DNA of 64,000 nt from Methanocella paludicola SANAE (GTDB taxonomy: Archaea > Halobacteriota > Methanocellia > Methanocellales > Methanocellaceae), in NCBI RefSeq assembly GCF_000011005.1, contig NC_013665.1, positions 1,178,001-1,242,000 of the forward strand. The letters are read 5' to 3'. The position numbers and the translations under genes are program-made. The notes beneath the pieces were generated by a model. That model made no database searches and was not told where the DNA came from. It saw only the letters and a list, made by a program, of their open reading frames with translations. How positions within the stretch are numbered: position 1 is the first letter of the stretch; each line of letters starts with the position of its first letter. This document shows positions 1 to 64,000 of this stretch, piece by piece.

Positions 1-769
1 TATGGAGGCCATCCTGCTCCTTGCATTCGAAGCCGACGCCCGGCCCCATCATTTCCGACAGGCCGTATGAGTCGTATGCCTTGATCCCGAAGGACTTTTC
101 CAGCTCTTTCCTGGTATTCACGGACCACGGCTCGGCGCCGAACAGCCCGATCTTTATAGGCAACGAGCCCGGCTCGATGCCCAGCTTCTTCGCCGTCTCC
201 GCGATGTAGAGCGCATAGGAGGGCGTAGCGTGAAATGCCGTAACTCCGAAGTCCCGGATCATCTCGATCTGTTTCTGGGTACTGCCGGTGCCACTCGGGA
301 CGACAGCGCATCCCAGCCTTTCGGCGCCGGCATGAATGCCCAGGCCCCCTGTGAATAATCCATAATTGGCCGCGTTCTGGAACACGTCGCCCGGCCTGAC
401 CCCGGCCATATAGAAGCATCTTGCCATTAACTCGGCCCAGACCTTGAGGTCGTTCTTCGTGTACCCGACGACCGTCGACTTGCCGCTGGTGCCCGACGAC
501 GCATGTAACCGGTTGATCTTGCTCCGGGGCACCGCGAAAAGCCCGAACGGGTAGTTATCCCTCAGGTCCGTCTTCTTCGTGAATGGCAGCTTTCGGACGT
601 CGTCAACGGATTTGATGTCTGAAGGCCTGACTCCCGCCTCATCGAACTTTTTCTTATAGAACGGCACATTTTTATAAACGCTGTTGGCTGACTTCTTGAG
701 CCTCTTGAGCTGCAGCTCTTCCAGCTGCTTTCTCTTCATTGTCTCGAACCTGGGCTGCCAGTATTCCAT
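1..769 (-). CDS. paaK: Phenylacetate-CoA ligase-like AMP-forming ligase (3' end beyond window)
   Basis: The first ~256 residues of an adenylate-forming ligase are visible; the C-terminus lies outside the window. Translation starts with MEYWQPRFETMKRKQLEELQ and continues with the phosphate-binding loop HASSGTSGKSTVVGYTKNDL, then a conserved GAEPWS and DSYGLSEMMGPG motif, as in PaaK-type phenylacetate/aryl-CoA ligases. Family knowledge: these enzymes activate an aryl or indolyl acetate with ATP and CoA; in methanogens they usually accompany aromatic amino-acid or indolepyruvate metabolism. The ATG at 767-769 is preceded by GAGGAAGC. A TATA-like CTTTATATGC lies about 50 bases upstream. The exact substrate cannot be read from this part. 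Confidence 0.85.
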   Translation of the reverse strand, partial: MEYWQPRFETMKRKQLEELQLKRLKKSANSVYKNVPFYKKKFDEAGVRPSDIKSVDDVRKLPFTKKTDLRDNYPFGLFAVPRSKINRLHASSGTSGKSTVVGYTKNDLKVWAELMARCFYMAGVRPGDVFQNAANYGLFTGGLGIHAGAERLGCAVVPSGTGSTQKQIEMIRDFGVTAFHATPSYALYIAETAKKLGIEPGSLPIKIGLFGAEPWSVNTRKELEKSFGIKAYDSYGLSEMMGPGVGFECKEQDGLH

Positions 770-1568
770 GTAGCTTCCTCAATTGAGATATATGCTACCA
801 TATAACATGGTTTGGGCATATAAAGGTGTCGATTGTCGTTACATGGGGCTTAAAATTATTTATTCTGGATTGTGTTGAGTAAATGGTTCAAAATATCTCA
901 TATTCTCGTTTTTCGGCATACTTCCCGCAAATTAGTTCGGTCGGTATCACTCACATTTCTTCGATCTTGTGGGCGCTGGATTGTCCGGTCGGTATCACGA
1001 ACTTCACTAAAGGAATTAAAACACGAACTGTTTTTAAGATTTTACTCACAAAAGCCCTGAGCCCCGAACTCACTGTCAATGCCCTAATGGACTAATCCAC
1101 AGGGCAGTGCTCGAAATCACTAATGCTCTAACCCGAAACGAAGGCTCTAAAACACGAACGCACGTTTGAAACGCTAAACGATAGAGCACGAACACTCAAA
1201 GGCACGGCTAAAACTCCAACGACACCAAGCTTAAGCGCTTAAACCTTATGGTTCCTACCGGGCTTTTAGAGTGTTTGTGCATGACTGTTTCGGGTTTCAA
1301 ACGTGTCTTCGAGCTTTAGAGCCTTCCTTTCGGGTTAGAGCCTTCGAGAATTCGAGCACTGCCCCGAGTATTGGAGAGTTCGAGCGTTGACGGTGTTTTA
1401 GTACCTTAGAGCTTTCGTGAGTAAAATCTTAAAGAAAAATTCGTGGCTTATTTCCTTTGGTGAGGTTCGAGATACCGACCGAACTAATCAGCACACACGG
1501 GGCATAAGAAATGTGAGTGATATCGACAGAACAGTTCAGCTCTATATGAAATAACGCATAAAATAAAA
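770..1568. other. Long intergenic region holding palindromic element copy 1
   Basis: About 800 bases without a credible gene. The first 170 bases are the AT-rich promoter region of the upstream ligase. The rest is taken up by the long imperfect palindrome described separately. Short open frames here have no coding character and lie inside the repeat. Confidence 0.7.
935..1532. repeat. Long imperfect palindrome, copy 1 (nested arms)
   Basis: The inner palindrome runs 983-1484. The reverse complement of its right arm aligns along its whole ~250-base length with the left arm, at roughly three quarters identity by eye; for example GGTCGGTATC..CGAAC pairs with GTTCG.GATACCGACC, and AAGATTTTACTCAC occurs on both arms. 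The centre is the AAGCGCTT-type sequence near 1232. An outer pair of arms, 935-961 and 1506-1532, matches at 25 of 27 bases and carries the same GTTCGGTCGGTATCAC terminal box, so one element appears nested in another. The arms are built of degenerate CTCTAA/CTCGAA/CACTAA/CACGAA units. No gene or transposase lies inside. A second copy is at 7276-7780. Confidence 0.85.
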
Positions 1569-3419
1569 CTATGATGTCGGCTTCTCATCGGAAATATCGT
1601 AATGGCCCTGCTCTGGCGGCACATCGCTCGAACCGTCGATCTCCTGGGGCGGAAGCTCCTCGATGGGATATTCCTCGACTTCCCGGTGCTTTTCGGGCAG
1701 GTCGATGATATTGAAGATACCGTGGCCCTCGGCCAGGTCGAAGTAGGCCGCATAGTCGAGCACGGTCTGCCTCAGCTCTTTGGTCGCCGAGATCTCCTGA
1801 AGCTGCACGACAGCAGTATTCAGGTTATTGATGTCGGCGTCCTCGCGGTAGACGAGTATGAGCTCTTTAAGGGGAGCATAAACGATCACGCGGTCGCCCA
1901 AATTAACATTCACCGCGTCCAGCAGCCCTTTCACGAAGGCCGGGTGCACCATGATGTCGCAGGCGTTGTTGCTCAGGGCGCCAACGATGACGTCCTTGCC
2001 GAACTTACCGGCATGCGCCTCTACGTTGATGCGCAGGCTGTCCAGCTCCTCCTCGAAGGCGTCGTCGAGGTCCTTACGCTCGACAAGCCATTCCGCCAGG
2101 TCGGTCTTCCTGACCGGGTTCACGTGCTGGCCGCAGGCCGTCGAGTACAGGATCACGATGCCTTCCCTCTCCTCGTAGACGAGGTCCAGGACACCGGGCG
2201 TCGACTTTATCCAGGAGGCGGGCTCGATGGACTTGAGAATGAACGCAGGGCGGCCGCACTTGCAGACTGGATGGAACTTCTCGTTCTTGCTGAGCACGTC
2301 CTTTAATTCCGCGGTCAGGTCGCGCGTCCCTCCCTTAGGCATGGGCGAGTAGGGGTCGATCTTCTGTGATTCGCCGGTGCGTGGGTTGATGATCTCCAGC
2401 ATGTCCCCGTCGAGAGCGAACTCATAAGTCGGCAGGTCACGGCGTAATAACTTCAGCAACGACTCGGCGGAGTACACCTTATTAACGGCGATATCCACCT
2501 TCTCGTCGATGGCCTCCTGCAGGGTCTTACCGCGGAAGGCGGCCGAGCGGATGATATCCTTGAACGAAAAGTACGCGCTGAACGGCTTCTTCTCTATACG
2601 GCACGTATCCTCTTTGATCGTATAGCCGATGTCCTCGCGCTTGAGCGTGCCCTCCACCAGTTTCTTGACGACCTGGGAGTCGATGACGACCGAGGCGTCG
2701 ATGCGGTTCTTCTTAATGTCGTCCACGAACTCAGGCATCCACTCTTTGAACGAGTCCTTAGGCGCCTCTCTCTCGCCGTCGATCTCGCTGAGCTTGATGA
2801 CCACGGCGCTGCTGCCAGGCCAGCTCGGCCCGACGATCTCCCTGGTCGAGACGTCGGCGTGGGGAATATCTCCGGGAACGGCGACGATAACATAGCCTCT
2901 CTCGATGTTGTAGGCCTGGATGCTCCGGGTCTCCTTGACCGTGCTGAGCATCCGCTTCCAGGTCTCGCGGACGCTGAACACGTGGCCGAAGGCGTCGTAC
3001 ATGTACCGGAAGTCCATGATGTTGCTAAGTTCTTCCCGCACTCCCTTCAGGTCCATCCGGTAAAAGGTCACGAACTCGCTGTCCGCCGTGACCTCGGCCT
3101 CCAGGTCCAGCCCGACGTCGGGGAAAAAGTGACTGTACTGGGCGATGATGATATTCTTATAAGTAAGCTTGTTCCCGCACACGCAGTTATGGGTCTCGAA
3201 ACGGTATCCTGAGACGGTGTGCAGGAAGCTGTCCAGGCTCAACGTATGGAAGAACAGCGGCTTCATGACCGTGTTGTTATGCGAGCACCGGGGGCAGAAG
3301 AACGTGATGATGGCCCCGTCGTTGTGTTTTTTATCGCTGATGGCGTAAAGCCTGGCCTCGACCAGCTTTTCGACATATTTAGGGTTAAGGCTACCCTCAC
3401 CCTGTTCCGGTACCGTCAT
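1569..3419 (-). CDS. Zinc-ribbon protein of unknown function, 616 aa
   Basis: I do not recognise this family. Near residue 42 there is CPRC, followed about 35 residues later by CVCG, which together could bind one zinc; a second group, CKCGRP with a later ACGQH, lies near residues 390-440. There is no signal peptide or membrane segment, so it is likely cytosolic. The C-terminal ~35 residues are acidic and proline-rich (EEYPIEELPPQEIDGSSD). The ATG at 3417-3419 follows a TATA-like TTATAAAC near 3430. It is transcribed alone and is flanked by the palindrome at its 3' side. The ABC exporter downstream of its promoter is on the same strand but ends at a terminator hairpin, so the two units look separate. 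Confidence 0.8.
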   Translation of the reverse strand: MTVPEQGEGSLNPKYVEKLVEARLYAISDKKHNDGAIITFFCPRCSHNNTVMKPLFFHTLSLDSFLHTVSGYRFETHNCVCGNKLTYKNIIIAQYSHFFPDVGLDLEAEVTADSEFVTFYRMDLKGVREELSNIMDFRYMYDAFGHVFSVRETWKRMLSTVKETRSIQAYNIERGYVIVAVPGDIPHADVSTREIVGPSWPGSSAVVIKLSEIDGEREAPKDSFKEWMPEFVDDIKKNRIDASVVIDSQVVKKLVEGTLKREDIGYTIKEDTCRIEKKPFSAYFSFKDIIRSAAFRGKTLQEAIDEKVDIAVNKVYSAESLLKLLRRDLPTYEFALDGDMLEIINPRTGESQKIDPYSPMPKGGTRDLTAELKDVLSKNEKFHPVCKCGRPAFILKSIEPASWIKSTPGVLDLVYEEREGIVILYSTACGQHVNPVRKTDLAEWLVERKDLDDAFEEELDSLRINVEAHAGKFGKDVIVGALSNNACDIMVHPAFVKGLLDAVNVNLGDRVIVYAPLKELILVYREDADINNLNTAVVQLQEISATKELRQTVLDYAAYFDLAEGHGIFNIIDLPEKHREVEEYPIEELPPQEIDGSSDVPPEQGHYDISDEKPTS

Positions 3420-3489
3420 AGTGAACAGTGTTTATAATGTAATCATAAGCTATAATCTTTTTTCTTATGGCGCCTTTTAAAAAAAGAAG

Positions 3490-3510
3490 GGTAGAGGTAA
3501 AACCCCTACC
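3490..3510 (-). terminator. Hairpin terminator overlapping a stop codon
   Basis: On the minus strand GGTAGGGG and CCTCTACC form a stem with a TTTTA loop, followed by CTTCTTTTTTT. The stop codon of the ABC permease lies inside the stem. Confidence 0.7.
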
Positions 3511-4690
3511 TCGTCATCGCTCTCCTGAACACCGGTATGGCGATCAGCAGCATTATCGCGCCGAAGACTATCAGGATCGCCACTTCGGGAACTATATCGC
3601 TGATCCCCGCCCCGAGGATCATGACTTTCCGCATCGCCGTCACGGCATAGGTCAGCGGCAGCAGGTTCGAAACCCACTGCATGAACCACGGCATTTGCTG
3701 AATGGGGAAGAATACGCCCGTCAGGAACATCATGGGGAACTGCAGTACGGTCATCAGGATCATCGCCGTCTCCTCGTTATTCGAAAGTGCGGTCAGCAGT
3801 ATGCCCAGGCCGATGAAGCTAAAGATCCCCAGCAAAAGCACGCCACCTGTCAATAGAATGCTCCCCTGTACCGAGACTCCGAATATCAGTATGGCGATCG
3901 CCATCACGATAATGCCCTGGATGAACCCGCGTACCGTCTGGGCTAACGTCTTGCCCATGATGATCGAGATCTCGTTCACCGGGGCGGCCAGGATGCCATC
4001 GAAGGTGCCTATCTCCTTCTCATGGGCAATTGCCCGGGGGATGCCGGTCATGGCGCCCATCATAACGATCATCATCAGCAGCCCGGGGGCCACGAAGCTG
4101 AAGTAGTTCATGTTACCGGGCACTGTTCCCTGAGCGTTCACCTTGAGCGGGGCGATCACAGCCTGCGGGTCCACGGTCTGATTGGCTTTAACGCTGAGCA
4201 TCTGCACCTTCATGGCGCCTTGCATGGAGCCGATGATGTTGATGACCGACGTGCCGATGCCCTGCATGACCATCGATATCTGGGGCTGGCTGTTATCCGA
4301 AAGGATGGTGATATTCGCCTGCCTGCCCTGCGCCTGCTGGGCGCCGAAGCCCTGCGGCACGATGATCGCTCCGTACACCTGGCCCCTGGTGATCATCGTC
4401 CTCGCCTCGTCCTCGGTCGCAACGGAGGTGAGGGCCATCATGTTCGATTTATCGTTCAGCGTCTGCATCTGGGCGATGAGCTGCTGGCTGGCCTGGCTGT
4501 GGTCCAGGTCCGCCAGCGCGACCGGTATATCGCTATACGTATTTCCCGTTGGGAATATGAACCCCGTCATGATCAGCATGAAAAACGGCATGAGGAACAG
4601 GAAGATCAGGCCGATGCGGTTACGCTCGAACTCCAGCAGGTCTTTGACGGCGATGCGGTAGCTGTCCTGTAAGGTCTTGATAACGCCCAT
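3506..4690 (-). CDS. ABC-2 type exporter permease
   Basis: A 394-residue integral membrane subunit of an ABC-2 exporter. One membrane segment near the N-terminus (IGLIFLFLMPFFMLIMTGF) is followed by a large extracellular domain of ~160 residues rich in Gln and Asn, then five C-terminal membrane segments containing the ABC-2 hallmark EKEIGTFDGILAAPV. This YhgE/DrrB-like layout is typical of drug or lipid exporters. I chose ATG at 4688-4690 because GGGAGGTAAGG lies directly upstream; the frame is open for ten more codons. It starts 4 bases after the ATPase stop, so the two are co-translated. The substrate is unknown. Confidence 0.88.
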   Translation of the reverse strand: MGVIKTLQDSYRIAVKDLLEFERNRIGLIFLFLMPFFMLIMTGFIFPTGNTYSDIPVALADLDHSQASQQLIAQMQTLNDKSNMMALTSVATEDEARTMITRGQVYGAIIVPQGFGAQQAQGRQANITILSDNSQPQISMVMQGIGTSVINIIGSMQGAMKVQMLSVKANQTVDPQAVIAPLKVNAQGTVPGNMNYFSFVAPGLLMMIVMMGAMTGIPRAIAHEKEIGTFDGILAAPVNEISIIMGKTLAQTVRGFIQGIIVMAIAILIFGVSVQGSILLTGGVLLLGIFSFIGLGILLTALSNNEETAMILMTVLQFPMMFLTGVFFPIQQMPWFMQWVSNLLPLTYAVTAMRKVMILGAGISDIVPEVAILIVFGAIMLLIAIPVFRRAMTR

Positions 4691-4694
4691 AGCC

Positions 4695-5711
4695 TTACCT
4701 CCCTCTCGGCCGTGGCGCAATACTGGGACCGCGGTGCCGGGTCACTTTCGGCTTTTCAGCCTGGTCACGCATCGTCTTGCCGGTGATCGAGAGGAACACG
4801 TCCTCGAGGGTCGGCTCGTTCGTGTTGATCATCGTGATATTGCCGCCGTCGTGGCGAATAGAGTCGATGATCCGGTCGAAACCCTCGCTGCCCCGGGCGC
4901 TGACCTTGATGTCATAGGCATCGGGCTGGTCGAAGGCGGTGACGCAGTCCAGGGCCTTGATGTGCCCGGCAATGGCCGGCGTCATATTCGGTATGCGGGC
5001 GCTGATAACGGTCATATCCGCTTCCTTGACGAGCTTTTTCAGGTTCGCGGGCGTGTCCAGCGCTACGATCCTGCCGTGGTCAATGATGGCGACCCGGTGG
5101 CTGAGCGCCTCGGCCTCGATCATCGCATGCGTCGTCAGGATGACCGTCGTGCCGTTCTTGTTGATACCCCGGATGAGCTCCCGTATGGAGAGCGTCGTCT
5201 GCGGGTCGAGGCCGAGCGTCGGCTCATCCATGAATATGATCTTCGGCTCGGTAAGCAGTGCACGGATCACGTTGATGCGTTGCCGCATGCCTGTCGAGTA
5301 TTTTTTGATCTGGGTATCCTTCCAATCGCTCATGTTTACCAGGCCGAGCAGCTCGTCGATGCGAGATTCCAGCTTCGGCCGCGGCATCTGATACAGGTTA
5401 CCGAAGAAGCGCAGGTTTTCCGCGGCGGTCAGCTGCTCGTACATGATCATTTTTTCCGAGACAAGGCCGATGCTTTCCCGGACATGGTCCGCTTCTCTGA
5501 CCAGGTCATAGCCGTTCACCTTCGCTTCCCCGCCCGAAGGCCGGGCGAGCGTGCAGAGCATCCGGATCGTAGTGCTCTTGCCCGCGCCATTCGGCCCTAA
5601 AAATCCGAATATTTCCTTTTTATTTACGTTGAACGAAATATTATCCACAGCCGTGAAATCGCCAAATGTCTTCGACAGGCTGCGGACTTCGATGGCGTGA
5701 TCTTCTGTCAT
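4695..5711 (-). CDS. ABC exporter ATP-binding protein (DrrA-like)
   Basis: A 338-residue cytosolic ATPase that powers the permease downstream. Walker A GPNGAGKST lies at residues 39-47, the signature YSTGMRQR near 142, and Walker B with the D-loop in IIFMDEPTLGLDP, followed by the switch-histidine region LTTHAMIEAE. The C-terminal ~100 residues form the regulatory domain usual in DrrA/NodI-type ATPases, ending in a basic tail. The gene lies between padR and the permease on the same strand with short gaps, so all three probably form one PadR-controlled operon, a common arrangement for multidrug exporters. Confidence 0.92.
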   Translation of the reverse strand: MTEDHAIEVRSLSKTFGDFTAVDNISFNVNKKEIFGFLGPNGAGKSTTIRMLCTLARPSGGEAKVNGYDLVREADHVRESIGLVSEKMIMYEQLTAAENLRFFGNLYQMPRPKLESRIDELLGLVNMSDWKDTQIKKYSTGMRQRINVIRALLTEPKIIFMDEPTLGLDPQTTLSIRELIRGINKNGTTVILTTHAMIEAEALSHRVAIIDHGRIVALDTPANLKKLVKEADMTVISARIPNMTPAIAGHIKALDCVTAFDQPDAYDIKVSARGSEGFDRIIDSIRHDGGNITMINTNEPTLEDVFLSITGKTMRDQAEKPKVTRHRGPSIAPRPRGR

Positions 5712-5720
5712 TATTTTCCC

Positions 5721-6041
5721 TCAATCGTTGAAGAGCAGGCTCATCTCTTCGGTCAGCTGCCTGCGTTTCTCTTCGATGGCCTCGAGGGCCTTTTTTCCTT
5801 CCTCTGTGATGGTATAGACTTTTTTACGGTCTATCTCTTCCATTGAGACGTATCCTCTGGCTTCCAGGAAGTCGAGTACAGGGTATATGGAGCCCGGGCT
5901 CGGCACCCAGTGACCATGGGTAATTGTCTCGATCGCATGGATGATATCGTAGCCGTGTATGGGTTTCTTACTGATGATCTTCAGGACGATCATCTTCAGA
6001 AATCCTTTACGCATTTCTCTTCCCATTGCATCATCTGTCAT
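5721..6041 (-). CDS. PadR-family transcriptional regulator
   Basis: A 106-residue winged-helix repressor. The PadR pattern is clear: KKPIHGYDIIHAIE, then GSIYPVLDFLEARGYV and KVYTITEEGKKALE. The C-terminal helix (AIEEKRRQLTEEM) gives the dimer interface. PadR proteins typically repress an adjacent transporter operon and release DNA on binding a small molecule; here the gene is first in the operon with the ABC exporter, implying autoregulation. Two 27-base direct repeats directly upstream are the likely operator. It stands divergent from a histidine kinase gene. Confidence 0.93.
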   Translation of the reverse strand: MTDDAMGREMRKGFLKMIVLKIISKKPIHGYDIIHAIETITHGHWVPSPGSIYPVLDFLEARGYVSMEEIDRKKVYTITEEGKKALEAIEEKRRQLTEEMSLLFND

Positions 6042-6051
6042 GTATCTATTT

Positions 6052-6108
6052 CCGATATATCGCTATTCGATATATTGGCTCCAGATATATCGATACTCGA
6101 TATAGTAT
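6052..6108. promoter_or_regulatory. Tandem GATATATCG repeats, likely PadR operator
   Basis: Two related 27-base blocks with a 30-base period, 6052-6078 and 6082-6108, each of the form GATATATCG.nTA.TCGATATA with internal dyad symmetry. They lie 11-67 bases upstream of the PadR start codon and overlap its AT-rich promoter, as expected of an autoregulatory operator. Confidence 0.65.
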
Positions 6109-6194
6109 ATATATTTTAAGCTCCCGTGGAGCGTATATACAAAGACTAAAATACCGGCTGGTTAATATAAATCAATAAATATCCTGGTGATATC

Positions 6195-7247
6195 GTGAGT
6201 GAAATGATATCCGTAGAAGGCGAAGAACTGAAAAAGACCTTCGATAGCGTTCCCGCCGCGCTCGTCGTGGTCGACGGCGAGCTTAAAGTTCGTTTTTTTA
6301 ACAGTGCATGGGCTGAGCTCTGTGAGCAGTGCCTGGGTAAAAAGGCCGCCCCGCACATGAGCATCACGACGCTTTTTAAGGATGAGACCCCGGCGCGGAT
6401 GCTGGCCGACGCCCTGCATGGAAGCACCGTGCGGGAGAACGGCTTCCGCTTCGAGTCCGCATGCGACCGCTTCTATGACCTCACGGCCGCCCCGTCCGAC
6501 AGCGGCGCCGTGCTTATGGCCGTTGACTCCACGGAGCGCTGTAACGCCATAAACCGGCTGGAGTCGGCAAAGTCCGAGGCCGAGTTCTATGTTGACCTCA
6601 TGAGCCACGATATCCGGAATTTCAACCAGGTCACCATGGGCTACATCGAGCTGCTCCAATTAGCCGATAGCCTGAGCCCCCGGGATATCGAGTACCTTGA
6701 AAAAGCCCAGAAAGGCGTCACGGGCAGCAACAAGCTCATCGATAACATCAAGAAAATACGCCTTATCCGGCAGTTCGCCGGTAAGAACACCGTAAAGACG
6801 GACCTGAACGCCATACTTAAACAGGATGCGGACGACGTCCGTAAGGCCTCGCCTTCGGCGAAGATCCGCATGGAGTTCGACCTGAAGGAAAAGCGTGCCG
6901 TCATGGCCGACGAATACGTGCACGAGATATTCCGCCATATCCTGGAGAATGCGGCTAAATATGACCCGCATCCCGAGAAGCTCATTGATGTTACGGTATT
7001 GCCGGAGAAGATCGACGGTAAGGACTACTGGTCCGTGCGTATCTCCGACCATGGCTCGGGTATTCCGGAGGACAAAAAGAAGTCCGTCTTTGAGCGGATG
7101 ACGGGGACGACAAAGGGCGCCGGCGTGGGGCTGTCCATCGTCCGGGTGATCGTGGATAAATACGGCGGCCGGATCCGCGCCGAGGACCGCGTTAAAGGCG
7201 ACCCGTCGAAGGGCACGATATTTGTGGTGGATCTGCCGCAGGCGTGA
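6195..7247 (+). CDS. PAS-containing sensor histidine kinase
   Basis: A 350-residue soluble kinase with no membrane segment. Residues ~12-115 form a PAS-type sensor (FDSVPAALVVVDGELKVRFFN). The dimerisation helix carries the phospho-acceptor His138 in LMSHDIRNFNQ, a form of H-box common in methanogens. The catalytic domain has the N-box HILENAAKYDP, G1 box DHGSGIPEDKK and G2 box GTTKGAGVGLSIVRV. The GTG start at 6195 follows GGTGAT. There is no response regulator next to it, so it is an orphan kinase and its partner lies elsewhere. The cytosolic PAS suggests sensing of redox state or an internal ligand. Confidence 0.9.
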   Translation: MSEMISVEGEELKKTFDSVPAALVVVDGELKVRFFNSAWAELCEQCLGKKAAPHMSITTLFKDETPARMLADALHGSTVRENGFRFESACDRFYDLTAAPSDSGAVLMAVDSTERCNAINRLESAKSEAEFYVDLMSHDIRNFNQVTMGYIELLQLADSLSPRDIEYLEKAQKGVTGSNKLIDNIKKIRLIRQFAGKNTVKTDLNAILKQDADDVRKASPSAKIRMEFDLKEKRAVMADEYVHEIFRHILENAAKYDPHPEKLIDVTVLPEKIDGKDYWSVRISDHGSGIPEDKKKSVFERMTGTTKGAGVGLSIVRVIVDKYGGRIRAEDRVKGDPSKGTIFVVDLPQA

Positions 7248-7855
7248 TGTTATAAATTCAACATCTAAACGATGGTTTGTTCGGTCGGTATCACGAACCT
7301 CTCCAAAGGAATTAAACCACGAATTTTTCTTTTTAGATTTTTCTCACGAAGTCTCTAAGCCTCGAACTCACCGTCAACGCACGAACTCTCTAATACACAG
7401 GGCAGTGCTCTAAGTCTCTAACGCGCTAACCCGAAACGAAGGCTCTAAGTCTCTAAATCACGTTTGAAGCGCTAAACGACATAGCACTGACACTCTAAAA
7501 GCCCGGTCGTTCCCCAGTACTTTGGGGTGTTAGTGGCGTTGGCGATTTAGCCGAGCCTTAGAGAGTTTGTGCAGGCTCGTTTAGCGTTTCGAACGTGCAT
7601 TCGAGTTTTCGAGCCTTCTTTTCGGGTTTGAGGCTCAGGGCGTTCGTGCAATGCCCAGAGTATTAGAGAGTTCGGGCATTGACGGTGTTCTAGAGTCTCA
7701 GGGATTTAGTGAGTAAAAATTATAAAAGAAAATTAGTGGTTTATTTCCTTTGGTGATGTTCGAGATACCGACCAAACAAATCAACGCCCTATGGAAGTAC
7801 GAAAAAATTTCAAGCGAGTGTCGTAAAATAGAGATTCGCACAAATCGCTTCTCAA
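7248..7855. other. Intergenic region holding palindromic element copy 2
   Basis: About 600 bases with no credible gene between two convergent transcription units. Most of it is the palindrome at 7276-7780. The remaining 75 bases on the right are AT-rich, with nothing recognisable. Confidence 0.7.
7276..7780. repeat. Long imperfect palindrome, copy 2
   Basis: The ends TTTGTTCGGTCGGTATC and GATACCGACCAAACAAA are inverted matches, and the arms match through to a central CCCCAGTACTTTGGGG hairpin near 7518. Sequence and order of blocks agree with copy 1: CCAAAGGAATTAAACCACGAA, CACAGGGCAGTGCTCTAA, CTAACCCGAAACGAAGGCTC and CACGTTTGAA. CTCTAA is favoured here where copy 1 often has CACGAA. This copy lacks the nested outer arms of copy 1. 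Confidence 0.85.
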
Positions 7856-8581
7856 TTAAATATTGCTTAACAGTTTACTAACTGTCGGCTCGACGTAATA
7901 CTTCTTGAACCTGCCGTCCTGCTCGAACGTGACCAGGTTATCGTTCAGGAACCGCTCGATGTGCCAGTGAACGCTGCTCTTGTCCAGCCCGAACCTCTCC
8001 GACAGCCGCTGGTTCGTCACGCCGGGCTCCTCCAAAATGGCCCAAAGAATATTCCGGCTCGTATCGTTCTTGATATACGCCAGCACCGTCTTTTCCTGCT
8101 CGGTATTCGCCTTTGAAGTATTGAATATGCGGGTGTACTTGCCCATCCGCTTCAGGATGATCTTGCCCTGCGACTCGAGCATCTGCACGTGGTACTTGAC
8201 CGTCCCGTTCTTCATGTTCTGCCTGGTCGATATTTCCGAAGGCGTGCAGCCGGGGTTGTTAGCGACATAGTTGAATATGTTAAGCCGGTTGCGGTTATCC
8301 AGCACGTTCTGGATCTTGCCGATAACGAAGGGGGCCGCATTCATCAGGCCTATCGCGATGAGTATGCCGTCCAGGGCGCCCGCCACCTGTATCCACAGGG
8401 GCAGGTCCCAGAATGATACGGCCGCTGCGTCGGTCGCCTTCACGCCCGCGGGTATGCCGCTGCCCGGCGTCACGACGTATCCGCCGGTGCCGACAGTCGC
8501 CTGCAAAAACAAAGGCGAGACCAATAAAAGGGCGGATAAAAGGATGACCGCCACGATAAGGATCTTCATGTTCAGCCGCAT
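7856..8581 (-). CDS. Membrane-tethered winged-helix transcriptional regulator
   Basis: A 241-residue protein with an N-terminal hydrophobic segment (MKILIVAVILLSALLLVSPL), a short external loop of ~40 residues, a second membrane segment near residues 62-88, and then two winged-helix domains. The first is RLNIFNYVANNPGCTPSEIS..NGTVKYHVQMLE, the second SRNILWAILEEPGVTNQRLS..DKSSVHWHIERFL. The layout implies an extracytoplasmic sensor loop and DNA binding from the membrane. The start follows the stop of the exported-protein gene by two bases, so the two are translated together. An initiation at Met5 is equally possible. The family is common in Methanosarcina-type archaea but mostly uncharacterised. 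Confidence 0.85.
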   Translation of the reverse strand: MRLNMKILIVAVILLSALLLVSPLFLQATVGTGGYVVTPGSGIPAGVKATDAAAVSFWDLPLWIQVAGALDGILIAIGLMNAAPFVIGKIQNVLDNRNRLNIFNYVANNPGCTPSEISTRQNMKNGTVKYHVQMLESQGKIILKRMGKYTRIFNTSKANTEQEKTVLAYIKNDTSRNILWAILEEPGVTNQRLSERFGLDKSSVHWHIERFLNDNLVTFEQDGRFKKYYVEPTVSKLLSNI

Positions 8582-8583
8582 AG

Positions 8584-9357
8584 CTACCAGGTCTTTAAAT
8601 AATATTCATCTTTGCCGGTAACGCCGGTATCGGTCACCTTGAACGTCCACTCGCCGTTCGCCACACCGCCCGGGTTACTGATATCCATGTTGATGCATCC
8701 GTCCGTTACGCCGTCCGAGTCGTCATAGTACGGGCCGAGCTCATTACCGTCGGGCGTATAGACGACGACCCTGAGCGAGTCGTCCGTATTGTTCCACTTC
8801 AGCTCGAAGCTGAACGTCGCCGGAGACCCGGAAACATATGCCTGGTGCCAGTTCGTCTCCCCCGACATGATCTCGTTATTAAATACATCGGCTATCTCGC
8901 CAGTAACGATAGTGTCGTTCAGGAGCTGTACTTCGCCCTTAAAGCTTAGCTCGGAGCCGTCCACGTCGAACATCGTGTCGGCCATATAGCTGACTCTGTC
9001 CGCTCCCTCAGGCCCCTGATGCTTAAAGAAAAACACCGGGAACACCTTTGGCATGTCCTTTCCGGCCGGTATGACCATCATCTTACCTTCGATGAACTCG
9101 TGGCCATGGACAGGCCTGAAGCCGAAGATCGGCACCTCGGGCATTGCCCCAGGGTATTGCATTGCACGTACGCCGAACCCACTGCCCGGATAGTTCTCCG
9201 TCATGTCCAGGAAGATCTGCGTGAACATCATATCCTTGTGGAAACCGTCGGGAAGACGGCCCCTGTCGCCAGTGCTGTTGACTGGATCGACAGAGCCAAT
9301 GGTGAACGAAACGACCATCAATAATAGTATGGCCGTTGCAATGCTCTTCTTAAGCAT
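8584..9357 (-). CDS. Exported protein with C-terminal P-domain/PPC-like beta domain
   Basis: A 257-residue secreted protein. The N-terminal signal peptide is MLKKSIATAILLLMVVSFTIG. The C-terminal ~110 residues (TNWHQAYVSGSPATFSFELKW, then SLRVVVYTPDGNELG and GEWTFKVTDTGV) look like the jelly-roll pre-peptidase or proprotein-convertase P domain that often follows secreted proteases, but no protease domain is present. The first half is unrecognised. It is co-transcribed with the membrane-bound regulator downstream, which could make it part of an envelope signal-sensing pair. Function unknown. Confidence 0.75.
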   Translation of the reverse strand: MLKKSIATAILLLMVVSFTIGSVDPVNSTGDRGRLPDGFHKDMMFTQIFLDMTENYPGSGFGVRAMQYPGAMPEVPIFGFRPVHGHEFIEGKMMVIPAGKDMPKVFPVFFFKHQGPEGADRVSYMADTMFDVDGSELSFKGEVQLLNDTIVTGEIADVFNNEIMSGETNWHQAYVSGSPATFSFELKWNNTDDSLRVVVYTPDGNELGPYYDDSDGVTDGCINMDISNPGGVANGEWTFKVTDTGVTGKDEYYLKTW

Positions 9358-9504
9358 TTATATCAAGTAAATAAGCCTTTACCGGACTATAAATATGTTC
9401 TGGCTCCAACATCCAACTATTTTTAGTAAATAAATGCGTTTTATAATAATTCCTGACTTATAGTCATCGATTCTCATGGCGTCCCCTTTAAAGCTTATGG
9501 CCGA

Positions 9505-9536
9505 ATCGTCAAACTGTGGCCCGATAGTTTGACGAT
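9505..9536. promoter_or_regulatory. Perfect 11-bp inverted repeat upstream of an ABC exporter promoter
   Basis: ATCGTCAAACT at 9505-9515 and AGTTTGACGAT at 9526-9536 are exact reverse complements separated by 10 bases. A TATA-like TTTATATGCTA follows at about 9550, so a protein bound here would sit just upstream of the BRE/TATA of the exporter operon, a position usual for archaeal activators. The divergent membrane-tethered regulator is an obvious candidate, but this is inference. Confidence 0.65.
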
Positions 9537-9605
9537 CAGGCGAGAAATGATTTATATGCTACCCTCCTTTGCTCGATTGCAGGCGCTCACAGGAGGAAGC
9601 CTCAT

Positions 9606-10340
9606 TTGATCAAGACAGAGAATTTAACAAAGGCCTATGACGGTGTCAAAGCCGTGGACTCCCTCGACCTTCACGTGGAAAAGGGGGACGTGTTCGGCTT
9701 CCTCGGCCCCAACGGATCGGGCAAGACCACCACCATGGGCATGATGATCGGCGAGATCGAGCCGACGTCGGGAAAATGCTTTATCAACGGCATAGACGTT
9801 CTCCGCCATCCGCTCGATGTCAAGCGGATCATCGGCTATATGCCCGACGGCCTGGGGTTCTACGAGAACCTCAACGCACGGCAGAACCTGAAATTTTTCT
9901 CCGAGTTCTACGACCTACCTTACGATAAGGCGGATAAGCGCATTACGGAACTGCTCAAATATGTGGGGCTCGAAGGCGTGGAAAAGAAAACGGAAGGATA
10001 TTCAAGAGGCATGAAACAGCGGCTCGGCCTCGCGCAGGCGCTGCTCAACGATCCCGAAGTCATATTCATGGACGAGCCGACCAACGGCCTGGACCCGCAG
10101 GGCGTCATGCAGGTGAGGAACATCATCAAGGACCTTTCCTCCCGGGGCAAGACGATCTTTTTCTCCAGCCATATCCTGGAGGAAGTGCGCCATGTATGCA
10201 AGACCGTGGGCATCATCTCTCAGGGTAAATTGATCGCAAAGGGCTCGCTGGACGATGTCATGCATAAGATGGATAAGGGCACGGCCCCGGAAAGGTCGCT
10301 GGAAGAAATATTCCTGCAGACAGTATACGGAGGCGCTTAA
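9606..10340 (+). CDS. ABC exporter ATP-binding protein
   Basis: A 244-residue ATPase of the ABC-2 exporter class (CcmA/NosF-like). Walker A GPNGSGKTT lies at about residues 34-42, the signature YSRGMKQRLGLAQALL near 140, and Walker B IFMDEPTNGLDP, followed by SSHILEEVRHVC. The TTG start at 9606 is preceded by CAGGAGGAAG. The permease begins one base after its stop. The three-gene unit with a NEW3-domain protein resembles operons thought to move or remodel cell-surface components; the cargo is not known. Confidence 0.92.
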   Translation: MIKTENLTKAYDGVKAVDSLDLHVEKGDVFGFLGPNGSGKTTTMGMMIGEIEPTSGKCFINGIDVLRHPLDVKRIIGYMPDGLGFYENLNARQNLKFFSEFYDLPYDKADKRITELLKYVGLEGVEKKTEGYSRGMKQRLGLAQALLNDPEVIFMDEPTNGLDPQGVMQVRNIIKDLSSRGKTIFFSSHILEEVRHVCKTVGIISQGKLIAKGSLDDVMHKMDKGTAPERSLEEIFLQTVYGGA

Positions 10341-10341
10341 A

Positions 10342-11469
10342 ATGATGCCGGAGCTCATCGTAGCGAAAAAAGAGTTCAAGGATTACCTGACGAGCAAGAG
10401 GTTCTTGTTGATCTTCGGCGTGCTGATATGGATCACCATCGCCGCCGTGATCTCGGGCTTAAGCTCCTATAACTCGGAGCTGGGATCGTATAACTCCATG
10501 CTTTCTCGTGCGTCCACGATGGTCGCTAACGCGACCTTCCAGGGAGGGAACGCCTTCCAGCCGACAATGCCCTCGATGCTGCTGATCTTCGAGAACTTCA
10601 GCACGAGCTTTATCACCATCGGCTGGCTGCTTGCTATCGCCATCGGGTTCGACCTGATATCTAAGGAAAAGGAAACGGGCTCGCTAAAATTATTACTCGC
10701 CCGCCCCACCTACAGGGACTCGATCATCAACGGCAAGATCATCGGCGCGGTGTCCATACTGGTCGTCTCGCTCCTGGCCACGTTCCTGATCGCCCTCGCC
10801 ATACTGCTGTTCGCCGGCGTCGTGCCGACGGGCGATGACCTGGCCCGGCTGGCCATGTTCTTCGTCATGATCGTGCTGTTCAGCGTAGCGTTCCTGGCTA
10901 TCGGTATAGCGGCATCTGCGATAGCGAAAAACTCGACCATCTCTATACTACTGGCCATCGGGTTCGTCGCTTTCAGCCTGATCCTGCCGAGCTTCACCGG
11001 ATCGATATACGAAGGCATCATGGGCCAGTCGCCGTCGGCGATGTCGATGTCGAGCGCCGTAACTGCGAGCTCATCGAGCACGAGCACGTCGGGTACGGCG
11101 GCTTCAGGGACTTTCGACCCGGCCAGCGGCGGAGGGCCTAACGGGAACAGGAGCATGATACAGATGACGGTCAACCCCGAATATACCAGCTACTGGACGA
11201 CGAGGAACCAGGTCACCGAGCTGGTCAACCTCCTCTCGCCGACCAACGATCTGAACGGCATATCCCGTGTCGTGGTCAGCGGCGAGTCCGGCCCCACGGA
11301 GAATTCGGCGAGCGGCCAGTTCGACTTTAGCTCCAGGGGCATGACCTCGTCGACAACTCTGAGCGAGTCGCTTTCGTCGATACTGCCCCAGGTGCTGGCC
11401 CTCCTCGTCATGTCCATCGCCGGGTTCGGTATCGCATATGCGAAATTCGTAAGGATGGACGTCAGATGA
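10342..11469 (+). CDS. ABC-2 type permease
   Basis: A 375-residue membrane subunit. ATG at 10342 (MMPELIVAKKEFKDYL) follows GGAGGCGC at the end of the ATPase gene; the open frame extends further upstream but only across ATPase codons. It has the ABC-2 N-terminal helix, an external loop, a KEKETGSLKLLLARP cytoplasmic motif, four to five central membrane segments, a Ser/Thr-rich external stretch (residues ~235-265, SSAVTASSSSTSTSGTAASG) and a final membrane segment. It overlaps the next gene by four bases (ATGA), which indicates translational coupling. Confidence 0.9.
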   Translation: MMPELIVAKKEFKDYLTSKRFLLIFGVLIWITIAAVISGLSSYNSELGSYNSMLSRASTMVANATFQGGNAFQPTMPSMLLIFENFSTSFITIGWLLAIAIGFDLISKEKETGSLKLLLARPTYRDSIINGKIIGAVSILVVSLLATFLIALAILLFAGVVPTGDDLARLAMFFVMIVLFSVAFLAIGIAASAIAKNSTISILLAIGFVAFSLILPSFTGSIYEGIMGQSPSAMSMSSAVTASSSSTSTSGTAASGTFDPASGGGPNGNRSMIQMTVNPEYTSYWTTRNQVTELVNLLSPTNDLNGISRVVVSGESGPTENSASGQFDFSSRGMTSSTTLSESLSSILPQVLALLVMSIAGFGIAYAKFVRMDVR

Positions 11470-12875
11470 AGCTAAAAGCGGCATTAAGCACACTCCTGCT
11501 GCTCTGCCTTATATCGGGGGCCCTCATGGCCCCCGCTCAGGCGGGCACGGTGTATTCATCCGTTTTCAGCGGGACGGTAAACGACGGAGAGACTAAATCC
11601 GCCGGCGGCTGTTTCGTCAGCTTCGAGATCACGAACGGCTCGGTACACGTCGAGGTCACGAGCCCCGACTATGGGTCGGACGATGCGTACGTTCCGGCGG
11701 GTAACGCCTATTACTTCAAGAACGTGCTGCGCATATACATCGCAAGCATCCCCACGACATCTTCGGCAGTAGTCGATATTTCGAAGACGACCTCTTCGAC
11801 CTCCGGGACGGGCATCAAGGTCTATTGCGATACCCCGGCACAGAATACGCTGGCGGGTGACGAGGTCTCGTTCCCCATCACTATCCAGAACAACCTGGCG
11901 TCGGACGAGACGCTGAGCCTGTCGTCGGAAAGCCCTGGCGGATGGAGCTCTAAGTATGATTATAATGGCAAGGACATCTACCAGATCTATGTGCCTGCAT
12001 CCTCTACAAAGACGGTCAACCTGGTGGTCTCGACGCCCTATACCTCGAGCATAGGCCAGCAGACGGTCTACGTGAAGGTCGGCGATTCAACGCTGGAGCT
12101 GTACGTCGATATCACCAGCGTCAACGAGTCTGTGGACGTCTCCGCCAAACTGAGTTCCCAAATTGTGTACATTGGTGACAAGATCTATTATGACCTGACG
12201 CTGGATAATCTCCAGGCGGCCGAGAATGTCTATCAGCTCTCCGTCATGGGCCTGCCCGAGAACTGGTACTACATGTACCTGGAATCGCGCAGCAGCTCGA
12301 GCGAGCTGGCGGAGACAGTCGTTCCGGCGTCCACCCAGAAGAGCCTCGTGCTCTGCATCGTGCCGCCATACTCGGTAAGCGCCGGGGACTATAACTTCAC
12401 GGCCCGGATCACGGCCTCGTCTAACCAGACCATAACCAAGGACCTGGCGCTGAAGCTCAAGTCCGGGACCAGCATGACAGTAAATGTGGACAAGCTGGCA
12501 TATACGGCGAGCGCCGGGCAGACCTTCACCATGAACGTCTACGTGACCAATAGCGGCACGGGAAGCGCGCTGACGAACGTCTATCCGGAAGTCACTGCGC
12601 CCTCGGGCTGGGTGGTCAGCTCTTCGCCGGAGACCGTGAGCACGTTAAAGTCGGGAGAGACGCAGACGTTCGTGATCAGCGCACAGCCGCCCGGCAATAT
12701 CGTGGCGAGCGACTACGACGTGAGCGTGGATATAATGAGCGATCAGGCGACGGATACGGAAGAGTTCCGTATCACTATCGCGACCAGCTCGTACGTCCCG
12801 TTCGTTGCCGGCGGCATCATACTGGTCGTGCTCGTCGGCCTGGTCTTCCTCTACAAGAAGTATGGGCGGCGTTAA
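11466..12875 (+). CDS. Membrane-anchored surface protein with NEW3-like domains
   Basis: A 469-residue exported protein. A signal peptide (LSTLLLLCLISGALMAPAQAG) is followed by repeated beta-sandwich modules. Each has the NEW3/COG1470 pattern: SFPITIQNNLASDETLSLS, with PGGWSSKYD; a second with LPENWYYMY; and a third with TFTMNVYVTNSGTGSALTNV and PSGWVVSSSP. The C-terminus is a membrane segment (VPFVAGGIILVVLVGLVFLY) with a KKYGRR stop-transfer tail. It is encoded in an overlapping operon with the ABC exporter, so it is probably the extracytoplasmic accessory subunit or the cargo-handling protein. The order exporter plus NEW3 protein recurs in methanogens. Confidence 0.85.
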   Translation: MKLKAALSTLLLLCLISGALMAPAQAGTVYSSVFSGTVNDGETKSAGGCFVSFEITNGSVHVEVTSPDYGSDDAYVPAGNAYYFKNVLRIYIASIPTTSSAVVDISKTTSSTSGTGIKVYCDTPAQNTLAGDEVSFPITIQNNLASDETLSLSSESPGGWSSKYDYNGKDIYQIYVPASSTKTVNLVVSTPYTSSIGQQTVYVKVGDSTLELYVDITSVNESVDVSAKLSSQIVYIGDKIYYDLTLDNLQAAENVYQLSVMGLPENWYYMYLESRSSSSELAETVVPASTQKSLVLCIVPPYSVSAGDYNFTARITASSNQTITKDLALKLKSGTSMTVNVDKLAYTASAGQTFTMNVYVTNSGTGSALTNVYPEVTAPSGWVVSSSPETVSTLKSGETQTFVISAQPPGNIVASDYDVSVDIMSDQATDTEEFRITIATSSYVPFVAGGIILVVLVGLVFLYKKYGRR

Positions 12876-12888
12876 ACGCCCTTTTTTT
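12868..12888 (+). terminator. Palindromic terminator spanning the stop codon
   Basis: GGCGTTAAACGCC at 12868-12880 is a perfect stem containing the TAA stop of the NEW3 protein gene, followed by a run of seven T. Confidence 0.75.
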
Positions 12889-12950
12889 AGGCTCTGGACA
12901 GATCGCTCGATAGTACCGCTATTTTATTCCTGGCCCGCGAGATAGAACGC

Positions 12951-12990
12951 TAATATACGCTAATATACGCTAATATACGCTACAATATAT
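12951..12990. repeat. 10-bp tandem repeat TAATATACGC in a promoter region
   Basis: Three perfect tandem copies of TAATATACGC (12951-12980) and a degenerate fourth lie 40-80 bases upstream of the next gene. A 10-base period places each copy on the same face of the helix, and each contains a TATA-like core, so this may be a cooperative protein-binding array or a slipped promoter. Confidence 0.6.
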
Positions 12991-13031
12991 TTTATCTGTG
13001 TTTATAGTTCAATGAGAATGGGGAGACTGGT

Positions 13032-13403
13032 ATGGACATGAAAAAAGTATTTATCTTCGTTCTTTCCGTGCTGGCGATCCTGGCGATCTCTCTTCCGGCT
13101 GCTGCCAGCTTCGCCCCTGACGCGCGACCACTCAGCGCCGACTCGAGCATCAAGAGCGTGACTCCGTTCGACGGGTCCGTAGTAAGGGCGCAGCAGGTAA
13201 GAGATCCAACGGGAGCCGCAGGCATCTCCAGGCAGGAGGTCACGGGGGAGGAAACACCCGTAACGATGAACTATAATCCTTACTACCCGGTTACCACATA
13301 TCCCGCCTGGATACCCAACTGGTGGGGGAGCTGGGGGTGGGGTGGCCCTGGCTGGGGCGGCTGGAGCTGGCCCTCGTGGAACACCTGGGGAGGCTATTGG
13401 TAA
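13032..13403 (+). CDS. Small exported Trp/Gly-rich protein with shared DPTGAAGISRQEVTG motif
   Basis: A 123-residue protein of no known family. It has a signal peptide (KKVFIFVLSVLAILAISLPAAA), then a short linker, the motif VRDPTGAAGISRQEVTG near residues 57-73, and a C-terminal tail very rich in Trp, Gly and Pro (NWWGSWGWGGPGWGGW). The same 17-residue motif occurs in the 382-residue exported protein 2 kb away, where the preceding residues are also similar. A Trp/Gly-rich tail of this kind suggests surface stacking, aggregation or carbohydrate contact; none of this is shown. ATG at 13032 is preceded by GGGGAGACTGGT. Confidence 0.75.
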   Translation: MDMKKVFIFVLSVLAILAISLPAAASFAPDARPLSADSSIKSVTPFDGSVVRAQQVRDPTGAAGISRQEVTGEETPVTMNYNPYYPVTTYPAWIPNWWGSWGWGGPGWGGWSWPSWNTWGGYW

Positions 13404-13497
13404 ACGAGAGATAAAGCTGCCGGTAAGACCAATAGGACGATAAAAAAATTAATGAGGCGCGTTTTCAATCTGATACCGCCGCCTCTTCGCGAAACGC

Positions 13498-14550
13498 CTA
13501 GAGGTCCCAGAACACAGGTGCTATATGAGCACCGGCCACCGTCTTTTTACGTGCCAGATCCAGCATCGTACTCCTGTTGGTCGGATTGAAACACCCCGTG
13601 CCATTTTTATAGGGCGTGATCCATTCCGGATACGATGTCTTGCCTTCGTATGCATTGTGCATCGTGGAGCCTACGAACGCATTCCGGTACATGCGCTGCA
13701 GGTTCGTCGAGTTCGAGATCTGCGTCTTATTCCACTTTGGATCGGCAACGGGTGGCTTCCGCGTTCCCCAGCCATCGCGCATCTTCGTAGCGGCGCTCGA
13801 TGTGCTCGTGGCATTGGTCGTACCCGTTACATTACTGGCGCTCGTCGTATTCGTGACATTCGTCCGGGGCCTGGCGTCCGACGTAATGTCGACCGTGTCG
13901 CGATTGATAATGTTCACATCGGTACTGAGCGACTTCACATATGGGCCTATGGCCGGGGATAGGCTGTCCATATCGAGCGCCAGGCTACCGTCGGCAGCCT
14001 TGGCGACCGGAGTCATGTACGGCCAGACGAACTCGGAGCCAAGCATCTTCGGATTCTTGAACGGGTGCCCTGATCCGAGGTAAGTCCCGATCGGCTCTGT
14101 TCCCAGGTTGCTCGCCGCGGTGTCGGCCATGAAAGCCCAGTTCGCCGTGAAGAACCCTGTGTCCGTAGTCTCCAGCTCTTGCGCCGCGTCCTGGTGAACG
14201 TCCGGGAAGGCCAGGTTGACCGGCCCGAATGGCAAAACATTCGCCGTCCCACTTGTGCTAAGGCCGACATCATCACCGATTGCGGTCACGCCCGTCGTCG
14301 GACCGAGCCCCAGGTCGTCGGCAGTTATCGGGAAATCGATCTGCAGGTTTTCTTTATCGCGCGCGAAAGCTGTCTGCTGGTGGAATATTGCGGCCATCGG
14401 TTTCTGTACGCTGATGTCCTCGCCTACGATCACGTCGCCTGCCTGGAGCGCCCATTGAGCCTCCATACGCGCTGACACGTCCAGTGCCATAGCCCCCACC
14501 AGTATACAAACTATGGTCACGATGACAGGCACAACTCTAAGTATGCTCAT
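13498..14550 (-). CDS. Exported protein, paralog A of a divergent pair
   Basis: A 350-residue exported protein I cannot assign to a family. The ATG at 14548-14550 is chosen because GAGGAGGGTG lies directly upstream, and the divergent paralog has the same leader. The signal segment is followed by the mature N-terminus ALQAGDVIVGEDI. A core block, DLGLGPTTG then NVLPFGPVNLAFPDVHQDA and TGFFTANW, is shared with the divergent gene, as are SEFVWPYMTPVAKAADGSLAL and the C-terminal MYRNAFVGSTMHNAYEG..YPEWI and GAHIAP.FWD. Residues ~225-265 form a Thr/Asn/Ser linker with many N-glycosylation sequons. It lacks the DPTGAAGISRQEVTG motif found in its partner. Confidence 0.8.
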   Translation of the reverse strand: MSILRVVPVIVTIVCILVGAMALDVSARMEAQWALQAGDVIVGEDISVQKPMAAIFHQQTAFARDKENLQIDFPITADDLGLGPTTGVTAIGDDVGLSTSGTANVLPFGPVNLAFPDVHQDAAQELETTDTGFFTANWAFMADTAASNLGTEPIGTYLGSGHPFKNPKMLGSEFVWPYMTPVAKAADGSLALDMDSLSPAIGPYVKSLSTDVNIINRDTVDITSDARPRTNVTNTTSASNVTGTTNATSTSSAATKMRDGWGTRKPPVADPKWNKTQISNSTNLQRMYRNAFVGSTMHNAYEGKTSYPEWITPYKNGTGCFNPTNRSTMLDLARKKTVAGAHIAPVFWDL

Positions 14551-14957
14551 AAACACCCTCCTCAACGGTATTCTACTAACCCTCAACTAATAGATAGAAA
14601 AGCCGTGCGTTTAAAGGTTCACGAAAATTTAACCGAAATAATGGCGTTCTATGGATTATAGGGGACAGCCCGCCGTAATATTTGAGAATGGCCCGGATCA
14701 TTCCAGGTCCAATTCACTGATTCCCTATCTACAGAGCCCTCTGGATAGTTTCGGTATTGTGACCGGTGGTTCGCTACAAACGCAATGAATAGGCCTGAGA
14801 AGTTTAACTAATCAATACTAATCAATCGTATTATTATTATTAAATTTAATTACAGTTAATAATATACTGATTATAAGTTTGTTTTAGAGGTATATTGAGA
14901 ATCTATCCGGTGAGCCTGTTGAGGGTCAGGAGCCGGTCGGTTCATGAGGAGGGTAAT
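14551..14957. promoter_or_regulatory. AT-rich divergent promoter region
   Basis: About 400 bases between two divergent paralogous genes. The central part (14800-14890) is very AT-rich, with repeated ACTAATCAATA and TTATTATTATTAAATTTAATTA, and contains TATA-like sequences for the rightward gene. Both start codons are preceded by the identical GAGGAGGGT. No gene is visible. Confidence 0.6.
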
Positions 14958-16106
14958 ATGAGGGTAGAGTATACGCTGAGAAAACCATTAACTATATTGT
15001 TAGTTTCAATCCTCGTGGTCATATCGACCATGCCAACGGTATCATGGGCGAGGACGGAAGCGAGGTATGAACTGATCGCGGGCGACGTGTTCTTCGGCAA
15101 CGATCTGGGCCAGTGGGTTACTAAACAGAGCTTATTCCATCAGAACACGCTCCAGACGGAGGACCTGGAACATCTGAACATTGATTTTCCGATAAAAGCT
15201 GATGATTTAGGGCTTGGCCCGACCATTGGCACTGCGGAAGCTGATGGCGTTGCTCTTACTGGTTCGGCCAACGTTTTGCCGTTCGGTCCCGTGAACCTGG
15301 CCTTCCCGGACGTTCACCAGGACGCCTTCCAGTCGATAGCTGCGACGCAGACCGGATTCTTCACGGCTAACACGGTGGGCATACCTCCGGCGAATCTGGG
15401 CTCCTACGAGCTGATATCCGGGCCGGGAGCGTTCTTAAGCCCGGTGTCGGCACCTTCATCCATCGCAGGGCCGTACATGCCCTACGCTGAGATGACGAAC
15501 ATCATTCCGGGGTACGAACGACAAAAGGCCATCATTAAGAAGAAATCGAATTTAGCGGACCAGGAGTTCGTCTGGCCCTACTCGATCCCGACCGCCAAGG
15601 CTGCCAGTGGCAGCCTGGCCCTCGATACGAGTAGCCTGTCGTCCCCGGGGTATGTTCCGGACGTGCCGTCGCTCGAAGGCGTCAAGAGCGTTAATCCCAA
15701 TGCGGGGTCAGTATTGAAATCGCAGGTGCGGGATCCAACGGGCGCCGCAGGTATCTCCCGACAGGAGGTCACGGGAGTGGAAGGAGTGGTGCCAGGGAGC
15801 TATATGGGCGGTGGTGCGCAGAATTATCTGGCGTATCCGTTCTTCCCGTTCGCCGCAAAGGCTGAGCAAATATCCCAGATGTCGCTCCTTGACAGGATGT
15901 GGCGGAACGCCCACCTGGGCACAATGGGCCGGGCTTACGAGGGCCTGACTGCCTATCCGACCTGGATCCTGCCCCTGGATTATACGAAATCCGCCATCAA
16001 CATGGCGGACTGGGCGGCAGTGAACCGTGAGGCGCTTAAATACACACTGCCCGGAACTCATATAATGCCCAGGCTGTGGGACATCAATATAGTTCCAGGC
16101 GCATAA
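14958..16106 (+). CDS. Exported protein, paralog B of a divergent pair, with DPTGAAGISRQEVTG motif
   Basis: A 382-residue exported protein, paralogous to the divergent gene on its left. ATG at 14958 follows GAGGAGGGTA. The signal segment is LTILLVSILVVISTMPTVSWA. The shared blocks are LIAGDVFFGND, DLGLGPTIG, NVLPFGPVNLAFPDVHQDAF, TGFFTAN, QEFVWPYSIPTAKAASGSLAL, MWRNAHLGTMGRAYEGLTAYPTWI and GTHIMPRLWD. Between the second and third group it carries VRDPTGAAGISRQEVTG (near residues 255-271), also found in the small exported protein upstream. The family is unknown to me; conservation of whole aromatic and Asp-rich blocks suggests a folded surface domain rather than a linker. Confidence 0.82.
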   Translation: MRVEYTLRKPLTILLVSILVVISTMPTVSWARTEARYELIAGDVFFGNDLGQWVTKQSLFHQNTLQTEDLEHLNIDFPIKADDLGLGPTIGTAEADGVALTGSANVLPFGPVNLAFPDVHQDAFQSIAATQTGFFTANTVGIPPANLGSYELISGPGAFLSPVSAPSSIAGPYMPYAEMTNIIPGYERQKAIIKKKSNLADQEFVWPYSIPTAKAASGSLALDTSSLSSPGYVPDVPSLEGVKSVNPNAGSVLKSQVRDPTGAAGISRQEVTGVEGVVPGSYMGGGAQNYLAYPFFPFAAKAEQISQMSLLDRMWRNAHLGTMGRAYEGLTAYPTWILPLDYTKSAINMADWAAVNREALKYTLPGTHIMPRLWDINIVPGA

Positions 16107-16137
16107 CGTCCGTAAATTGATCAACCGGCGATCTCAT

Positions 16138-16170
16138 CATCGGGCCTTGAATCTCAATTCGGGCCCGATG
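16138..16170 (+). terminator. Hairpin downstream of paralog B
   Basis: CATCGGGCC (16138-16146) and GGCCCGATG (16162-16170) are a perfect 9-bp inverted repeat with a 15-base loop, 32 bases after the stop codon. There is no strong T-run, so it may act as a mRNA 3' stabiliser rather than a terminator. Confidence 0.55.
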
Positions 16171-16347
16171 GTGCACGAGCCTGTGCGCTCGATGGGTGGG
16201 GCTCGACCAGTATTTCACAGTGATTACGGGGAATGGCATTATATCATAACGCATTTTTATATTTTCCGATGCATTTCATCCATTTTTATGCTTTTTTTAT
16301 TCCATCGATTTTTACTTAATAAAGCCTTGTCGTTATTAGGGGTAAAT

Positions 16348-16716
16348 ATGAAGATGGATTGGAAGATCATAGTAGTGACCATGGCACTGGTCGTGGTCCT
16401 ATCGGCGATCATATTCGTACCGGTATCCATTGCCGTAGACGGTGGTAAGGCCGGCGGCGGCAATAATACGAGCGTCAAGGCCAATAATACGAGCGCAGCC
16501 AACAAGACAAGCAATCAAACTAAGGCATTCGTGCCTGGCGGTGGACCGCATGGCGCAGGATTAAAAACCATTGAAGGCATCGGGCCCCACCAAAAAGGCT
16601 GGCTGGGAGGCCCGATGAACCCGTGGGTTTATGGCACTGCGGCATACCCTTCAAGGATGTTTTCGTTTGGCCTGGGCATGCCGGCAACATACCTGGGCGC
16701 AGGCATTAATAAATAA
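16348..16716 (+). CDS. Small exported Gly/Asn-rich protein
   Basis: A 122-residue protein of unknown function. ATG at 16348 is preceded by TTAGGGGTAA; the frame is open upstream but that part is AT-rich and non-coding in character. An N-terminal hydrophobic segment (IIVVTMALVVVLSAIIFVPVSIA) is followed by a Gly/Asn/Thr linker with several N-glycosylation sequons (NNTS, NKTS, NQT) and a C-terminal Gly/Pro/Tyr part (GPHQKGWLGGPMNPWVYG). The layout resembles the other small exported proteins in this cluster. The last block, YGTAAYPSRM, faintly recalls the YEGxTxYPxWI block of the paralog pair. Confidence 0.7.
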   Translation: MKMDWKIIVVTMALVVVLSAIIFVPVSIAVDGGKAGGGNNTSVKANNTSAANKTSNQTKAFVPGGGPHGAGLKTIEGIGPHQKGWLGGPMNPWVYGTAAYPSRMFSFGLGMPATYLGAGINK

Positions 16717-16804
16717 TTTTTTTTAGAATGGGATCGTCGAGGTGGAGTTAACTTTATTTTACGTAATTGCATACCCGGCTTATTAGCTATCGGCGAGTTT
16801 ATTT

Positions 16805-17320
16805 ATGACTGAGCCATCCCAGCAACTTCTAATGACTTTAACCGGCCATACAGCACCCGTGATATCCTGCCAGTTCTCTCCCGATGGTAAAAAGATCGCC
16901 TCGGCATCCTATGACGGCACTGTCCGGATATGGGATGCTGCGGACGGGAAACTATTGCAAAAGTTGGAGGGCCCGATGAGCGCAGTGTTCTACTGTGTGT
17001 TCTCTTCTGACGGCAGGAAAGTTGCCTCTTTATCACGTGATGGCGCCGTGAGGGTATGGGACGTCGAGACCGGGAAGCTTATGCATACGCTATACGACCA
17101 GGCGGATAAGGTCTATCACTGTGCATTCTCTCCGGACGGTAAGAAAATAGCGACAGCGTCGCACGATGGCCTTGTACGGATATGGGACGCCGATACAGGG
17201 AAATTACTACAAACCCTGGCCGGCCATAAAAAAGCAGTGCTTTCCTGCGAGTTCTCTCCAGACGGAAAGCGGCTGGTCACTGTCTCCAGCGATAAGACCG
17301 TGAAGGTATGGGAAGCCTGA
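16805..17320 (+). CDS. Short WD40-repeat protein
   Basis: A 171-residue cytosolic protein made entirely of four WD40 repeats of about 42 residues. Each has the pattern [33 protein letters not shown], and the second is more diverged ([21 protein letters not shown]). A closed propeller usually needs seven blades, so this one would have to dimerise or assemble with another protein. There is no signal peptide. WD40 proteins are scaffolds; no enzymatic motif is present. It stands alone, convergent with thyA. Confidence 0.88.
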   Translation: [171 protein letters not shown]

Positions 17321-17327
17321 AGCGCGG

Positions 17328-17966
17328 CTACGGCTTAAGAACCTCTTCGGCCGCCTGGAAATCGTCCTCGTAGATGTGGACGTTATCCCCGAAACACCGC
17401 AGCGTGCCCAGCATGAAGTCCGTGGGGCCGATCAGCTCGTCCTTGACCAGCTCCTGGAAGGCCATCAGATTTGCCTCGAACGCCTTGAACATGTCCCACG
17501 AGCGGTAGTGGATGTGGACGTCAAGCTTGTTGTTCTTGTGGGGGAACACCCAGATCCGCTGAAAACACGGCTGATCCTCCTTTTTCATGCAATCTATTTT
17601 GGGCATCCACGTAATGGCCTGGATGCGCTTTGATTCGTACCGCTTATTCTGGAGCTGCTCGCCCATCCATTTTAGCTGGTCGAAGCCCTCGTAATTCACC
17701 AAACGGTCGATGTACGTGTACTCGAAACCATGCCTGCCGGCGGACTCCCGCTTGAACTGCTTTTTATAGAATTCGACGCGCTCCTTCGTGCAGAACGGGT
17801 CCTTCTTGTGCCACACCTGCACGGGGTTCCGGACCTCCAGGAGCATGCCGTTGATGCATTTTGCCTTGATGCCGTACTCGGTCTCCACGAGCTGCCCGTT
17901 AGTGTAAATTTCCTTTATTGCCCAGTACCATGCTTCTGACAGCGTGTCGAATGTTCCGGCGATCAT
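17328..17966 (-). CDS. thyA: Thymidylate synthase, methanogen type
   Basis: A 212-residue enzyme, near the usual ~220 residues of the archaeal ThyA branch, which is shorter than bacterial ThyA. It methylates dUMP to dTMP using a tetrahydropterin one-carbon donor; in methanogens the donor is probably methylene-tetrahydromethanopterin. The catalytic cysteine is Cys134 in EDQPCFQRIWVFP, and the phosphate-binding arginine with its partner lies in HYRSWDMFKAFEANL near residue 157, followed by the conserved FQELVKDEL helix. TYIDRL and QLKWMGEQL match the middle of the family. A dUMP/dCMP hydroxymethylase is the main alternative. Confidence 0.78.
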   Translation of the reverse strand: MIAGTFDTLSEAWYWAIKEIYTNGQLVETEYGIKAKCINGMLLEVRNPVQVWHKKDPFCTKERVEFYKKQFKRESAGRHGFEYTYIDRLVNYEGFDQLKWMGEQLQNKRYESKRIQAITWMPKIDCMKKEDQPCFQRIWVFPHKNNKLDVHIHYRSWDMFKAFEANLMAFQELVKDELIGPTDFMLGTLRCFGDNVHIYEDDFQAAEEVLKP

Positions 17967-18410
17967 CTCCTACACAAATGCCTTGTTCGATATTAAGCTT
18001 TTTGTAAGTATTAAATCGTCGTATGTCGAAGGCATGAAATGAGTTCATGCCCGAAAGGCGATTACTTTCACCATGCACTTGGTCAGCATATATAAACCCG
18101 AATGATATACTAGTGCTTAGACAGAACTTATCGCACACGCCCTACACGCTTCAGGGCCAGGCTGCGATACCATCCTGACATCCCCAACCTGTGAGGCGGG
18201 CACCATCCCTTTTTTGCCCGCCCCGGATTATCTTTACACAGAAAGCGATATACAGGGTAAAAATATAAATTCCGTTATAATTACTGCTATATATAATAAT
18301 TTTCGCTATATCGCTGTTTTTTCAATTGATTATACCAAAAAAAGCCGCTTTTTATGGGATTAACCTAGTTATACAACCACTTGATTATGGTCTGTTATCG
18401 AGGGCACATC
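17967..18410. other. Intergenic region with candidate ncRNA and promoters
   Basis: About 440 bases. It holds a perfect 8-bp hairpin (GGCATGAA/TTCATGCC, 18031-18051), a TATA box (CATATATAAACC near 18087-18098) and the candidate structured RNA described separately. The last 170 bases are AT-rich with TATA-like motifs that probably serve the HEAT-repeat gene. Confidence 0.65.
18115..18224 (+). ncRNA. Candidate structured small RNA
   Basis: A TATA box at about 18087-18098 predicts a start near 18115-18120. The following ~105 bases contain no start codon with a usable frame but form two stems: TATCGCA (18129-18135) with TGCGATA (18163-18169), enclosing GCCC (18139-18142) with GGGC (18154-18157); and GGCGGGC (18195-18201) with GCCCGCC (18216-18222) around a loop with TTTTTT. 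GC content is higher than in the flanks, as in archaeal ncRNA genes. I cannot match it to SRP RNA, RNase P or a C/D guide. An ACA trinucleotide at 18178-18180 after the first stem is compatible with an H/ACA guide, but weakly. Confidence 0.45.
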
Positions 18411-19616
18411 ATGATCGTATCTATGAACAGCGATGCCAGGGGCATCACGCTGGACGAAAAGGAGGGCCTGAGACAGGCTTTACGCTGCGATGATATCAAA
18501 ACACGGATATATGCAGTGAAGGCGCTGGAAGGGCCGGGGGACGAGCGGTCGATAAGCCTGCTGGTGGACGCTCTGAGGGACGAGCAATATGACGTCAGAG
18601 AGGCCGCCTACATGACACTCCGCAAGCTCGGCCACAGGGCATTGCCCGGTCTCGTATCGGCATTAAGGGATGAGAACTTCTACGTCCGAATGTACGCGAC
18701 ACTGGCCATTACCGACGAGATCATCGGCAACCCCGGCAGGAAATACGATGAAGCCGTCGTCGACGCCCTCACTCACGCCCTCCTCGATAAGAGCATATAT
18801 GTCCGGCGCTCCGCATACGATGCCCTGAAGGTGCTGGAATATAACAAGATCCTCCGGTCCCTCATAAGCTCGCTGAAAGATCCCGACCCCGGTATTCGCA
18901 TGGAGGCAGTCGTAGCGCTGGGCAAGATCGGCGATAAGCGCGCGGTGAAGGCGCTCATCCGTGCGCTGTCCGAATCGGACGCGGGCATCCGGCGGTGCGT
19001 CGTATCCTCCCTCGGCCGGATGAAGGATAAGAAGGCCACTGGATATCTCCTGGACATGCTATATGACCTTGATGGGAGCGTAAGGAAAGAGGCCGTTCGG
19101 GCGCTGGGCGCCATACAGGATGAGAAGGCCGTTCCGGGCCTTCTGCAGGCCATAAAAGACCGGGAACCCTCGGTTCGGGATGAGGCGCTTTATGCGCTGG
19201 ACAGCTACAGGTCATTTAAGTACGTGACGCCGTTCGTGTCGGTCCTCGATGATGCTGTCGATGTCCGCAGGGCAGCCATCCGGGCCCTTGGAAAAGTGAG
19301 GGGCTGTAAATCCGTGGATACTCTGATAAGCGTGCTTGGCGATGAAGACGCTGAAGCCAGGGAACTGGCCTGCGCGTCCCTCGCCCGCCTCGGGAACTGC
19401 GCAATAAAGCCTCTCAGGTCGGCGCTGAACCACGACAACGGCAACGTAAGTAGCGGCGCAGCCCGCGCCCTTGAATTGATCAGTAAGGCCCGGGCGATGA
19501 AGCGTATAGATAGTGCCCGTAAACCCAGGCCGCCGGAACTCTGGATGGAGATCGAGTCTGCCGTCTCCGCCGGCCCGAAAGAGACTCAGTCGAGGCTATC
19601 ATCTTTTGATATTTAG
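18411..19616 (+). CDS. HEAT-repeat (PBS-lyase-like) protein
   Basis: A 401-residue all-helical repeat protein. About eleven repeats of ~31 residues follow the pattern [32 protein letters not shown]. The diagnostic residues are D/N-x-VR, A-A-LG and A--L-ALxD. The family is a protein-interaction scaffold; some members serve bilin lyases in cyanobacteria, but in methanogens they are of unknown role. The ATG at 18411 follows GAGGGCACA; earlier in-frame starts lack a ribosome site. It overlaps the 3' end of msrA on the opposite strand by four bases. Confidence 0.88.
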
Positions 19617-20116
19617 ATGCCGCAGCCTTTCAGGTTATTTTTTTCAAGGTACTGCTGATGGTATTCCTCGGCTCTCCAGAATTTTGTTGCGGGCACGATC
19701 TCAGTGACGATGGGCTTCTTGAACTTGCCCGACTTTTGTAGCTTCTCTTTGGAGGCACGGGCCGCCGCTTCCTGCTCCTTATTATGATAAAAGATGACGG
19801 ATCGGTACTGGGTGCCGAAGTCCGGCCCCTGCCTGTTAGGCGTAGTGGGGTCGTGATGGCTCCAGAACACGTCCAGCAGGACATCATATGATACTTTCGA
19901 CGGGTCGTAGGTGACCTGGACGGTCTCGGCATGTCCGGTCCTGTCGGTGCAGACCTCTCGGTAGTCCGGGTTCTCGGTCCGGCCGCCCTCGTAGCCGACG
20001 GCCGTCGATACGACGCCGGGGATGTGCCTGAAGGCTTCCTCTACGTGCCAGAAGCAGCCCGCGGCGAAGTCGGCTTTTTGCAGGTTCTCGCTCACGATAG
20101 TAACTTGTCCTTTCAT
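19613..20116 (-). CDS. msrA: Peptide methionine-S-sulfoxide reductase
   Basis: A 167-residue cytosolic repair enzyme that reduces methionine-S-sulfoxide in proteins. The catalytic [10 protein letters not shown] has Cys21. Also seen are [49 protein letters not shown] and the C-terminal resolving cysteine in KGCGI. The ATG at 20114-20116 is preceded by TAAGG; an upstream in-frame start would add only nine residues. It is a single gene; no msrB is near it. Confidence 0.95.
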
Positions 20117-20194
20117 CCTTAAATTTTTGTCCGGCCCGGACACTAAAAAATATTTATTCTACGCTCGCCATATGCTCGCCATATAGGAATAAAT

Positions 20195-20374
20195 ATGGCC
20201 AGCACAGAGGACATGCTAAAGATCATCGGTTTAGCTTTCATCGGCATACTGGGCATCTTCGCGGTGGTGGTCATCCTGTCCATCCTGTGCGCCGGTATCG
20301 CCATCTTCGCTTACGTTTCGATGCCCGCCACGCCCACGGTGACGATAACGCCGATCGATTTTCCCTTTCCCTAG
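20195..20374 (+). CDS. Small single-span membrane protein, 59 aa
   Basis: ATG at 20195 with AGGAAT upstream opens a frame of 59 codons: MASTEDMLKIIGLAFIGILG, then a hydrophobic stretch through residue ~42 (IFAVVVILSILCAGIAIFAY), and a Thr/Pro-rich tail ending TPIDFPFP. The topology looks like one membrane helix with the tail outside. It lies between msrA and a lipoprotein gene and has its own AT-rich upstream region. No family is recognised. The short length makes this a prediction. Confidence 0.55.
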   Translation: MASTEDMLKIIGLAFIGILGIFAVVVILSILCAGIAIFAYVSMPATPTVTITPIDFPFP

Positions 20375-20503
20375 TCATGGTATAGCTACTTTTAAACACT
20401 ATTCCTGGCCGAGCCCGGCATCTTCAACGGATTATATTTATATAGACACAAATATATAAGTAAACCTATAATTTGCCAAATAAATGCTTGAGGTGCCATA
20501 TTA

Positions 20504-21622
20504 ATGTCAGGGAAACGCTCACTCTTCGGGCTGCTCATTATCGCAGCGCTTTTAATCGCAGGCTGTACCGGGACGAAAACGATGGCGGGTAACAATGGCC
20601 TCTCCGCGGACGGCCAGTCAGCTCTGAAGGATTATCAAAAGTATTCGAGCGAGCTCAAGGACGAGATCAGCTACATGAAGTTCCATTACACGCTCTCCGA
20701 GAACGCCACGCTGGACGAATACAAGGCATGGCTCGGAGGATATGCCGAAAAGCTGGACCTCTGCAGGAAAATGTACAATGACACGAGCGCGGCCTCGAAA
20801 AAGTATCTCCCCTACCTGAACAACTCGAGTGAAGAGTACCGGAACGTGACCTCTGACGACGCCATCTTCCAGTCGGACATCGAATCCCTGAACCGGTCGT
20901 ACGATCAGTTTGCCGATTATCTGGACCTTTCCATAAAAAGGGCGACTGCCCTGGGAAAATATACTCAGGCGATGAATGAGACCTACGATGCCTATAACGA
21001 CATCTCCTCCTTCGCAGGCGGGGCGAAGGTAAGCTCGGAAGAAGATTATGCCAGTTTCCTCGACGGCTTCGACAGGAAGGCACAGGCCTATAAAAAGTAT
21101 GCCGGCGATGCCGTTAAGGCGGGAGAAGAGTACCAGCAGTTCTTCGACCCGGAGAGCGCCGAGTACGCCGCCATCGAAGAGAACAACAATGCCCTGATCG
21201 ACAGCATCCGCCAGTGCGAAGCTACCTATACCAAGTATAAAATGGACTACGATAACGGCATGGCGGCTAAAAGTGCCGCCCAGTCGGCCTTTAGCGATTA
21301 TGTGGATAAGGCCGGCAAGGTGAGCGCCATGAAGACGGAGCTGGATGGATATCGCAACACGAAAATCGCGTTAGATAAGCTCGACCGGAGCTGGCTGGAC
21401 GGCTACCGGCAGAAGCTGGACGCCTTCAACGCTGCCTGCAACGATGCCATCGCCGCGGGCGACGCCTGCAAGCAATATCTCAACACCACCAGCTCAGAAT
21501 ACAAGAGCATCGACGATAATAAGAAGAACATGCAGGATACTATGGCCGCCTACGAGGAGAACTACAAGAAGATCGAGGCGACCTACCGCAATCTCCACCC
21601 GCTGGAAAGTTTGAAACGATGA
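20504..21622 (+). CDS. Exported lipoprotein, helical, 372 aa
   Basis: A signal segment ends in a lipobox (LLIAGCTGTK; Cys near residue 23), so the protein is probably lipid-anchored outside the membrane. The rest is strongly helical and rich in Tyr, Lys, Asp and Ser, with repeated units of about 90 residues of the form LSxYxDYLDLSIKRATALGKY / FLDGFDRKAQAYKKYAGDAVKAGEEYQQF / YRQKLDAFNAACNDAIAAGDACKQY. Each ends in a FxxxxSxEYxxIxxNN motif. No catalytic motif is present, and no known family is recognised. Confidence 0.75.
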   Translation: MSGKRSLFGLLIIAALLIAGCTGTKTMAGNNGLSADGQSALKDYQKYSSELKDEISYMKFHYTLSENATLDEYKAWLGGYAEKLDLCRKMYNDTSAASKKYLPYLNNSSEEYRNVTSDDAIFQSDIESLNRSYDQFADYLDLSIKRATALGKYTQAMNETYDAYNDISSFAGGAKVSSEEDYASFLDGFDRKAQAYKKYAGDAVKAGEEYQQFFDPESAEYAAIEENNNALIDSIRQCEATYTKYKMDYDNGMAAKSAAQSAFSDYVDKAGKVSAMKTELDGYRNTKIALDKLDRSWLDGYRQKLDAFNAACNDAIAAGDACKQYLNTTSSEYKSIDDNKKNMQDTMAAYEENYKKIEATYRNLHPLESLKR

Positions 21623-21685
21623 TCCGGTAAATACCTCAAGCCATTGAATCGGTGCCGGGGGCCTGTCCCCCGGCGCACTATAATA

Positions 21686-22921
21686 TTATACTATGTATTC
21701 CTCGCCGAGCCTCGGCGCGAACGCGTTGACGCCTATCTCTTTCTTAACCCACCCGGCGAACTCTTGGGTGTGGTCCCCGTGGACACAGAACACGTTCTCG
21801 GTGCCCTGGTCGCACATGTGCTTCACGATGGCCTTGAGCTCGGCATCGCCGCTGTGGGCGGAGAAGCTGTACTGCTCCAGCTTACACCGGAGCGGCAAAA
21901 TCTCGCCGTCGACATCGATGGTGTTCGTGTCCAGCGCCATGCGCCCGTTCGTCCCGTCCACCTGGAAGCCGGTCAGCATGATCTTATTCTTCGGGTCGTC
22001 GTACATGTTCGGTATATAATATAGTGCCGGGCCGCCGTTGAGCATGCCCGCCGTGGTCACGACGACGGAGGGCTCGTCCAGCACCGTGCGCCGCATGGAG
22101 CCCTTGACGGTGGTGGCGCTACCGTAAGCCGACTTCAATCGTCCCGGATCCCGCACGTACTCGGGATTCTTCAGGAGAATATCCGTTACTTCCGTGCCCA
22201 TGCCGTCCACGAAGCACCGGATGCCATATTCCTTAAGGATGAGAAGTACCTCCTGCGTGCGCCCGATGGCAAAGCAGGGGATAACGACATTGCCGCCAAT
22301 GTCCAGCGTGTAGCGGATGGACTCGATGAACTGCTCTTCCAGGGCCTTCCTGTCTATGTGGTCCTTACCAAAGTAGGTGCTCTCCACCATCAGCGTCCTG
22401 GCGCCAGGGTAGTGGATCTTCGAGCCCTTAAGAAGGCGGGTGTCGGAGTTCTTGATGTCGCCCGTGTACAGCAACGTGTCGTCGTCGAACTCAACGTAGG
22501 TGAGCGCGCTGCCGGGAATGTGGCCCGCATCAAGTAAAGTTATCATATAATCGTCGGTCGAATAGTCCTCGTTATAGTCGAGCTCCCGGGTCCGCTTCAA
22601 GAGCATCTGCATATCGTTGGGGTCGAAGGGCGGAACATGTCCTCGCTCGGCGATCTCCAGCGTATCCTGGGCCAGCAGCTTTGTCAGATACTTCGTCGGA
22701 GGCGTGGCGAGCACAGTCGGCTTCAGGTCCATGAGGTTAGGCACGACGCCGCAGTGGTCCAGGTGGCCATGGGAGATGACGATGGTCTCAGGCCTGGGGC
22801 TGCCCGCCGGGTACTCGGGCGGATCGGAAGGCTTGATGCCATAGTCGAGGAGTACCTTCTCGTTCAGTAGAAATGCGGATCTGCCCACTTCACGCGCGGC
22901 TCCAAGGAACTTGATCTGAAT
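21686..22921 (-). CDS. Beta-CASP metallo-beta-lactamase ribonuclease
   Basis: A 411-residue MBL-fold RNase of the archaeal CPSF/RNase J family without KH domains (aCPSF2-like). The zinc motifs are SHGHLDHCG, DAGHIPGSA, TGDIK and, in the beta-CASP part, SFSAHSGD and the final HGD. It processes or degrades RNA in the cytosol. No ATG, GTG or TTG fits the expected N-terminus: the frame reads IQIKFLGAAREVGRSAFLL, the usual family start, and ATT at 22919-22921 sits 7 bases after GGAGGT. I take ATT as the start. The internal GTG at 22886-22888 would remove the first beta strand. Confidence 0.88.
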   Translation of the reverse strand: MQIKFLGAAREVGRSAFLLNEKVLLDYGIKPSDPPEYPAGSPRPETIVISHGHLDHCGVVPNLMDLKPTVLATPPTKYLTKLLAQDTLEIAERGHVPPFDPNDMQMLLKRTRELDYNEDYSTDDYMITLLDAGHIPGSALTYVEFDDDTLLYTGDIKNSDTRLLKGSKIHYPGARTLMVESTYFGKDHIDRKALEEQFIESIRYTLDIGGNVVIPCFAIGRTQEVLLILKEYGIRCFVDGMGTEVTDILLKNPEYVRDPGRLKSAYGSATTVKGSMRRTVLDEPSVVVTTAGMLNGGPALYYIPNMYDDPKNKIMLTGFQVDGTNGRMALDTNTIDVDGEILPLRCKLEQYSFSAHSGDAELKAIVKHMCDQGTENVFCVHGDHTQEFAGWVKKEIGVNAFAPRLGEEYIV

Positions 22922-23287
22922 GTTTATAACCTCCGATATGCCAAATTTAATATTAAGAGTCGAAAACAGGCTGAAATATATCCCATTCCGAATTAAAGTG
23001 TTAAACTGGCAGGCTTATATATTCCTTTCTCTACAAAATAATATAAATATTTCATTATTTCCAGGCCGGTGAAAACACGCCCGAAAGGTATCGTAATGCA
23101 TGCCCCGTGCTATCCAGAACGATAGAAAAGTATAAATGCAATAGGCGCGATTCTAAGAGACCGTCGGAATCAAGTTCTATAATTGTATGGTGAGCCAAGT
23201 AGCATATCCCATGGAATGCCGCAGTCAAAATCCCTCGATGCCAGCATAACGAAAAAACGAAGACAGGACCTGCATAGAGTATCAACG
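22922..23287. other. Intergenic region upstream of tRNA-Lys
   Basis: About 365 bases with no credible gene. The left part is AT-rich and would serve the leftward ribonuclease gene. A TATA-like AAAGTATAAATGC near 23123-23135 points toward the tRNA and RNA polymerase operon, about 150 bases upstream of the tRNA. I see no clear C/D or H/ACA RNA in between. Confidence 0.55.
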
Positions 23288-23361
23288 GGGCTCGTAGCTC
23301 AGTTAGGTAGAGCGCCTGGCTTTTAACCAGGCTGCCTGGGGTTCAAATCCCCACGAGCCCG
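23288..23361 (+). tRNA. tRNA-Lys (anticodon TTT)
   Basis: All stems close: acceptor GGGCTCG/CGAGCCC, D arm GCTC..GAGC, anticodon stem CCTGG/CCAGG with loop CTTTTAA, and T arm TGGGG-TTCAAAT-CCCCA; discriminator G; no encoded CCA and no intron. It lies 50 bases upstream of rpoH and may be transcribed with it. Confidence 0.97.
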
Positions 23362-23411
23362 CTCACCCTATTATGGGACTTTTTTACTTTCTACACAGGA
23401 GGAAGGCAATA

Positions 23412-23651
23412 TTGACCAAGAAATTTGACGTTCTGACGCACGATCTCGTGCCGAACCATATATTATTGACCGAGGAAGAGACCCAGGAACTTTTAAAAAG
23501 ATACAGCATCACCCGGGGACAGTTGCCGAAAATTAAATCCTCCGACGTCGTCGTCAAGCAGATCGGCGCGAAGCCGGGCGACGTTCTCAAGATCATCAGA
23601 AGGAGCCTGACCGCGGGCAAGGCGGTCGCCTACAGGCTTGTTATCGATTAA
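23412..23651 (+). CDS. rpoH: RNA polymerase subunit H
   Basis: A 79-residue subunit equivalent to the C-terminal domain of eukaryotic Rpb5. It forms part of the lower jaw of archaeal RNA polymerase. Visible conserved parts are DVLTHDLVPNHILLTEEE, LPKIKSSDVVVKQIGAKPGDVLKIIRRS and AVAYRLVID. The TTG start at 23412 follows GGAGGAAGG with correct spacing; the frame is open for 13 codons upstream but without a family match. It heads the polymerase operon, 17 bases before rpoB2. Confidence 0.95.
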   Translation: MTKKFDVLTHDLVPNHILLTEEETQELLKRYSITRGQLPKIKSSDVVVKQIGAKPGDVLKIIRRSLTAGKAVAYRLVID

Positions 23652-23668
23652 GGCGAGGGGATTATTTA

Positions 23669-25213
23669 GTGTTAGACAGAAGAGAATTAAGTAAAGCATA
23701 TTTTACCCGACGGAAGATAGCGCAGCATCATATTGATTCGTTCAACGTGTTTTTAGACCAGGGCCTTCAGAAAGTCATTGACGAGCAAGGCTTCATCGAG
23801 ACCGACATCGAGGACGTTGAGCGGAACATTGAGCCCGTCAAGGTGAAATTAGGCAAGATTCGGGTCGGCAATCCCGTCGTGCGAGAGGCCGACGGCTCCG
23901 TCGAGCCGCTATTCCCGACGGAAGCCAGATTGCGGAATATTACTTATGCCGCCGAACTATTTTTAGAGATGAGCATCGTAAGGGGCGAAGTCGAAGAAGA
24001 GGCGATCGAGGTCAACATCGGCCAGCTCCCCATCATGATCGGCTGCAACAAGTGTAACCTGGCGAAGATGAACTCCGAGGACTGGATCAAGAACGGCGAG
24101 GACCCGATGGATCCCGGAGGATACTTCGTCATTAACGGCACCGAGCGTGTCCTGATGACGCTTGAAGACCTGGCCCCGAACAAGATCATGGTCGAGTACG
24201 ATGACCGCTACGGCGACCAGATCGAGGTGGCCAAGGTGTTCTCGCAGCGCCGCGGGTACCGTGCGCTGGTCATCGTCGAGAGGGGCCGCAAGTCCATCTT
24301 AGAAGTATCGTTCCCTTCCATTTCCGGAAGGCTGAACTTAGTCATGCTCATGCGTGCGCTGGGCCTTGAGACCGACCAGGACATAGTGAACGCAGTGTCT
24401 GACGACCCCGAGATCCAGAAGTTCATGCTGGAGAACCTGGACGAGGCCGAGGCCGACACCGTGGAGACCGCAATGGAGAAAATAGGCAAGCGCGTGGCCG
24501 CGGGCCAGGCCCGGGACTACCAGATGAAACGCGCCCACTACGTCATCGACCGGTACTTACTGCCTCACCTGAACCCCGAGAACTTCGAGCGCATCCACGA
24601 GGACGACCCGAAGCTCCGCGATTCTCGCATTAATAAGTCATACTTCCTGGGCCGGATGGCCGAGGCCTGCTGTGAGCTGGCACTCCGCCGCCGCGCTCCG
24701 GACGACAAGGACCACTACTCCAACAAGCGGTTAAAACTCGCAGGCGACCTGATGGAGGACCTGTTCCGGGTCTCGTTCAACAGGCTCACCCGTGATATCA
24801 AGTACCAGCTCGAGAGGGCCAACATGCGTAACCGTGAGCTTTACATGATCACCGCGGTCAGGGCAGACGTCCTGACCGAGCGTCTCATCCACCCGCTGGC
24901 GACCGGCAACTGGGTCGGCGGCAGGACCGGCGTATCCCAGCTACTGGACCGCATCGACTACATGGCAATGCTCTCACACTTAAGGCGTGTCATATCCCCG
25001 TTAAGCAGGGCACAGCCCCACTTCGAGGCCCGTGACCTGCACGCGACCCAGTGGGGCCGCATCTGCCCGTCCGAGACGCCTGAAGGCCCGAACTGCGGCC
25101 TGGTGAAGAACTTCGCCATGTCCGTAGAGCTGTCCACGGGAGTAGAGGACGAGGAATCCACCAAGAAGGTCCTGCGCGAGGCAGGCGTACTACCGCTGGG
25201 GAGGGTGGTGTAA
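23669..25213 (+). CDS. rpoB2: RNA polymerase subunit B'' (N-terminal half of beta-like subunit)
   Basis: A 514-residue subunit: the N-terminal half of the Rpb2/beta equivalent, split from B' as in methanogens and halophiles. GTG start at 23669. It contains the protrusion and lobe with [34 protein letters not shown] and [15 protein letters not shown], and ends in the fork region with [26 protein letters not shown]' starts two bases later. The split point after [16 protein letters not shown] is the normal one for this lineage. Confidence 0.97.
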
Positions 25214-25214
25214 C

Positions 25215-27029
25215 ATGAAGTCTAGAATATTCGTCAACGGCGCGCTCATCGGGTCTCATGATAACCCGCTCGAGTTCGTCGAGAACATCCGCGAGAAGAG
25301 AAGACAGGGCATCATCTCGAACCAGATCAACATCGCATACCACAAGCTCACCAACGAAGTCATCATCAACACCGACATGGGCAGGGCCAGAAGGCCGCTC
25401 ATCATCGTGAAGAACGGCAAGCCCGTCATCACGAACGATGACATCGAGCAGGTCCGGAAGGGCGAGGCATCCTTCGACGACATGGTCAAGAGGGGCTTCA
25501 TCGAGTACATCGACGCCGAGGAAGAGGAGAACACGTTCATCGCCATCGACGAGTCCCAGCTTACCAAGGACCACACGCACATGGAACTGGACTCCTCGCT
25601 GATCCTGGGCATCGCCGCCGGCATGATCCCCTACCCGGAGCACAACGCCTCACCGAGAGTAACGATGGGCGCGGGCATGGTCAAGCAGTCGCTGGGCGTA
25701 TCCACTTCCAACCAGAAGCTGAGGCCGGACACCAGGGGCCACTTCCTGCACTACCCGCAGGAGGGCATCGTGAGCACCCAGACGGCACGCTCGATCAACT
25801 TCGATCAGAGGCCGTCGGGCCAGAACTTTGTCGTGGCCGTGCTTTCCTACGAGGGCTACAACATTGAAGATGCGCTCGTGTTCAACAAGGGCTCCATCGA
25901 GAGGGGCCTGGGCAGGTCGCACTTCTTCAGGACGACCGAGGGCGAAGAGCGCAGGTACCCCGGCGGACAGGAGGACACCTTCGAGGTGCCCGACGCCGAG
26001 GTAAGGGGCGCCCGCGAGTCCGAGTTCTATTCCATGCTGGACGAGGACGGCCTGGTGAACCCGGAGACCGAGGTCGGCCCGAACGATGTATTAATAGGCA
26101 AGACGAGCCCGCCGAGATTCCTGGAAGAGCCCACCGACCTGGGCGGCATCACTCCCTTAAAGCGCCGTGAAACGTCGGTGACCATGAGGAGCAACGAGAA
26201 GGGCATCGTCGACACGGTAATATTGACCGAGACCCAGAACGGCAGCCGCCTGGCCAAGGTACGCACCAGGGACCAGAGGGTCCCGGAGCTCGGCGACAAG
26301 TTCGCCTCAAGGCACGGGCAGAAGGGCGTCATCGGCCTGATCGCCCAGCAGGAGGACATGCCTTTCACCGAGAACGGTATGGTGCCGGACCTCATCATTA
26401 ACCCGCACGCCATCCCGTCCCGTATGACGATCGGCCACGTACTGGAGACCATCGGCGGCAAGATCGGCAGCCTCGAGGGAAGGTTCGTCGACGGCACCGC
26501 ATTCAATAACGAGACCGAGGACGAGCTGAGGAAAGAGTTCAAGAAGTTCGGCTTCTCGCACACCGGCAAAGAGGTCTTTTACGATGGCATTACCGGCCAG
26601 AGGATCACCGCCGATATATTCGTAGGCGTTATCCTGTACCAGAAGCTGTACCACATGGTCTCGTCCAAGATGCACGCCCGGTCCAGGGGCCCCGTACAGG
26701 TCCTGACCAGGCAGCCCACCGAAGGCCGTGCGAGGGAAGGCGGTCTCAGGTTCGGCGAAATGGAAAGAGATGTGATGATCGGCCACGGGGCCGCAATGGC
26801 GCTCAAGGAGAGGCTGCTCGACGAGTCCGACAAAGTGTTCGAGTACGTCTGCAACAACTGCGGCATGGTCGCCACCGAGGACAAGAAGAGAAGGCTCGTG
26901 TACTGCCCGAACTGCGGCGCGGACACGAATATATACAAGGTAGAAATGAGCTACGCTTTCAAGCTATTATTAGACGAGATGAAGGCGCTGGGCATAGCGC
27001 CCAGGCTGGACCTGGAGGACGCAGTATGA
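25215..27029 (+). CDS. rpoB1: RNA polymerase subunit B' (C-terminal half of beta-like subunit)
   Basis: A 604-residue catalytic subunit. It carries the hybrid-binding and wall regions ([21 protein letters not shown]), the switch region [14 protein letters not shown], the conserved [18 protein letters not shown], and a C-terminal zinc ribbon CNNCG...CPNCG near residues 555-580. ATG at 25215. It overlaps the next gene by four bases (ATGA), consistent with translational coupling in stoichiometric assembly. Confidence 0.97.
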
Positions 27030-29659
27030 CCGCACCAAAGAGGATCCGTAAGATAAAGTTCGGCCTGCTATCGCCGGCCGAGATACGCAAGATGAGCGTG
27101 ACGAAGGTCATCACTGCCGATACGTACGACGACGATGGCTATCCCATCGACATGGGCCTGATGGACCCCCGGCTGGGCGTTATCGACCCCGGCCTGAGGT
27201 GCAAGACCTGCGGCGGAAGGCCGGGCGAATGCCCGGGCCACTTCGGCCACATCGAGCTCGCCTCGCCCGTCATTCACGTGGGCTTCGCGCGCCTGCTCCG
27301 TAAGATCCTGATGACGACCTGCCGGCGCTGCGGAAAGCTGATGCTGGACGACAAGGCGAAGGCCGATTACATCCGCCAGATCAAGACCAACATCCGGCTG
27401 GGCCAGCCCACCGACGAGATCGTCAAGAACGTCTTCAAGGACGCGAAATCGACCACCTGCCCGTACTGCGGCGAGGAGCAGAAGGAGATCAAGTTCGAAA
27501 AGCCGACCGGCTACATCGAGGACGGCCACAAGCTGATGCCCACCGATGTCCGTGACAGGCTCGAGATGATCCCGGACGAGGATATCGAGGTCTTCGGCAT
27601 GGACCCGAAGAACGCTAGGCCCGAATGGATGGTCCTGACCGTTCTGCCGGTACCGCCGGTAACCGTTCGCCCGTCCATCACCCTCGAGAGCGGGCAGCGC
27701 TCCGAGGATGACCTGACCCACAAGCTCGTGGACATCATCCGCATCAACCAGCGGTTCCAGGAGAACCGGGACGCAGGCGCCCCGCAGCTCATCATCGAAG
27801 ACCTGTGGGAACTGTTACAGTACCACGTTACCACTTACATCGATAACGCCGTATCGGGCGTTCCGCCGGCCAGGCACAGGAGCGGCAGGCCATTAAAGAC
27901 GCTATCGCAGCGTCTCAAGGGTAAGGAAGGCCGTTTCAGGGGCTCATTATCCGGTAAGCGTGTCAACTTCAGCGCCCGTACCGTCATCTCGCCCGACCCC
28001 AACCTGAGCATCAACCAGGTTGGCGTGCCCATGAGCATCGCGCGGGAAATGACCATACCCGTGACCGTGACTCCCTTCAACATCGAGTCGACGAAAGAGT
28101 ACGTCCGCCGCGGCTCCGAAAACCACCCCGGCGCTAATTACGTGAAGAGGCCGGACGGCCGCAGGCTCAAGGTCACCGATAAGAACTGCAGCGAGCTGGC
28201 CGACGCGCTCGACATCGGGTGGAAGATCGACCGCCAGCTCAAGGACGGCGACATCGTTCTCTTTAACCGGCAGCCGTCGCTGCACCGCATGAGCATCATG
28301 GGCCACTTCGTGAAAGTGATGCCCAACAAGACGTTCAGGCTCAACCCGGCGGTCTGTGCTCCCTATAACGCCGACTTTGACGGCGACGAAATGAACCTGC
28401 ACGTGCCCCAGAACATGGAGGCCATGGCCGAGGCGCGCATTCTCATGCTGGTACAGGAGAACATCCTGTCCCCGAGGTTCGGCGGCCCCATCATCGGCGG
28501 CCTGCACGACCACATCTCAGGCATTTACCTGCTGACCAAAGGCTACCAGATGTTCAGCGAGACCGAAGCGCTGGACGTGGTCCGGAAGGTCGGGATCAAG
28601 GAATTACCCGAGCCCGCGAAGGTCGAGAACGGCGCCCAGTACTGGAGCGGCAAGCAGATCTTCAGCGTCATCCTGCCGAAGACGCTGAGCATGACCTACA
28701 AGGCCAAGATCTGCGAGAACTGCGAGGTCTGTAAGAAAGAGGAATGCGAGAAGGACGCTTACGTCGTTATCCGTGACGGCGTGCTGAAGTGCGGCACGGT
28801 GGACGAGAAGGCCATCGGCGCTTTCAGCGGCAAGATCGTTGACCGTATCGTCAAGACGTACAGCGAGGACACGGCGGCCAAGTTCATCGACGATGTCACG
28901 CGTCTCGCTATCCGTGCCATCATGCGGTTTGGCTTCTCCTACGGTATTAGCGACACCGACATACCCAGAGAGGCCAAGGTTCAGACCACCGATATCATCC
29001 TCGACTCCGAGAAGCAGGTCAAGAAACTTATCGAAGCGTTCGACGCTGGCGAGCTCGAATCTTTACCTGGCAGGACTCTTAAGGAGACGCTCGAATTACG
29101 CATCATGCAGGAACTGGCAAAGGCCAGAGACGCCGCCGGCTCCATCGCGGGCAAGCACCTCGCGAGCGAGGGCAACAACTCGGCGGTCATCATGGCCCGG
29201 TCCGGCGCCAGGGGCAGCTTCCTGAACCTGACACAGATGACCGGGTGCGTCGGCCAGCAGTCCGTCCGTGGAGAGCGGATCATGAGAGGCTACAGCGACA
29301 GGACGCTCCCGCACTTCCAGCCTGGCGACTTAGGCGCGGACTCGAGAGGCTTCGTCGAATCCTCGTATAAAAAGGGCCTGAACCCGACCGAGTTCTTCTT
29401 CCACGCAATGGGCGGCAGAGAGGGTCTCGTCGATACTGCGGTCAGGACATCACAGTCCGGTTACCTGCAGCGCAGGCTTGTTAACGCACTACAGGACCTC
29501 GAGGTCAAGTACGACGGCACGGTAAGAGAGACCCGGGGCGTCATCGTCCAGTTCGAATATGGCGAGGACGGCGTCGACCCGATGAAGAGCGACTACGGCG
29601 AGGGCGTGAACGTCCAGCATATCGTCGAGACCGTCGCGAACGGGGGTGACTCGAAGTGA
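27026..29659 (+). CDS. rpoA1: RNA polymerase subunit A' (N-terminal part of beta-prime-like subunit)
   Basis: An 877-residue subunit holding the active-site metal loop [14 protein letters not shown]. The N-terminal clamp has zinc clusters [18 protein letters not shown] and CRRCG..CPYCG. The bridge and trigger regions lie near the end ([43 protein letters not shown]). An extra cysteine group, [12 protein letters not shown], lies near residue 565. The split from A'' falls after NVQHIVETV, as is usual in archaea. It overlaps rpoA2 by four bases. Confidence 0.97.
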
Positions 29660-30825
29660 GCATATCAGAATCCACCATCGAGGCAGAGCTCAATAAGATC
29701 GAGGGCCTGCCGGCAAAGATCGTCGACGAGCTAAAGGCGAGCCTGAAGGACGTGAAGATCAGCAAGAAGCAGCTCGACGAGATCATCGAGAAGACCCGCG
29801 AGGCGTACTCGCACGCGAAAGTGGAGAACTGCGAAGCCGTCGGCATGGTCGCCGCACAGAGTATCGGCGAGCCCGGCACGCAGATGACGATGCGTACCTT
29901 CCACTATGCGGGCGTAGCCGAGATCGACGTTACGCTCGGCCTGCCCAGGCTTATCGAGATCGTGGACGCCAGGCGCGAGCCTTCCACTCCCATGATGACC
30001 ATTCACCTGTCCCCCGAGATATCGGGCAACAGGGACCCCGTCAGGAAACTTGCGTGGGAGCTTGAGGAGACCACGGTCAGCGACATCGGCTCCATCGCCA
30101 CGAACTTGAACGACATGACCATCATCATCGACCTCAACGAAAAGCAGGTCCTGCAGAGGAGCATGACCATCGACGAGGTCATGGGCAAGATCGGGGAAGT
30201 CACCGGGCTCAAGATCGACGTGAACGACAACCGTCTCACCGTCCATCCCGAGGGCGAGTCCTATCGTGATCTGCTCCAGATGGTAGAAACGATACGAACG
30301 ATACTTTTAAAAGGCATAAAAGGTATTAGTCGTGTCGTCATCCGAAAAGAAGAGAACGAGTATGTAATATATACTCAGGGCTCCGCGCTGAAGAAGGTCA
30401 TACACTTCGACGGCGTCGACGCCTCCAGGACCAAGACGAACAACATCAACGAGATCTCCGAGGTCCTGGGCATCGAAGCGGCCCGAAACGCGATCATCAA
30501 TGAAGCCCTCGACACGCTGTCCGAGCAGGGTCTCACGGTCGACATCCGGCACATCATGCTGGTCGCCGACATGATGAGCATCGACGGCGAGGTCAAGCAG
30601 ATCGGCAGGCACGGCATCTCGGGCGAGAAGGCCAGCGTCCTGTCGAGAGCGGCTTTCGAGGTCACGGTGAACCACCTCCTCGACGCCGCCGTCGCGGGCG
30701 AAGTCGATGAGCTGACCGGCGTAACTGAAAATGTTATTGTCGGGCAGCCGATACAGCTAGGCACCGGGGACGTAGAGCTTATAACCACATCCTCGAGCCT
30801 CAAGAAAACAAAGTCTAAGGCTTAG
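29656..30825 (+). CDS. rpoA2: RNA polymerase subunit A'' (C-terminal part of beta-prime-like subunit)
   Basis: A 389-residue subunit, starting at GTG 29656. It supplies the C-terminal part of the largest subunit, including the conserved [29 protein letters not shown] trigger/cleft motif near residues 55-85 and [18 protein letters not shown]. The tail is lysine- and serine-rich. It is translationally coupled to rpoA1 by overlap, and followed 31 bases later by rpl30e. Confidence 0.97.
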
Positions 30826-30856
30826 ACAAGCCTAAGGCTAAACCTCAGGAAAAAGA

Positions 30857-31171
30857 GTGATTAGAATGCAGATAGACTTGGACAAGTCACTGAGAAGCGT
30901 TATGAGGACCGGCAAAGTCCTGGTAGGGACCAAGCAGGCCATAAAAGCAAGTAAACGCGGAGTAGCGAAACTTGTCATCGTGGCCTCCAACTGTCCCACC
31001 GATGTAAAGAAGCAGATAGCAGACAGCAAGGTGCCCATATACGAGTTCCCGGGATTGAGCGTAGACCTGGGGCCCATATGCGGCAAGCCGTTCATCGTCT
31101 CGGCATTGACCGTACTGGATGCCGGCGAGTCGGACATCATGGCATTAGCCAGGGGTGTACAGAGTGCCTGA
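30857..31171 (+). CDS. rpl30e: Ribosomal protein eL30
   Basis: A 104-residue RNA-binding protein of the L7Ae/L30e/S12e fold: SLRSVMRTGKVLVGTKQAIKASKRGVAKLVIVASNCP, then PIYEFPGLSVDLGPICGKPF. This gene usually sits between rpoA2 and nusA in archaea, as here. GTG at 30857 is 6 bases after CAGGA; the ATG at 30866 is the alternative. It overlaps nusA by eight bases. Confidence 0.95.
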   Translation: MIRMQIDLDKSLRSVMRTGKVLVGTKQAIKASKRGVAKLVIVASNCPTDVKKQIADSKVPIYEFPGLSVDLGPICGKPFIVSALTVLDAGESDIMALARGVQSA

Positions 31172-31607
31172 AGTCTCATTCACTACGGAGACGATGAGGT
31201 ACATCGCGCTCTTCGAGTCGCTGACCGGAGCGCACGCCAAAGACTGCCTCATCCTTGAGGGCGAGGACAGCCGCATCGTGTTCGTAGTAAAGAGTGGAGA
31301 CATGGGCTTAGCTATCGGTAAAAATGGTAACAACATCAATCGTGTGAAGAAACAGATAGGAAGGCACGTCGAAGTCATCGAGTATAATGAGGATCCTAAG
31401 GAATTCATCAAGAACCTGTTTCAGCCGGCCACCGTGAAGAACATCGTCATTTCGACGAAAGGCGAAAGGACGTTAGCCATCGTGGACGTGGCCACCAAGG
31501 ATAAGGGCCTGGCCATCGGAAAGAACGGCAGGAACATCAACAAGGTCAAATTACTCGCACAAAGACATCATACGGTCGACGATGTCATCATCAATAATCA
31601 AAAGTAA
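31164..31607 (+). CDS. nusA: Archaeal NusA-like transcription factor
   Basis: A 147-residue protein with two KH domains only. The archaeal form lacks the N-terminal polymerase-binding and S1 domains of bacterial NusA. The KH signature loops are seen twice: GLAIGKNGNNINRVKKQIG and GLAIGKNGRNINKVKLLAQ. It is thought to bind nascent RNA in termination or antitermination. The GTG at 31164 follows GGGGTGTAC; an earlier GTG at 31155 would add three residues. Co-transcribed with uS12 and the rest of the str operon. Confidence 0.95.
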   Translation: MPEVSFTTETMRYIALFESLTGAHAKDCLILEGEDSRIVFVVKSGDMGLAIGKNGNNINRVKKQIGRHVEVIEYNEDPKEFIKNLFQPATVKNIVISTKGERTLAIVDVATKDKGLAIGKNGRNINKVKLLAQRHHTVDDVIINNQK

Positions 31608-31619
31608 GGTCGTGAATAG

Positions 31620-32048
31620 ATGGGATATGGAAAATTTGCAGCTCGCAAACTCGATCATGAAAGGAAAAATTACAGATGGAGTGACAGAGACTACGCCAGG
31701 CGCGTACTAAGGCTCGACGAGAAGGCCGACCCCTTAGAGGGAGCGCCCCAGGCGAAGGGTATCGTATTAGAGAAGATCGGAGTAGAGGCCAAGCAGCCGA
31801 ACTCCGCCATAAGAAAGTGCATCAGGATCCAGCTGATCAAGAACGGCCGCCAGGTAACGGCATTCTGCCCGGGCGACGGCGCGATCAACTTCATCGATGA
31901 GCACGACGAGGTCACCATCGAGGGCATCGGCGGACGTATGGGCGGTTCTTACGGCGATATCCCTGGCGTCAGGTTCAGGGTATGCAAGGTGAACGACGTA
32001 TCGCTCGACGAGCTCGTGAAGGGCAAGAGAGAGAAGCCATTAAGGTAA
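31620..32048 (+). CDS. rps12: Ribosomal protein uS12
   Basis: A 142-residue protein of the small subunit decoding centre. The conserved stretches are [20 protein letters not shown] and [39 protein letters not shown] and the basic C-terminus. ATG at 31620. Gene order nusA-rps12-rps7-fusA is the archaeal str operon. Confidence 0.97.
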
Positions 32049-32057
32049 GGTGGAAGT

Positions 32058-32624
32058 TTGTCAGATTTATTGCTATTCGGCAAATGGGATACGACTCAGG
32101 TCAACGTCAAGGACCCGAGCATCAAGAGGTACGTTAACCTCACCCCCGTCGTCGTGCCGCACACCGGCGGACGGCTGGGCTGCAAGCAGTTCGGCAAGGC
32201 CGAGATGCCGATCGTTGAGCGGCTCATTAATAAGCTGATGAGGAACGAGTTCAACACCGGCGAGAAGATCAAGTGCTACAACATCGTGCGCGACGCGTTC
32301 GACATCATCAACCGGCGGACCAAGCAGAACCCGGTCCAGGTATTTGTCGACGCCATCGAGAACGCAGGGCCCCGTGAGGACACCGTCCGTCTCAAGTACG
32401 GCGGCATCAACGTCCCCAAGGCAGTGGACGTATCGCCCATGAGGCGTGTCGACCAGGCGCTCATGTTCATCGCATCCGGCGCCGAGAAGGCCTCTTTCAA
32501 GAGCAAGAAGTCCATCGAGGACGCGCTCGCCGATGAGCTCATCGCGGCCTCGAAGGGCGACGTGAAGAGCGCCTCCGTGGCCAAGAGAGACGAAAAGGAA
32601 AGGGTGGCTAAGGCAGCCCGTTAA
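32058..32624 (+). CDS. rps7: Ribosomal protein uS7
   Basis: A 188-residue 16S rRNA-binding assembly protein at the mRNA exit channel. Conserved [41 protein letters not shown] and [15 protein letters not shown]. The TTG start at 32058 has AAGGTGGAAG upstream. The last ~25 residues are Lys/Ala-rich. Confidence 0.96.
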
Positions 32625-32643
32625 TACCTAGAGGATAGTGTTT

Positions 32644-34842
32644 ATGGCGACTAGAGGAAAGAAGATGGTCGAGCGGGTCACGGGGCTCATGGATAAGCCG
32701 ACCCTGATCCGCAACATAGGCATTTGTGCCCATATCGACCATGGAAAGACCACGTTATCGGACAACCTGCTGGGCGGCTCGGGCATGATCTCCATGGACC
32801 TGGCCGGCAAGCAGCTTTTCATGGACTTCGACGAGGAAGAGCAGGCAAGAGGCATCACGATCAACGCGGCCAACGTATCGATGGTCCACGAGGTCGGCGG
32901 CGAGGAATACCTGATTAACCTCATCGACACGCCGGGACACGTCGACTTCGGCGGCGACGTCACCAGGGCCATGAGGGCCGTGGACGGGGCCGTTGTCGTC
33001 GTCGACGCGGTCGAGGGCACCATGCCCCAGACCGAGACCGTGCTCAGGCAGGCTCTCCGGGAGAACGTCAAGCCCATCCTGTTCATCAACAAGGTGGACC
33101 GTCTCATCAACGAGCTCAAGATCGAGAAGAAAGACATGCCCATCCGGCTTGCCAAGGTCATCGACCACGTCAACAAGCTGGTCAGGAACATGTCCCCCGA
33201 GCACTACGAGAAGGACGGCTGGAAGCTGGATGCCGCAAAAGGCACCGTCTGCTTCGGCTCCGCGCTCTACAAGTGGGCCGTGTCGATCCCCTCGATGAAG
33301 GCGAGCGGTATCGGCTTCAACGAGGTCTATGACTACTGTAAGTCGGGTAACATGAAGGATCTGGCCCTGAAGTCCCCGCTGCACTCAGTGCTGCTGGACG
33401 CTGTGGTACACCACCTGCCCAATCCGCTGGAAGCGCAGAAGAGGCGTATACCGGTCATCTGGAGGGGCGACAAGGAGTCCAAGGTCGGCAAGGACCTCAT
33501 GACCGCTAACCCCAACGAAGAGATCGTGTTCATGGTCACGAAGATCCTGACCGACCCGCACGCGGGCGAAGTGGCCGTCGGCCGCTTATTCGCCGGCACG
33601 CTGGCGAGGGGCCAGGAGCTATATATCTCGGGCACCGCCACGACGAACCGTGTCCAGTCCGTGGCCATTTCCATGGGCGCGGACCGTGTCGAGGTCGAGA
33701 AGATCCCGGCGGGCAACATCGCCGCGGTCACCGGCCTCAGGGACGCCATCGTCGGCTCCACCGGCTCAACCGTCCGTGAGATGACCCCGTTCGAGGCCAT
33801 CAAGCACGTCTCGGAGCCCGTCATGACCGTGGCCGTCGAGGCCAAGAACATGAAGGACCTCCCGAAGCTGGTCGAGGCCCTGCGGCAGGTGGCCAAGGAA
33901 GACCCCACCGTCAAGGTCGAGATCAACGAGGAGACCGGCGAGCACCTCATATCGGGCATGGGCGAACTCCACTTAGAGATCGTCACCAAGTCCAGGATCA
34001 CCAGGGACAGGGGCATCGAGGTCATCACCTCCGAGCCCATCGTCGTGTACCGTGAGACCGTTATAAGCAAGGCGGGCCCCATCGAAGGTAAGTCCCCCAA
34101 CAAGCACAACCGGTTCTACGTGCACATCGAGCCCCTCGAGCAGCCGATCTTCGACGCCATCAAGAACGGCGACTTCTCCATGAACATGATGGAGATGGAC
34201 CGGAGGAAGATGCTCGAGAGCCTGGGCATGAACAAGGATGAGGCCAAGGGCGTTACGCACGTTTACGGCACCAACATGCTCATCGACCAGACCAAGGGTA
34301 TCCAGTACCTGAAGGAGACCATGGAGCTCATCATCGAAGGCATGGAAGAGGCTCTGAAGAACGGCCCGCTGGCCAGAGAGCCCGCCCAGGGCATAAAGAT
34401 CCGGCTCGTCGATGTCAAGCTGCACGAAGATGCCGTCCACCGTGGCCCCGCGCAGGTCATCCCCGCGATGAGGACCGCCGTACAGGGCGGCGTGCTCATG
34501 TCCGGCCCGACGCTGCTCGAGCCCGTCCAGAAGGTCTTCATCAGCGTCCCGCAGACCCAGATGGGCGCGGCTGTCCGTGAAATACAGGGCAGGCGCGGCG
34601 TCATCAACGATATCCAGTCCGAGGGCGACATGTCCATCATCGAAGGGCAGGCGCCTGTGGCGGAATTATTCGGCTTCGCCAGCGACATCCGCGGCGCGAC
34701 CGAAGGCCGTGCGCTGTGGAACACCGAGTTCCTCGGGTTCTTCCCGGTACCGGGCAGCATGCAGAACGAAATAGTGATCAACATCCGCAAGAGGAAGGGG
34801 CTCAAGGCCGAGATACCGAGGCCGAGCGACTTCCTCGAATAA
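32644..34842 (+). CDS. fusA: Translation elongation factor 2 (EF-2)
   Basis: A 732-residue GTPase that drives ribosomal translocation. G motifs: [32 protein letters not shown] and NKVDRLI. The diphthamide site is the histidine near residue 598 in [18 protein letters not shown], so it is a target of the diphthamide pathway. ATG at 32644 is 9 bases after GAGG; the GTG at 32638 is too close to the ribosome site. Last gene of the polymerase/str operon, with a terminator after it. Confidence 0.97.
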
Positions 34843-34849
34843 GTAGAGA

Positions 34850-34866
34850 AGGCGCCACTGGCGCCT
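34850..34866 (+). terminator. Hairpin after fusA
   Basis: AGGCGCC and GGCGCCT flank an ACT loop directly after the fusA stop, followed by an AT-rich stretch. It separates fusA from tuf, which has its own TATA box. Confidence 0.65.
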
Positions 34867-34887
34867 CACTTTACTTATAAAAAAACG

Positions 34888-34902
34888 AAAGGTATAAAAA
34901 CA
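34888..34902 (+). promoter_or_regulatory. TATA box for tuf
   Basis: A GAAAGGTATAAAAAC sequence lies about 75 bases before the tuf start codon and just after the fusA hairpin, consistent with independent strong transcription of EF-1A. Confidence 0.55.
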
Positions 34903-34968
34903 ACGAATGCCTTTACGATTGCAAGTAAACACAGCATATATGTGGATATATATTCGGAGGAAATATAA

Positions 34969-36249
34969 ATGGCAGCAACTAAGCCGCACATGAATTTAGC
35001 AGTCATCGGACACATCGACCACGGCAAGAGCACCCTTGTCGGCAGGCTGATGTTCGAGACCGGCGCCGTACCGGCGCACGTCATCGAGCAGTACAGGAAG
35101 GAAGCAGAGTCCAAGGGTAAGGCGACCTTCGAATTCGCCTGGGTCATGGACTCGCTGAAGGAAGAGCGTGAGAGAGGCATTACGATCGATATCGCTCACA
35201 GAAGGTTCGACACCGAGAAGTTCTACTTCACCGTCGTGGACTGTCCGGGCCACCGGGACTTCGTCAAGAACATGATCACAGGCGCATCCCAGGCAGATGC
35301 CGCTATCCTCGTCGTCGGCGCACCCGATGGCGTAATGCAGCAGACCAAGGAACACATCTTCCTGTCCAGGACGCTCGGCATCAGCCAGCTCATCGTCGCC
35401 ATCAACAAGATGGACGCGGTCAACTACGACCAGAAGAGATACGATGAGGTCAAGACCGAAGTCTCCAAGATCCTCAAGATGGTCGGATTCAAGACCGACA
35501 CCATCCCGTTCATCCCGACCTCGGCGTTCAAGGGCGACAACATCGCCAAGCACTCCGAGAACACCAAGTGGTACACGGGCTACACGATCCTTGAGGCGCT
35601 CAACCAGCTTACCGAGCCCCAGAAGCCCACTCAGCTGCCCATGAGGACCCCGATCCAGGACGTATATACCATCTCCGGTATCGGCGTAGTCCCCGTAGGC
35701 CGTGTCGAGACGGGCATCATGAAGAAGGGCGACAAGGTCATCTTCAGGCCCTCCATCGACGGCGTAGGCGCCGCTGGTGAGGTCAAGTCCATCGAGATGC
35801 ACCACGAAGAGATCCCCCAGGCACTGCCCGGCGACAACATCGGCTTCAACGTCCGTGGTGTCGAGAAGAACGCCATCAGGCGTGGCGACGTCTGCGGCCC
35901 CGTTGACAAGCAGCCCACCGTGGCTACCGAGTTCAAGGCCCAGATCCAGGTCCTGCAGCACCCCTCTGCCATCAGCGCTGGCTACACCCCGGTGTTCCAC
36001 TGCCACACGGCGCAGGTCGCATGCATGATCACCCAGATCCTGGCCAAGCTCGACCCCAAGACGGGCGGCGTCAAGGAAGAGAACCCGGCCTTCATCAAGG
36101 CGGGCGACCCGGCGATCGTTCTCGTAAGGCCCACCAGGCCCATGTGCATCGAGAAGGTCAAGGAGATCCCGCAGCTCGGCAGGTTCGCTATCCGTGATAT
36201 GGGCCAGACCATCGCTGCCGGCGTCGTGATCGATATCACCCCGAGGTAA
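34969..36249 (+). CDS. tuf: Translation elongation factor 1A (EF-1 alpha)
   Basis: A 426-residue GTPase that delivers aminoacyl-tRNA to the ribosome. G motifs [21 protein letters not shown] and NKMD are intact, followed by SAFKGDNI, the beta-barrel domains with [16 protein letters not shown], and the C-terminal [19 protein letters not shown] at 34969 follows CGGAGGAAAT. Codon use is strongly biased, as expected for a highly expressed gene. Confidence 0.98.
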
Positions 36250-36260
36250 GGTTAATATAG

Positions 36261-36286
36261 AAGGATGGACTACTATGTCCGTCCTT
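36261..36286 (+). promoter_or_regulatory. Hairpin between tuf and rps10
   Basis: AAGGATGGAC and GTCCGTCCTT form a 10-bp stem with one mismatch around TACTAT. It could attenuate or process the tuf-rps10 transcript and adjust the ratio of the two products. Confidence 0.5.
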
Positions 36287-36309
36287 TCATATTATTTAGG
36301 TGACATATC

Positions 36310-36624
36310 ATGGCAGCACAAAAAGCAAGGATCAGGCTTTCAGGAACTTCACCCACGAAGTTAGACGATGTCTGCGGACAGGTGAAGAAGATCGCCGAGA
36401 AGACCGGCGTAAGCATTTCGGGACCTGTACCTTTACCGACGAAGCGCCTGGTCGTACCGACCAGAAAGAGCCCGAGCGGCGAAGGCACTGCGACCTGGGA
36501 ACACTGGGAGATGCGTGTGCATAAGAGGCTCATCGACATCGACGCAGACGAGCGTGCTTTAAGGCAGCTGATGCGTATCCAGGTGCCCAAGGACATCAAC
36601 ATCGAGATCGTCCTGAAAGACTAA
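36310..36624 (+). CDS. rps10: Ribosomal protein uS10
   Basis: A 104-residue small-subunit head protein. Conserved [40 protein letters not shown] and [23 protein letters not shown] at 36310, preceded by TTAGGTGACA. It follows tuf, as in most archaea. Confidence 0.97.
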
Positions 36625-36625
36625 G

Positions 36626-36810
36626 TTCGTTCGGATGAACGAATATCGTTCTGAACAATCAATCGTTCTCGAACGAGTATAGCAGTCGAACATCATTAAC
36701 GTAAAAACGTGTTCCGGATGTAGATTCGGAACGAGTAGAAAGGTTCATTGAACCTTTACATCTCCTCCAATCATAGATGTAGTAGGGGTTCTTTGATATC
36801 CCCTACCAAA
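36626..36810. other. Run of five hairpins downstream of rps10
   Basis: Five separate perfect inverted repeats follow the rps10 stop in under 200 bases: TTCGTTC/GAACGAA (36626-36643), TCGTTC/GAACGA (36663-36676), GTTCCG/CGGAAC (36711-36732), AAAGGTTC/GAACCTTT (36739-36757) and GTAGGGG/CCCCTAC (36782-36806). The first four share a GTTC/GAAC core. The last may be the terminator. Confidence 0.65.
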
Positions 36811-36845
36811 CTTGTTTTAGCGTATTATCAAATGGCTGTTAAAGG

Positions 36846-37238
36846 CTACTTTTTGGCTACTTTAAGGTGTGAAAGCCCGATATTATTCAGTATCTCGTCA
36901 ACATCCTCTGAAAAATCCTTTTCTACATTTCGAATATAGATCGCATCATCGTCAAAGGGGGCATCATTTGCAGAGATCTCATACACAGGCTCGATCATGC
37001 ATTGTCCTTGCTGCGGGATGCCCAGGTGCCATTGGCCGTTATAGTATCCTATGGCTACCTTTTTTCCAACATGACATTTATCTTTGACGTAACCTCTTTG
37101 TCTGTCATCCAGCAGGATGGGTATTAATTGATCGTTATTCCTCACGAGTACGATCGCTTCCATCGAATACCGGGAAAATGGCAATACAAAGTCCACTATC
37201 TCGCCCACGGACACGTTTTCATGGATCTCTTCTTTCAA
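36846..37238 (-). CDS. Hypothetical protein, 130 aa
   Basis: No family recognised. The sequence is acidic, without a membrane segment, and rich in predicted beta strand in its first 90 residues (GEIVDFVLPFSRYSMEAIVLVRN, RGYVKDKCHVGKKVAIGYYNGQWHLG), which suggests a small beta-barrel. The C-terminus is a helical DEILNNIGLSHLK segment. The TTG at 37236-37238 has GGGGTAGACG upstream; no ATG is available near it. GC content is lower than in the neighbouring ribosomal genes, and it lies beside repeats and an IS, so it may be an acquired gene. Confidence 0.55.
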   Translation of the reverse strand: MKEEIHENVSVGEIVDFVLPFSRYSMEAIVLVRNNDQLIPILLDDRQRGYVKDKCHVGKKVAIGYYNGQWHLGIPQQGQCMIEPVYEISANDAPFDDDAIYIRNVEKDFSEDVDEILNNIGLSHLKVAKK

Positions 37239-37784
37239 TCGTCTACCCCGTTACCTATAAAATAATAAGAATAAACCATATTAAATACTTTTTTCTATTA
37301 CTTTGATTTTCAATATATTTATTGGAATTAAAAACAATGGATCTTGTGCATTTTTGGGATCGTAATTGTTGTAGCTGATCCCCATGCTCTTTTACATTAT
37401 GCGGTCGTTGAGTGTCCTCAACCACAGGGGCACGAAGAGCGCAGAGTTCACAGAGATTTCTTATAGATGGAGACTCAGAGGGCACGGGGGACGGGTTTAT
37501 AATATGCCTGGGGCACAGAGTTGAAGGAGGCATAGCTGACGATAAACCGGTCCAGGTGGAAAACTGTTATCAAATAATCATGTGGTAATTGTTTATTCGT
37601 CAACCGTGCCCCAATAAACTCTGTGCCCCGGGTAAGCCAATAAACCGGGCTCTGTGCTCTCCGTGGCCTCAAATTATTAAAAAATAACTCTGTCCGTACT
37701 TCCGAGGTTGTTGTGTAATTGGTTGTGGTGGTAGAATAAGTTCTAGTATTTAAAGGTGGGGGTGTAAGGGGTTTTTTGGTTAGA
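37239..37784. other. Intergenic region with half of a palindromic element and the IS left end
   Basis: About 545 bases without a gene. The first 150 bases are AT-rich. From 37405 on it is the left part of a long palindrome rich in CACAGAG/CACGAAG units, interrupted at 37694 by the insertion sequence. Confidence 0.65.
37405..37693. repeat. Long palindromic element, left part, split by the IS
   Basis: TCGTTGAGTG.CCTCAACCACAGGGGCAC at the left end is the reverse complement of the sequence to the right of the IS (39086-39130). Within the left part, GGGGCACAGAGTT (37510-37522) pairs with AAACTCTGTGCCCC (37616-37629), near the symmetry centre. The rest of the arms match with many CACAGAG/CACGGAG units. 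Once the IS and one target copy are removed the whole is about 330-340 bases long. Confidence 0.75.
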
Positions 37785-39080
37785 ATGAAAACTCCTTACA
37801 GTCCCCGTGTTTGTAGCGTTAGGCATGTTGATATAAATCTTTTCGCCCGCAGGTTTGCTGAATGGTTTGATTTTCCCCGTAATAGGGAGTATGCGAGGTG
37901 TCTTGCTAACGCATCCGTGAGAAGGACGAGCCTTGAGTCCGTGTATGATAATTACGGGGGGCTGCCTCCTGACAGTTTCTTCCTCTCTTTCAAGTACCCT
38001 GTAGAGACGGTGATATCGGCGATGGACTGGTTTTTCGAGTGTCAGGCCGGTTTATTGGACTTGCATGGCTGCACGGTCGCCATCGATCTGAACGATGTGG
38101 AGTACTGGGGCAGGGTGGACGAGTACGTGCACCCTAAAAAAGGCCTGACAAAGAACACGTACGTCCTCCGGTACGCCGTGGCCTCCATGGTGGACGAGAA
38201 ACGCAAGCTCGCCCTGGCATGCATGCCCATCAGCACGAACGATAAACTCGTGGACATCGTCAGGATCCTCCTGGAAAAGGCTATGAGCCACGTCCTGGTT
38301 GACGTCGTCCTCTTTGACCGGGGATTCTACAACGCCACCCTTCTTAAAACGGTGGAGGAGATGGGCGTGGATTACGTGATTCCTCTCAGGAAAAGCAAGG
38401 GGACAGACAGGGTCTGGGAGGAGTCAAAAAAGAATGGGGAATGCAAACTACGGCACACCGTAAAAGGCGAAACAGACCAGATTAGCGCATGGCTGTACCT
38501 GGACGAGAAAAAGAAAGAGAACAAAGAGGAGGTGGATAGAAAAGAAACAGGCAAAAGAAAGGGGCAGAACAAGAACAAGAACAAGAACAGGAAGAAGAGG
38601 AAAGAAAGGGAGTACGTGGGAGTGATCAGCAATATGGACGTACGTCCCGAACTGGTGGAGGATTTCATGGACTGGTACTTCGTAAGGAACAACGTGGAGA
38701 CCGGTTTCAAAGAGAAGAACCAATACAAGATACGGACATGCAGCACCGACAAGGCCTATCGGTTCCTTATCTATTGCATTAGCCTCTACCTCATGAACCT
38801 CGTGCAAGTGGTAAGGATTGTTAACAACACCTTTTTCAGGAACGATGAGATGAAAAAACTCGTAATACTGCTGCTCATACTTGACAAACCGCTGGTAGGA
38901 GAACATAGGCTCTCAAGAACCCTGATAGTGATTGCCTAGCGACAACCGGATAGCCCAGGCTATCCTAAAACACAGAAAAAACCCATACAAACAGCTAATT
39001 TTAACATAAACATCCAATAAAACCCATAACCACACAACCGCCAGAAAAACAACCCAAAAAAGACCACATCGGAAGTACGG
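37694..39080 (+). mobile_element. Intact insertion sequence (IS4/ISH3-like), 1387 bp
   Basis: The terminal inverted repeats are CCGTACTTCCGA (37694-37705) and TCGGAAGTACGG (39069-39080), perfect over 12 bases. They are flanked by a 5-base direct repeat TCTGT (37689-37693 and 39081-39085), the target-site duplication. One full-length DDE transposase gene occupies the interior. Perfect ends, an intact duplication and an undamaged gene point to recent insertion. Confidence 0.9.
37785..38939 (+). CDS. DDE transposase (IS4/ISH3-like)
   Basis: A 384-residue transposase. The catalytic acidic residues are likely the Asp in TVAIDLNDVEYWG (near 101), the Asp in VDVVLFDRGFYN (near 175) and the Glu in NNVETGFKEKNQYKIRT. 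RFLIYCISLYLMN follows, as in DDE_Tnp_1 proteins. A lysine-rich insertion (residues ~245-280, KRKGQNKNKNKNRKKRKERE) lies between the second Asp and the Glu. ATG at 37785 is chosen; a TTG nine bases earlier is also in frame. The IS size, 12-bp ends and 5-bp duplication fit the archaeal ISH3 group. Confidence 0.88.
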   Translation: MKTPYSPRVCSVRHVDINLFARRFAEWFDFPRNREYARCLANASVRRTSLESVYDNYGGLPPDSFFLSFKYPVETVISAMDWFFECQAGLLDLHGCTVAIDLNDVEYWGRVDEYVHPKKGLTKNTYVLRYAVASMVDEKRKLALACMPISTNDKLVDIVRILLEKAMSHVLVDVVLFDRGFYNATLLKTVEEMGVDYVIPLRKSKGTDRVWEESKKNGECKLRHTVKGETDQISAWLYLDEKKKENKEEVDRKETGKRKGQNKNKNKNRKKRKEREYVGVISNMDVRPELVEDFMDWYFVRNNVETGFKEKNQYKIRTCSTDKAYRFLIYCISLYLMNLVQVVRIVNNTFFRNDEMKKLVILLLILDKPLVGEHRLSRTLIVIA

Positions 39081-39130
39081 TCTGTGAAACTCCGTGAGCT
39101 CTGTGCCCCTGTGGTTGGACCACTCAACGA
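39081..39130. repeat. Long palindromic element, right part
   Basis: After the second TCTGT copy the sequence GAAACTCCGTGAGCTCTGTGCCCCTGTGG, then CCACTCAACGA, mirrors the left end of the element at 37405-37470. The remaining ~120 bases to 39254 contain nothing recognisable. Confidence 0.7.
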
Positions 39131-39254
39131 CGGCATAACGAGAAAAGGATAAAAATGTTAATCCCAAAACCGCGGAAGAGTCAAAACAATTTAAAAAAGA
39201 ATTCGCATGAACATTAGCATCATAGCCCTCACGATATTTTGGCGGGGAATAACA

Positions 39255-39989
39255 TTACAAAACAGTATGTGGCCCTCGTGTCACCATCAGCTCTTTCACT
39301 TTTTCGTCGTACTCCGCCGCCTCGTCGTCCCTTCCGAGCCTTCGCAGCGCAGCAGCCTTATTATTTAACGTCGTGACGTCCTCGGGATTGATCTCCAGGG
39401 ACCTGTCCAGGCATTCCAGCGCCTCTGTGTACTGGTTGAGCATGGCGTAGCAGTAGCCCTTATTTGTCCATACGACGGCGACCCCGGGATTGATCCGGAG
39501 CACCTCCTCATAGCACTGGATGGCCTCGTTGTACAGGCGAATATCTGATAGCACCACGCCCTTATTGTACCAGGCCTTGGGGTAGGCCCGGTCAATCTTG
39601 ATCGCGGTCTCATAGTACTCCAGCGCTTCTTTGTATTCGCCCATGTAATAGTGGCAGTTCCCGGCGACGCTTCTCGCTTCTACATGTTTTGGGTCGATAT
39701 CGAGCGCCTCCTCCAGGTACCCCAGTGCAGCCATGAGGTTGCCGCGCTGGTAATATAAAAGACCTTTAAGGAACCAGGCATCCGGGCTTATGGGATTCTT
39801 TTCGAGGGCCTTCTCAATGCACTCCAGGGCCCGGGCGAATGAGCCCATACGGCTCAGGGCGCCAGCCTCGCATAACAGCAGGTCAGGGCTGATCTCGCCC
39901 ATGCGGTCGAAAATAGCCGCCGCTTCATCATACCGGCCGATGCTGGCGTATAGCATGCCTTTCCCGACGTCGTCCCGCATGTCCTTCAT
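39255..39989 (-). CDS. TPR-repeat protein
   Basis: A 244-residue cytosolic scaffold made of six tetratricopeptide repeats of 34 residues, each with the pattern W/A-x2-LG-x3-Y-x-AL..A..P, for example KAWYNKGVVLSDIRLYNEAIQCYEEVLRINPGV. The start ATG at 39987-39989 is divergent from the acetolactate decarboxylase gene, with both promoters in the short gap. Partners unknown. Confidence 0.9.
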   Translation of the reverse strand: MKDMRDDVGKGMLYASIGRYDEAAAIFDRMGEISPDLLLCEAGALSRMGSFARALECIEKALEKNPISPDAWFLKGLLYYQRGNLMAALGYLEEALDIDPKHVEARSVAGNCHYYMGEYKEALEYYETAIKIDRAYPKAWYNKGVVLSDIRLYNEAIQCYEEVLRINPGVAVVWTNKGYCYAMLNQYTEALECLDRSLEINPEDVTTLNNKAAALRRLGRDDEAAEYDEKVKELMVTRGPHTVL

Positions 39990-40083
39990 TAGCTATCATG
40001 AAGTGTATTTTCACGGCGGGCTTAAACCTATCGTCGTCTCTATATTTAATGACCGACAATATACATTCTCAGGAGCTCTGCAA

Positions 40084-40809
40084 ATGCAATTCCGATGGTA
40101 CCATGTGGCCGTCGCCGGCCTCGCCATACTTCTGCTCGCTGCCGCCATCCAGATGATCGGGCCTTCCGTAGACAGGGATGTTCTTTACCAGGTCTCGGCG
40201 ATGGACCTGTTCTCGAACGGCTCGTATGGCGGCATCGTGGACGCAAAGACCCTCAGATCCAACGGCGACTTCGGCATCGGCACGTTCGACGGGCTGAACG
40301 GCGAGATGATCGTGTTGAACGGTACCGTCTATCAGGCAGCGTCCGACGGCAAAGTGCACATCATGGGCGATTCGGCCACCATACCATTTGCCGACGTGAC
40401 CTTTTTCGATGCCGACGACACCGTTACTCTGGCCGGGCATTATAATTTTACATCCCTCACGACAGGCCTGGATGAAAAATTATCATCAAAGGATAAGTTT
40501 TACGCTATCCGCATCCACGGCACATTCTCCTATCTTAAACTACGCAGCCCACCTCTACAGGACGAGCCATACCCGGTATTATCAGAAGCCTTAAAGAACC
40601 AGTCGATATTCGAGATGCAAAATGTAACGGGCACCATGGTCGGCCTCTATACGCCGGCGTATGCGAAGGGAGTCGGATGGCCGGGATATCATTTCCACTT
40701 CATCTCGGATGATGGCCAGACTGGCGGGCACGTCCTGGAGCTATCGGCGAACGACATCGTTGCGGCGCTGGACGATACGCCGCGCTTCAGCATGGTACTG
40801 TCGCCTTAG
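40084..40809 (+). CDS. Alpha-acetolactate decarboxylase with N-terminal membrane/signal segment
   Basis: A 241-residue enzyme that converts acetolactate to acetoin. Family motifs are clear: VLYQVSAMDLFSNGSYGG, GDFGIGTFDGLNGEMIVLNG, GTVYQAASDGKVHIM, IPFADVTFF, HGTFSYLKLR and the zinc site YHFHF with GGHVLEL (His near 202, 204 and 216). The N-terminal VAVAGLAILLLAAAIQMIG indicates export or a membrane anchor, as in the secreted Bacillus enzyme. ATG at 40084 follows CAGGAG. Why a methanogen would place it outside is unclear; it may act on acetolactate released by itself or partners. Confidence 0.82.
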   Translation: MQFRWYHVAVAGLAILLLAAAIQMIGPSVDRDVLYQVSAMDLFSNGSYGGIVDAKTLRSNGDFGIGTFDGLNGEMIVLNGTVYQAASDGKVHIMGDSATIPFADVTFFDADDTVTLAGHYNFTSLTTGLDEKLSSKDKFYAIRIHGTFSYLKLRSPPLQDEPYPVLSEALKNQSIFEMQNVTGTMVGLYTPAYAKGVGWPGYHFHFISDDGQTGGHVLELSANDIVAALDDTPRFSMVLSP

Positions 40810-40816
40810 CATTACA

Positions 40817-41356
40817 TCAAGTACGGAATAGCTGGTCGGTCTTAAGGATCTTCGTACCGGACCTGTCCATGATCAGGTCCCAGGCCAGCCCTTCGCCGAC
40901 CCTTACCTTCCATGCCGGCTTACCCTTGTACGGGTACGGCTCTATGCTCTTGATGCTGTCGGCCGTGATCGTGTAGTTCATAGGCTTTCCGGCAATGCTA
41001 TAGTATGTTAAATTCATGCCGGTGAGCGTCCGGCTTATGTTGTCCCTTGCGGCATTATCCGGCTTAACGGGAGGCGCCAGCGCCGTCAATAGCTCTATGG
41101 CCCCCGGCAGGGACGTTATTCGATCTGACAAAATAGAACTGTCGGGGAAATTCGCCGTCGAAGCATTTATCCCGGGGCTCGCGACCTCCGCATTAGTGAA
41201 TTCTACGAGCCCGCCAATCGCTTCCATCAGCTTTCCAGTATCGCCGGCATATACCGGCCTGATGGCCGGGAACGTTAACGATACCAGGCTCGCCGAAGCG
41301 GCCGGCGAAGCAAGCAATATCGCGATAGCTAAATAAGCGATGATCTTGATCCTCAT
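40817..41356 (-). CDS. Exported protein, unknown, 179 aa
   Basis: A signal peptide (MRIKIIAYLAIAILLASPAASA) is followed by a mostly polar protein with a C-terminal beta-rich half: NLTYYSIAGKPMNYTITADSIKSIEPYPYKGKPAWKVRVGEGLAWDLIMD. That part resembles a small PepSY-like or cystatin-like fold but no family can be named. ATG at 41354-41356 preferred because it directly precedes the signal segment. Convergent with the acetolactate decarboxylase gene. Confidence 0.65.
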   Translation of the reverse strand: MRIKIIAYLAIAILLASPAASASLVSLTFPAIRPVYAGDTGKLMEAIGGLVEFTNAEVASPGINASTANFPDSSILSDRITSLPGAIELLTALAPPVKPDNAARDNISRTLTGMNLTYYSIAGKPMNYTITADSIKSIEPYPYKGKPAWKVRVGEGLAWDLIMDRSGTKILKTDQLFRT

Positions 41357-41467
41357 CTCAATACCCACGACAGGAATTAGGCTATACATGCGTAAAAGGA
41401 TTATACGGCATTATACCGGCTTTAAGCGGTATTTTTTGTTTTAAGCCGGTAAAGCCCTGATAAGAAA

Positions 41468-42157
41468 TTATTCCACGATCACCGTCAGCTTATACGCCTT
41501 ATCGTAAGTGCCATTCTCCGCCGAGCTCTTATAGCTGCCAAGTATTACCTGGGTCCCTGGCTTAACAGCCTTAATGTCCCATTCCTGGGTGACCTCGAGC
41601 TTCGACAGCCCGGAGCCGCTGAATAGCGAGCTTATCTGCTGTGGCGTATACACGCGCTCGCTGGTGATGTTCAGGCCGTCGGTGACTGTCAGGTTCCAGA
41701 TATACCCCTGATCGACTCGGGCGGGAAGCTGGAGGTGTATGGTGTCCCCGAGCTTGACCGTAATGGTGCCGCCATTACTGGACTCGCCATAGTTATCCGT
41801 CGTGGATGGCGACCAGTTCGTAAAGCTGCTTGTCGCCGGCTGCATCATCGAGCTGGATAATATATCCGAGATATTGATCGACGCTGGGAGTTGAGATTGA
41901 TAGGAGGCCGGCGTTGGCAGGAAGCTCAAGGAAGACGCAGGCTGCGTAAGCGACGGTAAAAATTGCGAGGAATTAAATGCCGACAAATACGTATCCGGCA
42001 TGCTCAGCGAAGAGTCGATAAGGCCCGCCGGGAAGCCGAAAGAAGACAGCCCCGATAAGTACGACGACAGCCCGAAACTGGCGCAGCACGCTGTAGAACA
42101 CGTCAACATAGCAGTAACGACAAAAAAGACCGCAGTAGCCCTTGCATTCATGACCAT
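41468..42157 (-). CDS. Exported protein with C-terminal chagasin-like (I42) domain
   Basis: A 229-residue exported protein. A signal segment (ARATAVFFVVTAMLTCSTACC) is followed by a Ser/Leu/Pro-rich region of ~100 residues, then a domain of about 100 residues: TITVKLGDTIHLQLPARVDQGYIWNLTV, then VTQEWDIKAVKPGTQVILGSYKS and AYKLTVIVE. This follows the chagasin inhibitor I42 pattern (GYxW, W.I.A..PG). Chagasins inhibit papain-type cysteine proteases. The start is uncertain; ATG at 42155-42157 keeps the signal peptide at the N-terminus. Confidence 0.68.
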   Translation of the reverse strand: MVMNARATAVFFVVTAMLTCSTACCASFGLSSYLSGLSSFGFPAGLIDSSLSMPDTYLSAFNSSQFLPSLTQPASSLSFLPTPASYQSQLPASINISDILSSSMMQPATSSFTNWSPSTTDNYGESSNGGTITVKLGDTIHLQLPARVDQGYIWNLTVTDGLNITSERVYTPQQISSLFSGSGLSKLEVTQEWDIKAVKPGTQVILGSYKSSAENGTYDKAYKLTVIVE

Positions 42158-42298
42158 CGTAACTAAGTTATCTCCGCCCGCATAAAAAGCAAATACGACA
42201 TAATCACATACTTTTAGCAAAATAACGGCAAATTAATTGGATTATTATTTAGCCCGCTGCCGCATGAACTATATTTAATAGTTGAGGTGAGGGTAGTC

Positions 42299-42628
42299 AT
42301 GAAAATGATAAAGCTATGTATCGCAGCGCTGCTGGCCGTCGCAGTTCTCGTCTCCACCGGGTATGCGGCCTCGGCCAGCATGTTCTCGTTCCCTTCGTTA
42401 TCGATAGGCAGCATGGGATTCGGCCAGATCTCAGCGTCGGACATTGGTAGTAAGCCGATCATATTCGCGCCGAGCAACGCGGACCTTTTCTCCGGAAACT
42501 TCCTGGGAACGCATGTTAAGCCTAAGCTGACAGTGAATAACTGGACGTCGAGCATGAAGACGTCGCCCGTTAACCAGATGTTCGCCCTGATGGCCAACGG
42601 CATCGGCGGCATACCGGCATACGGCTGA
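42299..42628 (+). CDS. Small exported Met/Ser-rich protein
   Basis: A 109-residue protein with signal peptide (MKMIKLCIAALLAVAVLVSTGYAASA) and a mature part of repeated hydrophobic and Ser residues (SMFSFPSLSIGSMGFGQIS, then KPIIFAPSNADLF). ATG at 42299 follows GAGGTGAGGGT. No family recognised. It stands divergent from the chagasin-like gene and, like it, has a mature N-terminus with Phe/Pro/Ser repeats, so the two may be functionally linked. Confidence 0.62.
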   Translation: MKMIKLCIAALLAVAVLVSTGYAASASMFSFPSLSIGSMGFGQISASDIGSKPIIFAPSNADLFSGNFLGTHVKPKLTVNNWTSSMKTSPVNQMFALMANGIGGIPAYG

Positions 42629-42633
42629 TCAGC

Positions 42634-43908
42634 CTATTTTTTTACCGGAATGGGTATCCTGGCAAGCGGCACGTTCGATCTTTCCTTCTCTACCCTGTAG
42701 AAAAACAGGTAATACAGGGATGCCGAGCAAACGTAGGTCACGCAGGTGACCATGAAGGGCAGCACGTAATTGGAGCCGGCCATCATGATGCCGCTCAGGT
42801 AGGCGCTCAGCGACTGGCACATGTACCACGACATGGACGTGAGGCTGCTCACCGTTGCCCGCTGCTCGTCCGATACGAGCTCCATGTTGAAGTTGTTGAT
42901 GGCCGGGTTGGCCATGTTCATTAGGGTCATACGCATGATGTAGGCGAACGCCGCCACGTAAATGTTCGTGGTGAACGCGAGCATTATGAGAAAGGGAAGG
43001 GAAGCGAGCTCAGTGAAGGCGATGGTCTTGATCTTGCCGAATCGCTCCACGATGAGAGGGATGACCATCAGGCCCACGATCATGACCATCTCGCCCATGG
43101 AATATATCAGGCCGATCTGGTCAGTCGTGGCTGACATTAAATTATGGAAATAGACGTTGAAGAAGGGAACGATCATGCCGGCGCCGATGCCGACCAGGCC
43201 GTTGATGACCATGAGCTTTTGCACGTCCCTCGAGCGTAGGGCCGAGCCCAGCACTTCGAACCTTTTTACAGGCCGGGCTTTTCTGCGTTCCTCGTTCATG
43301 CTGAGTATGGGCAGGGCCGAGAGGGCGATAATTGCCAGTGACAGGAATAGCGTATAGCGATATACCTCCGGGCTCATCGGGTCCACTCCCATCCCGGACA
43401 GTACATCGGGCAGCATGCCGCCTGCCATACAGCCAAAGATATATGCCACCTGGGAGAGCGCCGAATTCGTCGAGAACAGGTACATGCGCTCGTCGGGCTT
43501 CGAGTTCTCCATCAGGAACGGCGAGCCTGCCACCGTGTAGAAGGCCGTGCCGATGCCGTATACTGCGCTGAGCACGAGGAGCCAGTCGAGCGAAGTTACG
43601 GTATATAGCAGTAACAGCGCCGATGACGTGACGATGATGGAAAATAACAGCGTGTATTTGCGGCCCAGCCTGTCGCAGAGCGAAGCGGCAGGCACGGCTG
43701 CCAGGCCCGTCGAGATGAAGACGATGGAGAGCATGAGCCCGAGCATGTCTTCCCTGATCCCCAGCCTCAGGATGTATAGATTAAATATGACGCCGTAAAT
43801 GCCGAGGTGTACGGACAGTAAAAAATAGTACGCCAGGTATGATCGGGCGTTGTGGCTGAATTGCCCCGCCCTGCTAAGATATTCCCCTAGCGCTTTGATA
43901 CCCGGCAC
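42634..43908 (-). CDS. Major facilitator superfamily transporter
   Basis: A 424-residue twelve-span transporter. The MFS signature GLAAVPAASLCDRLGRKYTLL lies near the second and third helices, and an equivalent region occurs in the second half. Central loop is basic (NEERRKARPVKR). The GTG at 43906-43908 is chosen because the open frame upstream of it runs antiparallel through ABC permease sequence; no strong ribosome site is visible. It follows the ABC permease by 26 bases on the same strand. Substrate not predictable. Confidence 0.85.
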   Translation of the reverse strand: MPGIKALGEYLSRAGQFSHNARSYLAYYFLLSVHLGIYGVIFNLYILRLGIREDMLGLMLSIVFISTGLAAVPAASLCDRLGRKYTLLFSIIVTSSALLLLYTVTSLDWLLVLSAVYGIGTAFYTVAGSPFLMENSKPDERMYLFSTNSALSQVAYIFGCMAGGMLPDVLSGMGVDPMSPEVYRYTLFLSLAIIALSALPILSMNEERRKARPVKRFEVLGSALRSRDVQKLMVINGLVGIGAGMIVPFFNVYFHNLMSATTDQIGLIYSMGEMVMIVGLMVIPLIVERFGKIKTIAFTELASLPFLIMLAFTTNIYVAAFAYIMRMTLMNMANPAINNFNMELVSDEQRATVSSLTSMSWYMCQSLSAYLSGIMMAGSNYVLPFMVTCVTYVCSASLYYLFFYRVEKERSNVPLARIPIPVKK

Positions 43909-43934
43909 GTTCGCACGCTCGTTTTTATTATTGC

Positions 43935-44795
43935 TTAGATGTCCTGCCTCTTGAACAGCCCGTCGGCCGCCAGGAGGAGTATGCCCGTAAATAGCAGCAG
44001 GATGACGACGTTTGCCCATAACGGCATGCCGACCTTGTCCGCCGTGCCCGCGAGCAGGGGGCTGACGATATCGTGGCTGATCGGGTCGATCCATATCAAT
44101 AATTTCGCGTAGAGCGGGTACTGAGCGAACGAATCTCCAAGGATGATCGTCCCCCCGTTCATCAGGGAAAGGTAGCCGATAAGATTGCCTATCGTGTTGG
44201 AGAAGTACAGCGCGACCCACGCGACGATGCCGCCGAGGATGGATATGAGCGGGTTTTTGGTCACCGTCGATATCAGTATGCCCAGGGCCACATAAACGCC
44301 GAACAGGATGACCATGAATACGATGACCATGGCGGCATTCAATAGGTCCGTGCCGGACGGCACAACGCCCGCGACGACCGCCGTCAGCACGTATGCGATG
44401 ATCGAGCCTGCCCCGTAGAAGAACGATACTACTCCTAAGCAGCCTATGAACTTACCCAGGATGACCGTGCTCCGCTCCACGGGCTTAGACAACAGCTGAT
44501 AAATGGTCCGGTCCTTCCTCTCCGCAGATATCGTGTCGGCCGTAATGATGACCGCCAGAAGTACCAGGATAATATTAAGGTAGTCCATAGTGCTCAGGAC
44601 CTGAGAAGGCATAAAGTCCGACATCAGCCCCATGCTCTTCATATAGTTCAGGCTCATGATCGTGATGCCCAGGATGGCGAGCGCCATTACCGCGTAAAGA
44701 ACCCCGACTAAGATAAACCGTTTGGATTTTAAGTAGTCCCGGAATTCTTTGGAGGCGATGATAAGTATATCATTCATTTGTCCCTGTGCTGCCAT
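43935..44795 (-). CDS. ABC-2 type exporter permease
   Basis: A 286-residue membrane protein with six predicted spans. It carries the ABC-2 cytoplasmic motif SAERKDRTIYQLLSKPVERSTVILGKFIG. ATG at 44793-44795 follows GGAGGGCTG, and the gene starts two bases after the ATPase gene. Same family as the 375-residue permease near 10.3 kb (FRDYLKSKRFIL vs FKDYLTSKRFLL near the N-terminus). Confidence 0.9.
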   Translation of the reverse strand: MAAQGQMNDILIIASKEFRDYLKSKRFILVGVLYAVMALAILGITIMSLNYMKSMGLMSDFMPSQVLSTMDYLNIILVLLAVIITADTISAERKDRTIYQLLSKPVERSTVILGKFIGCLGVVSFFYGAGSIIAYVLTAVVAGVVPSGTDLLNAAMVIVFMVILFGVYVALGILISTVTKNPLISILGGIVAWVALYFSNTIGNLIGYLSLMNGGTIILGDSFAQYPLYAKLLIWIDPISHDIVSPLLAGTADKVGMPLWANVVILLLFTGILLLAADGLFKRQDI

Positions 44796-44797
44796 GC

Positions 44798-45730
44798 TCA
44801 GCCCTCCACGTTGCCCTCGGCGGTCACTTTAAGGAATGCGTCCTCGAGAGTGGGCATCTTTTCCCGTATGCCGCGGACCCGGCATCCGGCATTGACCAGG
44901 GCGATGTTGATATCCTCGGCCAGCGCCGGGCTCTCGACCGTCACGTCGATGAAGCCGTTATTGCGAGTCACTCCGCCGACTCCCTTGATCTTTTTCACCA
45001 GGTCGAGATGGGCGTCCTCGAACCTCGGGGCCATTATCTCGATGACGGGCATGTTCCCTTCGGTGCTCCTGAGGAACTCCTCGATGGGCCGCTCGACGAT
45101 GAGCCTGCCCTTCTTCACGATGCCGACCACGTCACTGATGTCCTGCACCTCGTGAAGGATGTGGGATGATAAGAAAATGGTGACGTTCTCGCTTTTCAGC
45201 TTTTTGATGACTTCACGGATGTCATGGGAGCCCTGCGGGTCGAGGCCCGTCGTGGGCTCGTCCAGGATGAGAAGCTTCGGGCTGCCCAGTAATGCCACGG
45301 CGATCCCGAGGCGCTGGCGCATGCCATGAGAATAAGTTCCCACCCGGTCGTTGCCCCGGCCTTCGAGCCCTACTGTCTTCAGCAGTTCCACGATACGGCC
45401 GTCCAGCTCCTCTACGCCGATGAGCCTGCCGAAATATTCGAGGTTGCCCCTGCCGCTGAGGTCGTCATAGAATGCGGGCCGCTCGGGCAGGTAGCCCGTG
45501 ATCTTTTTTATCTCAAGGTGCTGTGTCTTTGCATCTAAGCCCATGATGCTGGCCGAGCCGGCCGTGGGCCTGATGAATCCCATGAGCATGTTGATAGTGG
45601 TGGATTTTCCCGCGCCGTTGGGGCCCAGGAATCCGTACACGATCCCCGGCTTGACCGTGAGGTCGAGGTCCTTAACTGCGACGAGGTTGCCGTAGTCCTT
45701 GGTTAAGCCATGCGTCTCTATCGCGTTCAT
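44798..45730 (-). CDS. ABC exporter ATP-binding protein
   Basis: A 310-residue ATPase for the adjacent permease. Walker A GPNGAGKST near residue 38, signature YSHGMRQRLGIAVALL, Walker B LLILDEPTTGLDPQ, and SSHILHEVQDIS. It also has a C-terminal domain of about 90 residues. First gene of a likely three-gene operon ATPase-permease-MFS. An AT-rich region with TATA-like sequence precedes it. Confidence 0.92.
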   Translation of the reverse strand: MNAIETHGLTKDYGNLVAVKDLDLTVKPGIVYGFLGPNGAGKSTTINMLMGFIRPTAGSASIMGLDAKTQHLEIKKITGYLPERPAFYDDLSGRGNLEYFGRLIGVEELDGRIVELLKTVGLEGRGNDRVGTYSHGMRQRLGIAVALLGSPKLLILDEPTTGLDPQGSHDIREVIKKLKSENVTIFLSSHILHEVQDISDVVGIVKKGRLIVERPIEEFLRSTEGNMPVIEIMAPRFEDAHLDLVKKIKGVGGVTRNNGFIDVTVESPALAEDINIALVNAGCRVRGIREKMPTLEDAFLKVTAEGNVEG

Positions 45731-45848
45731 ATATTGGCCTTCGTTGAATTTATGTCATTACATCAGGCGTTTCGAATATAAATAGTCATGTAGTTTGGCA
45801 TAGGCTCAAAGAAGTATTTTGGGCATCTGGGCCGATGCCCGTAAACTT

Positions 45849-46709
45849 TTATTTATATCTCTTAAACGCAATGACTAAGCCAAGCGCGATGAGGGCGCCG
45901 ATGAGCACAAAGCCCGGGGTGGGCGTCGAGGTGGCCGTTGGGATGGCGGTCGGAGTAGTAGTGACCGTTGTAGTCGCGTTGGGGGCTACGGTCGGGCTAG
46001 CCGTGGGCGTGGCACTGATCGCTGGAGTCGCAGTCGCCGTTGGCGTCACGAACTCGACGTTCTCCTCCAGGCCGTACGAGCTACCGTTGGTCGATATGGC
46101 AAAGATCGTTATTTCGGCGGGCGTGGAGTTGTCAACCCATGGAAGGCTGGTATAGACCTTACCATCCTTATCGGTGAACGCGCTGTCGGGGTTCAGTATC
46201 CCCACGCTAGAGCGGAGCAGGATCTGCCATCCGGCACCTACGGAGTGGCCCCAGTAATCGTTTATCTGGACAGTGATGTCGGCGCTGTTACCATAGGTGA
46301 TGTGCTGGGTGCTCATGGTCATGTTCGCATAGTAGGGCATCGCCATGAGGACGACGCTCCTGGTATACGTATCGTTCGTGGTGACGTTCAGGCCTTCGGA
46401 ATAGCCTTCCACATAGTATGGAGACCAGGCGTAGACCCGGTAGAAGCCCTCTGATACGTTCGTGAACTGGAAGAAGCCTTTCTCGTCCGGGGTCACGTTG
46501 AAGCCGGGGATGTAATCGGAAGCGTTCGACCCGTTGACGAGCTTCACAATGGTACCGTCCGGTACTGCCTGGCCGGTGTTGAAGGCGACCTTGCCGCTGA
46601 TGCTTCCCGGTGCAGAAGCGGCCGCCGCAGGCAATATAAGGCAGGCCGATAACAAAAAAATAAAAGCCACGGAAGATATTATGTGGATGCTTCTTCTCAT
46701 AGATATCAT
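45849..46709 (-). CDS. PGF-CTERM-type surface protein with Ig-like domains
   Basis: A 286-residue exported protein. Signal segment ISSVAFIFLLSACLILPAAAA. Then a carboxypeptidase-regulatory-like domain (GSISGKVAFNTGQAVPDGTIVKLVNG) and an invasin-like Ig domain (MSTQHITYGNSADITVQINDYWGHSVGAGWQILL, then SAFTDKDGKVYTSL). A Thr/Pro/Ala linker of about 55 residues, probably O-glycosylated, leads to TPTPGFVLIGALIALGLVIAFKRYK: a PGF tripeptide, one membrane helix and a basic tail. In archaea this is the sorting signal recognised by archaeosortase A for lipid attachment. Function of the body unknown. Confidence 0.8.
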   Translation of the reverse strand: MISMRRSIHIISSVAFIFLLSACLILPAAAASAPGSISGKVAFNTGQAVPDGTIVKLVNGSNASDYIPGFNVTPDEKGFFQFTNVSEGFYRVYAWSPYYVEGYSEGLNVTTNDTYTRSVVLMAMPYYANMTMSTQHITYGNSADITVQINDYWGHSVGAGWQILLRSSVGILNPDSAFTDKDGKVYTSLPWVDNSTPAEITIFAISTNGSSYGLEENVEFVTPTATATPAISATPTASPTVAPNATTTVTTTPTAIPTATSTPTPGFVLIGALIALGLVIAFKRYK

Positions 46710-46774
46710 AAAAAATTAGGCCTTTTTGCTATAATAAGCTTGTTTTAACTACGAATGAGGCCGTATATATCGGC

Positions 46775-47662
46775 TTATAATCGATTTTTATGGGCGGAAA
46801 TGAGGTCAAAAACCTCTGCCGCCGATGTCTTCCGGTAGCTACCCCTCGCAGTCACTTTAAGCGCCCCAGCGGCGCTGGCGAACTCCAGGCACTCCTCAAG
46901 GGACATGCCCCGAAGCCGTGCATACATGAACCCGGCGGCGAATGCCGCCCCTGCGCCGGTCGTATCTACCGCCTCCGTATCGAACGCCGGCACGCTGACG
47001 ATGGCCCCGTCACAGCATATGCATCCCATTTCGCCCAGCGTAACGATCGCCAGGCCATTGTTGGCCTCGTAGATCTTTCGTGCAGCCTCGACCGGGTCGT
47101 CCGATATGAGCTTCGATATCTCCTCGCCGGCGATGACGACGTCGAAAAGCCCTATGTTCCGGATGGAGGGCACGTCGAGATTAAGCTGTGCAGGTATGCC
47201 TGCGGCTCGGGCCGCCTTCGCAATGATGGCGCCGTTCCTGCCAAAGCAGCCGTCGACGTAAACGTATTTTGAACTCTTGAAGTCGTCGGGTATCGGGATC
47301 TCGTCCTCGGGCGTATTGTCGTGAAAAGTAATGGTCGAGCGCTTCAGCCTGTCCAGGACGATGGCCGTTAAGGCTGTCTTCCCGACTTTCTGGACCAGCG
47401 CCTTTACCCCTTCCTTTTCGAGGCTCCATAATACATAGTCGCCCATAGGATCGTCGCCTATCGGGCTGCCTGCCAGGCCGACTCTCATACCCAGGCTCGA
47501 TAAGGTCAGCGCCGCGAGCGCTGCGTCGCCGCCGACGGACATCCGGTAATCGATCGCCGTGGCCTGCTCGTGCTCGTACTGCTGCCGCTCGAGCCTTCCC
47601 GAGATATCCAGCGAGATAGCGCCATAGCAAAAAACGTCGTACACGATTACATTATACGCCAT
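46775..47662 (-). CDS. PfkB-family carbohydrate kinase
   Basis: A 295-residue ribokinase-fold kinase. The first motif GGDAALAALTLSSLGMRVGLAGSPIGDDPMG and the second DTTGAGAAFAAGFMYARL, with the catalytic Asp near the C-terminus, are intact. Substrate may be a sugar or nucleoside; some methanogens use this family for inosine/cytidine kinase. Nothing in the neighbours decides between them. ATG at 47660-47662, single gene. Confidence 0.88.
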   Translation of the reverse strand: MAYNVIVYDVFCYGAISLDISGRLERQQYEHEQATAIDYRMSVGGDAALAALTLSSLGMRVGLAGSPIGDDPMGDYVLWSLEKEGVKALVQKVGKTALTAIVLDRLKRSTITFHDNTPEDEIPIPDDFKSSKYVYVDGCFGRNGAIIAKAARAAGIPAQLNLDVPSIRNIGLFDVVIAGEEISKLISDDPVEAARKIYEANNGLAIVTLGEMGCICCDGAIVSVPAFDTEAVDTTGAGAAFAAGFMYARLRGMSLEECLEFASAAGALKVTARGSYRKTSAAEVFDLISAHKNRL

Positions 47663-47779
47663 ACTATGTTTTTAAGTTTTCATCGCAAACCCTAAATACC
47701 ATATCGTCTAACCTAATCATTTACCGGTACTCCGGTATGGAGCGTAACCTGTTGTTCGTAGATAGTTTATGTTCCCGTT

Positions 47780-47807
47780 GCCCGCCGAGAAAGGCACGTG
47801 GGCGGGC
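47780..47807 (+). promoter_or_regulatory. Hairpin in leader of ABC exporter gene
   Basis: GCCCGCC (47780-47786) and GGCGGGC (47801-47807) form a perfect 7-bp stem 33 bases before the start codon of the ATPase gene. It may be a leader structure or the terminator of an upstream transcript. Confidence 0.45.
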
Positions 47808-47839
47808 TTTGACCAGAATAAGCCAATGGGGGCTTAACT

Positions 47840-48721
47840 ATGGAAACGGTAATACAGACAACGGACCTGACAAAATTTTACGGCAAAAGTCGCGGGATAA
47901 AGGACGTTAGCATCACAGTAAACAAAGGCGACATCTTCGGCTTTTTAGGCCCGAACGGCGCGGGCAAATCGACCACCATAAGGACTCTTCTGGACTTCAT
48001 CCGGCCTTCGGCCGGCTCCGCCACGATCTTCGGCATGGACTGCCGCAAGGACTCCGTAGCCATCCGAAAGCGCATCGGCTACATCCCGGGCGACTTCGGC
48101 CTGTACGGCCACATGACCGGCTGGAAGTTCCTCGAATATTTCGGGCGCATACGAGGTGGATATGATACCTCGGCCGCAAAAGAATACTCGAAGAAGCTCG
48201 ACATCCGGCTCGACCGCAGGATGAAGGAGTACTCGAGGGGCATGCGGCAGAAGGTAGCTATCATCCAGGCGTTCATGAATAACCCTGACCTTATCATAAT
48301 GGACGAGCCCACCAACGGCCTCGACCCGCTGGTGCAGCAGACCTTCATGGATATGCTGCACGAGGACGCAGGCCGGACGATATTCATGTCGTCGCACGTG
48401 CTCTCGGAGGTGGAAAAATCCTGCAACCGGGTGGCCATCATCAAGGAAGGCCGCATCGTGACCGAGGAGCAGGTCGAGGCGCTGCGGCAAAAATCCGGCA
48501 AAGTGCTTGAAGTCAAGTTCGCGCAGCCCCTGACGAAGGAGATCTTCTACCTGCCCGGCATCAGCAACTTAACGCAGGTCAATGGCGCTTACCGCATGAC
48601 GGTCACCGGCAGTCTCGAGGAGCTTCTCCAGGAGATATCCCGCCACAGGCTGGCGGATATCAGCATACACCAGATGACGCTCGAAGACATTTTCATGCAC
48701 TACTACGAGGGGGCGAAGTAA
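47840..48721 (+). CDS. ABC exporter ATP-binding protein (tandem copy 1)
   Basis: A 293-residue ATPase with Walker A GPNGAGKST, signature YSRGMRQKVAIIQAF, Walker B LIIMDEPTNGLDP and SSHVLSEVEKSC. It is closely related to the ATPase at 49688 (same METVIxTxxLTKFYGK start and TLLDFIRPS block), from which it differs by a two-residue shortening before RTIFMSSHV. The permease follows one base after its stop. Part of a tandemly duplicated exporter region. Confidence 0.93.
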   Translation: METVIQTTDLTKFYGKSRGIKDVSITVNKGDIFGFLGPNGAGKSTTIRTLLDFIRPSAGSATIFGMDCRKDSVAIRKRIGYIPGDFGLYGHMTGWKFLEYFGRIRGGYDTSAAKEYSKKLDIRLDRRMKEYSRGMRQKVAIIQAFMNNPDLIIMDEPTNGLDPLVQQTFMDMLHEDAGRTIFMSSHVLSEVEKSCNRVAIIKEGRIVTEEQVEALRQKSGKVLEVKFAQPLTKEIFYLPGISNLTQVNGAYRMTVTGSLEELLQEISRHRLADISIHQMTLEDIFMHYYEGAK

Positions 48722-48722
48722 G

Positions 48723-49523
48723 ACGGCGCTGGAAGTATTCAAGCAGGCTATAAAGGATAAGTGGGTTGGCGCCACAGTAGCCGCTGTACTGCTTTTCCTG
48801 TACGTGTTCTGGATCGCCACGTTCTACCCGGCGCTCAAGCCGAACATGTCCATGTACGACGACATGCTGAGCAATCCCACGTTCCAGGCGCTACTCGGGG
48901 AACAGGTAGCCACCATGGGCACATTTGTGGGATTCATGACCATGGAAGTGTTCAGCTACATGGGGCTCGTCCTGGGCGCGTACATCATCTTTATGGCGGC
49001 TTCGTTCGCGGCCGGGGAGATCGAGCAGAAGAGCAGCGAGCTGTTGCTGTCGCTTCCGGTAAGGCGTGAGTCGCTCATCATATCGAGGTTCACGGCCATG
49101 CTGCCGTTCATCGCCTTAATCGTGTTGGCGGAGCTGGCCGCTATCTACGCCGGAGGCCGGTATATCGGAGAGGACTCCTCGATACGGTGGTTCGCCTATG
49201 CCATGCTGTTCATGGGCTTTTTCCTGGTCGCCGTGGGCGCGATGGCGCTGCTGATATCGTCCCTGATGAGCGATGGCAGGAAGGCCGCCCTGGTATCTCT
49301 GGGCATACTGCTCGGCATGTTCCTGGTCGAGAACATCGGCTCGATGGTCACGAGCATCGACTGGGCGAGGAGCCTGTCCCTGTTCCATTATGTAAGGCTG
49401 ACTTCGATCGTCATGAACCACGAGGTCGTCTGGCGGAATGCCGGGATATTGCTGGTCATCACCGTGGTCTGTCTGGTACTCGCCGTCATCGTCTTCAGGC
49501 AGCGCGACATCAACGTCACGTAA
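48723..49523 (+). CDS. ABC-2 permease with apparent ACG start (tandem copy 1)
   Basis: A 266-residue permease. The only standard start in frame (GTG 48804) would delete the N-terminal helix. The reading frame upstream, TALEVFKQAIKDKWVGATVAAVL, aligns with the N-termini of its two paralogs (MSLAVLFQTLKDKARG and MSLKVLRQTLLDKWKS), and the position of their ATG is ACG here, 9 bases after GAGGGGG. Length then equals the paralogs (264 and 266). A CTG two codons later is also possible. It has six membrane helices and a GEIEQKSSELLLSLPVRRE motif. Confidence 0.85.
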   Translation, partial: TALEVFKQAIKDKWVGATVAAVLLFLYVFWIATFYPALKPNMSMYDDMLSNPTFQALLGEQVATMGTFVGFMTMEVFSYMGLVLGAYIIFMAASFAAGEIEQKSSELLLSLPVRRESLIISRFTAMLPFIALIVLAELAAIYAGGRYIGEDSSIRWFAYAMLFMGFFLVAVGAMALLISSLMSDGRKAALVSLGILLGMFLVENIGSMVTSIDWARSLSLFHYVRLTSIVMNHEVVWRNAGILLVITVVCLVLAVIVFRQRDINVT

Positions 49524-49532
49524 AAATAGCAA

Positions 49533-49556
49533 AGCCCCGACAGGGGCTCTTTTTTT
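49533..49556 (+). terminator. Rho-independent-like terminator
   Basis: AGCCCC and GGGGCT around a GACA loop, then CTTTTTTT, ten bases after the permease stop. Confidence 0.8.
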
Positions 49557-49687
49557 AATTACAAGCGGTAATCTTTATATACCGGGAGTTTAGCTGGCAA
49601 GAAAATCCTTAAATAAGCAATAAGGAGACTTCCTAATGCCGAATAAAGTGGCACATGCCTTCGGCAAAAATCAGCTGAGGCTTAACA

Positions 49688-50575
49688 ATGGAAACTGTCA
49701 TCGAAACGAAAAATCTGACTAAGTTTTACGGAAAAAACCGGGGCATTAAAGACGTGAATATCACCGTACGAAAAGGCGATATCTTCGGCTTCCTCGGGCC
49801 CAACGGTGCGGGTAAATCGACCACGATCCGCACGCTGCTCGACTTCATCCGGCCGTCGAGTGGCAGAGCGACCATCTTAGGCATGGACTGCCAGAAGGAC
49901 TCGCTCGCGATCCGGAAACGGACCGGGTACGTCCCCGGTGACGCGAACCTCTATGGCCACATGACCGGCTGGAAGTATCTCGAGTATATCGGTGGCATCC
50001 GGGGCCAGTACGATGCGGCGTCGGCGAAAAAGTACGCGGAGCGCTTTGAGATCCGGCTCGACCGCAGGATGCGGGAGTATTCCAGCGGCATGCGGCAGAA
50101 GGTCGTCCTCATCCAGGCCCTCATGAATGATCCCGACCTGGTCATCATGGACGAGCCGACGAAGGGCCTGGACCCGCTTGTACAGCAGATCTTTATGGAC
50201 GTGGTCCGGGAAGAGGCCGCCAATGGTAAGACCATCTTCATGTCGTCCCACGTGCTCTCCGAAGTTGAAAAAGTCTGCAATCGCGTCGCGATCATCAAGG
50301 AGGGCATGATTGTCGCCGAGGAGGACATGGAGAGCCTCAAGCACAAAGCTGGCAAGGTCGTCGAGGTGAAGTTCCGGGGAGCGAAGCCTGAGCCCTTCAC
50401 GATCAGCGGCATCGGCAACGTGGCGCAGCTCAACGGGTACTACCGGATGACGGCGGCCGGCGATATCCGGAACATACTCCGGGATATCGCCTCCTACGAC
50501 GTCGAGGACGTCAACATCCACTCCATGACGCTGGACGACATCTTCATGCAGTATTACACGCCCGGGGTGAAGTGA
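49688..50575 (+). CDS. ABC exporter ATP-binding protein (tandem copy 2)
   Basis: A 295-residue ATPase, about three quarters identical by eye to the product of the gene at 47840. Walker A GPNGAGKST, signature YSSGMRQKVVLIQAL, Walker B LVIMDEPTKGLDP; SSHVLSEVEKVC follows. It is followed immediately by one permease and then a second, so the complex may use two different permeases. Own promoter region at 49560-49680 after the terminator. Confidence 0.93.
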   Translation: METVIETKNLTKFYGKNRGIKDVNITVRKGDIFGFLGPNGAGKSTTIRTLLDFIRPSSGRATILGMDCQKDSLAIRKRTGYVPGDANLYGHMTGWKYLEYIGGIRGQYDAASAKKYAERFEIRLDRRMREYSSGMRQKVVLIQALMNDPDLVIMDEPTKGLDPLVQQIFMDVVREEAANGKTIFMSSHVLSEVEKVCNRVAIIKEGMIVAEEDMESLKHKAGKVVEVKFRGAKPEPFTISGIGNVAQLNGYYRMTAAGDIRNILRDIASYDVEDVNIHSMTLDDIFMQYYTPGVK

Positions 50576-51370
50576 ATGTCCCTCGCGGTCCTGTTCCAGA
50601 CGCTCAAGGACAAGGCGAGGGGGACCGGTTTGGCGGTGCTGCTCATCCTCATCTTCGTCACCTACATGGTGGCGATGTTCCCCGAGGTCCAGAAGATGAC
50701 GGGCCTCGACGAGCTCATGAAGAGCCCCGCCTTCCAGGCGCTGCTGGGTAAGATTCCCGACTTCACGTCCTTCGACGGCTTCATAACTCTCGAATTATTC
50801 ACCCTGTCAGCACTGGTCATATGTGGATACATCGCATTCCTGACTGCGTCCTTCCTCGCGGGGGAGATCGAGATGAAGACCATCGACCTGCTGCTGGCGC
50901 AGCCCGTCACCCGGGTCCGGCTGGTCATCTACCGATATGCCGCCCTCATACCCATCGTCATCCTGCTCATGGCGGCGATCATGGTCGGATTGTACGTAGG
51001 GACCCAATACATGGGCATCGCCGCATCCTACGGCTGGCTCGCGTATGCGCTGGTCTTCGCGGGGGCCTTCATGCTGGCGTTCGGCGGGATCTCCCTGTTC
51101 ATCTCGGCGCTGTTGAGCGACGGCCGGACGGCGGCGATCGTGTCCCTCGGGCTGCTGTTCGCCATGTACTTCATGGAGACCATCGGGGAGTCCGTGGAAA
51201 AGGTGAGCATCGTCCGCAGCCTGTCCCTGTTCCACTACGTCCAGTATAGCAACATCATGGTCTACCATGACTTGAATTTGGGCAACCTCGGCGTCCTTAT
51301 CGCCGTGGCCGTCGTATTCGTTGCGCTAGCGGTGTATACATTCCATCGCCGGGATATTAACGTGGTATAG
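50576..51370 (+). CDS. ABC-2 permease (tandem copy 2a)
   Basis: A 264-residue permease; ATG follows the ATPase stop with no gap. Six membrane helices with the ABC-2 core GEIEMKTIDLLLAQPVTRVRLVIYRYAAL, and the conserved LSDGRTAAIVSLGLLFAMYFMETIG found in all three permeases here. Ends in FHRRDINVV, the same C-terminal motif as its paralogs (RQRDINVT, QRRDINVS). Confidence 0.92.
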   Translation: MSLAVLFQTLKDKARGTGLAVLLILIFVTYMVAMFPEVQKMTGLDELMKSPAFQALLGKIPDFTSFDGFITLELFTLSALVICGYIAFLTASFLAGEIEMKTIDLLLAQPVTRVRLVIYRYAALIPIVILLMAAIMVGLYVGTQYMGIAASYGWLAYALVFAGAFMLAFGGISLFISALLSDGRTAAIVSLGLLFAMYFMETIGESVEKVSIVRSLSLFHYVQYSNIMVYHDLNLGNLGVLIAVAVVFVALAVYTFHRRDINVV

Positions 51371-51380
51371 GAGGTATGAC

Positions 51381-52181
51381 ATGTCCCTTAAAGTACTTCG
51401 ACAAACGCTGCTGGACAAGTGGAAGAGCATCGGCCTGGTCACCGCCCTATTCTTCGTGTTCATGGCCTATTACACGGCCCTGTACCCCTCGACGGCGAGC
51501 CTGTCCACGGCCAGCATCAACGAGCTCCTCGAGAATCCGGCCATTAAAGTGTTGCTGGGCAACCTGCAGTGGGATAACTCGTTCGAGAGCTATATCTCGA
51601 CCAAGGGCCTCATGTTCACCGGACTGATCGCGGCCGGCTTCGTCGCGTGGCTGACGGCCGGGTTCCTCTCCGGCGAGGTCGACCATAAGACCATCGACCT
51701 GCTATTGGCCCAGCCCATCGTCCGCACCCGCCTCGTCCTCACTCGCTATGCCGCACTGGTCGCGACGGTCACGATCATGATGCTGGCGATGCTGGTCGGC
51801 GTCGTCGTCGCCGTCAAAGCGCTCGACATCACGACATCGATCCCGTGGATAGCGTATGCGATAGGGTATATGGGCGTGTTGACGCTGGCCTTCGGCGCGA
51901 TCGCGATGTCCATCTCGGCTTATCTGAGCGATGGCCGGAAGGCGGCGCTGACATCGCTGGGAGTCCTGGTCCTCATGTATTTCATGGAGACCGTGGGCTC
52001 GATCGTCGACCTGCTGGGTCCGATACGCTATTTGTCGCTCTTCCACTATGCCCGGTACAACGAGATGCTGATGACCCGGACCCTGAGCCTGGTCGATGTT
52101 GGCGTTATGCTGGCCGTGGCGATCGTGTTCGTGGCGCTGGCTGTCGTGGCCTTCCAGAGAAGGGACATTAACGTGTCCTGA
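51381..52181 (+). CDS. ABC-2 permease (tandem copy 2b)
   Basis: A 266-residue permease starting at ATG 51381, ten bases after 2a, preceded by TAGGAGGTATGAC. It is paralogous to 2a and to the permease at 48723 (GEVDHKTIDLLLAQPIVRTRLVL, LSDGRKAALTSLGVLVLMYFMETVG). Last gene of the exporter operon, ending inside a terminator hairpin. A heterodimer with 2a is likely. Confidence 0.92.
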   Translation: MSLKVLRQTLLDKWKSIGLVTALFFVFMAYYTALYPSTASLSTASINELLENPAIKVLLGNLQWDNSFESYISTKGLMFTGLIAAGFVAWLTAGFLSGEVDHKTIDLLLAQPIVRTRLVLTRYAALVATVTIMMLAMLVGVVVAVKALDITTSIPWIAYAIGYMGVLTLAFGAIAMSISAYLSDGRKAALTSLGVLVLMYFMETVGSIVDLLGPIRYLSLFHYARYNEMLMTRTLSLVDVGVMLAVAIVFVALAVVAFQRRDINVS

Positions 52182-52193
52182 TGTCCCTTTTTT
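52162..52193 (+). terminator. Terminator overlapping the permease stop codon
   Basis: GGGACAT (52162-52168) and ATGTCCC (52181-52187) form a stem, with the stop codon at its right foot, followed by TTTTTT. Confidence 0.75.
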
Positions 52194-52272
52194 ATTTTTA
52201 CATGCTCAAGTAGCCGGTGAAAAAATGAAAGACAGCTCAAGCGTTACGGCCGAAGGGCGACTGATCTTCTAT

Positions 52273-53118
52273 TTATTTTTTCCGCGGCTTACTATCCGGT
52301 GCTTTTTTCATGCTCCACGGGGAAAAGATGAACTTCGAGCTCATGATGAACGCCTGGTTCGTCGTGTTCAGGGCGCTGATCTCGTCCCCGGCGATCGGGG
52401 GGACGTACAGGAATTCGCGGTCATCCGTTATTAGCATGAACGCGCTGCGATGGTCCAGGACGCCCATCGCTTCCTTAAAGGGCGTGACCTTATTCGTATT
52501 TCCCATCTCGCCAGCGGAAAAGGCATCGATCATTTCCTTTGCCGACATGACGTAGATCGTCGCGTCGTCCTTCTCGAACGTTTTTTTCAGCCTGCCTTCG
52601 AGCGTCCCGTCGTCCGACATGACCATGAGGGTGACCTTAACGCCTTTGCCCGCCGCCCGCTCCAGATGGCGCACGTAGCGGTCCGATGCCATGCAATAAA
52701 TGCTCTGCTCCGCATGGTCGATCATGTCATCGATCTTGTAGCCGACGGTCGCGTTGCCATATATCGACCAGAGGGCGCGGGCGGACTTCTCCTGCCGGTT
52801 CTCCTTTTCCAGCGCGTGCAGCCCCCGGAGCGCCTCCTCCGCCGCCTTCACGTACACGTCCGCCAGGAGCCGGACGGCGATCTCGGGCGGGATCGCCTGG
52901 TAGACCAGCGGCTTGCTATTCGTCTCCACGACCAGCCCGCGCTCTTCCAGCGTCCGCAGGCTCTCGTAGATGCTCGGCTTGCTGATATCCAGCATTTCGA
53001 CCAGGTCCTTCGCCTCGGCGTACTTGTAAAGGACGAGCGCCGAATAGACCTTGGCCTCCGAATCGAAGAGGCCCAGCGTTTTGAGCGATGCCACGAGGGC
53101 GGGCGAGATATTTTTCAT
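52273..53118 (-). CDS. TrmB-family transcriptional regulator
   Basis: A 281-residue regulator. The N-terminal winged helix (LKTLGLFDSEAKVYSALVLYKYAEAKDLVEML, then SKPSIYESLRTLEERGLV) is the TrmB DNA-binding domain. A coiled-coil linker and a C-terminal PLD-like effector domain follow (SIYCMASDRYVRHLERAAGKGVKVTLMVMSDDG). TrmB proteins control sugar or transport genes on binding a ligand. The ATG at 53116-53118 is preferred over a start seven codons upstream. It is divergent from a methyltransferase gene, with dyad repeats between them, and convergent with the ABC exporters. Confidence 0.88.
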   Translation of the reverse strand: MKNISPALVASLKTLGLFDSEAKVYSALVLYKYAEAKDLVEMLDISKPSIYESLRTLEERGLVVETNSKPLVYQAIPPEIAVRLLADVYVKAAEEALRGLHALEKENRQEKSARALWSIYGNATVGYKIDDMIDHAEQSIYCMASDRYVRHLERAAGKGVKVTLMVMSDDGTLEGRLKKTFEKDDATIYVMSAKEMIDAFSAGEMGNTNKVTPFKEAMGVLDHRSAFMLITDDREFLYVPPIAGDEISALNTTNQAFIMSSKFIFSPWSMKKAPDSKPRKK

Positions 53119-53140
53119 GCTTACTAACAGACTTATCATT

Positions 53141-53224
53141 GGTAGTTAAATAGTTAACGACCAAAGCGAAAGTTATATATTCGATTACTGTACTCATGTC
53201 TATTGTAGTTAACCGGTTAATTAC
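53141..53224. promoter_or_regulatory. GTAGTTAA dyad repeats between TrmB and methyltransferase genes
   Basis: GTAGTTAACCGGTTAATTAC at 53205-53224 is a near-perfect 20-base palindrome, and a second half-palindrome, GGTAGTTAAATAGTTAACGAC, lies at 53141-53161 close to the regulator's own start. They are likely the operators of the divergent regulator, controlling itself and the methyltransferase. Confidence 0.6.
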
Positions 53225-53245
53225 TGTGTATCAGGTCGTGAAAAT

Positions 53246-54121
53246 ATGGATAAAAGCCAGTCAAGCACCAGCGCCTCGGGCATCGCCGCCCTGAGGGCAT
53301 ACGAGTCCAGGAAGCCCGAGGGCGAGCGTATCTGTAACGACACTTACGCCCGGCATTTTATCAGCACCTGGATGTACCACCTCGTCAATTTCTTCATGAG
53401 GCTCGGCTGGGATAAGATCAAGGGCCCCGACGTAGTGGGCTACCTGGTCGTCCGCTGCCGCTACATGGACGACTACCTGGAATCCTGTATCAAAGATGGG
53501 ATAAAGCAGTTAGTCATTCTGGGCGCCGGCTACGATTCCCGGGCTTATCGCTTCGAACAGCTTAAAGGCCGGGTCAAGGTATTCGAGGTCGATTTGCCCG
53601 GAACACAGGAGATCAAGCGTAAAAAGCTGGTCAACGTCTTCGGTGGCATACCGGATGGTGTCGTCCTGGTGCCGGTAGACTTTAATACCCAGAAACTGGA
53701 CGAGCGCCTGAAGGAAAGCGGCTATGACGGGAGCCTCAAGACGCTGTTCATCATGGAAGGCGTCGTATTCTATCTCACGCCGGAGGCAGTCGATGGCACA
53801 CTGGCCTTCATTGTGGGCCACTCCGGGAATGGAAGCTCCGTCATCTTCGACTATACCGATAAGGCCGTCGTAGACGGTACCTATAAGCGCTCCGAGATAT
53901 CGTCGATGAGGCGTTATAAGGCGTTCTCCGGCGAGGAGATCGTATACGGCATCGACAGCAGTACGATCAAAGAGTTCATGGAGGGCCGGGGGTTCGACCA
54001 CGTCGTGAACGTCACCGGCGACGACCTACACCGCATGTACTTCAAGGGCGCCAACGAGAAAAGGCAAGTAGCCCCGATCTATTCCATCGTCCACGCAACG
54101 GTCAGGCCAAAGAACGGCTAA
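53246..54121 (+). CDS. Leucine carboxyl methyltransferase-family SAM methyltransferase
   Basis: A 291-residue class I methyltransferase of the LCMT/TIGR00027-type branch. It begins QSSTSASGIAALRAYESRKPEGERICND, with the SAM-binding motif QLVILGAGYDSRAYRF and the downstream KVFEVDLPGTQEIKRKKL and FIMEGVVFYLTPEAV. In bacteria these act on small secondary-metabolite substrates. ATG at 53246 is preceded by a TATA-like stretch and the TrmB palindrome. Substrate unknown. Confidence 0.88.
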   Translation: MDKSQSSTSASGIAALRAYESRKPEGERICNDTYARHFISTWMYHLVNFFMRLGWDKIKGPDVVGYLVVRCRYMDDYLESCIKDGIKQLVILGAGYDSRAYRFEQLKGRVKVFEVDLPGTQEIKRKKLVNVFGGIPDGVVLVPVDFNTQKLDERLKESGYDGSLKTLFIMEGVVFYLTPEAVDGTLAFIVGHSGNGSSVIFDYTDKAVVDGTYKRSEISSMRRYKAFSGEEIVYGIDSSTIKEFMEGRGFDHVVNVTGDDLHRMYFKGANEKRQVAPIYSIVHATVRPKNG

Positions 54122-54157
54122 TTCTTTTTTATTATCGTTTACCGTGTGACTGCAAAA

Positions 54158-54202
54158 ACATTTATTACTATATACGTAATATACTAATTACGTAATAACT
54201 TG
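54158..54202 (+). promoter_or_regulatory. TACGTAAT repeats upstream of the MarR gene
   Basis: TATACGTAATATACTAATTACGTAATAA contains two ACGTAAT repeats, about 18 bases apart, with dyad symmetry (TTACGTAA). It overlaps the TATA region before the start at 54208 and probably binds the MarR protein itself. Confidence 0.5.
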
Positions 54203-54207
54203 ATATC

Positions 54208-54702
54208 ATGGAGATGGCCGGTATGGGAAAAACAGGAGAATCGGGCGCTGTCAATGCGCTTCATGATGAGCATATCTACATGACCGTCAAAAGCCTGCTG
54301 ACAATACTTAATAAAATGCGGTCCGACAGGCTGGAGACCTGGTCCGACAAGCTAAAGGGAATATCGAAGATGGAATTGCACATCCTCCTGCTCGTCCAGG
54401 CACAGCCGGACATCGTCCTGGGCGAGATTAAGGACAGGCTCGACGTGCCTAATAGTACTCTAACCGGCGTCATCGACCGCATGGAAAAGCAAGGCCTGGC
54501 CAGGCGCACGATCAGCCCCAGGGACCGCCGCTCATACGGGCTGGAACTCACGGAAAAAGGCAAGGAAGTGCGCAAGGAGCACGACCGTATACTGCTCATG
54601 CTCGCCTCGAATATGCTCGATCCTCTGGACGACCGGGAACGTACGACGTTCATAAGACTCCTATCGAAGATCGCTGACAACATGCATCCGGGAGGCGAAT
54701 AA
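54208..54702 (+). CDS. MarR-family transcriptional regulator
   Basis: A 164-residue dimeric winged-helix regulator. The DNA-binding part is ISKMELHILLLVQAQPDIVLGEIKDRLDVPNSTLTGVIDRMEKQGLARRTISPRDRRSYGLELTEKGKEV. ATG at 54208; an alternative ATG at 54223 (MGKTGES) has GGAG at a good distance. It is followed immediately by a nitrilase-family hydrolase gene, so it may regulate a ligand that hydrolase handles. Confidence 0.92.
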   Translation: MEMAGMGKTGESGAVNALHDEHIYMTVKSLLTILNKMRSDRLETWSDKLKGISKMELHILLLVQAQPDIVLGEIKDRLDVPNSTLTGVIDRMEKQGLARRTISPRDRRSYGLELTEKGKEVRKEHDRILLMLASNMLDPLDDRERTTFIRLLSKIADNMHPGGE

Positions 54703-54703
54703 C

Positions 54704-55675
54704 ACGGCATCAGTAAAAGCTCTCCGCGTCGCCGCCATACAGATGACGTCCCGCCTCGGGATGGTCGAGGAAAATATCGGGCATGCGACCCGGATGATAG
54801 AGGATGCGGCAGGGCAGGGCGCAAAGATGGTCGTGCTGCCGGAGATGTGCATGACCGGGTATACGCTCACCAAGCAGGCCTGGGATATGGCCGAGCCCGC
54901 CGGAGGCCCCATAGAACAGTGGCTTACATCTACATCGAAGCGGCTGGGCATTTACCTGGGAGCAGGGCTGGTCGGGTGCGAAGGCGAGGACTTCTATAAC
55001 ACGTATTTACTGGCCGACCCGCAGGGTAAGGCCATCGGCAGGGTACGAAAGACACAGACAGAATATGACATTTTCAAAGCCGGCGATATGGCCTCCCACG
55101 TCATCGATACCGATATCGGACGCATCGGCGTGGGCATCTGCGCCGATAACCATGTCGTCTTTCTTCCGAAGCTCATGGAAGAAAAAGGCGTGGACATCCT
55201 GTTAATGCCGCATGCGTGGCCGACGCCATACCGTACATCGAAGCTCATATCAGAGCAGGATATCAAAGAGCAGAACGATAATGCCCACGAGTACGCCCTG
55301 CTGTTCTCAATGATACTCGGTATACCGGTAGTCTTCGTCAACCAGGCCGGTCCGATCGAAGGCGGGCGCTGGCCTGGCATACTGGGCAGGGTGCTGACGC
55401 CTGAGTACTTCCGTTACCCGGGCCTGTCGGCCATCGTCGACTCGGACAAGTCTATAAAAGCACAAACCGGACACGATGAGGGCATTATCGTGGCGGACGT
55501 TACGATGGACCCGGCACGCAAGCATAAGGCAGAAATACCTGATTACGGCGGCTGGCTCCACCCCGGGGCATTCCCCATGAGAAAGATCGTCATGCCCCTG
55601 GAGATCTATCGGGGAAAAATAAGCTATAAGCTGAGCGGCGAGCGAAAGCGGAAGGCACTAGCCTGCAACGGCTAG
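54704..55675 (+). CDS. Nitrilase-superfamily carbon-nitrogen hydrolase with apparent ACG start
   Basis: A 323-residue hydrolase. The Glu-Lys-Cys triad is visible: LPEMCMTGY (Glu near 47), IGRVRKTQ (Lys near 116) and GVGICADNH (Cys near 146). The sequence must begin before the first ATG (54743) because ASVKALRVAAIQMTS is the first beta strand of the fold; no ATG, GTG or TTG exists there, but ACG at 54704 stands 8 bases after GGAGG, directly behind the marR stop. Likely an amidase or N-carbamoyl hydrolase; substrate unknown. Confidence 0.86.
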   Translation, partial: TASVKALRVAAIQMTSRLGMVEENIGHATRMIEDAAGQGAKMVVLPEMCMTGYTLTKQAWDMAEPAGGPIEQWLTSTSKRLGIYLGAGLVGCEGEDFYNTYLLADPQGKAIGRVRKTQTEYDIFKAGDMASHVIDTDIGRIGVGICADNHVVFLPKLMEEKGVDILLMPHAWPTPYRTSKLISEQDIKEQNDNAHEYALLFSMILGIPVVFVNQAGPIEGGRWPGILGRVLTPEYFRYPGLSAIVDSDKSIKAQTGHDEGIIVADVTMDPARKHKAEIPDYGGWLHPGAFPMRKIVMPLEIYRGKISYKLSGERKRKALACNG

Positions 55676-55680
55676 GGGCT

Positions 55681-56475
55681 TTAAACGATCTTTTCCAGTT
55701 TTTCATGGACTTCCGGATAAGCGACGTGAGGCCTTTTCGTGACGAAGGCGCTGTCCAGGTCCTCGCAAATGCCGATAGCGATCCGTATCGGTATTCCCAG
55801 CGCCATCCGGTCTTCGGGGAACCAGCAATTCCCTGTCGGGTCCATCGGGCCAATATAAGCCGAATCGCGGGGCGCTTTTTCCGCCAGCCCCGCCGGATAG
55901 GTCAAAATCGTGGCGCATGTCGGGCCCCAGGAGGCCCTTACAGCGTTAAACGTGTCCGTGCTCCTGAAGTGGACCATGCTGCTGAGGTTCCTGATCTGCT
56001 CGCCATTACCATAGCATATTATCGCCTTCACTCCCGGGTCGGCCTCGAGGTCTTCGCAACGCCGGATGACCGTATACGTGCCGGGCGGTGTTACGGCGCC
56101 AAGGGCTTCCTTCGACCTTTTAACGGCGTCGGGGCTGGCTTTCAGGTATTCGGCTTCGCCGTTGCGGAACTCTTTTGTGCCCGTCGAAACGAAAAAGTCG
56201 ATGAGGGGTGCCATCCTACCGTATCCGGTCCAGCCGATGCCGCCCGCGCAGCACCCGGCCAGCGCGCCCTTGCCGAAGTACAGCGGCGGGGATTTTTCTG
56301 ATAGCGAGGCCATGTAGATCGCCTTCGCGAGGCACCGGTCGACGGACGTGATCGGCTTCCCGCCATCGGGCACGCTCTCTGCACCATAGACGCATAACGG
56401 CTGCGTCTTCAATCTTCCTGCGGTCCGGATACGTTCCCCGATCTTTTTTATCGATATTGCGGTCATCATGGTCAT
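55681..56475 (-). CDS. DUF169-family protein
   Basis: A 264-residue protein of the DUF169 (ArCR) family: KTQPLCVYGAESVPDG, DRCLAKAIYMAS, GCCAGGIGWTGYGR, GTYTVIRRCEDLE and VKAIICYGNGEQIRNLSSMVHFRSTDTFNAVRASWGPTCATILTYPAG. Several conserved cysteines (near 48, 75-76) suggest metal or cluster binding. Function unknown; it occurs widely in methanogens and some bacteria. ATG at 56473-56475. It is convergent with the hydrolase gene and divergent from mcm. Confidence 0.82.
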   Translation of the reverse strand: MTMMTAISIKKIGERIRTAGRLKTQPLCVYGAESVPDGGKPITSVDRCLAKAIYMASLSEKSPPLYFGKGALAGCCAGGIGWTGYGRMAPLIDFFVSTGTKEFRNGEAEYLKASPDAVKRSKEALGAVTPPGTYTVIRRCEDLEADPGVKAIICYGNGEQIRNLSSMVHFRSTDTFNAVRASWGPTCATILTYPAGLAEKAPRDSAYIGPMDPTGNCWFPEDRMALGIPIRIAIGICEDLDSAFVTKRPHVAYPEVHEKLEKIV

Positions 56476-56554
56476 CTCAATACTTTCAATATACCCTCGA
56501 AAGCCATATATGTGTAAGGTGGTATATTCTCACTTCCCGACAGGAGTGAGCCCG

Positions 56555-58645
56555 ATGGCGGCGAGCGTCGTATCATCCAAACAAAAATGGAAGGAGTTCT
56601 TTACACGGTACTACAAGCCCGATATCCAGCAGCTTGCGGTATCCGACGCAAAGTCTAAGTCCCTTACCATCGAATTCCAGGAGATTGTTAAATTTGACGT
56701 GCGCCTGTCCGAGGAGCTTCTGAAGAATCCCGATAAAGTCATTAAGGACGCCGAGGACGCGATACCTCTTGTGGACCTGCCCGTCAAGCGGAAAGTGGCG
56801 GCCTTCGTAAGGGTCGTCAGGATACCCCGGAAGACCCAGATCCGCGAGCTAAGGAGCAGCCATATCAACTCGTTCGTATCCATCGAGGGCACTGTCCGTA
56901 AGATCACCGACGTCCGCCCCCGCATCATCGTCGCGGCGTTCGAATGTGCCCGGTGCGGCAACCAGATCTATCTGCCCCAGGAAGGCTCCGGCAAGTTCCT
57001 TGAGCCCTCCTATTGTAGCTGTAACGAGGAGAAAAAGGGCGTTTTCCGGCTGATGTTCAAGGAGTCGACCTTCGAGGACTACCAGCGCATCAAGATCCAG
57101 GAATCCCCGGAGGACCTCAGGGGAGGCGAGCAGCCCCAGACCCTTGATGTCAACGTGAACAACGACCTGTCCGGAGTGCTCACGCCGGGCGAGCGAGTCG
57201 TAGTGAACGGCATCCTGCGCTCGGTGCAAAAAATAAACAAGGATGGCAAGACCGTTTATTTTGAGATCTACGTCGATTGTAATTCGCTCGAGTTCGAGGA
57301 GCAGGAGTTCGACGAGCTTGAGATCACGCCCGAGGAAGAGGAAACCATTCTCAAGCTGGCGAAGGATAAGGACGTATTCAGGAAGATCATCGGCTCGATT
57401 GCGCCCTCTATCTACGGGTATGAGGAAGTTAAAGAGGCTGTAGCCTTACAATTGTTTTCTGGCGTTGTGAAAAATCTGCCCGATGGTACCCGCATCCGGG
57501 GCGATATTCACGTCCTGCTGGTCGGTGACCCGGGTATTGCGAAATCGCAGATACTGCGTTATGTTGTTAATCTTGCGCCTCGTGGCGTTTATGCATCCGG
57601 TAAGAGCGCATCCTCGGCAGGCCTGACCGCGGCGGCCGTCAAGGACGACTTCGACGGAAGCTGGACGCTGGAGGCCGGCGCGCTCGTCCTCGCCGACAAG
57701 GGCATCGCGGCCGTCGATGAGATGGACAAGATGAAATCCGAGGATAGGAGCTCTCTGCACGAGGCAATGGAGAGCCAGACCATCAGCGTCGCGAAGGCGG
57801 GCATACTTGCTACGCTCAAGTGCCGCTGCTCGCTGCTGGGCGCGGCGAACCCGAAGCTCGGGCGCTTCGATGCCTTCGAGAACATCGCCGAGCAGATCAA
57901 CATGCCTCCCTCTCTTATCTCCCGTTTCGACTTGATCTTCATTTTGCAGGACAAGCCGGACGAAAAGCGGGACTCCAGGATCGCGGGGCATATCCTGAAA
58001 TCGCACTACGCCGGAGAGCTCGGGGCACACCGTACGCATAATGCCTCTAGCTTTGTGACCGACGTCGCGGTTAAAGAGGCCCAGAGCCCGATCCTGCCCG
58101 AGATCGACGCCACTCTACTAAGGAAGTACATCGCTTACGCCAAGCGCAACGTATACCCGGTCATGACCGACGAGGCCCGGGAGCGCATCACGAAGTTCTA
58201 CCTTGAATTGCGTAAGCCGGGCGAAGATAAGAACAGCCCCATCGCTGTTACGGCACGACAGCTGGAAGGCCTGGTGCGATTGTCGGAAGCGAGCGCCCGC
58301 ATGCGCCTCAGCGACCGCGTTAACATCGAGGACGTAGAGAGGACCATCGCCATCACCATGTCGAGCCTCAAGCAGGTGGGCACGGACCCGCAGACCGGCA
58401 ACCTGGACATCGACATACTCACGGTCGGCGTGGGCAAGTCCCAGCGCGAGCGCATCAAGGACCTGAAGAACATCATCATGGACCTTGCGAAAGAGTATGG
58501 CTCCGGAGGCGTGCCCCTCGATAAGATCGTGGAGAAGGCGGCCGAGCACGGCCTGACGAAGGATAAAGTAGAAAAAGAGATAAAGAAATTAAAGGAGATT
58601 GGCGAAATATTCGAGCCCAAGGTCGGCTTCTACAGCCATACCTGA
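56555..58645 (+). CDS. mcm: MCM replicative helicase
   Basis: A 696-residue AAA+ helicase that unwinds DNA ahead of the replisome as a hexamer. The N-terminal domain has a zinc ribbon (FECARCGNQIY..SYCSC), and the OB part with DVRPRIIVAA. The motor has Walker A GDPGIAKSQ near 323, Walker B AAVDEMDKM near 385, sensor 1 LGAANPKLGRFD and arginine finger SRFDLIF near 455. The C-terminus is a winged helix. ATG at 56555 follows CAGGAGTGAGC; the upstream open frame is without a ribosome site. Confidence 0.97.
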   Translation: MAASVVSSKQKWKEFFTRYYKPDIQQLAVSDAKSKSLTIEFQEIVKFDVRLSEELLKNPDKVIKDAEDAIPLVDLPVKRKVAAFVRVVRIPRKTQIRELRSSHINSFVSIEGTVRKITDVRPRIIVAAFECARCGNQIYLPQEGSGKFLEPSYCSCNEEKKGVFRLMFKESTFEDYQRIKIQESPEDLRGGEQPQTLDVNVNNDLSGVLTPGERVVVNGILRSVQKINKDGKTVYFEIYVDCNSLEFEEQEFDELEITPEEEETILKLAKDKDVFRKIIGSIAPSIYGYEEVKEAVALQLFSGVVKNLPDGTRIRGDIHVLLVGDPGIAKSQILRYVVNLAPRGVYASGKSASSAGLTAAAVKDDFDGSWTLEAGALVLADKGIAAVDEMDKMKSEDRSSLHEAMESQTISVAKAGILATLKCRCSLLGAANPKLGRFDAFENIAEQINMPPSLISRFDLIFILQDKPDEKRDSRIAGHILKSHYAGELGAHRTHNASSFVTDVAVKEAQSPILPEIDATLLRKYIAYAKRNVYPVMTDEARERITKFYLELRKPGEDKNSPIAVTARQLEGLVRLSEASARMRLSDRVNIEDVERTIAITMSSLKQVGTDPQTGNLDIDILTVGVGKSQRERIKDLKNIIMDLAKEYGSGGVPLDKIVEKAAEHGLTKDKVEKEIKKLKEIGEIFEPKVGFYSHT

Positions 58646-58670
58646 GGCGTGTGAGCGTGGCATCGTGTAC

Positions 58671-58955
58671 ATGAAGGTCTATCATATCGGCGAGGAGGTC
58701 CTCGTGGCGGTCTCCGACGAGAGCTGTCTCGGTAAGGAGTTTACCGAAGGCGATATTCACCTGAAGGTCAATAAGGAGTTCTATGGCGAGGAGCGTGCGG
58801 ATAAGGACGAGGTGGTCTCGGCCCTTTGTGACGCCACCATCGCAAACCTCGTCGGCGAGCAGAGCGTCGCCACCGCCGTCGAGAACGGCTTCGTCAACCC
58901 CTCGGATGTCATTTACATCCAGGGCGTGCCTCACGCTCAAATGGTGTGCATCTAA
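58671..58955 (+). CDS. DUF424-family protein
   Basis: A 94-residue protein conserved in euryarchaea: MKVYHIGEEVLVAVSDESCLGKEF, DIHLKVNKEFYGEE, then ALCDATIANLVGEQSVATAVENGFV and VIYIQGVPHAQ. No function is known. It often lies beside replication or translation genes, here 25 bases after mcm. The ATG at 58671 is the conserved start; a GTG two codons upstream is also in frame. Confidence 0.85.
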   Translation: MKVYHIGEEVLVAVSDESCLGKEFTEGDIHLKVNKEFYGEERADKDEVVSALCDATIANLVGEQSVATAVENGFVNPSDVIYIQGVPHAQMVCI

Positions 58956-59224
58956 GCATTTGCTTAGTACGTAAGCTTTTGCTTATTTTTATAATATCCG
59001 TAATATATGCGGAATTCATTCATTCCACAGAACGATTTCTAATTTCATTACATACAGGATGGCGCAACAGGCCTACGATTAATCTACACAGTTTCAGGCC
59101 AGGGCAATAATAGTAAACATATTTATATTATGAACATTAATTATTTAAGTAATAAGCTAGGATATAAATAACAATGCACGAAATAGCGTTTTATGTGCAT
59201 CGACACTTGGGCCGGTGATTGGAT

Positions 59225-59809
59225 ATGGAGATAGACTTACTCAATAAAAAAATTCTACAGCTTCTACAGAAGGACGGCAGGATCACATACAAGGACATCA
59301 CGAAAGAGATGGACCGGGCCGAATCCACGGTGCGAGAGCGCATCGGCTTCATGGAAGACCAGAAGATCATCGAAGGCTATACGGCTATCATCAACAAGCC
59401 CCGGGTCGGCCTGAACCGGAGTGCCATCCTCTATGCGAGGGTCCCTATATCCAGCTTCGAGGAGATCGCGAACAATCTGAAAGCGGTGAACGGCGTCCTC
59501 CAGATCTACCGGACGAGCGGGGATAAGAACCTGGCGTTCTTCATGGCCGCCACCGATGACGAGGAGCTTAACCGTACTATAAAGAATAAAGTCACGCCCC
59601 TGGGCGTCACTGACATCGAAGTGTCCATCATCCTCGAGGCAGTGCGCGAGATCGCCGAAGTCAATATCCTCAGTGTCGAAGAGAAGAATGAGATGGACGA
59701 GAAGAAGCGCCAGCGCGAGGTCAGCCGCACACAGAAGGCCGTCAAGGGCGAGAAGAAGATCGGCACCGCGCTTGAGAATGCTTTAGAGAACTTCCGGGTC
59801 CAGGTTTAA
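59225..59809 (+). CDS. Lrp/AsnC-family transcriptional regulator
   Basis: A 194-residue regulator: N-terminal HTH (IDLLNKKILQLLQKDGRITYKDITKEMDRAESTVRERIGFME), then the RAM ligand-binding domain (GLNRSAILYARVPISSFEEIANNL and VLQIYRTSGDKNLAFFMAATDDEEL). It has a charged C-terminal extension of ~45 residues (EEKNEMDEKKRQREVSRTQKAVKGEKK) beyond the usual end. ATG at 59225 has GGTGA six bases upstream; a TTG two codons earlier is too close to it. The 270 bases before it are AT-rich and hold only promoter-like sequence. Confidence 0.9.
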   Translation: MEIDLLNKKILQLLQKDGRITYKDITKEMDRAESTVRERIGFMEDQKIIEGYTAIINKPRVGLNRSAILYARVPISSFEEIANNLKAVNGVLQIYRTSGDKNLAFFMAATDDEELNRTIKNKVTPLGVTDIEVSIILEAVREIAEVNILSVEEKNEMDEKKRQREVSRTQKAVKGEKKIGTALENALENFRVQV

Positions 59810-59859
59810 AATTAGCTGTCCACGGGCTTGCCGTGGACTTCACTCTCTTTTTAATATCT

Positions 59860-61149
59860 TTAACTGGTGCCCGCATCGTCATTAAGCCGCAGGTTAATAC
59901 GGTCCTCGAACTGCTTGAGGGCCTTGATCATATCTTCCTGGTTCAGCTTAGTACGGTCCTCGGTCAGAGCGTTAAGCACAGCCTCACGGACTATCAGACG
60001 TAAGTCGGACCCGGCATAGTTCTCGGTCCGGTCCGCCAGCGCGTCGATGTCGAAATCGCCGTCGATCGGGTCGAGCACCAGCTCGAAGATCTTCTTGCGC
60101 ATGTCACGGTCGGGCAGCGGGAACATGACGATCTCGTCGAAACGCCTCCAAACGGCGTTGTCGAGCAGCTTCGGGTGGTTGGTCGCGCCGATGAGCAGGA
60201 CGCCGTCGTTGACCAGGCTGATCTCGTCGATACACTTGAGCAGCGTGTTCACGGCACGCTTGATGGCGGCGTGCTCGTCCGAAGTACGGGTCTTGGCGAC
60301 GAAGTCGAACTCGTCGATGAACAGGATACACGGGCTCAGCTTCTTGGCCAGCTCGAACACCTTATCGATGTTCTTGGACGTCTCGCCCAGGTACTGGGAC
60401 GTGATCATCGAGAGCTTGACCTCGAGGAAGGGCAGCCTCAGGCGGGCGGACATGGCACGGGCCGTGGACGTCTTGCCGGTTCCCGGCGGGCCCACGAAAA
60501 GCAGCTTGCCGATCTCGCGCAGGCCGATCTTACGGAGGTAGTCGCGGTACTGGATGGCCTTGACGATCTTCTCGACCTCGGCCTCCTGTTCGCCCGTCAA
60601 TACGATATCGTCGAGCTTCTGGCCCACTTCTTCCGGCGCCACGATGTGGACGAGCTTGAGCATGTCGATGGAGTCAGCGCCTTCGTCGGCGATGCTCTTG
60701 CTCAGGCCGTCGATCCATTCCCTGCCCGATTCCTTGGTCGGGTTACGGGAGCGTACTTCCTTATAGTCGACGTCGAAGTTGCCGTAATTCTGGTAGTAGA
60801 AGGCCAGGACGGGGTTGTTGTTGATCCGGTCTTTGACGTCCTTCTTGGCGAACCACTTGGTGCCCAGGTCGAGCACTGTGAGCGTGTAGATGGAGCCGAA
60901 CTCGTCGAAGTTGACGAAGGGAAGCGAGGACATGATGTCCTTCGCGTTGTCCAGGCCGTAGATAGCCTTGATATCGGACTCGACGACCTTCATGGGACGG
61001 TTGACTTTTTTCTCCTTGGCGTCCCAGTAGTGCTTTCGGATCTGGGGCGGCAGGTCGTCCTCATCAAGGTTGTTCGAGTTGTTGTAGATCTCAGCGGTTA
61101 ATAGTAATTCTAGAACGTCGAGCACGGCGTTCTCGTTTATGCTTGCCAT
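59860..61149 (-). CDS. AAA+ ATPase, FtsH/CDC48-like module with own N-domain
   Basis: A 429-residue ATPase. The first ~185 residues form an N-terminal domain with no recognised family. The motor has KLLFVGPPGTGKTSTARAM (Walker A near 218), CILFIDEFDFVAKTRTS (Walker B near 275), sensor 1 VLLIGATNHP and arginine finger WRRFDEIVMF, with a lid GSDLRLIVREAVLNAL. This is the classical clade of AAA proteins that remodel or unfold proteins in hexamers. No protease domain. Substrate unknown. ATG at 61147-61149. Confidence 0.85.
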   Translation of the reverse strand: MASINENAVLDVLELLLTAEIYNNSNNLDEDDLPPQIRKHYWDAKEKKVNRPMKVVESDIKAIYGLDNAKDIMSSLPFVNFDEFGSIYTLTVLDLGTKWFAKKDVKDRINNNPVLAFYYQNYGNFDVDYKEVRSRNPTKESGREWIDGLSKSIADEGADSIDMLKLVHIVAPEEVGQKLDDIVLTGEQEAEVEKIVKAIQYRDYLRKIGLREIGKLLFVGPPGTGKTSTARAMSARLRLPFLEVKLSMITSQYLGETSKNIDKVFELAKKLSPCILFIDEFDFVAKTRTSDEHAAIKRAVNTLLKCIDEISLVNDGVLLIGATNHPKLLDNAVWRRFDEIVMFPLPDRDMRKKIFELVLDPIDGDFDIDALADRTENYAGSDLRLIVREAVLNALTEDRTKLNQEDMIKALKQFEDRINLRLNDDAGTS

Positions 61150-61247
61150 GTGTACCTTCCGTGATTTAGGGGTCGTAAATTAGTATTATATATAGAACTT
61201 GTTGATAAAAGCTTCTTTTTAATATACTTTCCGGGGTCCCGGGGAGT

Positions 61248-62051
61248 TCAGTGTATCAGTATCAGCGATATGATCTGCATGAGTATATCGCCGTACACGA
61301 TGGACAGTATGAATCCCAGCGTTATGGGGATGAGGAACGGTATCTTGGGCGTTATCCAGACTTTCGGCCCGATGATGCCCTCGTTCTTCCACTTTGTGAT
61401 CCTGTCGTAGATCTCTTCGCTTATGTCCACCCCGCTGAAGGTGCGCTTAATTTCGGGCTTGCCTTCCGGGGTTTCCAGGTATTTGTGCATGAGGCGCACG
61501 TGCTTGCCCTTAAGGTTCTCAATGCTTGCCTTGTAGCCGGTTAAGGCCATCATGGGGCTTGCGGCCAGCTCGCCGAATGGCACAGTGACCAGGTTATAGA
61601 TCAATATGGCTATTGGTACCACGAGGTTCAGCGCCAGGGCGTTGCCGAAGACGGCCAGCCCAAAGATGATTGAGCGGGACACGCTCGTCAGCGGCAGCGA
61701 TAGGCCGGCTATGTCTATAATCGGATAATACGGGAACATCAGGGCGATGGCCATGAGCGCCTTCGCGTCGGCGCCGCCCAGCCCGCTCATCCCGAAGTAC
61801 TGGAAGAAGTAGAACAGGAAGTACATCAGGACGAAGATGAAGATGATGTTCAAAGCCCACGAGAATACGAGATAATTGTTAAAGTTCAAGCTGTACAACT
61901 GATATAGGCCGAGTACCAGCCCTATGCCGCCCATGATATACCACAGGCGATTGGGGGCACGGCGTATTTTCCAGTCGGTCACGCAGGAATAGCCGAGAAT
62001 GACCAGGCATATGGCGATACGAACGATGTCCAACCATTCCCAACCGTACAT
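61248..62051 (-). CDS. Archaeal prepilin/prearchaellin peptidase (A24)
   Basis: A 267-residue membrane protease that cleaves type IV pilin-like signal peptides, including those of archaella and pili. The two catalytic aspartates are Asp26 in SCVTDWKIRRAPNRLW and Asp95 in GMSGLGGADAKALMAIALMF, a GxGD-like motif with Ala between Gly and Asp. Six or more membrane helices. Between helices is a soluble region with ENLKGKHVRLMHKYLETPEGK. ATG at 62049-62051. No pilin gene is next to it. Confidence 0.85.
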   Translation of the reverse strand: MYGWEWLDIVRIAICLVILGYSCVTDWKIRRAPNRLWYIMGGIGLVLGLYQLYSLNFNNYLVFSWALNIIFIFVLMYFLFYFFQYFGMSGLGGADAKALMAIALMFPYYPIIDIAGLSLPLTSVSRSIIFGLAVFGNALALNLVVPIAILIYNLVTVPFGELAASPMMALTGYKASIENLKGKHVRLMHKYLETPEGKPEIKRTFSGVDISEEIYDRITKWKNEGIIGPKVWITPKIPFLIPITLGFILSIVYGDILMQIISLILIH

Positions 62052-62132
62052 AGCATGGAGATGGTCAGTAAGCTATTTATTCTTTTTTACAGTTTAAAAA
62101 TGGGAGATAAGGGTAATCATTCTCTCAGGGAG

Positions 62133-62417
62133 TCACTCCCTCACCATCTTAATGCACTTGGCGGGACACTCGTTCGCACAGATGCCGCAGCCTTTGCAAT
62201 AGTCGTAGTCGATGTTATAGCCCTTGTCGACGCAGGACTCGGGGCAATACAGGATGCAGTTACCGCAGTCCTTACACTTTTCCCGGTCTACGACGGGCTT
62301 GAACGTCCTCCAGGTGCCGGTCTTGCCGGCGGCCCCGTGCTGGGGCTTCGACGCTGGTGTCAGCGGCATGTCTCCCTTCGCCTTCTTAACGCTCACGAGC
62401 TTAGCCTCCTGCTTCAT
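62133..62417 (-). CDS. porD: 2-oxoacid:ferredoxin oxidoreductase delta subunit (2[4Fe-4S])
   Basis: A 94-residue ferredoxin-like subunit. The two clusters are bound by CKDCGNCILYCPESC and CKGCGICANECPAKC, near residues 50-90. It passes electrons from the oxidoreductase core to ferredoxin. ATG overlaps the stop of porC by four bases. In the gamma-delta-alpha-beta order this suggests pyruvate:ferredoxin oxidoreductase, though 2-oxoisovalerate enzymes have similar subunits. Confidence 0.9.
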   Translation of the reverse strand: MKQEAKLVSVKKAKGDMPLTPASKPQHGAAGKTGTWRTFKPVVDREKCKDCGNCILYCPESCVDKGYNIDYDYCKGCGICANECPAKCIKMVRE

Positions 62418-62956
62418 ACGATCACCTTTTCATAGGCCGCTTCCGCCGCCTTCACGTTGCGCTCGTCGCTGAACATGTCCCTGATAGCTTTTTCCGCGGA
62501 CTCGAGCTTGACCACGCCGAGCTTCGCCATCGCGCCGACTATGGGCGTATTCAGGATCGGGTTACCCGACAGGACGAGGCCCAGCGACAGGGCGATATCC
62601 GTGACATTGACCCTGGCGATCCGGAATTTATTATACTTCGGGTCCTTGAGCTTCTCGCCGTTCTCCGTATTCACGACGAGCAGCCCTCCCTCCTTCAGCC
62701 CGACAGTGACGTCCACCAGGTCCATGATGGTATCATCGAGCACGATGACAATGTCCGGGTTATAGACCTGGCTCACGACCTTGATGTCGTGGTCCGAGAT
62801 GCGCGTGAACGATGTGACCGGCGCTCCGCGGCGCTCGGCGCCATATAGCGGAAAAGCCGTGCCGTACTTGCCTTCAAGGAACGCGGCCTGTGCCAGCAGC
62901 TTCGACGCCGTGACGCCGCCCTGGCCGCCTCTCGAGTGGATGCGTATCTCCAGCAT
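62414..62956 (-). CDS. porC: 2-oxoacid:ferredoxin oxidoreductase gamma subunit
   Basis: A 180-residue subunit of the KGOR/POR gamma type: MLEIRIHSRGGQGGVTASKLLAQAAF, with GTAFPLYGAERRGAPVTSF and VIVLDDTIMDLVDVTVGLKEGG. It binds the CoA side of the enzyme. ATG overlaps the porA stop by one base (TAATG). Confidence 0.92.
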   Translation of the reverse strand: MLEIRIHSRGGQGGVTASKLLAQAAFLEGKYGTAFPLYGAERRGAPVTSFTRISDHDIKVVSQVYNPDIVIVLDDTIMDLVDVTVGLKEGGLLVVNTENGEKLKDPKYNKFRIARVNVTDIALSLGLVLSGNPILNTPIVGAMAKLGVVKLESAEKAIRDMFSDERNVKAAEAAYEKVIV

Positions 62957-64000
62957 TAGTCCACCCCCAGCCAGAACTCGCCTTCGGGCTTAGCCTTTCT
63001 CACAAGGTCCGCTATCGTCTCGTAGCGGACGTCCTGGCCGCCGAGGCCTGCGATGATGTTGTAGACGGGCACATTGTGGTGGAACCGGATCTCCTGCGCC
63101 AGTATGCCGCCGGCGCCGAAGGAGCAGTCCCTGTCCAGCACAATGACCTTCTTGCCCTCAATGTTAAGCTTGGGGAACGGCCGGAACTGCCTGACCCTGA
63201 TAGAGCCGGCCTTCATGCCCTCCTTTCTCAGCAGGTCGACGGCCACCTCGGCTTCCCGTGCCATGGTGCCCATGCCGACGATGACCGTATCCGCGTCCTC
63301 CGTCCGGTACTCATCCGTGGGCCCGTACTTGCGGCCGAAGCGCTCCGCGAACTCCTTCTCGATAGAGCGGCACTCGACGTTGGCCTCCTTCTGGGCGTCG
63401 TGCATGGCCCGCCTGAACTTGAAGTAGTCATTCTGGGCCGTCAGGTTGCCGTAGGACATCGGGTCGTTCGTGTCCAGCGCGTGCGGTATGTTGATGGGCG
63501 GTATGAAGTCGCCCGGCTGTGTGATCTCGAGGGGCTGAATGGCGTGGCTAAGGATGAATCCGTCCATGCAGACCATTGTAGGCAGGTTGACCTTTTCGGC
63601 CAGCCTGTATGACATGAGTACCGTATCGTAGACTTCCTGGACTGTCGCCGCGTAGAACTGCAGCCATCCCGTGTCGCGCTGTGATAGTGAGTCCGTGTGC
63701 TCGGCCCAGATGTTCCAGGCAGGGCCGACCGCCCTGTTGATGTTGGCCATCACGATGGGGAGTCGGGCTCCGGCAGCCCAGTGGATCATCTCGTGCATAT
63801 ACAGCAAACCGTGGCTCGACGTAGCGGTAAATGCCCGGGCTCCGGAGGCGGATGCACCAATACAGGCCGCAAGGGCAGAATGCTCGCTCTCGACACGAAT
63901 GTAGGACGCCTTCATCTGCCTCGTCTCGACGAAGCTCGCGATGGTCTCCACGACCTCGGTCTGCGGGGTGATAGGATAAGCAGCGACCACTTCGACGTCC
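62956..64000 (-). CDS. porA: 2-oxoacid:ferredoxin oxidoreductase alpha subunit (5' end beyond window)
   Basis: About 348 residues of the alpha subunit; the N-terminus lies outside the window. The visible start EVVAAYPITPQTEVVETIASFVE is the conserved Y-P-I-T-P core, followed by VESEHSALAACIGASASGARAFTATSSHGLLYMHEMIHWAAGARLPIVMANINRAVGPAWNIWAEHTDSL. It binds the TPP-bound substrate with the beta subunit. In methanogens the enzyme runs in the acetyl-CoA to pyruvate direction for biosynthesis. The GTG at the 63990 end is an internal Val codon, not the start. The beta subunit gene is not visible here; it would lie elsewhere or upstream of the window edge. Confidence 0.92.
   Translation of the reverse strand, partial: DVEVVAAYPITPQTEVVETIASFVETRQMKASYIRVESEHSALAACIGASASGARAFTATSSHGLLYMHEMIHWAAGARLPIVMANINRAVGPAWNIWAEHTDSLSQRDTGWLQFYAATVQEVYDTVLMSYRLAEKVNLPTMVCMDGFILSHAIQPLEITQPGDFIPPINIPHALDTNDPMSYGNLTAQNDYFKFRRAMHDAQKEANVECRSIEKEFAERFGRKYGPTDEYRTEDADTVIVGMGTMAREAEVAVDLLRKEGMKAGSIRVRQFRPFPKLNIEGKKVIVLDRDCSFGAGGILAQEIRFHHNVPVYNIIAGLGGQDVRYETIADLVRKAKPEGEFWLGVD

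What the first reader, a model, noticed from the sequence alone, without database searches (positions are those of the whole stretch)
983..1484. A ~500-bp imperfect palindrome that could fold as one giant hairpin
The reverse complement of the right half aligns with the left half over ~250 bases, not just at the ends. There is no transposase or gene inside, and the arms are too long for an ordinary MITE terminal repeat. It could be a non-autonomous mobile element, a DNA cruciform, or a long double-stranded RNA if transcribed.
Basis: partly seen in the sequence, partly recalled or inferred. Interest (0 to 1): 0.75.

Follow-up and report, generated by a model that had tools for sequence, protein, structure and literature searches.

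The report
Giant hairpin elements linked to nuclease
The 600-base imperfect palindrome is one of at least 39 scattered copies in a rice-field methanogen, and it appears to be the gene-less form of a little-studied mobile DNA hairpin whose fuller relatives carry a small DNA-cutting-enzyme gene in the hairpin's loop.

Summary
The palindrome is real and longer than reported: window 935-1532 aligns with its own reverse complement at 74% over 608 columns. A second copy lies at 7270-7786. The 2,957,635-bp genome matches Methanocella paludicola in size and holds at least 39 dispersed intergenic copies: 34 intact, 5 split near the axis by IS256-family elements. Those elements have their own duplicated target sites, so they inserted into the palindrome and it is not their terminal repeat.

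The key link is to GxxExxY (PF13366, a PD-(D/E)XK nuclease family). A profile of our arms hits both arms flanking GxxExxY genes in a sister genus, and that genome's gene-less palindromes. In our genome all six GxxExxY genes lie between complementary arms; one belongs to a second palindrome family of about 28 copies. Two gene-bearing units are 98.6% identical at unrelated places. In another phylum, such arms flank 25 of 29 GxxExxY genes (distant control 0 of 26).

Best reading: a gene-less, MITE-like member of a mobile class with a nuclease gene in the hairpin loop. Trans-mobilisation by the nuclease is inferred, not shown. Arms show no within-copy covariation; what is conserved is a repeated C-n-C-n-A-A word.

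The parts
935..1532 (.). Whole imperfect palindrome, family 1 copy, gene-less; axis near 1234
   Evidence: Self-alignment to reverse complement, 73.7% over 608 columns, E 1e-105; folds as one hairpin
983..1200 (+). Left arm of the core, from the inner end motif to near the apex; carries C-n-C-n-A-A words
1201..1265 (.). Apex region, about 65 nt and weakly paired; the region where IS256-family elements sit in 5 sister copies and where GxxExxY genes sit in gene-bearing relatives
1266..1484 (-). Right arm of the core
984..1002 (+). Inner end motif TTYGGTCGGTAWCWCGAAC (1 mismatch)
   Evidence: 0.09 matches expected by chance in the window
1465..1483 (-). Inner end motif, inverted copy (0 mismatches)
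936..954 (+). Outer, second copy of the end motif (2 mismatches), within an extra outer module found in only a few copies
1502..1507 (-). GCATAA, matching the TTATGC terminus seen at the ends of families 1 and 3
   Evidence: Read from sequence
7270..7786 (.). Second family-1 palindrome in the window; end motifs at 7280-7298 (+) and 7758-7776 (-)
2..769 (-). Flanking gene to the left (partial), AMP-binding enzyme PF00501
1569..3419 (-). Flanking gene to the right, 616 aa, no Pfam match

Best explanation
The palindrome is a gene-less, non-autonomous copy of a mobile element class whose complete form is a long imperfect hairpin with a GxxExxY gene (TIGR04256/PF13366, PD-(D/E)XK nuclease family) in its loop. 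Shown: many dispersed copies; gene-bearing relatives with homologous arms in a sister genus; gene-bearing and gene-less members of one family side by side; gene-bearing units that sit as near-identical blocks at unrelated places. Inferred: the arms, as arrays of C-n-C-n-A-A words in inverted order, are what the nuclease (or a partner) recognises, probably when the hairpin is extruded during replication or recombination. The nuclease would cut at or near the hairpin, and host repair or replication would copy the hairpin into a new intergenic site. Gene-less hairpins would be carried along in trans. No consistent target-site duplication was found, which fits a repair- or replication-based route better than a classical DDE transposase.
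For: At least 39 dispersed copies in the own genome. A profile of family-1 arms hits both arms of the gene-less 540-580-bp palindromes of sister genus G001 and both arms flanking GxxExxY genes there (L178, L181, L182; E 1e-14 to 1e-19; no shuffled hits). In L182 the gene-less and gene-bearing palindromes share arms at 81-87%. All six GxxExxY genes of the own genome lie between complementary arms. Family 2 has about 28 copies, exactly one with GxxExxY in the loop. The 644-bp blocks L105 and L106 are 98.6% identical with unrelated flanks, and the match begins at the arm end; L102, L103 and L104 are 90-96% identical over about 765-790 bp. Complementary arms flank GxxExxY in 31 of 43 loci (far control 3 loci), including the 6 from this genome. 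In a separate set from the phylum of G203 (Chloroflexi) it is 25 of 29 against far control 0 of 26. Catalytic residues D76, E86-x-K88 and Q100 are invariant and Y104 nearly so. Word positions C1, C3, A5 and A6 are nearly invariant (diversity 0.00-0.04 against 0.25 elsewhere, p 9e-12).
Against: No GxxExxY gene lies inside any family-1 copy in this genome, so trans-mobilisation by a nuclease from another family would be needed, or the partner is lost. No nuclease activity or movement has been demonstrated. Copies are about 20% diverged, so the burst is old. No consistent target-site duplication, and the outermost ends come in two types that I could not explain. About a quarter of GxxExxY loci in the mixed set lack clear arms, and those of one archaeal family (f6) have weak or none. 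GxxExxY could be a passenger.
Confidence: 0.6

Rival explanations
1. GxxExxY is a passenger: hairpin apexes are hot spots for insertion, and both IS256-family elements and GxxExxY genes landed there. The palindromes spread by some other, unidentified enzyme.
For: Six of eight IS256-family elements in the genome sit in palindromes (p about 3e-11, or 2e-6 if only intergenic DNA is available), and the five in family 1 lie within 45 nt of the axis. GxxExxY genes are likewise in loops. No movement has been demonstrated.
Against: The same gene family is found between such arms in several phyla, whereas the IS elements differ in kind and carry their own target duplications. GxxExxY has no ends or transposase of its own to insert itself. 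Gene and arms occur as one block at unrelated sites.
Confidence: 0.25
2. The arms are the long terminal repeats of an IS256-family (Mutator-like) transposon, and the palindrome is its internally deleted MITE or foldback derivative.
For: Five copies have an IS256-family transposase gene between the arms.
Against: Each IS is bounded by its own short inverted repeats and an 8-9-bp direct repeat inside the palindrome (CGATTGCA, GAGCCCGG, CGCATTTT, CACTAACA, CGGGCTCTT). IS copies 99.8-100% identical sit between different arms, and one (L086) in a different palindrome family. Two IS copies (L081, L082) have no such arms.
Confidence: 0.02
3. The palindrome is a functional host element: a bidirectional terminator, a dsRNA source, or a chromosome-organising cruciform, kept by selection for pairing.
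For: 18 of 39 copies lie between convergent genes and 5 between divergent genes; folding is very stable.
Against: No within-copy covariation at any class of site. No Rfam family reaches its threshold. Only the sister genus among 60 relatives has matches. Preference for gene 3' ends is also expected of tolerated insertions.
Confidence: 0.08

Closest known systems
[quoted passage not shown]
   Same: Short, non-coding, multicopy, intergenic, inverted-repeat structure, probably mobilised in trans by a fuller relative
   Different: Arms of about 250 nt rather than 4-30-bp terminal repeats (review PMC10969869); no IS partner; no consistent target duplication; the candidate partner is a PD-(D/E)XK nuclease
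REP/REPIN palindromes with RAYT (TnpAREP) transposases
   Same: Extragenic palindromes with a single associated nuclease-type gene; targets for IS insertion at the symmetry axis (ISPsy8 in PMC1525189)
   Different: REPs are 20-40 bp and linked to tyrosine transposases; here hairpins of 300-600 bp and a PD-(D/E)XK family
Intervening sequences (IVS) of 23S rRNA with a four-helix-bundle gene in the loop (from my own knowledge)
   Same: A hairpin with a small gene in its loop; in one bacterial phylum TIGR02436 genes also lie between complementary word arms (17 of 29)
   Different: Not in rRNA; a different protein family; different word type (8-9 nt C-n-C-n-A-A rather than 7-nt words)
IS256-family elements
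   Same: Found inside 5 copies of this palindrome
   Different: They are later insertions with their own ends and target duplications, not the source of the arms
Foldback / Mutator-like elements with long inverted repeats (from my own knowledge)
   Same: Very long inverted repeats that pair along most of the element
   Different: Eukaryotic, DDE transposase, 9-bp target duplication

Membership tests
GxxExxY palindromic elements (class as defined here) | Arms homologous to arms that flank a GxxExxY gene | tested here: met
   Family-1 arm profile hits both flanks of GxxExxY in L178, L181, L182, E 1e-14 to 1e-19
GxxExxY palindromic elements (class as defined here) | GxxExxY gene in the loop of this copy | tested here: not met
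   No gene in 983-1484; gene-less copy. Hence 'gene-less member', not 'complete element'
GxxExxY palindromic elements (class as defined here) | Gene-bearing unit occurs as a block at different places | tested here: met
   L105/L106 98.6% over 644 bp with unrelated flanks, in another family of the same genome; not shown for family 1 itself
GxxExxY palindromic elements (class as defined here) | Nuclease activity on the hairpin | not testable with these tools
   Only active-site residues were checked: D76, E86, K88, Q100 invariant
MITE | Non-coding, multicopy, under about 500-600 bp | tested here: met
   At least 39 copies; about 490 bp between inner motifs, about 600 bp in all
MITE | Short terminal inverted repeats (4-30 bp) | tested here: not met
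   Inverted repeat runs along the whole element
MITE | Flanking target-site duplication | tested here: inconclusive
   Exact 8-bp direct repeat CAAATCAG read by eye in only two copies (L037, L043); others mismatched or inverted
MITE | Ends shared with an autonomous IS in the genome | tested here: not met
   The only transposases found in copies are IS256-family insertions with their own ends
IS256-derived element | Palindrome arms are the transposon's inverted repeats, with duplication outside the arms | tested here: not met
   8-9-bp direct repeats lie inside the palindrome, next to the IS
REP/RAYT | 20-40-bp palindromes | tested here: not met
   Palindrome is about 600 bp
REP/RAYT | Associated RAYT (Y1 tyrosine) transposase | not tested
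   No RAYT search was run in this genome
rRNA intervening sequence (IVS) | Four-helix-bundle (TIGR02436) gene | tested here: inconclusive
   No hit in the own genome, but the control genomes gave none either
Structured RNA kept by selection | Compensatory covariation between arms | tested here: not met
   Within-copy match 0.755 against permuted mean 0.766; 1,989 of 2,000 permutations at or above the observed value

The most novel reading that the evidence does not exclude
GxxExxY hairpins are a previously unrecognised class of mobile DNA spanning bacteria and archaea: a hairpin built from degenerate 8-9-nt words with a lone PD-(D/E)XK nuclease gene in its loop, no classical transposase and no target duplication. 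Its gene-less hairpins have expanded to dozens of giant palindromes in Methanocellaceae. The common CACGAAG/CACAGAG-type intergenic repeats of many genomes would be its footprints.
Probability: 0.45. Interest if true: 0.9.

Novelty: new variant of a known kind. Interest (0 to 1): 0.77.

Why it matters
GxxExxY is a widespread protein family for which my searches of an open-access library turned up no functional study. Showing that its gene usually sits in the loop of a word-built hairpin, and that such hairpins spread, would give the family a biological role and tie it to a common type of intergenic repeat. It would be a route to mobility that uses a lone nuclease rather than a transposase. The giant palindromes also serve as landing sites for IS256-family elements, which makes target choice by DNA structure testable.

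Tried and rejected
Rfam gave nothing above threshold (a weak MIR6440 match at E 0.057 is far below its cut-off). The IS256-MITE idea was rejected because the target duplications lie inside the palindrome. Selection for base pairing was rejected for lack of covariation. A scan of 84,980 species for the end motif gave 11 single matches with no sign of the family; the own genome may be left out of that collection. Viral contigs gave two motif matches and no GxxExxY relative; phage records gave none; plasmids gave only 8 records. PDB sequence searches found no convincing relative. An attempt to read the conserved outer flanks as a target site with an 8-bp duplication was not convincing. Ten paper searches found no description of these palindromes or of GxxExxY in hairpins (among them); subscription journals and preprints were mostly not covered. 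The genome paper (PMC3146512) has no mention of palindromes, transposons or hairpins.

Full report
OBSERVATION. The palindrome is real. Ungapped arms 1033-1200/1266-1433 and 935-1035/1432-1532 are each 77% complementary. Aligned to its own reverse complement, 935-1532 matches at 73.7% over 608 columns (E 1e-105). Both strands fold as one hairpin far below shuffled energy (z -20 and -27). The reported 983-1484 is the part between the inner end motifs. No gene lies inside.

COPIES. The window lies in a 2,957,635-bp single-contig genome, the same size as the published Methanocella paludicola chromosome (PMC3146512); the identification rests on that. The genome holds at least 39 family-1 copies: 34 intact and 5 interrupted. 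A scan for the end motif confirms the inverted pairs and adds a truncated end at 2,524,300. A second copy is in the window at 7270-7786. By a simple ORF-based reading all 39 are intergenic: 18 between convergent genes, 16 tandem, 5 divergent. Of 60 relatives, only one genome of the same family (G001) has matches.

IS256 ELEMENTS ARE LATER INSERTIONS. Five copies contain IS256-family transposase genes. Each IS has its own short inverted repeats and a duplicated 8-9-bp target inside the palindrome, 202-266 nt from the left end motif where the axis is near 247. Near-identical IS copies sit between different arms, and one in another palindrome family. Six of eight such elements in the genome are in palindromes (p about 3e-11, or 2e-6 if only an assumed 15% intergenic DNA is available). 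Insertion at the symmetry axis of palindromes is known for REPs (ISPsy8), and REP targeting extends to the IS256 family (PMC1525189).

THE LINK TO GxxExxY. All six GxxExxY genes in the genome lie between complementary arms of 86-169 nt. One belongs to a second palindrome family with about 28 copies of about 320 bp, of which exactly one carries the gene and one an IS256 element. In G001, gene-less palindromes of 540-580 bp and arms flanking three GxxExxY loci (one with an in-frame stop) are the same family, and a profile of our arms hits both sides of all of them (E 1e-10 to 1e-19). Our palindrome is therefore homologous to the arms of a gene-bearing element.

GENERALITY. In 43 GxxExxY loci from archaea and bacteria, 31 have complementary flanks above 100 shuffles against 3 for distant flanks; this set includes the six from this genome. 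In a separate set of 29 genomes from the phylum of a Chloroflexi MAG, 25 of 29 do, against 0 of 26. The bacterial arms are short (mostly about 20-60 nt) and built of words such as CCACGAAGGGCACGAAG or CCACAGAGGCACAGAG. Loci of one archaeal family (f6) have weak or no arms.

MOBILITY. Two gene-bearing units (L105 at 491 kb, L106 at 1,948 kb) are 98.6% identical over 644 bp with unrelated flanks; the match starts at the arm end and ends about 15 bp past the other arm, with no target duplication that I could see. L102, L103 and L104 form a similar set. Duplication by recombination is not excluded, but the exact arm boundaries favour movement as a unit.

THE PROTEIN. PF13366/TIGR04256. Across 13 members D76, E86, K88, Q100 and the GxxExxY residues G33, E36 and Y39 are invariant, Y104 nearly so: the pattern of RecB/Cas4-type PD-(D/E)XK nucleases (from my own knowledge; weak Cas4 match). 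Activity is untested.

ARM ANATOMY. Arms carry C-n-C-n-A-A words. In family 1 the C, C, A and A positions have diversity 0.00-0.04, the fourth base 0.40 and other sites 0.25 (p 9e-12); 15 words against 2 expected. Arms of one copy are no more complementary than arms of different copies, and slightly less, so the conserved feature is the word, not the pairing. Recognition of the words by a protein is my inference; repeated re-creation of words by a copying process is an alternative.

MECHANISM. Shown: dispersal, homology to gene-bearing elements, block occurrence, axis insertion by IS256. Inferred: the nuclease acts on the word-hairpin, host repair or replication copies it, and gene-less forms use the nuclease in trans. 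The main rival is that GxxExxY is a passenger.

NOVELTY. It works like a MITE with an autonomous partner, but fails the MITE tests on terminal-repeat length and IS partner, and the target duplication is unresolved. I call it a new variant of a known kind, with a fair chance that the GxxExxY hairpins are a class of their own. The literature search covered only an open-access library.

Noticed in passing
window 7270-7786: Second copy of the same palindrome family in the window (72% over 522 columns to its own reverse complement).
   Followed up: yes
L080, L083-L087 (G000 1.49, 1.84, 0.86, 1.14, 2.35, 0.91 Mb): Six of eight IS256-family elements in the genome sit near the axis of palindromes, with 8-9-bp target duplications; an apparent structure- or site-directed target choice.
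   Followed up: yes
L119-L141, L101, L086: A second palindrome family of about 28 copies (about 320 bp) made of CACNAAG words; one copy carries GxxExxY, one an IS256 element.
   Followed up: yes
L212-L219; a partial copy in L220: A further family of about 8 gene-less 310-bp palindromes whose ends share CGGTCGGTATCACGAA with family 1 although the arms look different.
   Followed up: partly
L105 and L106: Gene-containing middle differs at 1 of 457 sites while the left arm differs at 5 of 85 plus 2 gaps: arms may change faster or be rewritten from the other arm.
   Followed up: partly
L035-L066 family-1 ends: Outermost ends come in two types (TTATGCCGTG...CTGATTTG and GGTATGC...CAAATCAG); CTGATTTG and CAAATCAG are reverse complements. 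Unexplained.
   Followed up: partly
L250-L279: Four-helix-bundle (TIGR02436) genes in the same bacterial phylum also often lie between complementary arms made of 7-nt words (17 of 29; distant control 1 of 28).
   Followed up: partly
window 935-965 and 1502-1532: This copy has an extra outer module on both sides with a further copy of the end motif 48 nt out, found in only a few other copies.
   Followed up: no

Follow-up and report, generated by a model that had tools for sequence, protein, structure and literature searches.

A dispersed family of long palindromes built of CNCNAA units with four constrained letters in Methanocella paludicola

Results

The window studied here, a stretch of 64,000 nucleotides from Methanocella paludicola SANAE, holds two copies of a long palindrome that belong to a family we call F1 (Table 1). 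Copy 2 occupies the spacer between a gene for a PAS/HATPase histidine kinase and a gene for a winged-helix (HVO_0163-like) regulator. It contains an inverted repeat (7270-7498 and 7558-7786) that is 76% complementary, and RNA folding of the palindrome was far better than that of shuffled sequences on either strand (z = -18.6 and -15.6). (Note that one tRNA was the sole Rfam match in the window, and that the palindrome had none.) The arms are built of short units of the form CNCNAA, with about 33 units in a palindrome of about 500 bases and about 16 in the same direction in each arm; we counted 16.2 units per arm versus 1.8 in shuffled sequence, and 0.03 in the opposite direction. Many units are spaced 8 nt apart, which makes a common reading frame impossible, and we therefore ruled out the arms as coding sequence.

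Other repeats in the window include inverted and direct repeats within 13193-15782 (13958-14034/15564-15640, 14186-14251/15260-15325 and 13193-13253/15722-15782) that are probably duplicated genes, two adjacent ABC-transporter ATPase stretches within 47831-50177 that are 75% identical and related to 9680-10098, and a perfect tandem repeat of ACGCTAATAT at 12947-12982 (3.6 copies). M. conradii has a 37-bp satellite (PMC6749651), but this is a tandem repeat and is distinct from F1.

Table 1 Coordinates of the palindromes, their parts and neighbours, and related elements (positions without a prefix are those of the window)
Feature	Position	Strand	Remark
Copy 2 of F1, core TTCGGTCGG to CCGACCAAA	7280..7776		497-nt imperfect palindrome, axis ~7528
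Left arm, copy 2	7280..7500	+	CNCNAA units on + strand
Right arm, copy 2	7556..7776	-	CNCNAA units on - strand (TTNGNG on +)
Centre (tip), copy 2	7501..7555		Region where or near which five other F1 copies carry an IS256-type element
PAS/HATPase histidine kinase gene	6195..7247	+	Flanking; ends 33 nt before copy 2 core
Winged-helix (HVO_0163-like) regulator gene	7856..8581	-	Flanking; converges on copy 2
Copy 1 of F1	984..1483		Divergent member; palindrome, aligned with copy 2
Extended copy 1 with nested outer terminal repeats TTCGGTCGGTATCAC...GTGATATCGACAGAA	936..1531		Inverted repeat
IS256-type element at palindrome centre	L035 7881-9164
IS256-type element at palindrome centre	L037 2042-3328
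IS256-type element at palindrome centre	L067 ~1775-3035
IS256-type element at palindrome centre	L038 928-2210
IS256-type element at palindrome centre	L068 1596-2905
IS256-type element at palindrome centre	L036 2331-3650
F2 copy	G000:C1 2350059-2351677		Among ~27 places

The first-pass annotation had claimed that copies 1 and 2 keep one block order over their full length, and pairwise alignment bore this out. In particular, copy 1 (983-1484) was 75.8% identical to copy 2 in the +/+ orientation and 77.6% identical with copy 1 reversed, the opposite orientation aligning slightly better, whereas shuffled controls gave 41.8% identity (maximum 46.2%). Substitutions were not uniformly random along this common order; the proportion of substituted positions was 2-3% for the anchors (C1, C3, A5 and A6 of the unit), 41% for positions 2 and 4 of the unit, and 27-30% for the remainder. 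The nested outer terminal repeats are whole in copy 1 and partial in L003, L012, L021 and L023. We also considered a distinct 110-bp repeat, with flank types T1 and T2, as a target into which the palindrome had inserted, but dropped this on inspection, the T1 and T2 flanks being better read as parts of the nested outer terminal repeats. Copy 1 itself has two nested sets of terminal repeats, and recombination between the sets could explain the T1 and T2 flanks of other copies.

The two copies had also been taken as signs of a dispersed family, and a search of the genome (a single contig of 2,957,635 bp) revealed far more than two: 81 BLAST hits on both strands resolved into about 38 places which, with one IS-split copy at 1.838 Mb, make about 39 copies of F1. 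We oriented and aligned 34 full copies (68 arms), the mean pairwise identity of which was 0.854 (range 0.73-0.96), such that copies differ by 4-27%. (An apparent fixed left/right heterozygosity with "flipping" of arms was an orientation artefact, and was gone once 14 copies had been turned.) The family ends in TTYGGTCGGTA...TACCGACCRAA and is palindromic throughout, and thus has terminal inverted repeats. With a simple ORF caller, raw counts placed 18 copies in convergent, 15 in co-directional and 1 in divergent spacers, and none inside an ORF. A stretch of 849 kb next to cdc6/orc1 (coordinate 1.5 kb) is without F1 copies; such a gap arose in 4 of 20000 random placements in a max-gap test, which was single and post hoc.

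Scans in this genome and in that of the second genus described below found no target-site duplication of the palindrome itself. Six F1 copies had direct matches of 7-8 of 8 positions at their ends, but almost the same octamers (CTGATTTG/CAAATCAG) are found in the majority of copies, and there was no excess over controls from other copies. We found no autonomous relative with matching ends, only IS256-type insertions between arms. A 19-mer of the F1 end matched two contigs of bacteria, roughly as many as chance would give, and no inverted repeat was present there.

Across the 68 arms, each with 17 CNCNAA unit positions, heterozygosity at positions 1 to 6 of the unit was 0.014, 0.27, 0.000, 0.39, 0.03 and 0.03; the mean outside units, within the arms, was 0.20. 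Because choosing units by their conservation could bias heterozygosity, we employed a hold-out test in which one copy served to set the units and heterozygosity was measured in the remaining copies. In F1 this gave 0.00-0.04 for the anchors and 0.26-0.37 for N2 and N4, and when units were placed at random 20000 times, the contrast seen with the consensus units was never equalled. Rare variants were depleted about 4-fold, with 0.16 per anchor site versus 0.60 outside. The anchors are under purifying constraint, and the variation at positions 2 and 4 is not a two-state switch; that the anchors are nearly unchanged, rare variants included, points to selection on the motif and not to conversion aimed at units. 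Whole-unit switching between CTCTAA and CACGAA, which the first-pass annotation had proposed, is contradicted by the combinations of positions 2 and 4, nearly all of which occur (TT 259, AG 185, TG 155, CG 121, GT 99 and AT 94 among them), and by the variation of non-unit positions. At position 4, T and G together make up 85% in F1 and the common variants are all transversions, a pattern that a recognition letter K fits better than plain mutation does; the T/G preference is absent in the second genus.

Arms were 0.807 identical within a copy and 0.807 identical between copies (91 of 200 permutations were as high), and the compensatory pairing between arms that would mark a structured RNA family was thus not seen. 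Selection on pairing would give a better match within copies, so the equality of the two values indicates that pairing itself is not selected; that pairing is not kept within copies argues against a structured RNA. This favours a reading in which the units themselves are read over one in which the hairpin has a role. Left and right arms were most different at the centre and had alleles in common at the ends.

In 30 copies of F1, linkage (r2) was 0.36 for sites less than 5 bp apart, 0.15 at 5-10 bp and 0.07 at 10-20 bp, with a background of 0.04 beyond. The short-range excess was matched by none of 2000 permutations, all four combinations were present for about 90% of the pairs of sites separated by more than 10 bp, and the left and right arms taken separately gave a similar decay. 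For the closest pairs of copies except L033/L034, 75-92% of differences were alleles present in other copies. In L033/L034, which lie at 1.954 and 1.921 Mb, this held for 12 of 21 differences, and 18 of the 21 fell within about the last 90 aligned columns, a cluster that appears to be a conversion tract. Recurrent mutation at tolerant positions could contribute to the reshuffling; it does not account for the tract or for the position-specific two-allele pattern. The suggestion that a mechanism acts on the repeats therefore survives in part, in that alleles are shuffled between copies and linkage is gone by about 20 bp, but the process does not seem to be aimed at units. In F2, a second family described below, linkage (arms pooled) extends over longer distances, and the strength of reshuffling thus differs between families.

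A search with one query found eight IS256-type transposase genes (Transposase_mut), six of them near a palindrome centre, five in F1 and one in F2. The tip-inserted elements fall into three lineages with 26-63% protein identity. Read by eye, the 8-bp duplications of the F1 insertions are CACTAACA, AAAATGCG, GAGCCCGG, CGATTGCA and GGGCTCTT, and that of the F2 insertion is CACGATGG. Their own ends, own target-site duplications and three lineages rule out these elements as the autonomous parent of the palindromes. A transposase between the arms that mobilises the repeat, as in a foldback element, was likewise not found, the IS lineages being diverged and using different near-centre sites.

In a second genus of this taxonomic family (G001) we found a diverged F1-like family of 40 or so copies, each about 545 bp long, and there the hold-out test (30 copies) showed the same anchors frozen (0.003-0.056 versus 0.20-0.37 at N positions); two further genomes of that taxonomic family gave no DNA-level match. 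F2, in the M. paludicola genome, comprises about 27 copies (L129-L157) of a palindrome of about 325 bp with CACNNAG units, for which hold-out heterozygosity by position was 0.05, 0.04, 0.01, 0.39, 0.32, 0.02 and 0.00. Its distribution is unlike that of F1, with a gap at 608-1317 kb. A third hairpin type in the same genome (L190, G000:C1 982300-983100, and also G000:C1 1444283) has CACAGAG/CACGGAG units and poly-T stretches.

Pattern scans of 392 genomes of the phylum detected 8-nt and 9-nt unit arrays in many lineages. Controls with reversed patterns were near zero in most, and were raised in others, including the genomes of family f6 (8-nt) and G002 (9-nt), for which the evidence is weaker. 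Sampled loci were hairpins of such units in L182 (G200), L185, L186 (G351) and L188 (G377), in addition to L190; no unit hairpin was present in L170, L178 or L179, and L169 and L187 were ambiguous. L182, L185, L186 and L188, from other Halobacteriota, have CGCGAAG or CACAAAG/CACAGAG units.

Discussion

We favour a reading, to which we give about an even chance, in which F1 is a non-coding and probably non-autonomous MITE-like fold-back repeat, the arms of which are arrays of sites for a putative DNA-binding protein acting in trans. The inverted arms and terminal repeats of F1, together with its dispersal, suggest a non-autonomous mobile element, and four frozen letters beside two that drift suggest that a protein reads the CNCNAA sites. 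Each arm would then present about 16 recognition sites CNCNAA in the same direction, position 4 being mostly T or G, and a putative sequence-specific protein, probably bound to duplex DNA, would contact C1, C3, A5 and A6 and tolerate change at positions 2 and 4. F1 would spread by transposition, alleles would be reshuffled by gene conversion between copies, and protein binding would serve either this spread or the host, for example in organising the chromosome. Counting against this reading, recognition of the motif could take place in RNA just as well, the 849-kb gap is more than a neutral mobile element needs, and a target-site duplication, an autonomous relative and a candidate protein were not found.

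It is in our judgement unlikely that F1 acts as RNA. In such a scheme the arms would be carried in read-through transcripts of the genes that flank a copy, and either the units would be recognised by a protein or nuclease, or the hairpin would terminate transcription or shield the 3' ends of mRNA. The very strong fold and the position of copies downstream of genes speak for it, but arms within a copy are no more complementary than arms across copies, pairing is thus not kept up beyond the common anchors, no Rfam family matches, and, since the units of the two arms lie on opposite strands, a single transcript would have the motif plus its complement. The anchor constraint across copies, which extends to rare variants, and the gap next to cdc6/orc1 would also suit a part in host chromosome architecture, with F1 copies as binding platforms outside the replication-origin region by a logic like that of matS or BIME. 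We regard this as quite unlikely: the F1 gap rests on one post-hoc test and the F2 gap lies elsewhere, the subfamily sequences are genus-specific, and IS insertion at the tips seems tolerated.

A mechanism that exchanges whole hexamers between CTCTAA and CACGAA would place most variation at unit positions 2 and 4, as seen, and would accord with linkage confined to less than about 20 bp and with common variants at position 4 that are all transversions. We nevertheless think it improbable, given that nearly every combination of positions 2 and 4 is present, that positions outside units vary and have their alleles reshuffled as well, and that frozen anchors, not switches, are what stands out. There is hardly any prospect that F1 is a decayed satellite that evolves neutrally, derived from a folded-back array of octamers and under no selection. 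The 8-nt spacing of many units and a resemblance to octamer-based repeats elsewhere recall such an array, but the anchor test effectively refutes it, with anchors frozen amid diverging neighbours in two genera and two motif types.

F1 is like several known systems in part. Drosophila FB elements have long inverted arms composed of short sub-repeats that in some cases flank a transposase gene, and in Ac/Ds and En/Spm about 200 bp of each end is full of short degenerate sites for one protein. F1 shares with FB the long inverted arms built of short sub-repeats, and with Ac/Ds and En/Spm the many short degenerate sites. Unlike in foldback elements, the transposase genes in F1 entered the palindrome as insertions in their own right, each with an 8-bp duplication, and no duplication flanking the palindrome was found; unlike in Ac/Ds and En/Spm, the F1 arms meet at the centre with no cargo, and we know of no F1 transposase. 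Tm1 of root-knot nematodes is a further foldback element, of the Mutator/Foldback kind (PMC3169594). REP/BIME and REPIN elements, which go with RAYT (Y1) transposases (PMC2817692, PMC3116915, PMC3733652), are also dispersed intergenic palindromes in many copies that serve as IS landing sites. They differ from F1 in that REP is 20-40 nt, whereas F1 is about 500 nt with about 33 hexamers; in length, copy 2 at 497 nt lies well outside the 20-40 bp palindromic unit, marked by a GTAG/CGTC tag, that defines the REP class. RAYT (Y1_Tnp, PF01797) had no match in the M. paludicola genome; five control genomes matched. The IS256-family element ISRm5 is known to target palindromic repeats (PMC1525189), and as with ISRm5 and REP-targeting IS, the IS256-type elements lie at or near the symmetry axis; here, in contrast, three IS lineages use two palindrome families with differing unit motifs. 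The CACNNAG and CGCGAAG hairpins of other Halobacteriota resemble F1 in their inverted arms, short units and fixed outer and variable inner letters, but the examples we sampled tend to be shorter and to have a smaller number of units in each arm, and CACNNAG spacing is 9-10, not 8.

Unit-built hairpin repeats are present in many lineages of the phylum, and in the literature that we searched we found no description of them, whether as Methanocella repeats, as CACAGAG/CACAAAG hairpins, or, for other Halobacteriota, as hairpins of the CACNNAG or CGCGAAG type. These observations raise the possibility, which we offer tentatively and with more doubt than confidence, of a widespread archaeal fold-back class (8-nt CNCNAA, 9-nt CACNNAG) in which fixed and free letters form a code that a putative DNA-binding protein reads. 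Each genome would have tens of such platforms, with about 33 sites apiece, that evolve as one recombining population, and the protein would either move the repeats or organise the chromosome. From the anchor code a bait can be designed together with a mutant version changed at C1, C3, A5 and A6 alone. F1 and F2 offer an archaeal case of palindrome tips to which IS256-type elements home, and the F1 copies are a natural set of genomic repeats that recombination has brought close to linkage equilibrium at about 20 bp.
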